Below are positions 1 through 32,042 of a stretch of 32,042 nucleotides of DNA, in pieces. This stretch comes from a virus. The translations under genes and the position numbers were made by a program. Where the stretch lies: positions 1-32,042 of IMG/VR virus record IMGVR_UViG_3300025704_000076; one strand, given 5' to 3'. Under the pieces are notes generated by a model. The model saw only the letters and a list, made by a program, of their open reading frames with translations, had not been told where the DNA came from and searched no databases. Each line of letters opens with the position of its first letter. Position 1 is the stretch's first letter.

Positions 1-122
1 AGATTACGGTAGCATACTACTGAGTATATGAGAGAGGAGCATTTCTGTGGACGCATATCCCCGAATGGCCAGAATTTCTCAGAGATTTTTCTGAGGTGCA
101 GTGCACTACAGAGCTCGCCCCC

Positions 123-228
123 CACCCCCCTTGGTGCCCCTTGGACCACTTCACCGGCTTCTACCTGTACGCGGGCCTGCGCGTGCGTGCGCGTGTAGCA
201 TATTGTGCGGCTAGTGTCAAGGGGGGTG
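123..228. repeat. GC-rich 11-bp inverted repeat, 84-bp spacer
   Basis: CACCCCCCTTG (123-133) is matched exactly by its reverse complement CAAGGGGGGTG (218-228). G-T wobbles would extend the stem inward by a few pairs in RNA. The C-rich arm adjoins more C runs (117-122 and 137-140), so the minus strand here has several G runs that could form a G-quadruplex. The spacer contains the alternating tract at 178-197. The structure is seen directly; its role in replication, packaging or termination is unknown. Confidence 0.7.
178..197. other. Alternating pyrimidine-purine tract (Z-DNA-prone)
   Basis: Twenty consecutive bases alternate pyrimidine and purine, nearly all CG or TG steps (TGCGCGTGCGTGCGCGTGTA). 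Tracts of this type are the classic sequence able to adopt left-handed Z-DNA under negative supercoiling. It lies in the spacer of the surrounding 11-bp inverted repeat. Confidence 0.7.
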
Positions 229-502
229 CAATGACATTACAACATTGTCACACTGCCACACCTTGGCACACTTCTTGCTAATCCCTTGCGTATCAATGAC
301 ATACACCACATCAATACTTGAGCCACTATCTATAGCTTGCAGTGATACTACCCTGTAAGGTCCTGTATGCCCTTGTGTGCGACGATAGGTGTACCCGTGC
401 CTCTGCTATTCGTTACGCCCTAACCTTGCTTAGAGCTATAAAGTCTTGCTTCTATATAGGTAAATTAAACGCTATCATTAACTATCTGTAATAAAACTAT
501 TG

Positions 503-530
503 TTGACTATTCTATTGACTGGTGTATAGT
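503..530 (+). promoter_or_regulatory. Sigma-70-like promoter P1
   Basis: TTGACT (503-508) is followed after 16 bp by TATAGT (525-530), close to the bacterial sigma-70 consensus. The sequence just downstream (529-553, GTTAAC then AAGTC and CACG) resembles that after the second promoter, suggesting a duplicated control module. It points into the early operon and would be read by unmodified host RNA polymerase. Confidence 0.6.
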
Positions 531-610
531 TAACTCAAGTCAAGGCAAACACGGATCGTTTGCAGCAAGGTGGCTTAAAGCGGTGTAGGAAAATAAATTG
601 AAATAAAGTG

Positions 611-638
611 TTGACAGTATCAAATAAGCATGTATACT
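611..638 (+). promoter_or_regulatory. Sigma-70-like promoter P2
   Basis: A perfect TTGACA (611-616) lies 16 bp before TATACT (633-638), the best promoter match in the left region. The start site would be near 645, giving a leader of about 330 nt before the first gene at 973. The bases after the -10 (639-661) share GTTAAC, AAGTC and CACG with the region after P1 and could hold an operator. Confidence 0.7.
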
Positions 639-822
639 GTTAACAAGTCGAGCGAATCACGCCATAAGCTCAAACCACTCGGTATAGTACGGGATAGGGC
701 TTAGCAATAGGCCCCCCAGATAACAAAAACGCTAAAATATAATGTTAGGTAGTACTTCTAGTACCAGTGTGATAAGGCTGCGACCTTATACAGTGGATGA
801 AGTGCTACTTATAGATTGTATT

Positions 823-945
823 TTGAACAATAGGTTGGCAGTGTTTGGGTTTGATCACCTGAATACCTGTAGGGCTTTCGGTTACTGGCTGGAGTTGCCG
901 CGCATGTAAATCCATATAAGGTAGTGGTGCCCTCCTATTGTTCAA
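823..945 (+). ncRNA. Candidate structured leader RNA closed by 12-bp stem
   Basis: TTGAACAATAGG (823-834) pairs perfectly with CCTATTGTTCAA (934-945). After a 2x2 internal loop, GGCA (837-840) pairs with TGCC (928-931). Inside, GGGTTT (848-853) can pair with AAATCC (908-913, one wobble), and CC.GTA (866-871) with TAC.GG (883-888). The result is a nested, branched fold of about 120 nt that ends 27 nt before the first start codon. It could be a cis-acting leader element, an RNase III site or a separate small RNA. It matches no riboswitch class I recognise. Confidence 0.45.
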
Positions 946-972
946 GGTATAACTTACTAACGGGAGAGTAGC

Positions 973-1125
973 ATGACTATACAAGTGAATGACATAGAAT
1001 TTATGTTTGCACGATACGGCTTTATCGGGTGCCCCTTGACCCGTAAACAGATTGTGTCCCTACTTTGCAGGGGCATTGATCACGATAGAATTTATTCAAT
1101 TGGCTGCGATATAGCGGCCCGATAA
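973..1125 (+). CDS. Small early protein, 50 aa, unknown
   Basis: This is the first gene of the early operon. ATG 973 is preceded by a good ribosome binding site (GGGAGAG, 962-968) and lies 27 nt after the structured leader. The product (MTIQVNDIEFMFARYGFIGC...) has three cysteines, with C20 followed by P, and a basic middle (PLTRKQIV). No family is recognised. The gene is short, but the start signal and the close link to the next gene (12-nt gap holding another GGGAGA site) support it. Confidence 0.6.
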   Translation: MTIQVNDIEFMFARYGFIGCPLTRKQIVSLLCRGIDHDRIYSIGCDIAAR

Positions 1126-1137
1126 CGGGAGAATACC

Positions 1138-1326
1138 GTGGATACTAATTGGCATAGTGAAACGCAAGAACGGTTTAGTAATTTTACAGTGGATCAATTG
1201 ATATATACAAGAGAAGATGCCTATAATGCGGCTCGTGCCGGTGACGGGTGGAACCCAAAAGCTGGGCAGTATTGGTACGAAGTACACTATTGTATTCTGG
1301 AATTGAAAAAGAGAGAGGAGTATTAA
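1138..1326 (+). CDS. Small early protein, 62 aa, unknown
   Basis: The start is GTG 1138, about 6 nt after CGGGAGAA; no ATG in this frame has a better site. The protein is soluble and rich in Trp, Tyr and charged residues (MDTNWHSETQERFSNFTVDQ at the start, ending ILELKKREEY). No family is recognised. It ends 2 nt before the next start codon and its 3' end supplies that gene's GAGAGGAG binding site. Confidence 0.65.
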   Translation: MDTNWHSETQERFSNFTVDQLIYTREDAYNAARAGDGWNPKAGQYWYEVHYCILELKKREEY

Positions 1327-1328
1327 TC

Positions 1329-1484
1329 ATGAGCTACGACGAAGCAATGGATGTAATGGTAACGCGAAGAGAAGCACGCCTTGAGATAGTGGAACATAAT
1401 TTAGAGTGGTGCGATTTTATTAATGACTGCGGAGATTTGCCAGAGTATACAGGTGAGACAGTGTTAGCATGGTTGGGGTATTGA
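1329..1484 (+). CDS. Small early protein, 51 aa, unknown
   Basis: ATG 1329 is chosen because GAGAGGAG stands about 9 nt upstream; an in-frame ATG at 1248 would add 27 residues overlapping the previous gene without such a site. The acidic product (MSYDEAMDVMVTRREARLEI...) has two cysteines in the segment EWCDFINDCGDLPEY. It is probably mostly helical. No family is recognised. Confidence 0.65.
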   Translation: MSYDEAMDVMVTRREARLEIVEHNLEWCDFINDCGDLPEYTGETVLAWLGY

Positions 1485-1488
1485 TCAC

Positions 1489-1668
1489 ATGGATACGATA
1501 CATTATAAAATTACGTTTAAATACAATGATGATTCTGAAGAAATAAGCTGGACGTACTCTCTGGATAAAGCTCTGGAGGCTAAGAAATATGGTGACATTA
1601 ACAGCGAAGTGGTGAGTGTTACCATTGAAGCAAAAGAGAGAGGTGAAAGAACATGTCTTTATATATGA
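1489..1668 (+). CDS. Small early protein, 59 aa, unknown
   Basis: ATG 1489 begins 4 nt after the previous stop. The product starts with an alternating beta-like pattern (HYKITFKYNDDSEEISW) followed by a lysine-rich helix and another strand (EVVSVTIEA), so a small alpha/beta fold is likely. It overlaps the next gene by 16 nt. Function unknown. The upstream binding site is weak, so translation may be coupled to the preceding gene. Confidence 0.55.
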   Translation: MDTIHYKITFKYNDDSEEISWTYSLDKALEAKKYGDINSEVVSVTIEAKERGERTCLYI

Positions 1669-1838
1669 TAACAGACTACGAAGCGCCTATTGACAGCAGT
1701 AATAGGGTGAGAACTGAGGCATTGACAGCGGAACAAGTGGCGGTCGTGTATGAATATAACAGACAAGCACGCCGTATATACGGACAAGCACGATTTGAGC
1801 TAGAAGTTATTGAAACTAACAAGGCGCTTAGAGCGTAA
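1653..1838 (+). CDS. Small early protein, 61 aa, unknown
   Basis: ATG 1653 follows GAGAGAGGTG at a good distance; that site lies inside the end of the overlapping upstream gene. The product begins MSLYMITDYEAPIDSS and continues with one long basic-acidic helix (about residues 22-60: TAEQVAVVYEYNRQARRIYG onward). No transmembrane segment or known motif is seen. Confidence 0.6.
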   Translation: MSLYMITDYEAPIDSSNRVRTEALTAEQVAVVYEYNRQARRIYGQARFELEVIETNKALRA

Positions 1839-1847
1839 GGTGATAAC

Positions 1848-2036
1848 ATGGATAAGGTAGATTTGACACAATATACGGATAACGAACTATCGATGGTAGT
1901 GTATAATGACAGCGGCTTGTACAGTATGCGACATGATAGTGGTTTAATTTCTGAACTGGAGGAGTGGTTTAACTTCACACCTTGCCAACTATCGGTATTA
2001 CTTGACGACTTAGAGGAGGAGCTAGAATGTATATAA
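1848..2036 (+). CDS. Small acidic protein, 62 aa; paralogue of the 7650 gene
   Basis: ATG 1848 follows AAGGTG. The product is very acidic and looks helical. It shares a spaced pattern with the product of 7650-7832: K-[VI]-D-L, T-D-x-E-L, a later L-Y, then E-x-F-x-x-T-x-x-Q and L-x-D-x-L. The two are probably duplicates of one family now in the early and the replication regions. Function unknown; small acidic phage proteins often bind host proteins or mimic DNA, but nothing here shows that. It overlaps the next gene by 10 nt. Confidence 0.65.
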   Translation: MDKVDLTQYTDNELSMVVYNDSGLYSMRHDSGLISELEEWFNFTPCQLSVLLDDLEEELECI

Positions 2037-2353
2037 CATTGAGTACGGAACAGGCCATTGATATTTGTATGGATCATAAGGTGTTCGGTGAAGATCAATA
2101 TGAAGCTACGCGGGCATTGGTTGAATATTTTGAGATGCTAGAAGAGGAGGGTGTTAAAGGTCTGGGCCTTGACCCAGTAGCATTAAGATGTGCGTTCTCT
2201 CTTTATACCTTGGGAGAGTGCGCGGAGGTGTGGGACATAGACACAAGTGGGGTGGAAGAAGAAGATCGATCTGAATTTATTCTTGACTACTTGCAGTGCC
2301 GAACTACAGTGATTAAGGTTGATGCTGATACCTATATTGTGGAGGAATTCTAA
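2027..2353 (+). CDS. Conserved-type phage protein, 108 aa, unknown
   Basis: ATG 2027 lies 7 nt after GAGGAGGAGCTA. The N-terminal half (LSTEQAIDICMDHKVFGEDQ, then ATRALVEYFEMLEEE, then LDPVALRCAFSLY) follows a pattern I recall from small hypothetical proteins in many tailed phages: a helix pair, an acidic helix, then 'DPVA[IL]RC'. No biochemical role is known to me. The C-terminal half is acidic and ends in a beta-like segment (VIKVDADTYIVEEF). It couples to the next gene by TAATG. Confidence 0.7.
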   Translation: MYITLSTEQAIDICMDHKVFGEDQYEATRALVEYFEMLEEEGVKGLGLDPVALRCAFSLYTLGECAEVWDIDTSGVEEEDRSEFILDYLQCRTTVIKVDADTYIVEEF

Positions 2354-2478
2354 TGAGCAATCAAGGGCATCAACGGGTGAAAGAGGGGCTTGAACTAGCA
2401 GGACTGGCCCTCTTCATGGTGTTAATACAGGCACCAGTTATAGTGGCAGTGTTGATATATAAGGGGGTGGTAGCATGA
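2353..2478 (+). CDS. Single-span membrane microprotein, 41 aa
   Basis: ATG 2353 overlaps the previous stop (TAATG). A polar, positively charged N-terminus (NQGHQRVKEG) leads into one hydrophobic span at about residues 14-36 (LELAGLALFMVLIQAPVIVA and on), then KGVVA. It overlaps the next gene by ATGA. The tight coupling at both ends supports real translation. A role at the inner membrane, such as exclusion or host control, is inference only. Confidence 0.6.
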   Translation: MSNQGHQRVKEGLELAGLALFMVLIQAPVIVAVLIYKGVVA

Positions 2479-2684
2479 ATTTAGATATTGATATAGGTAC
2501 ACGGTTTACAAAACGTGGTAAGCATAACAAGGGTAGGGTGTACACTGTAGTGGATGAATTAACTACCACCAATAGAGCGGGTGTAATAGTTAAGGTAGAG
2601 TTCTTATGTATTCATGGGTTTTGTGGTCAACAAGTTAAGAGCAGAGAGTGTGCAACGACAATTAAAATGGGGTTAATAGAATGA
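2475..2684 (+). CDS. Small basic SH3-like protein, 69 aa, unknown
   Basis: ATG 2475 follows AAGGGGGTGG. The product has short beta-like segments: IGTRFTKRGKHNKGRVYTVV, a Thr-rich turn, VIVKVEFLCIHGFCGQQV and CATTIKMGL. The 'GTRF...YTVVD...ATTI' pattern resembles small beta-barrel hypothetical proteins seen in other phages. It is basic with three cysteines, so nucleic-acid binding is possible. It joins both neighbours by ATGA overlaps. Confidence 0.65.
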   Translation: MNLDIDIGTRFTKRGKHNKGRVYTVVDELTTTNRAGVIVKVEFLCIHGFCGQQVKSRECATTIKMGLIE

Positions 2685-2983
2685 GTAATTTAAGAATAGC
2701 AAATCAAAATGGTTTTCACTGGGGCGAGACAGCATATATTATAGGCAACGAATACGGAACCTTGTGCGTGTCGTATGGGGGTAATGAGTGCGAAGCCTTA
2801 GATCATGCGGTCGATGCAGGGTTTTTAGATGTCCAACTAATGGGCGAGGAGGACCACGAGGAGTACAAGCGCATGATGTGGGAGGATAGCTACACCTACC
2901 TTGGCAATGCAAGTGAGGCATTCTGGACCGAATACCTATGGATTAAACCAGCGAGTGAACGTACTAAAGAGGTGGTATCATGA
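2681..2983 (+). CDS. Conserved-type phage protein, 100 aa, unknown
   Basis: The start ATG 2681 overlaps the previous stop by ATGA. Segments 'AYIIGNEYGTLCVSYGG', 'EALDHAVDAGFLDVQLM' and 'YLGNASEAFW' recall a phage hypothetical family with a glycine-rich strand pair and an acidic tail. The protein is acidic and soluble with many aromatics. I do not know its function. It ends in an ATGA overlap with the next gene. Confidence 0.7.
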   Translation: MSNLRIANQNGFHWGETAYIIGNEYGTLCVSYGGNECEALDHAVDAGFLDVQLMGEEDHEEYKRMMWEDSYTYLGNASEAFWTEYLWIKPASERTKEVVS

Positions 2984-3177
2984 GTAGGAAACTAAAAGCA
3001 GGTGATAGAATCAAAGCGCTTGAAGGTACGCAGGCATTCTTCTGGTCAGAAGGTCGAGCGGGTACAGTGAGAACCGTGAATCACAGTAATAACCGTGGCG
3101 TTGCTAGTTGGGGTGATGATCCTACAACACTGGGCTTCAACTGTATTGATGTAGTGAAAATAAACGAGGAGTATTGA
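2980..3177 (+). CDS. Small basic beta-barrel-like protein, 65 aa
   Basis: ATG 2980 is coupled by ATGA, with GAGGTGG upstream. The pattern LKAGDRIKAL - GRAGTVRTVN - GVASWGDD - CIDVVKI, with turns at regular spacing, is typical of SH3-like or KOW-like small barrels that bind nucleic acid or protein. This is a fold guess from pattern. It stops 1 nt before the next start; its end supplies that gene's GAGGAG site. Confidence 0.65.
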   Translation: MSRKLKAGDRIKALEGTQAFFWSEGRAGTVRTVNHSNNRGVASWGDDPTTLGFNCIDVVKINEEY

Positions 3178-3178
3178 T

Positions 3179-3364
3179 ATGGGATTCTATAAGAACAAGG
3201 CAATAGAAGATAGTGAGGTGGACGTGATGTATATCGAAGCGGAGTCCAACCCTAACGAAGATTATTATTTTGAATGCACGGCGGAGGAGCTAGGGTATGC
3301 AATAAGACTAGGCTTTGTGGTCGAATCATACGAAGGGATCTACACTAAGAAGGGGGAGCTATGA
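3179..3364 (+). CDS. Small acidic protein, 61 aa, unknown
   Basis: ATG 3179 follows GAGGAG with a 5-nt spacer. The product is acidic (MGFYKNKAIEDSEVDVMYIE...), with one cysteine and a helix (TAEELGYAIRLGF) followed by a strand. No family is recognised. It overlaps the next gene by ATGA. Confidence 0.65.
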   Translation: MGFYKNKAIEDSEVDVMYIEAESNPNEDYYFECTAEELGYAIRLGFVVESYEGIYTKKGEL

Positions 3365-3591
3365 ATAACGAAGAGAAGTGGGCGAGAGCAAGGCTGAAAC
3401 AATTAAACATTCACTACCTTGAAGATATTCTGTATCATGCACGCACCGCTGAGTACGAACACGACGTAAGTATATTTAATCATGTGACTGCTGGTGGTCC
3501 ATATTGCACTAGCATGGCAGACTTGAAGGATGTCATTAAAAACTTGATGTTACTAATAGAGATGACAGACACAGAGAGGAGAGAGCTATGA
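3361..3591 (+). CDS. Small helical protein, 76 aa, unknown
   Basis: ATG 3361 is ATGA-coupled and follows AAGGGGGAG. Two helices (about residues 4-30 and 52-74, ending KNLMLLIEMTDTERREL) flank a segment with HV, GGPYC and TS. This helix-loop-helix layout recurs in the next three genes (3588, 3755, 3903), so the four may be distant relatives, though identity is too low to be sure by eye. It ends in an ATGA overlap. Confidence 0.6.
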   Translation: MNNEEKWARARLKQLNIHYLEDILYHARTAEYEHDVSIFNHVTAGGPYCTSMADLKDVIKNLMLLIEMTDTERREL

Positions 3592-3731
3592 ACAATCACA
3601 CGCGGTCCGAAATATACTTAGCAATCAAGGAGTTAGAGGACATACTCGACACGTATATCAGCTTAGGTATTGATGAGCACACTGATTTACTTCTCGGTGC
3701 CATTGAACGACTAAGAAATTTGATTGTCTAA
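3588..3731 (+). CDS. Small helical protein, 47 aa, unknown
   Basis: ATG 3588 is coupled to the previous gene by ATGA and preceded by GAGAGGAGAG. The product is two predicted helices: SEIYLAIKELEDILDTYISL and DLLLGAIERLRNLIV. It has no known motif. It is acidic at the N-terminal helix and basic near the end. A 23-nt gap follows. Confidence 0.55.
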   Translation: MNNHTRSEIYLAIKELEDILDTYISLGIDEHTDLLLGAIERLRNLIV

Positions 3732-3754
3732 CACATAACATGAGAGGTGATGAG

Positions 3755-3913
3755 ATGTTCGACTACAACTTACGTAACCTATTAGAATGGGTTAAAGAAT
3801 ACGGAGATGATGGAGACCTGCCCAACCAAGACGGGTCAGGCGGTGAGGCATACCGCTATGCTAAAGAGTTATTAATATTCATGGACGTAGTGGAGGAGAG
3901 AGATGGAGTGTAA
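3755..3913 (+). CDS. Small helical protein, 52 aa, unknown
   Basis: ATG 3755 has GAGAGGTGATG upstream. The product, MFDYNLRNLLEWVKEYGDDG, then a Gly/Asp-rich loop, then AYRYAKELLIFMDVVEERDG, has the same two-helix layout as the short form of the next gene ('LLRWIELY ... NMIKNLENMIDE'). Function unknown. It overlaps the next gene by 11 nt. Confidence 0.6.
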   Translation: MFDYNLRNLLEWVKEYGDDGDLPNQDGSGGEAYRYAKELLIFMDVVEERDGV

Positions 3914-4130
3914 GGGAACGAACTGTAAGTACAACCATAACATGAGTATACATTCAACGGAGTGTACACAAGAGCACGAGGAGGCTACGATGACAGGTGA
4001 AGAACAGCTACTACGTTGGATAGAGTTGTATAAAGACAAGCGTAATAAGGAGACGTGTCCTGCTATGGTTGTTACATTAAATAATATGATTAAGAATCTG
4101 GAGAACATGATAGATGAGCACGACTATTGA
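3903..4130 (+). CDS. Zinc-knuckle-like small protein, 75 aa, with an internal start
   Basis: ATG 3903 follows GGAGGAGAG. The N-terminal 25 residues carry C3, C8, H12, H17, C21 and H25, a layout that could bind one zinc ion. Residues 30-75 form two helices (EEQLLRWIELYKDK and TLNNMIKNLENMIDE). A second in-frame ATG at 3990 (residue 30) has its own strong site GAGGAGG (3978-3984) 5 nt upstream, so a 46-aa form without the zinc part could also be made. Function unknown. It overlaps the next gene by 17 nt. Confidence 0.65.
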   Translation: MECKGTNCKYNHNMSIHSTECTQEHEEATMTGEEQLLRWIELYKDKRNKETCPAMVVTLNNMIKNLENMIDEHDY

Positions 4131-4386
4131 TATGATGAGAGAAAAAGATTGGATTATGTACACTGCCTGTTTTTACTGGCCTGATAGTAGCATATCACCA
4201 TTAGTGATACCATACAAGACCATAGATGGGGCGCTAACGAAGTTTAAAGAGATGGGAGGGTCATCGTATACCTTAGAGAACAACTTCCTTAGAGGGACAC
4301 ACAAGCAGGAAGGGAAGGGATGGCTGTTAGTGATAGAATCACACCATATGGCAGAAGATGAGGGAAGATATGAAGAAGATCAGTAG
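4114..4386 (+). CDS. Small protein, 90 aa, unknown
   Basis: ATG 4114 lies 10 nt after TGGAG; later in-frame ATGs at 4132 and 4135 are also possible. The product has an aromatic strand (WIMYTACFYWPDS), a helix (TIDGALTKFKEMGG), a strand GWLLVIES and an acidic tail (EDEGRYEEDQ). A small alpha/beta fold is likely. No family is recognised. It overlaps the next microprotein gene by 17 nt. Confidence 0.6.
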   Translation: MSTTIDMMREKDWIMYTACFYWPDSSISPLVIPYKTIDGALTKFKEMGGSSYTLENNFLRGTHKQEGKGWLLVIESHHMAEDEGRYEEDQ

Positions 4387-4468
4387 TTTTATAGGTGAAT
4401 GGCATGATGTCATCATCATTATTATCATAGGCTATGCAATACTAACAACTATCGAGGCGACATTATGA
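4370..4468 (+). CDS. Single-span membrane microprotein, 32 aa
   Basis: ATG 4370 follows AGGGAAG closely and the gene ends in an ATGA overlap with the next. The product is MKKISSFIGEWHD followed by an unusual run VIIIIIIGYAILTTI (about residues 14-28) and EATL. The polybasic start and one hydrophobic span fit an inner-membrane peptide with the N-terminus inside. The run uses mixed Ile codons, so it is not a simple DNA repeat. Function unknown. Confidence 0.55.
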   Translation: MKKISSFIGEWHDVIIIIIIGYAILTTIEATL

Positions 4469-4653
4469 ACAAGCAAGAGACATCAATCGATCCAATTAAT
4501 TTAGACGCACTACATGCATGTTCAACACCGTGTCCCGAAGTGCGAGGGTATAACTTTGAGAACTGGTACGAAACAGTAGGGAAGTGGAGTCAAGATATTG
4601 ACACTAAAGATTTCTTAGAAGCAGAGATTAGAGAGGAGAACTTTGAATGCTAG
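4465..4653 (+). CDS. Small acidic protein, 62 aa, unknown
   Basis: ATG 4465 is ATGA-coupled, with CGAGGCG upstream. The product has C19, C23 and C62, including 'ACSTPCPEVRGYNFENWYE', then an acidic helix (TKDFLEAEIREENFEC). No known motif. It overlaps the next gene by 7 nt and its tail supplies the GAGAGGAG site. Confidence 0.6.
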   Translation: MNKQETSIDPINLDALHACSTPCPEVRGYNFENWYETVGKWSQDIDTKDFLEAEIREENFEC

Positions 4654-4763
4654 TAAAGATATTAGTAGCAAGGGTATCAGGTAATCAATTCATCTACTTA
4701 CAAAAAGGATATTCAATACAAGAATTCATGAGTGAACTACTACCACATAACGAGGTGAACTGA
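4647..4763 (+). CDS. Microprotein, 38 aa, unknown
   Basis: ATG 4647 has GAGAGGAG about 7 nt upstream, inside the previous gene. The product begins MLVKILVARVSGNQFIYLQK and continues with an amphipathic segment (SIQEFMSELLPHNEVN). It is short, but start signal and spacing are normal for this operon. The end provides GAGGTG for the next gene. Confidence 0.55.
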   Translation: MLVKILVARVSGNQFIYLQKGYSIQEFMSELLPHNEVN

Positions 4764-4764
4764 C

Positions 4765-4962
4765 ATGTTAACAGTATACGTTTTACTACAGATGATAATT
4801 GTAAATGGTGAGTATATCGGCAGCGTTCCAGTACCCTATATCTTTTATAGTATGGAGTCATGTGAGGATAACAAGATGCCATTCGCATCAACCCATCCAC
4901 CGAAGGATGAGAACACGAGGCACGCCTATGTATGCAGTGAGTACAATCCTCAGATGAATTAA
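4765..4962 (+). CDS. Small possibly exported protein, 65 aa
   Basis: ATG 4765 lies 1 nt after the previous stop, after GAGGTGAAC. The first ~25 residues are hydrophobic (MLTVYVLLQMIIVNGEYIGS), which may be a weak signal or anchor, although it lacks the basic start typical of one. The rest is polar with C33 and C57, which could form a disulfide if exported. It closes the early array; the sigma gene follows after 111 nt. Confidence 0.6.
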   Translation: MLTVYVLLQMIIVNGEYIGSVPVPYIFYSMESCEDNKMPFASTHPPKDENTRHAYVCSEYNPQMN

Positions 4963-5073
4963 ATAAGTCTATATATCAATGGCTTACCTTATTCCTTACA
5001 AAAACTTAATGAAAAAGTGGGGAAAAATCAGGGTAAAAAGTGTTTATTAGTATATGATACTAGGAGAATGGAG

Positions 5074-5616
5074 ATGAATGATCGACTCAAGAACGAGGCT
5101 TACCAACTAGCCTTGTCTGATATACAAGGACTGGCTTGGAAGTGGTGTAAAACTAAATATATAAAAGAAGATAACATGCTAGACCGAGATGATATAGAAC
5201 AAGAAATATCTATCGCATTCTTTAGAGCATTAGATACATATGAAGATCAATCCTTTACCTTTAGGACTTATTATAATAGAGTTATCTTTAATCATATGAT
5301 GAACTTTGTCAGAGCTATCAAGGCTAGGCGTCCTGATGGTATCAGTATTGAGAGTCTTGATGTTGTTGATGACTACATGACAGCATCTTTAGATGTAACA
5401 GAGAAGGCTAAAGATATACTTAAAGTATTACAGACCAGCCTATCAGATAGAGACTACGAAGTAGTAGTACTGTACTACGGAGTAGGACTACCAGCAGCAT
5501 CTACCCTTGTGGATATAGAGAGACTAACAGGTGTGCCTAACCAAACAGCATCAAGAATTATTAAGAAGGCTTTAGATAACAAAGAGATTAAAGATCAACT
5601 AAGATACCTACAATAG
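5074..5616 (+). CDS. Phage sigma factor (sigma-70 region 2 + region 4), 180 aa
   Basis: A small RNA polymerase sigma factor of two-domain (ECF-like) layout. Residues ~10-85 match region 2: 'DRDDIEQEISIAFFRALDTY' and 'TFRTYYNRVIFNHMMNFVRA' follow the usual pattern for core binding and -10 recognition. Residues ~120-168 match region 4: 'LSDRDYEVVVLYYG' then a helix-turn-helix 'LVDIERLTGVPNQTASRIIK'. ATG 5074 is preferred because AGGAG lies 7 nt upstream; a GTG at 5017 would add 19 residues but has no such site. With no phage RNA polymerase in the window, it probably redirects host polymerase to later phage promoters. It sits directly before the replication genes. Confidence 0.8.
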   Translation: MNDRLKNEAYQLALSDIQGLAWKWCKTKYIKEDNMLDRDDIEQEISIAFFRALDTYEDQSFTFRTYYNRVIFNHMMNFVRAIKARRPDGISIESLDVVDDYMTASLDVTEKAKDILKVLQTSLSDRDYEVVVLYYGVGLPAASTLVDIERLTGVPNQTASRIIKKALDNKEIKDQLRYLQ

Positions 5617-5625
5617 GAGATAATC

Positions 5626-7290
5626 GTGGCCGATTGCATAGAAAAATTAGAACATTCATGTGGAAGTAGTGATGGGCTTCAAGTATTCAAAGAGAGTAGT
5701 GGTGTGTATCATGGTTACTGCTTCGCTTGTAGTACGTTTGTAAAGAATCCTTACGATGATAAGCCTGATGACTACAAACCACCAACAGCTAAACTTAAAC
5801 GTCCACTAGAGGACATACAGAGGGACGTAGAGGACATCAACACATGGGGTTGTCATGGCCTACCGGATAGGAAGTTAAAGAAAGAATACTTAGAATACTT
5901 TGGTGTTAAGGTAGGTGTTAGCGAGACGGATGGTACTACACCAACGACAGCAGCCTTTCCTATCTACCGAGGTGGTGAGATTGTTAGCTATAAGCTAAGA
6001 GATCTGCAAGAGAAGCACATGTTCAGCTTAGGTAATGCCAGCAAGCCCCAGCTATTCGGATGGGAGCAGGCAGTAGCAACAGGTGCACCAAGACTTATCA
6101 TAACAGAGGGAGAGTTCGATGCGGTGGCCTTGTTCCAAGTACTTAAAGATCTTAACACTGATCCTAAGTATGCAGACTTTAACCCTGCTGTGGTCAGCTT
6201 ATCCAATGGCTCAGGTGGAGCGAAGAGACAGATACTCGACCAGCTATCGTACATCAAACAACATTTCAAAGATGTGGTACTTGCCTTTGATATGGATGAT
6301 GCCGGTAACATAGCAGCAGCAGAGGTGTGTAAGATATACCCCGAAGCTATGCGTGCTAACCTACCAGCTAAGGATGCTAATGAATGCTTAGTGAAAGGTC
6401 ATAAAAAATCTTTAAAAAATTCTGTACTCTTTAAGGCAGCAGCACCAAGCAACAGTAAGCTAGTGTATGGTGACAGCCTAACAGAGAGCGCATGTAAGGA
6501 AGCAGAGATGGGGCTTAGCTTTCCATGGCCTGCACTAACAGCGCTCACACGAGGCGAACGATGGGGTGAGGTGAGGTACATAGGGGCAGGTGTTAAGCAA
6601 GGTAAGTCTGAGTTGCTCAATGCCTTGGCAGTACACAAGATCCTAGTACACGGAGAGAAAGTATTCTTAGTTAAACCAGAGGAGGCAAACAATAAGACAT
6701 ACAAGCTACTCGTAGGTAAGGCAGCTAGTCGTGTGTTCCATGATCCTAACATCAAGTTCGATCAGAAAGCATGGGATGAATGGGAGCCACGCATAGGTAG
6801 GAACGTAGCTATGCTAGACCTGTATCAGAATGCAAGCTGGGAAACAGTTAAGGCTGATATAGTACAAGCAGCAGCAGAGGGATACCGTACAGTATACCTT
6901 GATCCTATCACTAACTTTACTAACACACTGTCAGCATCAGAGGCTAATGAAAAGCTAGGCCAGATAGCCAGTGAAGCAGCATCATTAGCTAAGGACCATA
7001 AACTATCTATAACAATCTTCTGTCACTTGCTCTCGCCCGGCAATGGTAAGAAGCCACATGAGAGAGGAGGTGATGTACTATCTAATCAGTTCGCAGGGTC
7101 ACGGTCAATGATGAGGTCATGTCATTACATGATGGGACTCAAGGGTAACAGAGATCCTGAACTAACAGAGGATGAACGTAATTGCAGGGACTTAGTTATA
7201 CTAGAGGACAGAGAGTTCGGTAGTGTAGGTACAGTGCCACTATTCTGGGATAAAAATACTGGACAATTTTCACAGAGGGTAGAGGAATGA
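5626..7290 (+). CDS. Bifunctional primase-helicase (T7 gp4-like), 554 aa
   Basis: Makes RNA primers and unwinds the fork. The start is GTG 5626 after AGGAGA. The N-terminus has a zinc-binding set (H10, C12, C32, C35). The TOPRIM primase core shows the catalytic glutamate in EGEFDA (161-166) and DMDD (222-225). The DnaB-type helicase domain follows, with Walker A GAGVKQGKS (320-328), Walker B-like YLDPIT (424-429) and the H467 region (TIFCHLL). Length is close to T7 gp4 (566 aa), so the protein is complete. It ends in an ATGA overlap with the next gene. With the polymerase and ssDNA-binding protein it forms the core replisome. Confidence 0.93.
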   Translation: MADCIEKLEHSCGSSDGLQVFKESSGVYHGYCFACSTFVKNPYDDKPDDYKPPTAKLKRPLEDIQRDVEDINTWGCHGLPDRKLKKEYLEYFGVKVGVSETDGTTPTTAAFPIYRGGEIVSYKLRDLQEKHMFSLGNASKPQLFGWEQAVATGAPRLIITEGEFDAVALFQVLKDLNTDPKYADFNPAVVSLSNGSGGAKRQILDQLSYIKQHFKDVVLAFDMDDAGNIAAAEVCKIYPEAMRANLPAKDANECLVKGHKKSLKNSVLFKAAAPSNSKLVYGDSLTESACKEAEMGLSFPWPALTALTRGERWGEVRYIGAGVKQGKSELLNALAVHKILVHGEKVFLVKPEEANNKTYKLLVGKAASRVFHDPNIKFDQKAWDEWEPRIGRNVAMLDLYQNASWETVKADIVQAAAEGYRTVYLDPITNFTNTLSASEANEKLGQIASEAASLAKDHKLSITIFCHLLSPGNGKKPHERGGDVLSNQFAGSRSMMRSCHYMMGLKGNRDPELTEDERNCRDLVILEDREFGSVGTVPLFWDKNTGQFSQRVEE

Positions 7291-7463
7291 ATATAGATGT
7301 TAAGAGGATTGGTGATTACTTATCTGTCGAGGTAGAAATAGCTGATGCCACTATAGACTTAGGTTTTCTTGAGGAGGATGAGGCTAATGAGCTGGCGGAT
7401 AAACTGCTAGATGTTGTTTGGGATCTCACAGGTAAGCCGGTATATTTTGAGGAGGCTTTATGA
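7287..7463 (+). CDS. Small acidic protein, 58 aa, unknown
   Basis: ATG 7287 follows AGAGG and overlaps the helicase stop by ATGA. The product is acidic: strands (VKRIGDYLSVEVEIADATID) then a helix (EDEANELADKLLDVVWDL) and PVYFEEAL. The layout suggests a small alpha/beta domain. No family is recognised. It also ends in an ATGA overlap. Confidence 0.6.
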   Translation: MNIDVKRIGDYLSVEVEIADATIDLGFLEEDEANELADKLLDVVWDLTGKPVYFEEAL

Positions 7464-7657
7464 AGACATATGAGATAGAGATGACAGAGGTGCAAAGGGT
7501 TTGCTACCGTGTCGAAGCAGAGAATGAAGACGCTGCCATCGAGAAGTACGAGAACGCAAGTGTGTACGATCAGATACGTATGATGGTAGGTTCAAAGGGC
7601 GGTGTTGACGCAATGACAAACGTGAAGGAGGTGGTAAGGGGGGTGGTAGATGAGTGA
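7460..7657 (+). CDS. Small alpha/beta protein, 65 aa, unknown
   Basis: ATG 7460 is ATGA-coupled after GAGGAGG. The strand 'YEIEMTEVQRVCYRVEAENE' and helix 'DAAIEKYENA' recall small phage proteins of the type 'Y.V...v.....v.VeA.neeeA', a beta-beta-alpha unit. Function unknown. It overlaps the next gene by 8 nt; the run AAGGAGGTGGTAAGG near its end is that gene's binding site. Confidence 0.65.
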   Translation: MKTYEIEMTEVQRVCYRVEAENEDAAIEKYENASVYDQIRMMVGSKGGVDAMTNVKEVVRGVVDE

Positions 7658-7832
7658 GAAAATAGATTTACGTGGGGGTACAGATGAAGAGCTAGTATGT
7701 GAAGTTCTTCGCCTTGATAGGCTGTACGACAAACTCAACAATCCGGACGAATTAATGGCTGTATTAGTTGAAGAATATTTATTTACGTGGTGGCAAGTAG
7801 GCCATCTTATCGATGAACTTGATCTAGGGTAA
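7650..7832 (+). CDS. Small acidic protein, 60 aa; paralogue of the 1848 gene
   Basis: ATG 7650 lies after a purine-rich GGGGGTGG. The sequence shares spaced residues with the 1848-2036 product: K-I-D-L, T-D-E-E-L, L-Y, E-x-x-F-T-W-W-x-V in place of E-x-F-x-x-T-x-x-Q, and L-I-D-E-L near the end. It is acidic and helical. The repeat of this family on both sides of the sigma factor and helicase genes suggests duplication. Function unknown. Confidence 0.65.
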   Translation: MSEKIDLRGGTDEELVCEVLRLDRLYDKLNNPDELMAVLVEEYLFTWWQVGHLIDELDLG

Positions 7833-7836
7833 GGGA

Positions 7837-7992
7837 ATGAATAGAAAAAAGATTAAAATGTTTTTTGTTGGGTTGCTTCACCTTATTATCTCGCCAGTCT
7901 ACATACCTGCGATGATACTGTGGGAAGAAAGAGATGCAATTGCAGACTACTATGATCAATGCTTTAAAGCTATAACATTTAAAAGTCTGTAA
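7837..7992 (+). CDS. Membrane-associated microprotein, 51 aa
   Basis: ATG 7837 follows AAGGG. A basic start (MNRKKIK) leads into one hydrophobic span at about residues 8-28 (MFFVGLLHLIISPVYIPAMI), then a polar tail with aromatics (WEERDAIADYYDQCFKAI). It probably has the N-terminus in the cytoplasm. It lies between the paralogue gene and the polymerase. Function unknown. Confidence 0.6.
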   Translation: MNRKKIKMFFVGLLHLIISPVYIPAMILWEERDAIADYYDQCFKAITFKSL

Positions 7993-8010
7993 ATTATAGG
8001 AGAAAATTTT

Positions 8011-9912
8011 ATGCTATGCTACTTTGATTTAGAAGCCAATGGTTTACTTGATACAGTAACAAAGATACACTGTGGTGTCTTCATTGAGGCAGCATCAGGC
8101 AAGCAGCACATCTTTGAAGGTCATCAGATGAAAGAGATGACTGAGTTTATGGATACATGTAGCATGTTGGTAGCTCATAACGGTATCGGTTATGACTTCC
8201 CTCTGTTAAAGATGATGCTTAACTATGAGTACAAGGGTATCAAGATTGACACAGCCCTTATGTCTAGGCTTCAACGGCCTGAACGTAAGCTACCTTATGA
8301 TTGTCCTGATAAAGGTACACGTCCTCACTCACTAGCTGCCTTCGGGTATCGGGTAGGTAGGGGTAAGGTAGTACATGAGGACTGGACAACATACACACCG
8401 GACATGTTACATCGATGTGTCGAAGATGTGGAGATTCTTCGACTTGTCCACGGTTATCTGAAAGAAGAGGGCGGCCCTAGCTGGATAGCCGCACATCAAT
8501 TGACTCACCGATTGTTCGAGATACTACACGAACAAGAGAAGTATGGCTGGCTGGTTGACCGCACATGGATTGATAAGTCTATCGCAATGCTCACACATTG
8601 GATAGCTAAGATCGATAGTGTCGTGGTGCCACGGCTGCCACAGGTGCTAGTGATTGATGAGACTAAGAAGGCAGGTGAGCTAGGCTGGGTACGTAAACCC
8701 TTCCTTAAATCAGGGCTGCCCTCTTCACAGGTATTGAAATGGGAGGGTGAATCAGATCATGTTGCTGGTCCATTCAGTAGAATAAGTTACCGACCTGTCA
8801 ACTTAGACAGTAACAAGGAGACAAAGGACTGGCTGCTAAGAGAAGGATGGATACCAGAGGCATGGAATTATAAGAAAGAGAATGGTAAGCTGCTCAAGGT
8901 AGACAAGAAGCTAGTGAGAGCTAGTCCTAAGTTAAATGGTGCTGATGCTTTCCGTGGTGTTGATGGTAAGATAGGTCGGCTTATAGCTAAGCGTGTGCAG
9001 TGTAAGCATAGACGTAGTAACTTAGAAGGATGGGTTAAGATCATACGTGATGATGGCCGTATCAGTCAGGGTATAGCGGGTATGTGTACAACAGCAAGGC
9101 TTAAACATAGAGGCATAGTAAACGTACCTAGTGATGGTGCATTCTTTGGTAAGTGGATGAGGAAGTCATTCATATCTAAGGATGGATACTCAATCGTAGG
9201 TGTTGATGCTGCTGGTTGTCAGAACCGTATGCTTGCAGCAAGGGTAGGTGATGATGCTTTCACTGAGATATTAATCAATGGGGATAAGGCTAAGGGTACA
9301 GCCATCCATCAGATAAACCAACAGGCTATAGCTGATGTAGGTATCACTGTTAGCTATGGTCAAGCAAAGAATCTTAACTACGCATTCATGTTTGGAGCTA
9401 GTGATAACAAGCTGGGTGATATTATAGGGGAGAATAAAGATACAGGTACACGTATCAGGGATGCATTACTTAGTGTATCAACAGGGTTCTCTGATTTAGT
9501 ATTGAACTTAACTAAAGAATGGGTGTCTAATGCTAAGACAAGATTGAATGACTGGGATAAGAAGGAACACTATGATGGATGGGTTGAAGGATTAGATGGT
9601 AGGCCTATACACATAGAGAGTGAACATCAGATCCTTGTGTATGTCTTACAAAGTGATGAAGCAATCCTTATGCAACATGCACTGGTGTTACTAAAAGAAT
9701 GGTGTGATGCTGAGGGATGGACTCATGGTGAGGAGTATGGGTTCGTAGCTAATGTCCATGATGAATTTAGTGCAGAGGTACGAGATGATCTAACTGAGCG
9801 TTACTTACATCTAGGATGTGAGGCTATAGCTGAGGCAGGTCGTAGATTAAAGATAGCATGTCCTCACCAAGGTGATGGTATGATAGGTAAGAATTGGATG
9901 GAGGTCCATTAA
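8011..9912 (+). CDS. Family A DNA polymerase (T7 gp5-like), 633 aa
   Basis: Replicative polymerase with proofreading. The 3'-5' exonuclease has D6/E8 (FDLEANGL), HNGIGYDF (56-63) and D139 (CVEDVEIL). Polymerase motif A is VDAAGCQNR (D399), motif B is AKNLNYAFMFGA (K453, Y457, F461) and motif C is VHDE (D584). Length (T7: 704 aa) is compact but complete. Three pocket positions differ from T7: its motif A Glu480 is Gln404, its Arg518 is Tyr449 and its Tyr530 is Phe461; the position that governs ddNTP sensitivity (T7 Tyr526) is Tyr457. The catalytic aspartates remain, so it should be active. ATG 8011 has AGGAGA upstream. It couples to the HNH gene by TAATG. Confidence 0.93.
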   Translation: MLCYFDLEANGLLDTVTKIHCGVFIEAASGKQHIFEGHQMKEMTEFMDTCSMLVAHNGIGYDFPLLKMMLNYEYKGIKIDTALMSRLQRPERKLPYDCPDKGTRPHSLAAFGYRVGRGKVVHEDWTTYTPDMLHRCVEDVEILRLVHGYLKEEGGPSWIAAHQLTHRLFEILHEQEKYGWLVDRTWIDKSIAMLTHWIAKIDSVVVPRLPQVLVIDETKKAGELGWVRKPFLKSGLPSSQVLKWEGESDHVAGPFSRISYRPVNLDSNKETKDWLLREGWIPEAWNYKKENGKLLKVDKKLVRASPKLNGADAFRGVDGKIGRLIAKRVQCKHRRSNLEGWVKIIRDDGRISQGIAGMCTTARLKHRGIVNVPSDGAFFGKWMRKSFISKDGYSIVGVDAAGCQNRMLAARVGDDAFTEILINGDKAKGTAIHQINQQAIADVGITVSYGQAKNLNYAFMFGASDNKLGDIIGENKDTGTRIRDALLSVSTGFSDLVLNLTKEWVSNAKTRLNDWDKKEHYDGWVEGLDGRPIHIESEHQILVYVLQSDEAILMQHALVLLKEWCDAEGWTHGEEYGFVANVHDEFSAEVRDDLTERYLHLGCEAIAEAGRRLKIACPHQGDGMIGKNWMEVH

Positions 9913-10346
9913 TGGCATACAGTAAAGAATTAGTAACCGTTATGCATGAGGGCGGCTGTGTCACACCAACATCACACAAGCTGAATCAAGACGGTTACTT
10001 TAGGAAGCAGGTGTGGGTAGATGGTACATTGAAACCTATGATGTATCACCGACACATCTGGATGCAGGAGAGGGGAGACATACCTGAGGGCTACGAGGTA
10101 GATCATATCTGTAGGAACAGGGCATGTTGTAACATAGACCACCTTCAATTGCTAACAGTAAGTGACCATAAGGTTAAGACTAACAAGGAAAGAAGTAAGG
10201 ATAGGATAGATCAAGCCTATCAAACATGGATAGCTGAGGGTCTATCAGGCTCTGAGTTAGGCAGGAAGTACAACACAACAGAGAGTACAGGCTGTCGGTG
10301 GGTACGTAAGTTTAAAGAAGACACACGCACTAAGCGTTCAAACTAA
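9912..10346 (+). CDS. HNH homing-type endonuclease with C-terminal HTH, 144 aa
   Basis: A free-standing nuclease gene fused to the polymerase stop codon (TAATG), with GGAGG just upstream inside the polymerase frame; an earlier in-frame ATG at 9894 would lie within the polymerase end and is less likely. The HNH fold is shown by 'HRHIWMQERGDIPEG', then VDH (D64, H65), C67, C72, C73, N74 and H77 before 'LQLLT'. A helix-turn-helix-like region follows (about 109-140: GLSGSELGRKYNTTESTGCR). Such genes are often mobile and cut related phage genomes at a nearby site. Confidence 0.85.
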   Translation: MAYSKELVTVMHEGGCVTPTSHKLNQDGYFRKQVWVDGTLKPMMYHRHIWMQERGDIPEGYEVDHICRNRACCNIDHLQLLTVSDHKVKTNKERSKDRIDQAYQTWIAEGLSGSELGRKYNTTESTGCRWVRKFKEDTRTKRSN

Positions 10347-10367
10347 AATCAAAATAGGAATCAGACA

Positions 10368-11057
10368 ATGGCTTTAAATGCTAACAAGGTAAGAAGTTCC
10401 GGCGGTAAGAGTAAGTTTAAACCACAAGCACCAGTAGCTGTGGGTACATACCCAGCTCGACTGGTATCAATCATTGACTTAGGTGTACAAGCACGACGAC
10501 CATGGAAGGGTGAAGCAAAAGATCCTATCGCCATGATCCGATGTACATACGAACTTACTACTGAGTTCATGAAGGATGAAGCAGGTAAGGATGATGAGAC
10601 TAAACCACGATGGATCAGTGAGGACTTCCCGTTCTATGGCTTGAGTGCCGATAGAGCTAAGAGTACTCAACGATACCTAGCACTTGATCCACAGCAAGCA
10701 GCGGGTGGTGACTGGGCTGAGTTGTTAGGTGCACCAGTAGCACTCACTGTAGTTCACAATCCTAAAAAGGATGACAGCACTATCGTGTATGCTAACATCG
10801 GAGCAACATCTCCTATCATGAAAGGCATGGATGTAGCTGAGCTAGTCAATGACCCTCAGCTGTTTGACTTCGATGAGCCTGACATGGATGTGTTCAATGG
10901 ACTGCCTGACTTCTTGAAGGATAAGATCAAGGGTGCTACTAACTTCCAAGGCTCAGCTCTTGGTGCGTTACTAGGTGGTGGTGTAGTCCACGAGCCTATC
11001 GTTAACACGGATGAGGTGACACGCACTGGTGATGAAGCAGTTAATCCTTACGGTTAA
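10368..11057 (+). CDS. Likely single-stranded DNA binding protein, 229 aa
   Basis: ATG 10368 follows ATAGGAA. The sequence has the beta-rich layout of phage proteins commonly annotated as ssDNA binding: 'GTYPARLVSIIDLGVQ', a phosphate/Pro-rich loop, 'MIRCTYELTTEFM', 'PRWISEDFPFYGLSADRAKS' and 'LLGAPVALTVVHN'. The C-terminal part (about 175-229) is acidic then glycine-rich and ends NPYG, without the acidic-aromatic tip of T7 gp2.5. Position between polymerase and exonuclease fits. Assignment is by pattern and context; a dedicated profile search would settle it. A strong terminator follows. Confidence 0.65.
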   Translation: MALNANKVRSSGGKSKFKPQAPVAVGTYPARLVSIIDLGVQARRPWKGEAKDPIAMIRCTYELTTEFMKDEAGKDDETKPRWISEDFPFYGLSADRAKSTQRYLALDPQQAAGGDWAELLGAPVALTVVHNPKKDDSTIVYANIGATSPIMKGMDVAELVNDPQLFDFDEPDMDVFNGLPDFLKDKIKGATNFQGSALGALLGGGVVHEPIVNTDEVTRTGDEAVNPYG

Positions 11058-11062
11058 CACAT

Positions 11063-11090
11063 AAGGCGGGGGTAAAACCTCGCCTTTTTT
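11063..11090 (+). terminator. Rho-independent terminator
   Basis: A 9-bp stem (AAGGCGGGG, 11063-11071, with CCTCGCCTT, 11078-11086; one G-U pair) has a six-base loop and runs straight into a T tract (11085-11090). It begins 5 nt after the ssDNA-binding gene stop. It would end or reduce transcription of the first replication block, so the genes after it need read-through, antitermination or their own promoter. Confidence 0.9.
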
Positions 11091-11104
11091 ATGCGAGAAA
11101 TTTT

Positions 11105-11230
11105 ATGATGAATCATCATGTATATAAATATTATAGATGGAAGCTCTTTGTTGCTAAGCAAGAGAAGCACTACTGGTCAGCCTTTCATTATGAGACACAA
11201 GCAGAGTTGGAGTTGATATGCGGGCTTTAA
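11105..11230 (+). CDS. Microprotein, 41 aa, unknown
   Basis: ATG 11105 (or 11108) follows GCGAGAAA, a weak binding site. The product is basic and aromatic (MMNHHVYKYYRWKLFVAKQE, then HYWSAFHYETQAELELICGL), which may suggest nucleic-acid contact. The start codon lies in an inverted repeat (ATGATG AAT CATCAT, 11105-11119). It overlaps the exonuclease gene by 13 nt and its end supplies that gene's GGAG site. Confidence 0.5.
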   Translation: MMNHHVYKYYRWKLFVAKQEKHYWSAFHYETQAELELICGL

Positions 11231-12021
11231 TAGACGGAGACTTATTAGTATATGAATGCTCGGCAGTGGCTGAGTATCCTAAGGATGAACCAATCAGTAA
11301 CTTTGATTTTGTTATCGAGGTATTTCATAACAAGCTAAGGGATATGTTAAAGGCTGTTGATTGCACAGACTACACCATGTACCTTACAGGTAAGGGTAAC
11401 TTCAGGGAGCAGGTAGCAGTAACCAAGCCATACAAGGGCAACCGTAAGGGAGAGAAACCTTTCCACTACAATAACCTTCGTGCTTATATCATGTCACATA
11501 CATGGGCTGTAATGATTGAGGGTATGGAAGCTGATGATGCACTGGCTATCAATCAGACAGAAGATACAATCATATGTAGTAGAGATAAAGATCTAAGGAT
11601 GGTGGCCGGTTGGCACTATGGATGGGAATCAGGACAGCAAGGAGAGTTCGGACCTTATCAGTTCTCTAAGCATGGTGAGCTACACCTATCAGAGAATAGG
11701 AAGAAGCTAACAGGTGGTGGGTTGATGTTCTTCTATAGTCAATTACTAACAGGGGATAGCACTGATAACATTCCCGGTTTGAAAGGCTATGGTCCTGCTA
11801 AGGCTTATGATCTCTTATGTGATTGTGAAGATGAGTATGAGTTGTTCGATGTTGTATCAGTGGCGTATGAAGACCAGCATCAAGATAAGTTTGAAGAGTA
11901 TATGTTAGAGCAAGGTCGTCTGTTATGGATGGTGAATGACCTGAACGAGGATGGTAGTCCTGTTATGTGGGAGCTACCTATGTATGTTTGGAAACCAGAA
12001 GAGGGTCTTGATGATGTATGA
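11218..12021 (+). CDS. 5'-3' exonuclease (FEN family, T7 gp6-like), 267 aa
   Basis: Degrades duplex DNA from 5' ends and removes primers; in T7 the same role frees host nucleotides and helps recombination. Metal-binding residues are seen at D6/D8 (LIDGDLL), E104-D107 (EADD), D123/D125 (SRDKD) and D180/D183 (TGDSTDN). A helix-hairpin-helix-type DNA contact follows (GLKGYGPAKA, 187-196). Length is close to T7 gp6 (300 aa). ATG 11218 follows TTGGAG. It is the first large gene after the terminator. An overlapping small gene begins within its last codons. Confidence 0.9.
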   Translation: MRALIDGDLLVYECSAVAEYPKDEPISNFDFVIEVFHNKLRDMLKAVDCTDYTMYLTGKGNFREQVAVTKPYKGNRKGEKPFHYNNLRAYIMSHTWAVMIEGMEADDALAINQTEDTIICSRDKDLRMVAGWHYGWESGQQGEFGPYQFSKHGELHLSENRKKLTGGGLMFFYSQLLTGDSTDNIPGLKGYGPAKAYDLLCDCEDEYELFDVVSVAYEDQHQDKFEEYMLEQGRLLWMVNDLNEDGSPVMWELPMYVWKPEEGLDDV

Positions 12022-12181
12022 AGTAACACACAATGATGCACTAGGTATGTATACTATGACCTTTGCTGATCATAAGGATGCACTGGATTACTACTATGAT
12101 GTACTGCCTACATCCTTTGATGTACAGATCTTTAAATGCAGTGTCTTTGATGTAGAGGAGGGAGCATGGGACGAAGAGTAG
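12011..12181 (+). CDS. Small acidic protein, 56 aa, unknown
   Basis: ATG 12011 (or 12014) follows GAGGG inside the end of the exonuclease frame; the frame is open further upstream, but there it lies wholly inside that gene. The product (MMYEVTHNDALGMYTMTFAD...) has a beta-beta-alpha-like start and an acidic end (FDVEEGAWDEE). No family is recognised. It overlaps the HNH gene by 16 nt. Confidence 0.55.
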   Translation: MMYEVTHNDALGMYTMTFADHKDALDYYYDVLPTSFDVQIFKCSVFDVEEGAWDEE

Positions 12182-12534
12182 CTAAGACTAGAGGCGGTGG
12201 TCGTTACACTGAGGCAGGGTACTTTGGATTCATTCGGAGTGGACTGAGACAGAAGAGTATGCGATGGCCACCTAAGTACGATGTAATGAACAAAGCTAAG
12301 AGACCATACACTGGGCCTGATAAGAGACGTAAGTTTGAATACTTATGTAATGGATGCAAGCAGTGGTGTGCAGGTAAAGAGGTAGCAGTAGATCACATCA
12401 AAGAATGTGGAAGCCTAAAGTCTTACGATGACTTAGCTCAGTTTGTTGAAACATTATTCTGTGAAGAGGACAACTTACAAGTGTTATGTAAGGGATGTCA
12501 TAATATTAAAACACAAGAGGCTAAGAAGAAATGA
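12166..12534 (+). CDS. HNH endonuclease with paired zinc cysteines, 122 aa
   Basis: A His-Me-finger nuclease. C61/C64 and C108/C111 form a structural zinc site around the catalytic VDHI (D76, H77) and N103, with H112 completing the motif (LCKGCHNIK). The N-terminal 60 residues are basic. ATG 12166 follows GAGGAGGGAG. It sits between the 5'-3' exonuclease and a DnaQ-like exonuclease, so a role in host DNA breakdown or in resolving recombination and packaging intermediates (as T7 gp3 or T4 endonuclease VII do) is plausible. A mobile homing nuclease is the alternative. ATGA overlap with the next gene. Confidence 0.8.
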   Translation: MGRRVAKTRGGGRYTEAGYFGFIRSGLRQKSMRWPPKYDVMNKAKRPYTGPDKRRKFEYLCNGCKQWCAGKEVAVDHIKECGSLKSYDDLAQFVETLFCEEDNLQVLCKGCHNIKTQEAKKK

Positions 12535-13280
12535 AAATACTAATGCTTGATATAGAAACAAAACCACACAAAGCATACTGTTGGGGTCTGTTCGATCAAC
12601 GTATCGGCCTCAATCAGATTGTAGAGGCAGGCGGTACACTATGCTGGGCTGCTCGATGGGTTGGTGATAAGGAAGGTAAGTTCTTCTTTGGTGCTGAGTG
12701 GGAGACTAAGAAGAATTACATTCAAACTATCTGGAATCTATTGGATGAGGCTGATGCTGTCATTCATTACAATGGTAAGAAGTTTGATATACCTACACTG
12801 AACTGGGAGTTCATTCAACACGGACTTACACCACCATCTCCTTACAAAGAGATTGACTTGCTTCAGACAACAAGACAGAAGTTCAAGCCGGCATCTCGTA
12901 AGCTAGACTATGTTGCGTCTAAGCTAGGCATCGGTGCTAAGGTATCTCATGCAGGTATGCCACTGTGGACTGGCTGTATGAATGGTAACAGGAAAGATCG
13001 TAAGACAATGAAAGAGTATAACATCCAAGATGTATTCTTGTTAGAAGAATTATATCTCAAGCTATTACCTTGGATAGGCAGTCATCCCAACCGTCAAGTG
13101 TACTCAGGTGAGCGTGATACATGCCCATCGTGTGGTAGTCACGACATCCATTACCGAGGCTACGCATACACCAATGCAACTAAGGCTCGGAAGTTTAAGT
13201 GTAATGGTTGTGGTAGTTGGAGTAAGTCAGCTAAGTCGGAGAAAGGTGCAGCATCTAACCTACGTGGGGGGAACATATGA
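12531..13280 (+). CDS. DnaQ/RNase H-like 3'-5' exonuclease with zinc ribbon, 249 aa
   Basis: DEDDy-type exonuclease fold: motif I LDIET (D7, E9), motif II 'VIHYNGKKFDIPTLN' (N81, D86) and motif III 'YNIQDVFLLEELY' (Y163, D167). The C-terminus adds a zinc ribbon, C198-x2-C201 and C224-x2-C227, likely for DNA binding. The polymerase already has its own proofreading domain, so this separate enzyme probably acts in DNA degradation, repair or recombination. ATG 12531 is ATGA-coupled to the HNH gene, suggesting the two work together. ATGA overlap also follows. Confidence 0.85.
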   Translation: MKILMLDIETKPHKAYCWGLFDQRIGLNQIVEAGGTLCWAARWVGDKEGKFFFGAEWETKKNYIQTIWNLLDEADAVIHYNGKKFDIPTLNWEFIQHGLTPPSPYKEIDLLQTTRQKFKPASRKLDYVASKLGIGAKVSHAGMPLWTGCMNGNRKDRKTMKEYNIQDVFLLEELYLKLLPWIGSHPNRQVYSGERDTCPSCGSHDIHYRGYAYTNATKARKFKCNGCGSWSKSAKSEKGAASNLRGGNI

Positions 13281-13585
13281 ATTGGATAACAGATCCTAAT
13301 AGATCAACAACACTGCACGCAGCACAAGCTACGAGAGAAGCTCGTGCATTCGGAAAGCAGGTAGGAGGTGATCACTATAAGGATCAAGGCATCCAACCAT
13401 TGGAGATAACGTACCGAAACTTTGGATACGCTGGTGTTAAGGCATCAGTGTACACCAAGGTGAACAAGTACCTTACTCGTAACAAGGGTAATGAGTTAGA
13501 GGATATACACAAGGCTATCCACTGTCTTGAGATGTTAGCAACATTTAAAAATCAATCAACAATACCGGAGAACAATCATGAGTGA
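13277..13585 (+). CDS. DUF3310 protein (related to part of T7 gp1.7), 102 aa
   Basis: The core 'VGGDHYKDQGIQPLEITYRN', 'FGYAGVKASVYTKVNKYLTR' and 'KGNELEDIHKAIHCLEML' is the DUF3310 signature. This domain occurs in T7 gp1.7, described as a nucleotide kinase, but the short form here may not be active on its own. The gene lies between exonuclease and reductase genes, which fits nucleotide metabolism. ATG 13277 is ATGA-coupled to the exonuclease. It overlaps the next gene by 8 nt. Confidence 0.88.
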   Translation: MNWITDPNRSTTLHAAQATREARAFGKQVGGDHYKDQGIQPLEITYRNFGYAGVKASVYTKVNKYLTRNKGNELEDIHKAIHCLEMLATFKNQSTIPENNHE

Positions 13586-13826
13586 AGAGACTATGTTCCA
13601 AGTAAAAATCTATGACTTGAAAGCGGTATTAGGTGATGACATAGTAGTAGATGGCATCCCTGATATGAATCATGCATACGTGATGGTTATGTCTAATGAT
13701 GAAGATGAGACAACCACTGTCTTCTTAACATGTGATGAGGGCATAGAGGACATGGCTGTCACACTAGAGAAGGTAGCTAGTGAGATACGTACCTTGAAAA
13801 AGGAGACACAACAATCAATCCACTAA
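13578..13826 (+). CDS. Small acidic protein, 82 aa, unknown
   Basis: ATG 13578 follows CCGGAG. Strand-rich and acidic: 'MFQVKIYDLKAVLGDDIVVD', 'HAYVMVMSNDEDETTTVFLT', then a helix 'DMAVTLEKVASEIRTLKKE'. No family is recognised. Near its end a G-AAAAA-GG run (13796-13803) could allow a -1 shift into the frame of the downstream membrane protein, which lacks a good start of its own; this is speculative. Confidence 0.65.
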   Translation: MSEETMFQVKIYDLKAVLGDDIVVDGIPDMNHAYVMVMSNDEDETTTVFLTCDEGIEDMAVTLEKVASEIRTLKKETQQSIH

Positions 13827-13855
13827 GAGATGTTAGAGACACTAATGCAAAGAGG

Positions 13856-13978
13856 GTGATCCAAGAGACGGGAGGGGTCTTGGATGCAGTAACCACAGTC
13901 CTCTTTACGCTATGGTTAGTATCAGCATTGACTATCTTTAGCGTAGTAATGTTTATTTTATATCTTATAACGAGGTGA
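13856..13978 (+). CDS. Single-span membrane microprotein, 40 aa (start unsure)
   Basis: The frame encodes one clear hydrophobic span, 'VTTVLFTLWLVSALTIFSVV' and on to 'MFILYLITR' (about residues 12-37). There is no ATG in the open part. GTG 13856 is the first ordinary start but AGAGG touches it with no spacer; a TTG at 13880 is also poorly spaced. Translation could come from a weak start or from a -1 shift at 13796-13803. Its end carries GAGGTG for the next gene. Confidence 0.45.
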   Translation: MIQETGGVLDAVTTVLFTLWLVSALTIFSVVMFILYLITR

Positions 13979-13980
13979 TC

Positions 13981-14097
13981 ATGGACTTAGAAGCGATAGT
14001 AGTATATATAATCATGGGGATTACAGCGGCGACATTGCTAACTCAAGTTTGGTTAATCGTATACTATCTTAGTAAGATAGCAGCGGGGGTGTTATGA
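13981..14097 (+). CDS. Single-span membrane microprotein, 38 aa
   Basis: ATG 13981 follows GAGGTG with a normal spacer. Most of the product is one hydrophobic span (about residues 5-31: AIVVYIIMGITAATLLTQVW, then LIVYYLS), ending KIAAGVL. It overlaps the next gene by ATGA. Together with the preceding membrane microprotein it forms a pair just before the ribonucleotide reductase gene. Function unknown. Confidence 0.6.
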   Translation: MDLEAIVVYIIMGITAATLLTQVWLIVYYLSKIAAGVL

Positions 14098-14267
14098 ATG
14101 AGAACGTGATTGTACAGGGGAGCTTCGGCTCCCTTGCTGCTCTAAAGAAGCAGCTAGAAAAGAACGGAGTGAAGGTTATTTCCTTCGATGGTAAAACATT
14201 AACCACAGACCACGCTACCTTTTCCATGGTAGACCAAAAAATAATCAGAGAAACTAGGGACAATTAA
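14094..14267 (+). CDS. Small basic protein, 57 aa, unknown
   Basis: ATG 14094 is ATGA-coupled, with GGGGGTG upstream. The pattern VIVQGSFGSLAALKKQLEKN, then GVKVISFDGKTLTTDHATFS, then MVDQKIIRETRDN suggests a beta-alpha-beta unit. No family is recognised. Its stop is shared with the reductase start (TAATG) and AGGGA within it is the reductase binding site, so the two are probably translated together. Confidence 0.6.
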   Translation: MNENVIVQGSFGSLAALKKQLEKNGVKVISFDGKTLTTDHATFSMVDQKIIRETRDN

Positions 14268-16132
14268 TGGATCAATACCAACAGTACATACACACTAGCC
14301 GATACGCACGCTGGCTGCCTGAGCTTCAACGAAGAGAAACATGGGAGGAAACGGTAAGTAGGTATGTAGATTTCTGGGTAAATCGTGGAGATTTAGATAG
14401 CAAGACAGCTACTAAGATGCACAAGGCTATCTATAACATGGAAGTAATGCCATCAATGAGATGCCTTATGACAGCAGGTGTTGCACTTGATAGAGATAAC
14501 ATGGCGGGTTTCAACTGTAGTTACATAGCCATCGATCATGTACGTGCATTCGATGAGATCTTATACGTTCTCATGTGTGGTACAGGTGTAGGCTTCTCTG
14601 TTGAAAGACAATCAGTAAAGAAACTGCCAGAAATATCAGAGGACTTTCATGAAACAGACACAACAATCATCGTCAGAGATAGCAAGATCGGGTGGGCTAA
14701 AGCGTTTAAGGAATTGCTCGGACTACTCTACTCCGGACAGGTGCCAAAGTGGGACGTGTCCAAGCTCAGACCAAAGGGTGCACCACTCAAGACTTTCGGT
14801 GGCAGAAGTAGTGGGCCTGAGCCTTTGGTTGCTCTGTTTAACTTCGCTGTTCGTATGTTCCGTAATGCTGCTGGCCGTAGGCTTACTAGCCTTGAGTGTC
14901 ATGACCTAGTATGTAAGGTAGCTGAGATTGTAGTGGTAGGTGGTGTGCGTAGGTCGGCACTTATCTCTCTATCTAATCTATCAGATGATCGAATGCGAGG
15001 GGCTAAGCTAGGTAACTGGTGGGAGTTAGACGGACAACGTGCACTTGCTAACAACTCAGCAGTGTATACAGAGCAGCCTGACTTCGAGGTGTTCTTAAAG
15101 GAATGGGTATCGTTACATGAGAGTAAGTGTGGTGAGCGAGGGATCTTCTCTCGTATAGCCAGTAAGAATCAAGCAGCTAAGAGTGGCAGGCGGGATGTCG
15201 ATCACGACTTCGGCACCAACCCTTGCAGTGAGATCATCTTACGATCAGCTCAGGTTTGTAATTTGTCTGAGATAGTGGTTCGTAGTACTGATACACCACA
15301 GGATCTAAACCGTAAGGTAGAGATGGCTGCTATCATTGGTACATTACAGTCTACTCTTACTGACTTCCGTTATGTACGTCCTATCTGGACACGTAACACA
15401 GCAGAAGAAAGACTACTAGGTGTATCGATGACTGGCATTATGGACCACCCACTGCTAAGCAAGACATCATGTGCACCTTTGTTGGAGAAGCTGAAGAATA
15501 AGGCTGTCACTGTCAATAAGAAGTGGGCTAAGCGTTTAGGTATTGAACAATCTACGGCGATCACCGCCGTGAAACCTAGCGGTACTGTCTCACAGTTAGT
15601 TGATAGTGCATCAGGCATCCATGCTAGGTACTCACCTTACTATGTCAGACGTGTACGGAGTGATACTAAAGATCCTCTTACCGCTCTGCTACAGGATCAG
15701 GGTGTACCATGGGAGCAGGATGTAATGAACGCAGAGAACGTAGTGTTCAGCTTCCCTGTTAAGGCACCGAAGGATGCAGTGTGTACCGAGGACTTAGATG
15801 TCAAGAAGCAGTTAGACTTATGGGAGGTGTACCAAGATCATTGGTGTGAACACAAGCCATCTGTTACTGTGTACTACAGTGATGACGAGTTCTTAGCAGC
15901 AGGTCAATGGATATGGGATAAGCTAGATAAGTGTAGTGGTGTGTCGTTCCTACCAAGGTCTGATCATGTCTACCAGCAGGCACCTTACGAAGAGATCAGC
16001 AAAGATGTGTACAGTAACTTGTGCAAGTCTATGCCTAAGATTGATTGGAGTAAGTTGTCACAGTATGAATCATCTGACATGACAGAGGGGGCTCAAACAC
16101 TAGCCTGTGTTGGACCATCGTGTGAAATTTAG
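14267..16132 (+). CDS. nrdJ: Adenosylcobalamin-dependent (class II) ribonucleotide reductase, 621 aa
   Basis: Reduces ribonucleotides to deoxyribonucleotides with vitamin B12 as radical source. The active site is clear: NPCSEI has N318, thiyl-radical C320 and E322, and C84 (GFNCSYIAID) pairs with C331 (CNLSEI) for substrate reduction. The C-terminal C614/C619 (CVGPSCEI) would shuttle electrons from thioredoxin. 'AVKPSGTVSQ' and 'GGVRRSA' are usual for the family. Single-chain layout and the opening (SRYARWLPELQRRETWEETV) match the monomeric Lactobacillus type, shorter than its ~739 aa. It needs no oxygen or second subunit but needs host B12. It is a hallmark of cobavirus-like marine phages. 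Confidence 0.95.
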   Translation: MDQYQQYIHTSRYARWLPELQRRETWEETVSRYVDFWVNRGDLDSKTATKMHKAIYNMEVMPSMRCLMTAGVALDRDNMAGFNCSYIAIDHVRAFDEILYVLMCGTGVGFSVERQSVKKLPEISEDFHETDTTIIVRDSKIGWAKAFKELLGLLYSGQVPKWDVSKLRPKGAPLKTFGGRSSGPEPLVALFNFAVRMFRNAAGRRLTSLECHDLVCKVAEIVVVGGVRRSALISLSNLSDDRMRGAKLGNWWELDGQRALANNSAVYTEQPDFEVFLKEWVSLHESKCGERGIFSRIASKNQAAKSGRRDVDHDFGTNPCSEIILRSAQVCNLSEIVVRSTDTPQDLNRKVEMAAIIGTLQSTLTDFRYVRPIWTRNTAEERLLGVSMTGIMDHPLLSKTSCAPLLEKLKNKAVTVNKKWAKRLGIEQSTAITAVKPSGTVSQLVDSASGIHARYSPYYVRRVRSDTKDPLTALLQDQGVPWEQDVMNAENVVFSFPVKAPKDAVCTEDLDVKKQLDLWEVYQDHWCEHKPSVTVYYSDDEFLAAGQWIWDKLDKCSGVSFLPRSDHVYQQAPYEEISKDVYSNLCKSMPKIDWSKLSQYESSDMTEGAQTLACVGPSCEI

Positions 16133-16141
16133 GAGTCTAGT

Positions 16142-16252
16142 ATGAAGATAGGTCAAACAATATGGAGGGCCGGCTTCGCGCTGGTCTTTGTATTCTTGGG
16201 GGTGACTGCTTGTATAGCAGGTATTGACATCCTAATATCAATAGGAGTGTAG
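16142..16252 (+). CDS. Membrane microprotein, 36 aa
   Basis: ATG 16142 follows GGAGTCTAGT, a start region nearly repeated before the next two genes (GGAGTGTAGT, GAGGTGTAGT). The product is MKIGQTIWRAG followed by one hydrophobic span (FALVFVFLGVTACIAGIDIL) and ISIGV. VTAC resembles a lipobox, but almost nothing follows the cysteine, so a plain membrane peptide is more likely. It ends 1 nt before the exported-protein gene. Confidence 0.6.
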   Translation: MKIGQTIWRAGFALVFVFLGVTACIAGIDILISIGV

Positions 16253-16253
16253 T

Positions 16254-16703
16254 ATGAATATTGCTAGTACGTTATGTGCAGTAGGGCTATCATTGATCTT
16301 ATCTGGGGGTGCGTTCAGCGCCTCTATGTATGAAGAGAAAGATATTGTACTGTCTTGGCAGGCACCTACCTACAATGAAGACGGAACACCTCTTGTCCTT
16401 AGCGACATCTTAGAGTACGAGCTTGAGGCTCTGCTCACAGATGCGTGTGAGGACGGGGAGTGGCTCTCTTGTGAACAGATCTACTCATGGATACCAGAGT
16501 CTATGATCCTAGTACGAGGGACGTACTACTACGTGTATGAAGTGTACTACGTAGTAATTGATTCTCAGGAAGAGGCCATGACCTTTTATGATGTACCCAA
16601 CTTTGACTGGGTGTTGTCTATGAGAACAATTGCTACATCTGGGCTTGAGTCTGAACGATCTGGCTACGTAGTGTTACCTAAAGAATTCTTTTTAATTGAA
16701 TAG
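16254..16703 (+). CDS. Exported fibronectin type III-like protein, 149 aa
   Basis: A signal peptide is visible: hydrophobic core at residues 4-18 (ASTLCAVGLSLILSG), then small residues AFSA with likely cleavage near 23. The mature part reads as one FnIII domain: 'IVLSWQAPTYNEDGTPL' with the core Trp at 35, 'LEYELEALL' near 53, and the typical last strand 'VLSMRTIATSGLESERSGYV'. C65 and C73 could form a disulfide in an insert. Probably periplasmic. Having an exported adhesion-type domain between reductase and ClpX-like genes, away from the virion genes, is unusual; blocking superinfection or altering the envelope is a guess. Confidence 0.75.
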   Translation: MNIASTLCAVGLSLILSGGAFSASMYEEKDIVLSWQAPTYNEDGTPLVLSDILEYELEALLTDACEDGEWLSCEQIYSWIPESMILVRGTYYYVYEVYYVVIDSQEEAMTFYDVPNFDWVLSMRTIATSGLESERSGYVVLPKEFFLIE

Positions 16704-16712
16704 AGGTGTAGT

Positions 16713-17903
16713 ATGGGTGATGACGACAAGAAGGGGACTGTTAGAATGAAACCTATGACTGATGAAGAGATGAGACAACTGCTCAAGTACATGGGGGATG
16801 GTGATGATGAAGGCATGGATGCTTTCTTTGAGAACCTGCTTATTGAGGACGCAATCATGGAAGAATATTACATGAATGAGCCTCGCCCTCCTAAACCTAA
16901 GCCCAAAGCATTGGCCCCACCTAAGCCATTGCCTAAGCCCCATGAGATTATGGAGCAGCTTAATGAGTACATCATTGATCAAGATGATGCTAAGAAAGTA
17001 TTGTCTGTAGCTATCTACAATCACATGAAGAGAGCTAAAGATCCTGAGAACATGTATCTTAGGAAGTCTAACATCATGTTGATAGGCTCTACAGGTACAG
17101 GTAAGACGCTGTTTGCTCAGACCATAGCCAAGGCTGTTGACATACCATTAGCTATTGCTGATGCTACGTCACTGACGGAGGCAGGGTATGTTGGTGATGA
17201 CGTTGAAACAATACTTGAAAGACTTCTTGATGAGTGTGATCATAATGTTAAGAAGGCAGAGCGAGGTATCATCTACATCGATGAGATCGATAAGGTGTGT
17301 GCCAGAGCTGACTCAGGTGGTAAGCGTGACATATCAGGGGCAGGGGTGCAACATGCACTACTCAAACTAATAGAGGGTACGATTGCTACTGTTAAGATTG
17401 GATCAGGTCACAACCAGACGAAGGTTAAGGTTGATACATCTAACATCTTGTTCATTGTAGGGGGTGCGTTCAGTGGTATAGATAAGATAGCAAGTGCAAG
17501 GCTGAACGGGAAGGGTAACTCAATAGGCTTTGGTGCTGATGTAACAAGTGTTGATGACGACAGACAAACACCAATGTCTGATACATCTCTTGAAGATCTT
17601 AAATCATATGGCATGATACCTGAGCTACTAGGTAGGATACCTGTGTTAGCTAAGCTCAATCCATTAGATGTTAATGCGTTAAAGAGGATCTTGACTGAGC
17701 CTAAGAACGCTATCGTTAAACACTATGAGGAGTTGTTTGCTTTAGATGGCACGTCTCTGAGAATATCAGATGAAGCACTAACTAAGATAGCTGAAGAAGC
17801 TATTGAGAATGGAACCGGAGCTAGGGGATTACAATCTATAATGGAACGTGACCTACTAGATTATATGTTTGACGCTGAAGAGAATGTGGAGATAGACTTA
17901 TGA
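16713..17903 (+). CDS. ClpX-like AAA+ ATPase without the usual N-terminal zinc domain, 396 aa
   Basis: A phage-encoded unfoldase related to host ClpX. Walker A GSTGTGKT (125-132), pore loop GYVG (158-161), Walker B IIYIDEIDK (186-194), 'VDTSNILFIVGGAF' (240-253), the IGF loop for docking ClpP (IGF 271-273), arginine-finger region PELLGRIP (303-310) and sensor 2 GTGARG (367-372) are all present. The zinc domain that host ClpX uses for adaptors is replaced by ~75 residues: an acidic segment with Met, then a Pro/Lys stretch (RPPKPKPKALAPPKPLPKP). The basic RKH pore residues of host ClpX are not evident. It may form altered complexes with host ClpP and retarget proteolysis. ATG 16713 follows GAGGTG. 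Confidence 0.92.
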   Translation: MGDDDKKGTVRMKPMTDEEMRQLLKYMGDGDDEGMDAFFENLLIEDAIMEEYYMNEPRPPKPKPKALAPPKPLPKPHEIMEQLNEYIIDQDDAKKVLSVAIYNHMKRAKDPENMYLRKSNIMLIGSTGTGKTLFAQTIAKAVDIPLAIADATSLTEAGYVGDDVETILERLLDECDHNVKKAERGIIYIDEIDKVCARADSGGKRDISGAGVQHALLKLIEGTIATVKIGSGHNQTKVKVDTSNILFIVGGAFSGIDKIASARLNGKGNSIGFGADVTSVDDDRQTPMSDTSLEDLKSYGMIPELLGRIPVLAKLNPLDVNALKRILTEPKNAIVKHYEELFALDGTSLRISDEALTKIAEEAIENGTGARGLQSIMERDLLDYMFDAEENVEIDL

Positions 17904-18091
17904 TTACAATACAGCATGTACAAGATGAAGATATGAAACCGTATGGCAACGTGTCTACTGTTACGTTTGAGATTGATGACAGTCAGTCTACTATAGATGA
18001 TCTACTTCAAGCCTTCGATTACTTTATAAAAGCTATCGGGTATCACCCCGAAGGATGCTTGGAGTATGTTGAGGAGGAGGAGTTAGTATGA
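17900..18091 (+). CDS. Small acidic protein, 63 aa, unknown
   Basis: ATG 17900 overlaps the ClpX-like stop by ATGA. Strand-helix layout: 'ITIQHVQDEDMKPYG', 'VSTVTFEIDD', a helix 'TIDDLLQAFDYFIKAIGY', then HPEGCLEYVEEEELV. The pattern recalls small phage proteins of unknown role that follow metabolic genes. It may be co-translated with the ATPase, so a partner role is possible. Confidence 0.65.
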   Translation: MITIQHVQDEDMKPYGNVSTVTFEIDDSQSTIDDLLQAFDYFIKAIGYHPEGCLEYVEEEELV

Positions 18092-18246
18092 TAACAAGTG
18101 AGACATTCACCACGTACCAACAGGTGATGGAGTACCTGATCCAGACTGAGCCGGATCAGTTCTCTGTTGCGTGTCATGAGCAGGAGGATGGGAGCCAAGT
18201 CTGGTTCTTATCCACACCTGATGGAGAGGAGAAGGCTGTATATTAA
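18088..18246 (+). CDS. Small acidic protein, 52 aa, unknown
   Basis: This is the last gene of the rightward operon. ATG 18088 overlaps the previous stop by ATGA after GGAGGAGGAG. The product (MITSETFTTYQQVMEYLIQT...) has a helix then two strands (FSVACHEQED, SQVWFLSTPDGE). A 7-bp inverted repeat (18136-18142/18153-18159) lies inside it. Its TAA shares the TTAA 18243-18246 with the stop codon of the opposing gene. Confidence 0.6.
   Translation: MITSETFTTYQQVMEYLIQTEPDQFSVACHEQEDGSQVWFLSTPDGEEKAVY
18136..18159 (+). repeat. 7-bp inverted repeat near the convergence point
   Basis: CTGATCC (18136-18142) and GGATCAG (18153-18159) form a perfect stem with a 10-nt loop, followed by TTCTCTGTT. It is inside a coding region and lacks a true T run, so at best a weak terminator for the rightward operon. 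Confidence 0.4.
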
Positions 18247-18443
18247 TCTTCTTCTTCGTCCTCGAACATCATCCCTATCTTCGCAGTTTCTAACATACCC
18301 ACCACCAAGGTTGGGGGGAGTACGTCGAGAGCATCATCAATAGCTGATTCAAGCTGTTCCATGAACGCCTCGACTGCTTCATCCCAGTCCACTTCTTCTT
18401 GTCTCGCCTTCTGCTTATCACTAAAACTTGTATCAAGACTCAT
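18243..18443 (-). CDS. Small acidic protein, 66 aa, unknown
   Basis: This is the last gene of the leftward virion/lysis operon. ATG 18443 follows GGAAGAG. The product is acidic and helical (DWDEAVEAFMEQLESAIDDA), with a short hydrophobic part (LPPTLVVGMLETAKIGMMF) and an acidic tail EDEEED. It is not a convincing membrane span. Being next to two membrane proteins and the lysozyme suggests a late role, but no family is recognised. Confidence 0.6.
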   Translation of the reverse strand: MSLDTSFSDKQKARQEEVDWDEAVEAFMEQLESAIDDALDVLPPTLVVGMLETAKIGMMFEDEEED

Positions 18444-18453
18444 ATACTCTTCC

Positions 18454-18888
18454 TTATTTAAAAACCCAAAGACCTATACCAACAACAATACCTGCTACCC
18501 AGTAATACTTTCTATACTTAGGACTCTTAACCTTGTTGACCTCACTGGCAGCTTCAACATGGTTGAATGCAGCTACCACACCACCTGTTTGTCTAAAGAA
18601 TATGTTAACCAATGGACCACATGCTAAGAGAGCGATGGCTGCTGGCCACTGCATATAGAAAGCAAACCATGTCACACCCCAGTATAGGTTGTCAAAGAAG
18701 TTAGACACAAACCCTATCCATATCCCCTTAGCCAGCTTACCTTGAGCTGAAGTCTTGCCTTTACCCATACTCTTCTTAAACTCAGGCCACCATAGCACAG
18801 CTATCTCTACACAATAACACAGGAAAGGTATAGTTAAGGCTATACTTATCACTGTGCTTACATCTGCCCAGATACTTGACTCATTCAT
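18454..18888 (-). CDS. Multi-span membrane protein, 144 aa; holin candidate
   Basis: About four hydrophobic segments are seen: residues ~10-33 (TVISIALTIPFLCYCVEIAV), ~50-80 (IWIGFVSNFFDNLYWGVTWF), ~81-100 (PAAIALLACGPLVNIFFRQ) and ~126-143 (YWVAGIVVGIGLWVFK). Basic loops (KKSMGKGKTSAQGK) lie between. The position right after the lysozyme and a single-span protein suggests a lysis role, but no holin family is recognised. It is coupled to the previous gene by TAATG at 18888. Confidence 0.6.
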   Translation of the reverse strand: MNESSIWADVSTVISIALTIPFLCYCVEIAVLWWPEFKKSMGKGKTSAQGKLAKGIWIGFVSNFFDNLYWGVTWFAFYMQWPAAIALLACGPLVNIFFRQTGGVVAAFNHVEAASEVNKVKSPKYRKYYWVAGIVVGIGLWVFK

Positions 18889-19145
18889 TATTTCTTATCC
18901 TTATTCATACCAACTAAATGTTCATAATGGAACTGTTCCATAGTGGACAGCCTCCCTTTGACCTCCCCAAGGGTCTCTCTTATTTCTGCCCTTTCCTCAG
19001 CATCACCAAGCCTTGATTGCTCGCATGACTTTCGATCTCTATACAGGAGTCGTACTGCATACGTTAGACCGATAAGGACTAGGGCTAGCATACCAACTAT
19101 GCCTAGCTTTTCTATACTACCTGCTGCTTCTATCAGAGCGTTCAT
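18888..19145 (-). CDS. Single-span membrane protein with coiled coil, 85 aa; holin or spanin candidate
   Basis: One hydrophobic span (residues ~14-35: LGIVGMLALVLIGLTYAVRL) is followed by a long charged helix (RDRKSCEQSRLGDAEERAEI and EVKGRLSTMEQFHYEHLVGM). This is the layout of small phage holins and of inner-membrane spanins (Rz-like). It joins the lysozyme gene by an ATGA overlap, the usual order in a lysis cassette. No partner outer-membrane lipoprotein gene was found nested in it. Confidence 0.65.
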   Translation of the reverse strand: MNALIEAAGSIEKLGIVGMLALVLIGLTYAVRLLYRDRKSCEQSRLGDAEERAEIRETLGEVKGRLSTMEQFHYEHLVGMNKDKK

Positions 19146-19753
19146 GAATCTAGCCCCGCTGCATCAGCTATCTTCTTAGATCGTGTCTTCAACAATCCTT
19201 TCTTACCAGATGCATCAGTGAATGATGTGACACTCTCCTCACGTACCTTCTTATCATCTCCAGCTCTCATTGCTTTCAATAAAGATGGCCACTTGTTAGC
19301 CTTAACTGAGCCAGTATTAAAGGCTATGTTAACTAACACATCCTGATACTTCTTAGGTAAGTCATCGAAGTCTTCAACATCCTTCCTCACTATGTCAGCA
19401 TGTTTCTTTATGTCAGCCCTGAATAACTTAATAGCATCGGCATCACTAATACCATTCTTATAAGTACCAGCATCCTCCTCAGCCTGTGTTATCTTATGAC
19501 CATAGCCTATAGTATCTAACCCACCTTCAGGTGAGGCATGAGATGACCAGAGATCATCCTTAAACCCTACCTTCTGTGCGTTCTCTACCTCAGCAAGGGA
19601 CTCTTCAAACGAATTGAATGCCACCTCAGCCACCTTCTTTAACTTAGGTGTAGCCACGGGGACTTCACCTATCTTAGTTAGCCCCCCACTCGGAGCAGGT
19701 GGGACATCGCCCACCCTCTTAAAGTTCCTATCTACACCACCAAGTTTTGACAT
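19142..19753 (-). CDS. GH24 lysozyme with N-terminal repeat region, 203 aa
   Basis: Cuts peptidoglycan like T4 lysozyme. E57 and D66 (ENAQKVGFKD) match T4 E11 and D20 by spacing, and T81 in DTIGYGHKIT matches T26; between D66 and T81 there is a ~9-residue insertion relative to T4. 'IAFNTG' (143-148) is also typical. The first ~45 residues hold three copies of a short motif (FKRVGDVP, LTKIGEVP, LKKVAEVA) before the catalytic domain, with no signal peptide. Position directly after the internal virion proteins and before membrane proteins fits either the endolysin or a virion-carried muramidase. It overlaps the upstream stop by TAATG. Confidence 0.88.
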   Translation of the reverse strand: MSKLGGVDRNFKRVGDVPPAPSGGLTKIGEVPVATPKLKKVAEVAFNSFEESLAEVENAQKVGFKDDLWSSHASPEGGLDTIGYGHKITQAEEDAGTYKNGISDADAIKLFRADIKKHADIVRKDVEDFDDLPKKYQDVLVNIAFNTGSVKANKWPSLLKAMRAGDDKKVREESVTSFTDASGKKGLLKTRSKKIADAAGLDS

Positions 19754-21657
19754 TACTGAATTGCTCCACCTATTACTGTGAATTGATTACCTTGATCATC
19801 TTCATAGACACCATCTTCTAATCCAGATACATCAGGTTGTTCTGCTGTTGCCCCTGCCTGTGGTGCAGCCGGGCCTTCAATTGTTACTAACTCTTGTAGA
19901 TCACGGATGTCTGCTAATCCAAACTTAGCATACTCAGTGTACGCCTTGACAAGTGCAGCTATCTCACCTTCAGCAGTATTCTTACTAGGCTGTTGTAACT
20001 TAGTACGATCACCACCAGCTACACCTCTACCTGCAAGGCTAGCTATATCACCATATCTGATTGCAGTAGCGGCAGCAGATGATGGCTGTAGTTTGTCTTG
20101 ATTAGATACAGGCAATCCATTCTCATCCAATGAGATAGTAAGGTTCTTAAATCGTGAGTCTTCAACAACACGTTTAAGCTGTGCTCTTAACACCTGACCT
20201 ACCTGACCCTTGGCGGCAGCTTCACTACCATTCTTACCCTTAGCAGCCACACTTACTTGTCTAGCCTTATCTCCAAAAGAGTTAATTGATTCAGTAAACT
20301 TAGTAGTATCTTCTAAGTTAATACCAGCTCTATACTTATCAACCTCTGTTAGCATAGCATCAAACGATGCACCATCTGTAACAGTTGCGTTATCTATAGC
20401 CATAGATCCTGTAAGAACAAGAAGCTCTGGATTAACTAATCCTTTATCTACCATGTCAGCTACAGATACATCACCTGTGAATTGCCACACAAGCTGATCA
20501 ACTGCTGCTTGTTGCATCATCTCAATAGGTAAGCCTGTCTGTAATGATTCAAGGTTGCGAACGAAAGCTGGATCAAGCATCTTCTCTGCTGTGATCTGTC
20601 CACCTACACCACTACTACCACCACTTGAGAATGCAGCATTAGCTGATGCAGACATAGGTCTGTTCAACTCTATAAGATCTTGCTTGATCTTTAATGCCTT
20701 ACTTACCTGCTCACCTGCACCGAATGTTTCCATCTGGTTAGGTATAGTCTCTAAGTAATACTTACGTTCTTCATCTATGTCTTCCTTCATCTTAGTTAAT
20801 ACGGAAGAGTCCAGACGCTCACCTCTTGATCTTGCCTCGGCTACACGCTGGTTGTATATACCTTCCATGTCACTGAGTGATGACTGAGCAACCAATAGGT
20901 AGTTGTTCTTAGCCACATCGGTCATTACACCGCCACCCTTTTTGACAGAAGTGAGCAGTGCCTTCACATGTGTAGAGTTAAGAGCAGATGAGATGTTAGA
21001 AATGCTACCTTGTAGTTTAGTAACGCTTGCAGCACCTTGAGCTGTCTTCTGCTGCACAAAAGCCTGATTACCTAGAAACTCTCCTCTCTCTTGGATACCG
21101 TGGTTGCCCACGCCATGAACATTATCTAAATACTTATTCACTTGTGCATCCTGTGAGTCAACAGGCTCTTGGAACGTAGCAATACCACTACCAAAGATCG
21201 AATTGATCTCAGGCTGTAGTGCTAGGTTGCCTACGTTTGATAGGCTCTGCTTCCACATAGCATTATAACGTGTGTTATAAGCTGTCTCGTTTAACATCCC
21301 ACTCTTGCGTGCTTTATCTAGCTTAGCTTTCTGACCCGATAGGTTGTCGAGAGTGATCTTCTCCTCTTCAGTAACAAGATCATCACTATAGATGTTAGCA
21401 ATCTGTCCTGTAACATCAGCTTCTTCAGCAAGAAGGTTCGCTCTCTCATCTTTTAAATTAAGAATAGAAGTAGTAGCCTCACCAATGGCCTCACCCTTGG
21501 CAATTACTGCCTCCTGTTTTCGCTTCTTCCCTACCTGACCGCCAATGAAGTCCACTATACCAGCTAAACCTGATATAGCATCGGCTTCTGGGGTGGCTTG
21601 TGAGCCACGTTGTGGCCGAAGCGAACGAATATCCGGTTCATCTAAAAATTTAGGCAT
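19753..21657 (-). CDS. Internal virion (ejection) protein, gp15-like by position, 634 aa
   Basis: Long, mostly helical, Ala/Gln/Ser-rich protein with no enzyme motif. Helical stretches include 'KRKQEAVIAKGEAIGEATTS' and 'DEERKYYLETIPNQMETF'; the C-terminus is a beta-like tag (GVYEDDQGNQFTVIGG). Size and place beside a gp14-like and a giant internal protein match T7 gp15 (747 aa), which helps build the ejection channel. Similarity is not obvious by eye, so the call rests on context. The order differs from T7: here it lies after the largest internal protein, not before it. TAATG overlaps at both ends. Confidence 0.65.
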   Translation of the reverse strand: MPKFLDEPDIRSLRPQRGSQATPEADAISGLAGIVDFIGGQVGKKRKQEAVIAKGEAIGEATTSILNLKDERANLLAEEADVTGQIANIYSDDLVTEEEKITLDNLSGQKAKLDKARKSGMLNETAYNTRYNAMWKQSLSNVGNLALQPEINSIFGSGIATFQEPVDSQDAQVNKYLDNVHGVGNHGIQERGEFLGNQAFVQQKTAQGAASVTKLQGSISNISSALNSTHVKALLTSVKKGGGVMTDVAKNNYLLVAQSSLSDMEGIYNQRVAEARSRGERLDSSVLTKMKEDIDEERKYYLETIPNQMETFGAGEQVSKALKIKQDLIELNRPMSASANAAFSSGGSSGVGGQITAEKMLDPAFVRNLESLQTGLPIEMMQQAAVDQLVWQFTGDVSVADMVDKGLVNPELLVLTGSMAIDNATVTDGASFDAMLTEVDKYRAGINLEDTTKFTESINSFGDKARQVSVAAKGKNGSEAAAKGQVGQVLRAQLKRVVEDSRFKNLTISLDENGLPVSNQDKLQPSSAAATAIRYGDIASLAGRGVAGGDRTKLQQPSKNTAEGEIAALVKAYTEYAKFGLADIRDLQELVTIEGPAAPQAGATAEQPDVSGLEDGVYEDDQGNQFTVIGGAIQ

Positions 21658-24600
21658 TACTTATCCTCGTTATTTTGTAAGAGAGTACCTGTTGACAGCG
21701 GCATAACACCACCATTACCTAGATAATCTTTTGTGAAGGCTGAAGCCTCTCGACTAAATGCAGACTTACCATCGAGAACACTCTTGTTAAAGTTCTTCAT
21801 GATCTTAGTGCCTGCTTCTGTGTTATCGTAAGGACTCATGATAGCAGCCCGTTGCTTACGGTATAGTTCTACATTACCAGTGATCATGAATTGATTATAG
21901 ATGTGTTGGAGGTCATCCTTCACAGCTCTCATCTCATTCTTATTCTCTGTATTGTAGTCGTATGCCTTCCATAGGGCAGTTTCTTTATCAGTTTCAAAAC
22001 CAAAAGCTCTGGCCATAGATGTTTGCCAATTAGCACCAAGCTCTTCGTTTGTCATCATGACAGTACCACGTTTACTACGCAATCCCATGCCATAATACTC
22101 AGCATAGTATGCCTTACGAGCGTTACTCCATGTAGATGTCATAGAAGCTAGACCATCAATAACATCTATCAACTCATGGCCTACTGTAGCTGCCGATGGG
22201 TGTGTCATGATGTTCTTAGCAGCCTCATACATGTTGATTGCAGCATCCTTACCACGCATGATAGAGTTACCACCTGCACCTAATGCCACCTTAGAAATCT
22301 CAGCATTAGTATCTACTGGATTACCAGAGAAATGGTCATAGAAAGCACCGATAATTGTAGCAGCGATGTTGTCATCAATACCTGCTAACAAGTTACCACT
22401 CTCAGAGAAGTTGTTCTGAACCCCAAAGGCTTCAAAGAACATGCCCCACAAGCCCTCTTGCAGGCCTTCTACGAGCATCGGGTTCTCTTCCTGTGCGCTA
22501 GCACTACCAAGACCTGCCATCTCACTAGCAGCCGCTACGAGATCCTCAGCGATAGGTACACCAACTGATCCGTATATGATGAACTGACCAGCAAGGGCAG
22601 ATGCCTTCTCTTTAGCAGTCCACTTGCCTGTACCACCCATTGTCTTAGGTAACAGGTTCTCTGCAAACTTAGCAAACACCTGTACAAACTGAGTTGGTAC
22701 ACCTAGCACATTGTTCTGCCATACAGCAGAGTTCTCTGCCTGTAAGTTCATGTGCATCCTGATCGTTTCATCTGTCAAGGATTTAGTGGTGATTTCCTCA
22801 CCTGCTTCCTTGAGATTACTACGAGCAACATCCCATGCAACTATACGAGAAGCAAGTTCACCCTCTTCATAGAAGATACGTCCGGCTTTAGATGCCTTAC
22901 GTAATCCGTTCATTGAACTCATACCGATACCAGATACGTTAGCATCAAAATCCGCTGTACGTACAATAGCATCCATGATACCACTGTCCTTGAACAACTG
23001 AATCTCTTTGACAAACGACTCTTCCTCTAAACCCGGCGTAGCTCTAGCAATAGATCTCCACATGTCTGGGTTGTCACTAAGGATTGCAGCCCGCATAGGC
23101 AGCATCTTAGCTACAGCTTTAGCACCGTGTATTGGATGCATACTGAGAGCTAATGAAGCATTCTGTGCCTGAACCCATAGCTGTCTTACGTTGAACCAGC
23201 CTAAGTGTAAGTTAAATGTTGCACCTTTCAAGGCTCTCAATGGGTTCTTGCTATGAAGGTTGTTTAATATCCACTCATTAGCCTTACCACCTTTCTCACC
23301 CCAGTTACGTTCCATTCCTCTGCCAACACTGGCAACAAAGTCTGCGAACATAGACTCATCATCCGAAGGAATCTTCAACACCTTCTTCAGATACTCACGA
23401 GAGTCGTTCATTGTGGCTAAAGACTCAGGACTTAGATCTAGTGGTGAATCTAGTGAACGACCGCCTACTCCGAATCCTTCTCTGCCCTCTGCCTTAGCTA
23501 TTTGCTCAACAGTATTCATCCACTGTTCAACCATAGACATACGGTAGGTATTGATAGGCATTATATCAGAGATACCTTGAATGTAACGCTGTGTTGCATT
23601 AGCTCCATTCAATCTCTCAGGTCTAATATCCCCATCAGCAGTCTTAACCATAAGGTTTTGTGACTTACGAGCTGATGTGTACAATCCACCAAACATGTCA
23701 CTTGAATTAGTTAGCTTCTCAAGGTCAGAGAACTCTCTATCTTCACGAACAGCTAGGTTCTTGTACTCACTACCCTCTTCTGTCATGGTTTTAGTAGCAT
23801 ATGCTTGTGCTTCGGCTTTAGATTTAAAAGCATACAAGGTTTCTTGTGATGCACTGTCCATGTTCTTCACATAGAAATAGCCGGGACGGTATATACGAGG
23901 TGTATATCCTGCACTGTAGTTCAATACCTTCTTAGGTAAATTCCCTACCTGCTCATCACGAACCATAGCCCATGTAGCCTTACCTTTGCCATCCTTGAAT
24001 CGGATAGGCTCCATCAATTTAACAGGCTTGTACCCTGCTTCAATCAACTTATCCATAACATGTTTGTTCTTCTCAACAAAGCGTACTGTAGATCCTTCTA
24101 AGTTACTAGGAACAAATACAGTTGCTTCATCTAGCTGAGTACGGATGCCTTGGAGGTTATCATATGTCTTACCAATAAGGTTAGCGGCTACACCACCCTT
24201 ATCTGTATACTTAACATTCTTGAATCCCATGAACTCAAGCTGACCACGCATCATGTCATTACGGAATCCATGTAACTGATCGAAGAAAGCACGTTTCTTA
24301 AAGTACCCCTCAATAACCTCATCAGAATATCCTTTCTTAACACCTTGTGCTCCAACATGAAGCTCAACTGTTCCAGCTTTAAGCTCTTGGTATGTGAACA
24401 CAGTACCTGCTTCATCACCAGCTTGTAATAAAGTATCTACTTCGATACGTGCTGTCTTAGATAATCCTTTCTCTATGTCTATGTATCTCTTTGATAATGA
24501 ATTAGCTAGCTTAGCAGACTGTTGACCTGCGAATGTGATGTTCTTGATGAAACCACCTAGCATCTCTCTCCATATAACATCAGGAGAGAATATACTTTTC

Positions 24601-26504
24601 AATGAAGATGCTACATTACTCTTCGCTAATGAAGGATCACTTGTTAATGTACCGGCATCGGACAAAGTATAATCAAACTCAAACTCAGATGCTTTACCAT
24701 CATTAGTTCTCGCAGTAACTTTGAATCCTTTATCTGTAGTCGCTGTAACTTCTACACTATCAACCACCTTACCTGAATTAGTAAGACGTTGTTTCATTTT
24801 CTCGGTTGCTTTGTTACGAGCTACTAGCATTTCTTCAGGAGACAGTGCATCTATCGATTCCCGACCTGCTAGTGCAGCAGCTCTTTGCATTGGTGCTCTG
24901 ACAGTGGCTTCAATAGTTTCAACCAACGCTTTAGGCATACCGAATGCTTCAGGACTATCCATCAATTTAGGATCGCCTGCTATTTCAATGATGTCTTCTC
25001 TAGCAGGTCTTGCTGCACTGTTAGCATCTACAACAGATGCATCTAAAGCGTCTACCTCTGATTGCTTAACAACACGAGATACCTTTGACATCTCTTCATT
25101 CATTAAATTATCGAACTGTGTCTTCAGCTTAGTGGGGATTATACCCTGCTGTAATCTTGAGATGTCAGCATACGCAGCTTGTGAGTCCACATTACGGGCT
25201 ACCGTAGCATTTACTTCATCTAGCTGTGCTTGTAATCGTGCTATGTTTTCTTTTATGACAGACTTCTTAGCAACACCTGTCTTAGCCTGCTTCTTAGTAA
25301 CCTTACCAAGGCTTTCAGTTGCTACTTTAATATCATGTTCTAAATTTCTTTGTCTACCTTTCAGCTTACGAGATTCTCCTCGGCTCAGCTTGTTACCAGC
25401 AGTAGGAAGAAGATTTTCTACTAAGTGACTGATTACACTCTTACGTGCTTCCTGTACATCAGAAGCAATGTCATCCATAGCTCCATTTAATACAGGTGTG
25501 CCTTCCATACGTGTTGGGTTAGCAGTAGAGGCAGCATCAACCTTGTTCAGATCGATTGTTTGACCCAGCTCTTCAGCACTATCTCCACCAGACATTGCTG
25601 TTTCTGCACCAGCTCTCTCTGGATTATCTAAGTCCTTTAATTCTTTAACAGCAGATCTACTTTTAGCTACATTCTTACCTAGTTTGACAAGACTGCCTGC
25701 AATAGGACCAATATCAAGAGCAAGAACAGAGAAATCCATTGTGCCTTTGACATACATATCTTCGATGACATCATCTGAGTAGTACATCTCAACAAGAGAT
25801 CGTGCAACAAAAGGGTTCTCATCAGCAGCCGCTATGATAGCAGGCATTCTAGTTTCTAATACAACCTTCTGCTCTTCAGGATCCAGTGTCTGGAAGAATG
25901 CCATTTCATCAAGCATACCATTCCAATCAGTGCCTATCAACTTAGCATAGTCATTCATATCCTTGAGTTCATCAGGCGCAAGCATGTCTGCTAAGAAATT
26001 ACCAGCAGTCTCCAACATGTTATTGTCTTCAAAGTTCTCTTCCATCTGGTCTATGATGAAAGACTTAGTAGCTACACCACGTTGGCGAAAGTTATCAAGA
26101 GTCTCACCAGCAAAGATCTCACTGTACATCGTGTTGATACCATCATCATCAAGAATAGACTCTTCTATTAAAGAATCTACTGCGATAGTGTCATGGATAG
26201 ACTGTTGAACTTCAGGGTTTAGATCAGATGCGTTGTCAAAGATATACTCAGCACGTTCTCTGTTCTTCTTAACTAAATACTCATGCTTCAAAGCCTCTTC
26301 AGCATCTTTAGGATTAACACCTAGCTTGAGAGAGGAGTAAGCATCATTGAAAGACTCACCTACCTCTGTATCCTGTACTGTAGCTTTTAAACGAGCAATA
26401 CGGGCAGCATCCTTTCTCATCTTTCTGTCAGATGAAACAATACCTCGGATGTCGAACATCCCTTCTGTACCTTCCGCGCCACCTTGATCAAAAATGTTAG
26501 ACAT
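21657..26504 (-). CDS. Giant internal virion (ejection) protein, gp16-like by position, 1615 aa
   Basis: The largest gene in the window. The product is mainly helical with acidic N-terminal and mixed central parts and some hydrophobic segments (SVLALDIGPIAGSLV near 280; FIIYGSVGVPIAEDLVAAAS around 1315). This fits a protein that sits inside the capsid and enters the cell envelope with the DNA, as T7 gp16 (1318 aa) does. No lytic transglycosylase motif was seen at the N-terminus, unlike T7 gp16; the separate GH24 gene may take that job. ATG 26504 follows AGGAA. It ends in a TAATG overlap. Confidence 0.75.
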   Translation of the reverse strand: MSNIFDQGGAEGTEGMFDIRGIVSSDRKMRKDAARIARLKATVQDTEVGESFNDAYSSLKLGVNPKDAEEALKHEYLVKKNRERAEYIFDNASDLNPEVQQSIHDTIAVDSLIEESILDDDGINTMYSEIFAGETLDNFRQRGVATKSFIIDQMEENFEDNNMLETAGNFLADMLAPDELKDMNDYAKLIGTDWNGMLDEMAFFQTLDPEEQKVVLETRMPAIIAAADENPFVARSLVEMYYSDDVIEDMYVKGTMDFSVLALDIGPIAGSLVKLGKNVAKSRSAVKELKDLDNPERAGAETAMSGGDSAEELGQTIDLNKVDAASTANPTRMEGTPVLNGAMDDIASDVQEARKSVISHLVENLLPTAGNKLSRGESRKLKGRQRNLEHDIKVATESLGKVTKKQAKTGVAKKSVIKENIARLQAQLDEVNATVARNVDSQAAYADISRLQQGIIPTKLKTQFDNLMNEEMSKVSRVVKQSEVDALDASVVDANSAARPAREDIIEIAGDPKLMDSPEAFGMPKALVETIEATVRAPMQRAAALAGRESIDALSPEEMLVARNKATEKMKQRLTNSGKVVDSVEVTATTDKGFKVTARTNDGKASEFEFDYTLSDAGTLTSDPSLAKSNVASSLKSIFSPDVIWREMLGGFIKNITFAGQQSAKLANSLSKRYIDIEKGLSKTARIEVDTLLQAGDEAGTVFTYQELKAGTVELHVGAQGVKKGYSDEVIEGYFKKRAFFDQLHGFRNDMMRGQLEFMGFKNVKYTDKGGVAANLIGKTYDNLQGIRTQLDEATVFVPSNLEGSTVRFVEKNKHVMDKLIEAGYKPVKLMEPIRFKDGKGKATWAMVRDEQVGNLPKKVLNYSAGYTPRIYRPGYFYVKNMDSASQETLYAFKSKAEAQAYATKTMTEEGSEYKNLAVREDREFSDLEKLTNSSDMFGGLYTSARKSQNLMVKTADGDIRPERLNGANATQRYIQGISDIMPINTYRMSMVEQWMNTVEQIAKAEGREGFGVGGRSLDSPLDLSPESLATMNDSREYLKKVLKIPSDDESMFADFVASVGRGMERNWGEKGGKANEWILNNLHSKNPLRALKGATFNLHLGWFNVRQLWVQAQNASLALSMHPIHGAKAVAKMLPMRAAILSDNPDMWRSIARATPGLEEESFVKEIQLFKDSGIMDAIVRTADFDANVSGIGMSSMNGLRKASKAGRIFYEEGELASRIVAWDVARSNLKEAGEEITTKSLTDETIRMHMNLQAENSAVWQNNVLGVPTQFVQVFAKFAENLLPKTMGGTGKWTAKEKASALAGQFIIYGSVGVPIAEDLVAAASEMAGLGSASAQEENPMLVEGLQEGLWGMFFEAFGVQNNFSESGNLLAGIDDNIAATIIGAFYDHFSGNPVDTNAEISKVALGAGGNSIMRGKDAAINMYEAAKNIMTHPSAATVGHELIDVIDGLASMTSTWSNARKAYYAEYYGMGLRSKRGTVMMTNEELGANWQTSMARAFGFETDKETALWKAYDYNTENKNEMRAVKDDLQHIYNQFMITGNVELYRKQRAAIMSPYDNTEAGTKIMKNFNKSVLDGKSAFSREASAFTKDYLGNGGVMPLSTGTLLQNNEDK

Positions 26505-26527
26505 TTAATTATTCCTATGAATTATTG

Positions 26528-26965
26528 TTACGCTACGGGCGGTTTCTTACCGGCTTGATATGCAGAGATGCCGGAGGTTACTACACCACCAATAGCTTGA
26601 ATCTTCGCTGCCTTAGCCTGAGCTTTACTTGCTAAGAGATTCTGTGCACCTATTGCTTGAACAAACGATTGCTGGTTATCTAAGAAACTTATATTGCTTG
26701 ACATCTCTCCTGTGATACCCGCGCTTATTTGTGCGGTCTTAGATGTCTGAGCAGTTCCTTGTGCAAAAGCCTGATTCGCTACTGAAGCCTGAGCTTGTCG
26801 GGCTTGTCGAAGCTGCTTGCGTTTCTCTCTAGCCATCTGTACGTTTTGGCGCTTCTGATCTATCTTAGCTGCTTTCTCTTGTGCTCTCTGAGCCTTTCGT
26901 GCCTGCTTCTGAGAAGCTGCCACGGTCACGGCTGATGTTACTACTATAGCTGTTACTACTGCCAT
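26528..26965 (-). CDS. Internal virion protein, gp14-like, 145 aa
   Basis: The N-terminus is a short hydrophobic helix (AVVTAIVVTSAVTVAAS), followed by a highly charged Gln/Arg/Lys coiled region (QKQARKAQRAQEKAAKIDQK and on) and a Gln/Ser/Ala-rich half (NQAFAQGTAQTSKTAQISAG), with 'SNISFLDNQQSFVQAIGAQN'. This pattern is typical of podovirus gp14-type ejection proteins that form the outer-membrane part of the channel. The place right after the gp13-like gene agrees with T7 order. TAATG overlap with the gene upstream. Confidence 0.75.
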   Translation of the reverse strand: MAVVTAIVVTSAVTVAASQKQARKAQRAQEKAAKIDQKRQNVQMAREKRKQLRQARQAQASVANQAFAQGTAQTSKTAQISAGITGEMSSNISFLDNQQSFVQAIGAQNLLASKAQAKAAKIQAIGGVVTSGISAYQAGKKPPVA

Positions 26966-27417
26966 TAGATTATACCCTTCTGATAAGATGTCTCGACATG
27001 TCTATACCCCATTCTCTTGTACACACTTTCTATCTGTTCTGGCATAGAGCTTTGCATTGAGACCATGTTCCAATAGGAGCAACCTAGTTCTTTAGCTCCC
27101 TCCTCCAAGGCTTTTAATAACTCCAAGCCCTCTCTGCTTTTTCTGTGCTCAGGATCTACCCACCATGCTATCTCAGAGCCTGAATAGGTACTCTTACTTC
27201 CAAGCAGAGGTGCAGTAGCTCCTGCTGTGAAGCCTACGACCTCTCCATCTACTTCAGAAACAAACAGTAAACCTTGTTGGTAAGCAATGTCCATGTACAT
27301 AATTGCAGAACCATCTTCATATGGTATTCCTTCTTTATGATAAACAGTCTCTTCCCAAAATCTCTTAGCATGTTTCTCTATAGCTGGGTAATCTTCTTTG
27401 GTTGCATCTCTAATCAT
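26965..27417 (-). CDS. GNAT-fold acetyltransferase-like protein (T7 gp13 position), 150 aa
   Basis: GNAT fold: 'MIRDATKEDYPAIEKHAKRF' (strand 1/helix 1), 'GLLFVSEVDGEVVGFTAG', 'SEIAWWVDPEHRKSREGLEL' (the acetyl-CoA loop region, with H-R-K-S-R-E-G rather than a full Q/RxxGxG/A), then 'MVSMQSSMPEQIESVYKRMG' and 'YRHVETSYQK'. T7 gp13, a virion assembly protein placed between gp12 and gp14, belongs to a family I recall being grouped with acetyltransferase folds. Here the gene holds the same slot, so it may be the gp13 counterpart, with or without enzyme activity. It overlaps the oxygenase by 8 nt. Confidence 0.82.
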   Translation of the reverse strand: MIRDATKEDYPAIEKHAKRFWEETVYHKEGIPYEDGSAIMYMDIAYQQGLLFVSEVDGEVVGFTAGATAPLLGSKSTYSGSEIAWWVDPEHRKSREGLELLKALEEGAKELGCSYWNMVSMQSSMPEQIESVYKRMGYRHVETSYQKGII

Positions 27418-27955
27418 AGAAACAAGTTAGGACTAATCGCCCATCCTCCGCTGTTTTGCCAAAACCATTAACAGGCTCTGCCCTGTGCATTAGTGTAGAA
27501 GGGAAACTTACAGCTCTGTTTGGTACAAGATCAAACATGTGTGTAACTTCCCAAGCGTCATAGATATTGTAATCTCTTTGCCAGATAGCTAACTCTTCTT
27601 CTGTCTCAGGTTGTTTATAAAGACCTGTTTCTTTGTGTCGAACAAGGCTTGTTCCACCCGGCCCCTCACATAAATAGATAAGAAGAGTATTATGTGCCAT
27701 TGAAGCATCGTTATGTGCTTGGTGAGGTGCCTCCACTCCTTCAGGAGACAGCCTCAAGAACATAAACCCACCGTCTGTAAGATATTCTACTTCATCTCTT
27801 GCTGGTATATCAGTATTGATATAAGGATACAGTACATTGTCCACAGGATTAACTTCACCTGCATAAGACAATCCAGTTACATGCTTCCTTACATCAGAGT
27901 AGTCGAGAAAGAAATCATCTACGACTATAATGCCTTCCTCTAACTCTTTTATCAT
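27410..27955 (-). CDS. 2-oxoglutarate/Fe(II)-dependent oxygenase-like protein, 181 aa
   Basis: The double-stranded beta-helix iron site is visible: H81-x-D83 (AHND), distal H157 (LMHRAEP) and 2OG-binding R173 (GRLVLTCFYD), with 'LIYLCEGPGGTSLVRHKETG' and 'NRAVSFPSTLMHRAEPV' as typical strands. ATG 27955 is preferred: it overlaps the gp12-like stop by ATGA and has GGAG upstream; an ATG at 28003 would add 16 residues inside that gene. Substrate unknown: protein hydroxylation of virion or host targets, or a nucleic acid, are options. An enzyme gene between the tail tube and internal protein genes suggests a virion-linked role. Confidence 0.82.
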   Translation of the reverse strand: MIKELEEGIIVVDDFFLDYSDVRKHVTGLSYAGEVNPVDNVLYPYINTDIPARDEVEYLTDGGFMFLRLSPEGVEAPHQAHNDASMAHNTLLIYLCEGPGGTSLVRHKETGLYKQPETEEELAIWQRDYNIYDAWEVTHMFDLVPNRAVSFPSTLMHRAEPVNGFGKTAEDGRLVLTCFYD

Positions 27956-30429
27956 ACCGTTGTTTCTCCGTGTATCGGCATACCCCAGCCTAAGATCTGA
28001 CAATCTTTAGCTGGTGATGTTTCAAACTTAAAGGCTACAGCTCTGCCTCTTCCTCTCACCTTAGTCTTAGATGTTATAACCTCGTAGCCATAATCAAACT
28101 CATCATCTACATCTTGAGGTATAAAGTTTCTAGGTAATCGATACCCTTCAAAAGGTCTACTCCATTTACCACTAGATGAACTGCTTGCAAAATCCCACCG
28201 AGCTGTTACAGAACAACTTGAAGGATTTATAGCCTCTAATTCACCATCGATTTCAACGAATCCTGATTCTGATCTATTAAAGTGCATAGACAAATACGGG
28301 ATTTGCTTCTCTCTCTGTGTATCACCACCAAGTTCTGCGCCTGTTGTCAAGTATGCAGCGGAATCTACCTCACCCCAGTCCTTAAAGTCAAGGCCACCAT
28401 ACAGTCCAAAAGATAACTCATAGTTTCCACCAGAAGCAGAAGGTGTCATCATTAAATACTTAGTTACTCCAGCACTTCGTCCCTTGGTAGGGACTGTGAC
28501 AACAACATCTTCTCCATTAACTACTACTTGTTCTCCATCCACAACAACAGACTGTACTTCATTTACTGTTACGAAGTTCTCTGTCTCCATGTAGGCGGCA
28601 ATCGTTGTTCCTTCTGACGAATCCCCTATCTTTCTTGGATAGAATGATTGCAACACTGTGTCTAATACCAACTCTTTGTTGTAAGAGTGCTTAAAGTTTA
28701 CACCATTGTAGTCGTCACTGTCGTTATACATCCAAGTTATCTTACGATTTACTGCGTCGAAGCGGCCTTTAGCTACATTCTTACTGACAGCAGGAATAGC
28801 GTTATAGAAAGTTTGAATAGTTCGCTCTGATATATTCTGTGCAGCCATCTTACCACTGATATTGTCAGATACTAAAGCATATACACCACCCTCACTCCAG
28901 TAGTACACTACATCCTCTGCAACAATAACACTAGAAGGGCTTTCACAGCCTATGTTTGTAATCTGGCTTATGCTGAAATCATCTGCACGAAACACACCAT
29001 CAGGTCCAGTGATTTCCCATATACCATTCTTAGCTATAACAACTAAGGATGCACGAGCCACTACTAGCTTAATAATCTGAGAAGCCTCTGCGATCTTTAA
29101 GAAACCACCATCAGTTGCTAACAACCCAAGAGGATCTTCCTCGGTAGGGTCTGCATTCTGGTAACATTTCTCAAAGTCTTTAAAGTTCTCAACACTCTTT
29201 GAGAAAAACAAACAGCCAGTGTAGTCTGGACTAATATCATCAGGATCATTTATCCGACTCTCTATTCCAGAGTAGAATATCCTATTAGCATATGTTGCAA
29301 CAACAGATATATTACTAAGCTCCTCGTCCAGAGGAAGGTCCAAGATCTTTGTTTGCTCTTCCCTAGATTGTCCTCTTTTAAAAGCATCAATAATGTATCT
29401 GCCTTTAGGAGCAGCCGTTGTTGGTGGTCCTTGTATATTTAATAAACTGGTCTTGAAGTAAGGGTTTCCATCAGAGTCTGTAGAGTTGCCTATATATCTT
29501 ATATCAGAGTTTGATGGATAACCTGTTGAAGATTGAGCTGTGTATACTACCCTCGTTCCATCATCGATAGGTAATCCATGCCTAGATGATATTTTCTCAA
29601 TTTCTTTTATTCTACGGACAACGCCTCCAAAACCACCCGATCCTTTAATGGTGAGTTCTCCGTTTTTGTAGTTCTTAGGGTACAACTCCTGAAGCGTGAT
29701 ATTTCGTGCTTGCCTTTGGTAGCTTTTCCAAACACCGCTGGTAGCATTACCCTGCCCATTAGTTGCTCCGACCCATCCTTGGTTTTGTAGGTTGTACTTG
29801 TGATCGTTCTCCAAGATTACAGGTCTTTCGTCCACAGGAAGTCCGTCATCTGGCCCCCATAGATCCCTCACCCTTAATAAAATAGGATCAGCTCTAAGAA
29901 TTCTATCTCCAGTTCCTACTACCTCTCGTGTGTACTCTATGTAAAGAGGGTGGTCCATTTCTGTACTAGCAATGACCAATACACCACCGAGAGATGTAAA
30001 AGATACAGGCTCGTTTCCTGATATGACATTCGGAAGTACGTTGCCATCTAGTAATAGAGGCTGTGCAACACCGAACTCATCTTTGTTTAGCATAGCAGTA
30101 GATAATGACTCAGCAGATAGGTCTGTAAACCATAAAGCATTTCCGACCTGAACTACACCTAGTGATATGGTTGGATCGTTGTCCACATTGGTCCACTTGT
30201 AAGAGCCAATAGCGTGGTTGGACGAAGCGTTAGCATCTCTAAGGGTATCTATCCTTGTACCAGTAGGCTCTTCAATCATACCAAACCTGCGCTGAATACT
30301 CCCATCCCTGTTCAGCTCAAAGTTACTTATCTCTTTGGCAGCGTTTGGCGGGAACGTCAAAGCGGTGGTCTCTGTGATGAGTCCACCTGTAAAGTTAGTC
30401 TTTTCTAAACTTGTTTTTGCTGTAGCCAT
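27952..30429 (-). CDS. Tail tubular protein B (T7 gp12-like nozzle), 825 aa
   Basis: Forms the lower tail tube. The opening 'NFTGGLITETTALTFPPNAA' and 'EISNFELNRDGSIQRRFGMI' is the usual N-terminal pattern of gp12-like proteins, and the rest is beta-rich ('ASLVVIAKNGIWEITGPDGV', 'VYYWSEGGVYAL', 'VNRKITWMYND'). Length is near T7 gp12 (794 aa). A short valine repeat (VVVDGEQVVVNGEDVVV) lies around 28500-28555. ATG 30429 is chosen (MATAKTSLEK); a GTG at 30447 would add six residues. It overlaps the 65-aa gene by 35 nt. Confidence 0.85.
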   Translation of the reverse strand: MATAKTSLEKTNFTGGLITETTALTFPPNAAKEISNFELNRDGSIQRRFGMIEEPTGTRIDTLRDANASSNHAIGSYKWTNVDNDPTISLGVVQVGNALWFTDLSAESLSTAMLNKDEFGVAQPLLLDGNVLPNVISGNEPVSFTSLGGVLVIASTEMDHPLYIEYTREVVGTGDRILRADPILLRVRDLWGPDDGLPVDERPVILENDHKYNLQNQGWVGATNGQGNATSGVWKSYQRQARNITLQELYPKNYKNGELTIKGSGGFGGVVRRIKEIEKISSRHGLPIDDGTRVVYTAQSSTGYPSNSDIRYIGNSTDSDGNPYFKTSLLNIQGPPTTAAPKGRYIIDAFKRGQSREEQTKILDLPLDEELSNISVVATYANRIFYSGIESRINDPDDISPDYTGCLFFSKSVENFKDFEKCYQNADPTEEDPLGLLATDGGFLKIAEASQIIKLVVARASLVVIAKNGIWEITGPDGVFRADDFSISQITNIGCESPSSVIVAEDVVYYWSEGGVYALVSDNISGKMAAQNISERTIQTFYNAIPAVSKNVAKGRFDAVNRKITWMYNDSDDYNGVNFKHSYNKELVLDTVLQSFYPRKIGDSSEGTTIAAYMETENFVTVNEVQSVVVDGEQVVVNGEDVVVTVPTKGRSAGVTKYLMMTPSASGGNYELSFGLYGGLDFKDWGEVDSAAYLTTGAELGGDTQREKQIPYLSMHFNRSESGFVEIDGELEAINPSSCSVTARWDFASSSSSGKWSRPFEGYRLPRNFIPQDVDDEFDYGYEVITSKTKVRGRGRAVAFKFETSPAKDCQILGWGMPIHGETTV

Positions 30430-30592
30430 CTTTAGGTTTTCTCTCACGTTTGATTGCTTTGTATCGATCTACTGCATCATTAGCTTCTTTAATGCCAGTG
30501 TAGTATCCTGACAACATATCAGGAAGTTGTCCACCGCCTTCATACTTTATATAGAATCCATATGGTCCTTGCATTACTTTTAAGTCTTTCAT
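30395..30592 (-). CDS. Small basic protein in the tail operon, 65 aa, unknown
   Basis: ATG 30592 overlaps the gp11-like stop by ATGA. The product starts with strands (MKDLKVMQGPYGFYIKYEGG), has a helix (YYTGIKEANDAVDRYKAIKR) and ends in a strongly basic tail (KRERKPKDGYSKNKFRKD). Placed between the two tail-tube genes; possibly a small virion or assembly protein. No family is recognised. Confidence 0.65.
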   Translation of the reverse strand: MKDLKVMQGPYGFYIKYEGGGQLPDMLSGYYTGIKEANDAVDRYKAIKRERKPKDGYSKNKFRKD

Positions 30593-31347
30593 TTCACAGG
30601 AGTCCTTGCGTAGTTAGGCATACGGATACCACCATGTGCTCTCCAATTCTTACGGGCCATAGCATGACGTTGACGTTGAGCTTGTTGCTCACTCTTGTTG
30701 TCAGTCAATTGCTTTAGTCTACCGAAGCACGCAGCCTTAGCCTCAGCCAGTAGGCGAGAGAAGGCTTCTTCAGGTAAGTCTGGTATGAAGCTGTCGCTAA
30801 CAGTCCATGACGGGTTACGTGTGGCCACACACTGCGACTTAGAGTTCTGTAGGTTAGATTCTACAGCACTGTCATATGAATTGAATACAATGTACTCATC
30901 ATCAAAGCTGGTCCAGTAGGTAGGTGCTGCATCATTCTTAATAGCAAGAGAAACACCTGAGTAATCTACCACTGTGTCTACATTGTCAGCATCTGTATTG
31001 TAATCGTTAACCAGCTTTAAGTATTCATCAGGATATTTATATTCAACATCATGAATCTTAGCTTTAGTTTCACCTGCCTTCTTCTTGTCATACTTCAAAC
31101 CTTCTAATGCTTTAACATTAACAGGTAGTTTCATGTGAGTAGGCTTAGCAGATGTACCACTATCCAATGCCATCAGGCTTCGTAGGTGAGGCCATCCATC
31201 TCTGCTATCTATCATATCATAGAAGCTACTCTTAATGATACCAACAACCTGTAGGCTATCTGGTGTATCATTGATGCTATTGACCTCATCACTATCCATA
31301 TCGGATAGGATGTCTTGGGTCATATCTAGTAATGTTAACTTAGGCAT
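30589..31347 (-). CDS. Tail tubular protein A / head-tail adaptor (T7 gp11-like), 252 aa
   Basis: The start 'LTLLDMTQDILSDMDSDEVN', then 'INDTPDSLQVVGIIKSSFYD', is the typical helical N-terminus of gp11-like tail tube/adaptor proteins, followed by a beta domain ('DEYIVFNSYDSAVES', 'WTVSDSFIPDLPEE') and a C-terminal helix with many Gln and Arg (KSEQQAQRQRHAMARKNWRA). Length is somewhat above T7 gp11 (196 aa), as in relatives. Gene order, directly before gp12, supports it. TAATG overlap with the preceding gene. Confidence 0.85.
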   Translation of the reverse strand: MPKLTLLDMTQDILSDMDSDEVNSINDTPDSLQVVGIIKSSFYDMIDSRDGWPHLRSLMALDSGTSAKPTHMKLPVNVKALEGLKYDKKKAGETKAKIHDVEYKYPDEYLKLVNDYNTDADNVDTVVDYSGVSLAIKNDAAPTYWTSFDDEYIVFNSYDSAVESNLQNSKSQCVATRNPSWTVSDSFIPDLPEEAFSRLLAEAKAACFGRLKQLTDNKSEQQAQRQRHAMARKNWRAHGGIRMPNYARTPVK

Positions 31348-31943
31348 TATAGAGTCTCCCCACTGGTTCGTGTTATAAAGATTGCTGGCTCAGTTATGTC
31401 TATTGTTCCGGTATCAACTTCTAAAAAGATCTGCATACCGTTAGCTAAGAAAGTTGCTAAACAAAATACAGCAGTTGATACTGATATAGAGTAAGGAGCT
31501 GCACCGTCTACTGCCAGCTCTTCGGAAACAACAACAGTAGAAGGAGTTGCCCCTCCTCCTATGTCGTACTGTATTGTAATTTTATTAGGCGTTCCTGACC
31601 TAGCAGTAACTGGAAGGTCTAGTCTAACTATATAAGAGTCACCTAATGCAGCAGGGGTCATCACATCAGCTGTTGTATCCCAGAGAGTGGAAACACCTGT
31701 TGGTGCATAAGTATCTAATATAGAAGTGGCACCGTCAATACTCAGCTTCGCAGCCGTGGTATTGAATGTTTGAGCCGCAGCTCCATCTTTATAATAAATC
31801 CAACCATGTGGTTGAGGAGCTTGGCCAGACCATACACCACTGCCTGCACCATCTGCTACATATACATGTCCTGCTGTAGCTGTGGATGCTCCCTTGGGTT
31901 CATGAATCTCACCCGCTCCTATACTATTATGTTCTATCGCCAT
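31347..31943 (-). CDS. Head-fibre or decoration-like virion protein, 198 aa
   Basis: ATG 31943 follows AGGAA. The N-terminus 'GEIHEPKGASTATAGHVYVA' followed by DGAGSGVW is a pattern found at the start of phage fibre or head-decoration proteins. The rest is beta-rich and low in charge (YIVRLDLPVTARSGTPNKIT, TVVVSEELAVDGAAPYSISV, MQIFLEVDTGTIDI), like a trimeric jelly-roll knob. Position just after the presumed capsid gene fits decoration of the head. Exact role unknown. Confidence 0.7.
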   Translation of the reverse strand: MAIEHNSIGAGEIHEPKGASTATAGHVYVADGAGSGVWSGQAPQPHGWIYYKDGAAAQTFNTTAAKLSIDGATSILDTYAPTGVSTLWDTTADVMTPAALGDSYIVRLDLPVTARSGTPNKITIQYDIGGGATPSTVVVSEELAVDGAAPYSISVSTAVFCLATFLANGMQIFLEVDTGTIDITEPAIFITRTSGETL

Positions 31944-31974
31944 CTCAATTTCCTACATGATTGATTAATACAAA

Positions 31975-32024
31975 CCTTTTAATACTTATATTGCCTACGC
32001 ATAAGCAGCATAACTATTAAAAGG
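31975..32024 (-). repeat. Long inverted repeat between presumed capsid and fibre genes
   Basis: CCTTTTAATA (31975-31984) is perfectly matched by TATTAAAAGG (32015-32024). After one C-C mismatch, four more pairs form (TTAT 31986-31989 with ATAA 32010-32013). The stem thus has about 14 pairs around a 20-nt loop, and the loop holds the stop codon of the upstream gene. There is no T run beyond it, so it is not a classic terminator. It may be an RNase III site or an attenuator controlling levels of the downstream mRNA. Confidence 0.6.
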
Positions 32025-32042
32025 ATAGGAGGCCCGAAGACC
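31995..32042 (-). CDS. C-terminal end of an upstream gene, probably major capsid protein (partial)
   Basis: On the minus strand the frame from the window edge reads GLRASYPFNSYAAYA and stops at TAG (31997-31995). The last residues look like the C-terminus of a real protein, and T7-like order puts the capsid gene right before the tail tube genes. The capsid call is inference from position; only 15 residues are visible. Confidence 0.45.
   Translation of the reverse strand, partial: GLRASYPFNSYAAYA

Follow-up and report, generated by a model that had tools for sequence, protein, structure and literature searches.

The ClpX-like gene at positions 16713-17903 of the window, that is, of the whole stretch of DNA analysed, raises the question of which protease a protein encoded by a small phage would serve and which substrates it would select. 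The IMG/VR virus record that makes up the window is a fragment of 32,042 bases, and the genome is incomplete. It carries a podovirus gene set, comprising genes for a sigma-like factor, a primase-helicase, a family A DNA polymerase, exonucleases, and HNH endonucleases, and further encodes a B12-dependent ribonucleotide reductase; the opposite strand encodes lysozyme, an internal virion protein, and tail tube proteins. Zobellviridae phages sampled from oysters have a DNA polymerase sharing 54% identity with that of the window, and for Vibrio phages the figure is 48%. Judged by its genes, the virus is a relative of the Zobellviridae, and a podovirus.

The gene encodes a protein having the motor elements of ClpX, at the following positions:

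16713..17903, plus strand: gene for a ClpX-lineage AAA+ unfoldase of 396 amino acids, with an ATG start (from the open reading frame, profiles, tree, and model)
17085..17108, plus strand: Walker A, GSTGTGKT, residues 125-132 (from sequence and alignment)
17184..17195, plus strand: pore-1 loop, GYVG, residues 158-161, in which the equivalents of E. coli Y153 and V154 are kept (from alignment; function, PMC7652416)
17268..17291, plus strand: Walker B, IIYIDEID, residues 186-193 (from sequence and alignment)
17634..17636, plus strand: arginine finger, R308, corresponding to E. coli R307 (from alignment)
17817..17825, plus strand: sensor 2, GAR, residues 369-371, corresponding to E. coli R370 (from sequence and alignment)

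A plausible ribosome-binding site, GAGGTG, is present upstream of the open reading frame (ORF). The 396-residue protein exceeds the cut-offs of both ClpX profiles (PRK05342, the NCBIfam ClpX equivalog, 444 bits versus 359; TIGR00382 clpX, 408 bits versus 371), falls in a phage ClpX clade in the ClpX tree, and has E. coli ClpX chains as its best relatives of solved structure (E = 2e-102). Assignment to HslU is not supported: the NCBIfam HslU profile yields 187 bits versus a cut-off of 362, and the intermediate (insertion) domain is absent from the alignment. The core is about 50-56% identical to bacterial ClpX. Walker A, Walker B, GYVG, the arginine finger, and sensor 2 are all intact and invariant, and the near-complete ClpX core proposed in a preliminary description of this DNA is thereby upheld. 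The C-terminus ends early, so that the strand PLLIYGK, present in E. coli ClpX, is missing. In a structure model built from 66 sequences, with the N-terminal columns informed by the clade alone, the core matches chains of ClpXP cryo-EM structures with E-values as low as 5e-36, and the target-normalised TM-scores against ClpX chains are mostly 0.75-0.86. We file the protein as a ClpX-lineage variant that probably works like ClpX, and not as canonical ClpX, because two hallmark features that we tested for, the zinc domain and the ssrA-reading elements, are missing.

A tree of 114 ClpX sequences groups the clade with the viral sequences L195 and L193, and not with bacteria (SH-aLRT 97-99); identity to any bacterial ClpX found is about 55%. 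About a dozen related contigs have kept the gene, with dN/dS values of 0.12-0.16 in the core (all pairs tested) and 0.18-0.48 in the N-terminal region. By these measures the core is under purifying selection and the ancestry of the gene is phage-only. Loss of the zinc domain and of the RKH loop, described below, might speak for a recently acquired host clpX copy in decay, an origin that the preliminary description had also raised; we reject this origin, which is scarcely credible, because of the phage-only clade and the low core dN/dS (about 0.14), alongside the distance from bacterial ClpX and ATPase residues that are all intact. Among 52 records tested, mostly tail-gene relatives, ClpX is present in four, all of them members of the clade; because the other 48 records, many of them contigs of 36-52 kb, are without ClpX, clpX is an accessory gene of one lineage.

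Two further observations were made. Between the window and L008, L011, and L012, dS is 0.7-1.1 in the N-terminal 70 codons and about 0.2 in the core, a three- to fivefold higher N-terminal value, as if recombination within the clade had exchanged the core later than the N-terminus. Short matches on contigs of 2-6 kb labelled Staphylococcus, Listeria, or Escherichia phage (53% identity) were set aside as probable carry-over from bacteria.

In E. coli, the zinc domain of ClpX is the binding site of the adaptors SspB and RssB and of trigger factor (PMC7804408). The zinc-binding domain (PF06689) has no match in the clade, yet matches 22 of 24 other ClpX-bearing viral records. The first Cys of the 396-residue protein is residue 175, and the protein therefore contains no zinc domain. 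The N-terminal region instead comprises two parts:

16713..16880, plus strand: acidic N-terminal segment, residues 1-56, found in the clade only, with predicted helices at residues 17-29, 32-42, and 45-52
16881..16940, plus strand: Pro/Lys-rich linker, residues 57-76, low-confidence in the model and probably flexible

Residues 1-56 include 17 D/E (pI 4.1), and residues 57-76 include 10 P and 6 K/R, a composition that had been read correctly from the sequence at the outset. The pattern of the acidic segment is conserved within the clade, with helices predicted at moderate confidence. A search of related phages for the same segment, proposed in the preliminary description, recovers it within the clade and, in the viral scan, nowhere beyond it; L018 was rejected as a carrier, its match covering the start of the core only. 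The segment has no match among known families and folds (the model of the segment is a weak one, with a pLDDT of 63). The stretch 'DEEMRQLL...DEGMDAFFENLL' can be aligned by eye with the helices of the zinc domain, and one MAFFT alignment places it there too; when profiles of the segment and of zinc domains are compared, the probability is about 1%. On the sequence evidence, the segment may be new, or it may be a zinc domain decayed beyond recognition. The adaptor domain had been described as swapped: the zinc domain is indeed absent, but exchange for another known domain finds no family or fold match. Because the zinc domain is gone, the protein would not be expected to respond to host adaptors (SspB and RssB in E. 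coli) or to zinc-domain-dependent substrates.

The second specificity element, the set of residues that reads the ssrA tag, is also altered. In E. coli ClpX, the tag is read by six residues: Y153, V154, T199, V202, R228, and H230 (PMC7652416). All six are invariant across 80 bacterial ClpX. In the clade, only the two pore-1 residues (Y and V) are identical; the others are substituted (T199K, V202I) or lost (R228, H230). The changes lie in two loops:

17322..17342, plus strand: pore-2 region, KRDISGA, residues 204-210, with T199K, V202I, and E205A relative to E. coli ClpX (from alignment)
17391..17435, plus strand: shortened RKH loop, residues 227-241, with no RKH motif (from alignment)

The RKH loop, which had been reported as not evident, is 14 residues long in the clade versus 17 in 80 of 80 bacterial ClpX, three residues short, and the RKH motif is missing from all eight distinct clade members. 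With three of the six contact residues substituted or lost, and a conservative change at a fourth, poor reading of ssrA tags is expected. Degradation of ssrA substrates is not seen with human ClpX, in which positions 199 and 230 are both Leu (PMC7652416). Position 205 is E in all 165 other sequences (all 80 bacterial and all 85 other phage ClpX) and A in all clade members, and the substitution at this otherwise invariant position could have altered the motor.

The loop through which ClpX docks onto ClpP is retained:

17523..17543, plus strand: IGFGADV, residues 271-277, containing the equivalents of E. coli I268, F270, and V274 (from alignment; function, PMC7112951)

In E. coli ClpX, these three residues pack into ClpP pockets and are needed for ClpP binding (PMC7112951). 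The equivalents in the window are I271, F273, and V277, the third position being L in half of the clade. The IGF loop is intact at residues 271-273, exactly where it had been placed, and its contact residues are kept in an otherwise unconserved loop. Specifically, comparison of the loops of the window, L195, and L193 (phage ClpX of about 55% identity) over 30 comparable positions reveals only five identical positions (I, G, F, A, and V), and each of the three ClpP-pocket residues is among them (hypergeometric P = 0.0025). This pattern suggests that ClpP docking is under selection, and is the best sequence evidence available for it, not proof of binding. The motif alone is not proof of docking because nearly every phage ClpX retains a motif of the IGF type (G in 85 of 85, F or Y in 85 of 85; counts are from alignment, regular-expression matching having missed some motifs, such as that of L108). 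On one side, the IGF motif is flanked by 8 residues versus 6-7 in bacteria, one to two longer; in E. coli, the length of the loop affects ClpP affinity (PMC7112951). The loop is a low-confidence region of the structure model.

A protein that keeps the docking residues and has lost the host substrate-reading parts could act as a poison, occupying ClpP or entering host ClpX hexamers, the mixing that the preliminary description had raised, and chiefly shutting down host ClpXP. We consider such a role quite unlikely: a pure competitor needs no intact ATPase, yet Walker A, Walker B, the arginine finger, sensor 2, and pore-1 are invariant, and the purifying selection on the core is strong.

If the docking loop is functional, the protein needs a ClpP. 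Searches with PF00574 (ClpP) found no match in the clade contigs or in the near relatives searched, including the terminase-to-capsid/terminase-to-tail segment, which agrees with and extends the initial remark that no ClpP gene is seen nearby. Because no ClpP was found in the clade contigs or in the relative's segment, the partner is likelier to be host ClpP, although the record is a fragment. A phage-encoded ClpP-like peptidase located outside the window is a very unlikely partner, even though phage ClpP genes do occur: the Zobellviridae relative PQ867851.1 (L015) has a ClpP-like gene at 25935-26489, directly upstream of ribonucleotide reductase alpha; a tubA-bearing relative record (G036) has a second ClpP-like gene; clpP and clpX are neighbours in Bacillus phage G; and PF00574 is present in 27 of 50 records of a ClpX-selected set. 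Besides the absence of PF00574 from the clade and from close relatives, both ClpP-bearing relatives are without ClpX.

With respect to gene position, the ClpP-like gene is upstream of the reductase in L015 versus clpX downstream of it in the window lineage, and neither was found with both Clp halves. No close relatives of the PQ867851 ClpP-like protein were found in IMG/VR.

In the window, clpX lies at the end of the replication/nucleotide-metabolism block, after the ribonucleotide reductase gene. The gene order (reductase, clpX, a 63-residue ORF, then convergent late genes) is common to most relatives; L006 and L007 have no reductase at the clpX locus. The ORF that follows clpX is:

17900..18091, plus strand: ORF of 63 amino acids overlapping the clpX stop codon (ATGA), kept in most relatives and absent in L008 and L009

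Its product is a possible translationally coupled partner of the ClpX-like protein.

ClpX works alone in remodelling MuA transposase, and the phage protein could act in ClpP-independent remodelling of a phage replication or virion complex, the IGF loop being ancestral baggage or of minor importance. The position of clpX at the end of the replication/nucleotide-metabolism block and the lack of a ClpP found in the clade are consistent with such a role, and a role of jumbo-phage ClpX in virion assembly or protein translocation has been suggested (PMC7824862). We nevertheless regard ClpP-independent remodelling as unlikely, since it leaves unaccounted for the selective retention of three ClpP-contact residues in a free-running loop among phages of about 55% identity.

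Several neighbouring features are of separate interest. At 16142-16252 (plus strand), below the 60-residue listing cut-off, is a 36-residue ORF with a predicted membrane stretch (MKIGQTIWRAGFALVFVFLGVTACIAGIDILISIGV), which precedes clpX in near-unchanged sequence in several relatives. At 16254-16703 (plus strand), between the reductase gene and clpX, is a gene for a 149-residue protein with a signal-peptide-like start and no family match, which is found in some relatives and is absent from L005, L011, and L012. In L006 and L007, a homologue of the minus-strand ORF at 18243-18443 of the window lies 3′ of clpX on the opposite strand, a local inversion at the convergent junction. At 27410-28003 (minus strand), a match to DUF6445 (Pfam PF20043) is found beside a GNAT acetyltransferase gene in the tail gene block, an unusual location for this domain.

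Comparison with known systems defines what is new. The protein resembles bacterial ClpX (E. coli) in its AAA+ core, Walker A and B, GYVG, arginine finger, sensor 2, and IGF loop, and differs in lacking the zinc domain and RKH motif, in carrying T199K/V202I and E205A, and in having a shorter C-terminus and an acidic N-terminus. ClpX and ClpP have been described in jumbo phages (PMC7824862; PMC6102473). Like the ClpX of Bacillus phage G (gp258), Agrobacterium phage Atu_ph07, and Lak phages, the protein is phage-encoded and has an intact motor and an IGF-type loop; unlike it, those proteins keep the zinc domain, as do most phage ClpX, and are encoded by genomes about ten times larger, and in phage G, unlike in the window lineage, clpP and clpX are adjacent. 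Closest in the tree are L195 and L271 (podovirus-like) and L193 and L194 (a 70.9-kb contig), which likewise have an altered RKH loop and keep IGFxAxV. L195 shares the loss of the zinc domain and has an N-terminus different from that of the window protein, whereas L193 retains the zinc domain; the L271 copy lies before sigma factor and DNA polymerase genes.

L195 and L271 have in common a zinc-domain-less ClpX whose DNA is 99.5% identical between them. After the pentapeptide-repeat genes, L195 contains a T7-type RNA polymerase gene and L271 the sigma factor and DNA polymerase genes, a divergence that may reflect recombination or repeat-driven misassembly.

Laboratory ClpX-deltaN, an AAA+ core without the zinc domain, still binds ClpP (PMC7112951). 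The phage protein is likewise an AAA+ core without the zinc domain. The RKH loop is present in ClpX-deltaN, which degrades ssrA substrates; the phage protein, by contrast, has lost ssrA-reading residues and has a new N-terminus. What is new is that the phage is a small podovirus and that both specificity elements have been lost while the ClpP-docking loop is kept. We found no paper on a podovirus-encoded ClpX in the open-access literature, absence from which is not proof of novelty.

We propose that the protein may well be an active hexameric ClpX-type unfoldase that docks onto ClpP, most likely that of the host, and feeds it a substrate set unlike that of host ClpX. In particular, the protein would form an active hexamer, a natural counterpart of ClpX-deltaN; the retained IGF loop would dock the hexamer onto ClpP; the altered pore-2 and RKH-equivalent loops would pick targets of their own; and the acidic N-terminal segment, joined to the core by a probably flexible linker, would serve as a built-in tether, possibly helping to pick targets. 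The preliminary description had suggested that the phage alters the targets of ClpP: the kept motor and docking loop and the lost adaptor and ssrA elements fit this suggestion, and the change of targets itself is what we infer. More tentative, and rather doubtful, is the further proposal that an ssrA-blind, adaptor-blind ClpX commandeers host ClpP with the N-terminal segment as a built-in adaptor, redirecting host proteolysis in infection.

Inhibition or exploitation of host proteases by phages is known. If the proposal is true, a compact phage carrying the motor and the ClpP plug only would amount to an experiment of nature in how ClpP can be reprogrammed. With all sequence-readable substrate-selecting elements changed, it would become testable which parts of ClpX choose substrates. 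The system could uncover a means of takeover that leaves it to the phage whether host or defence proteins are degraded or spared.
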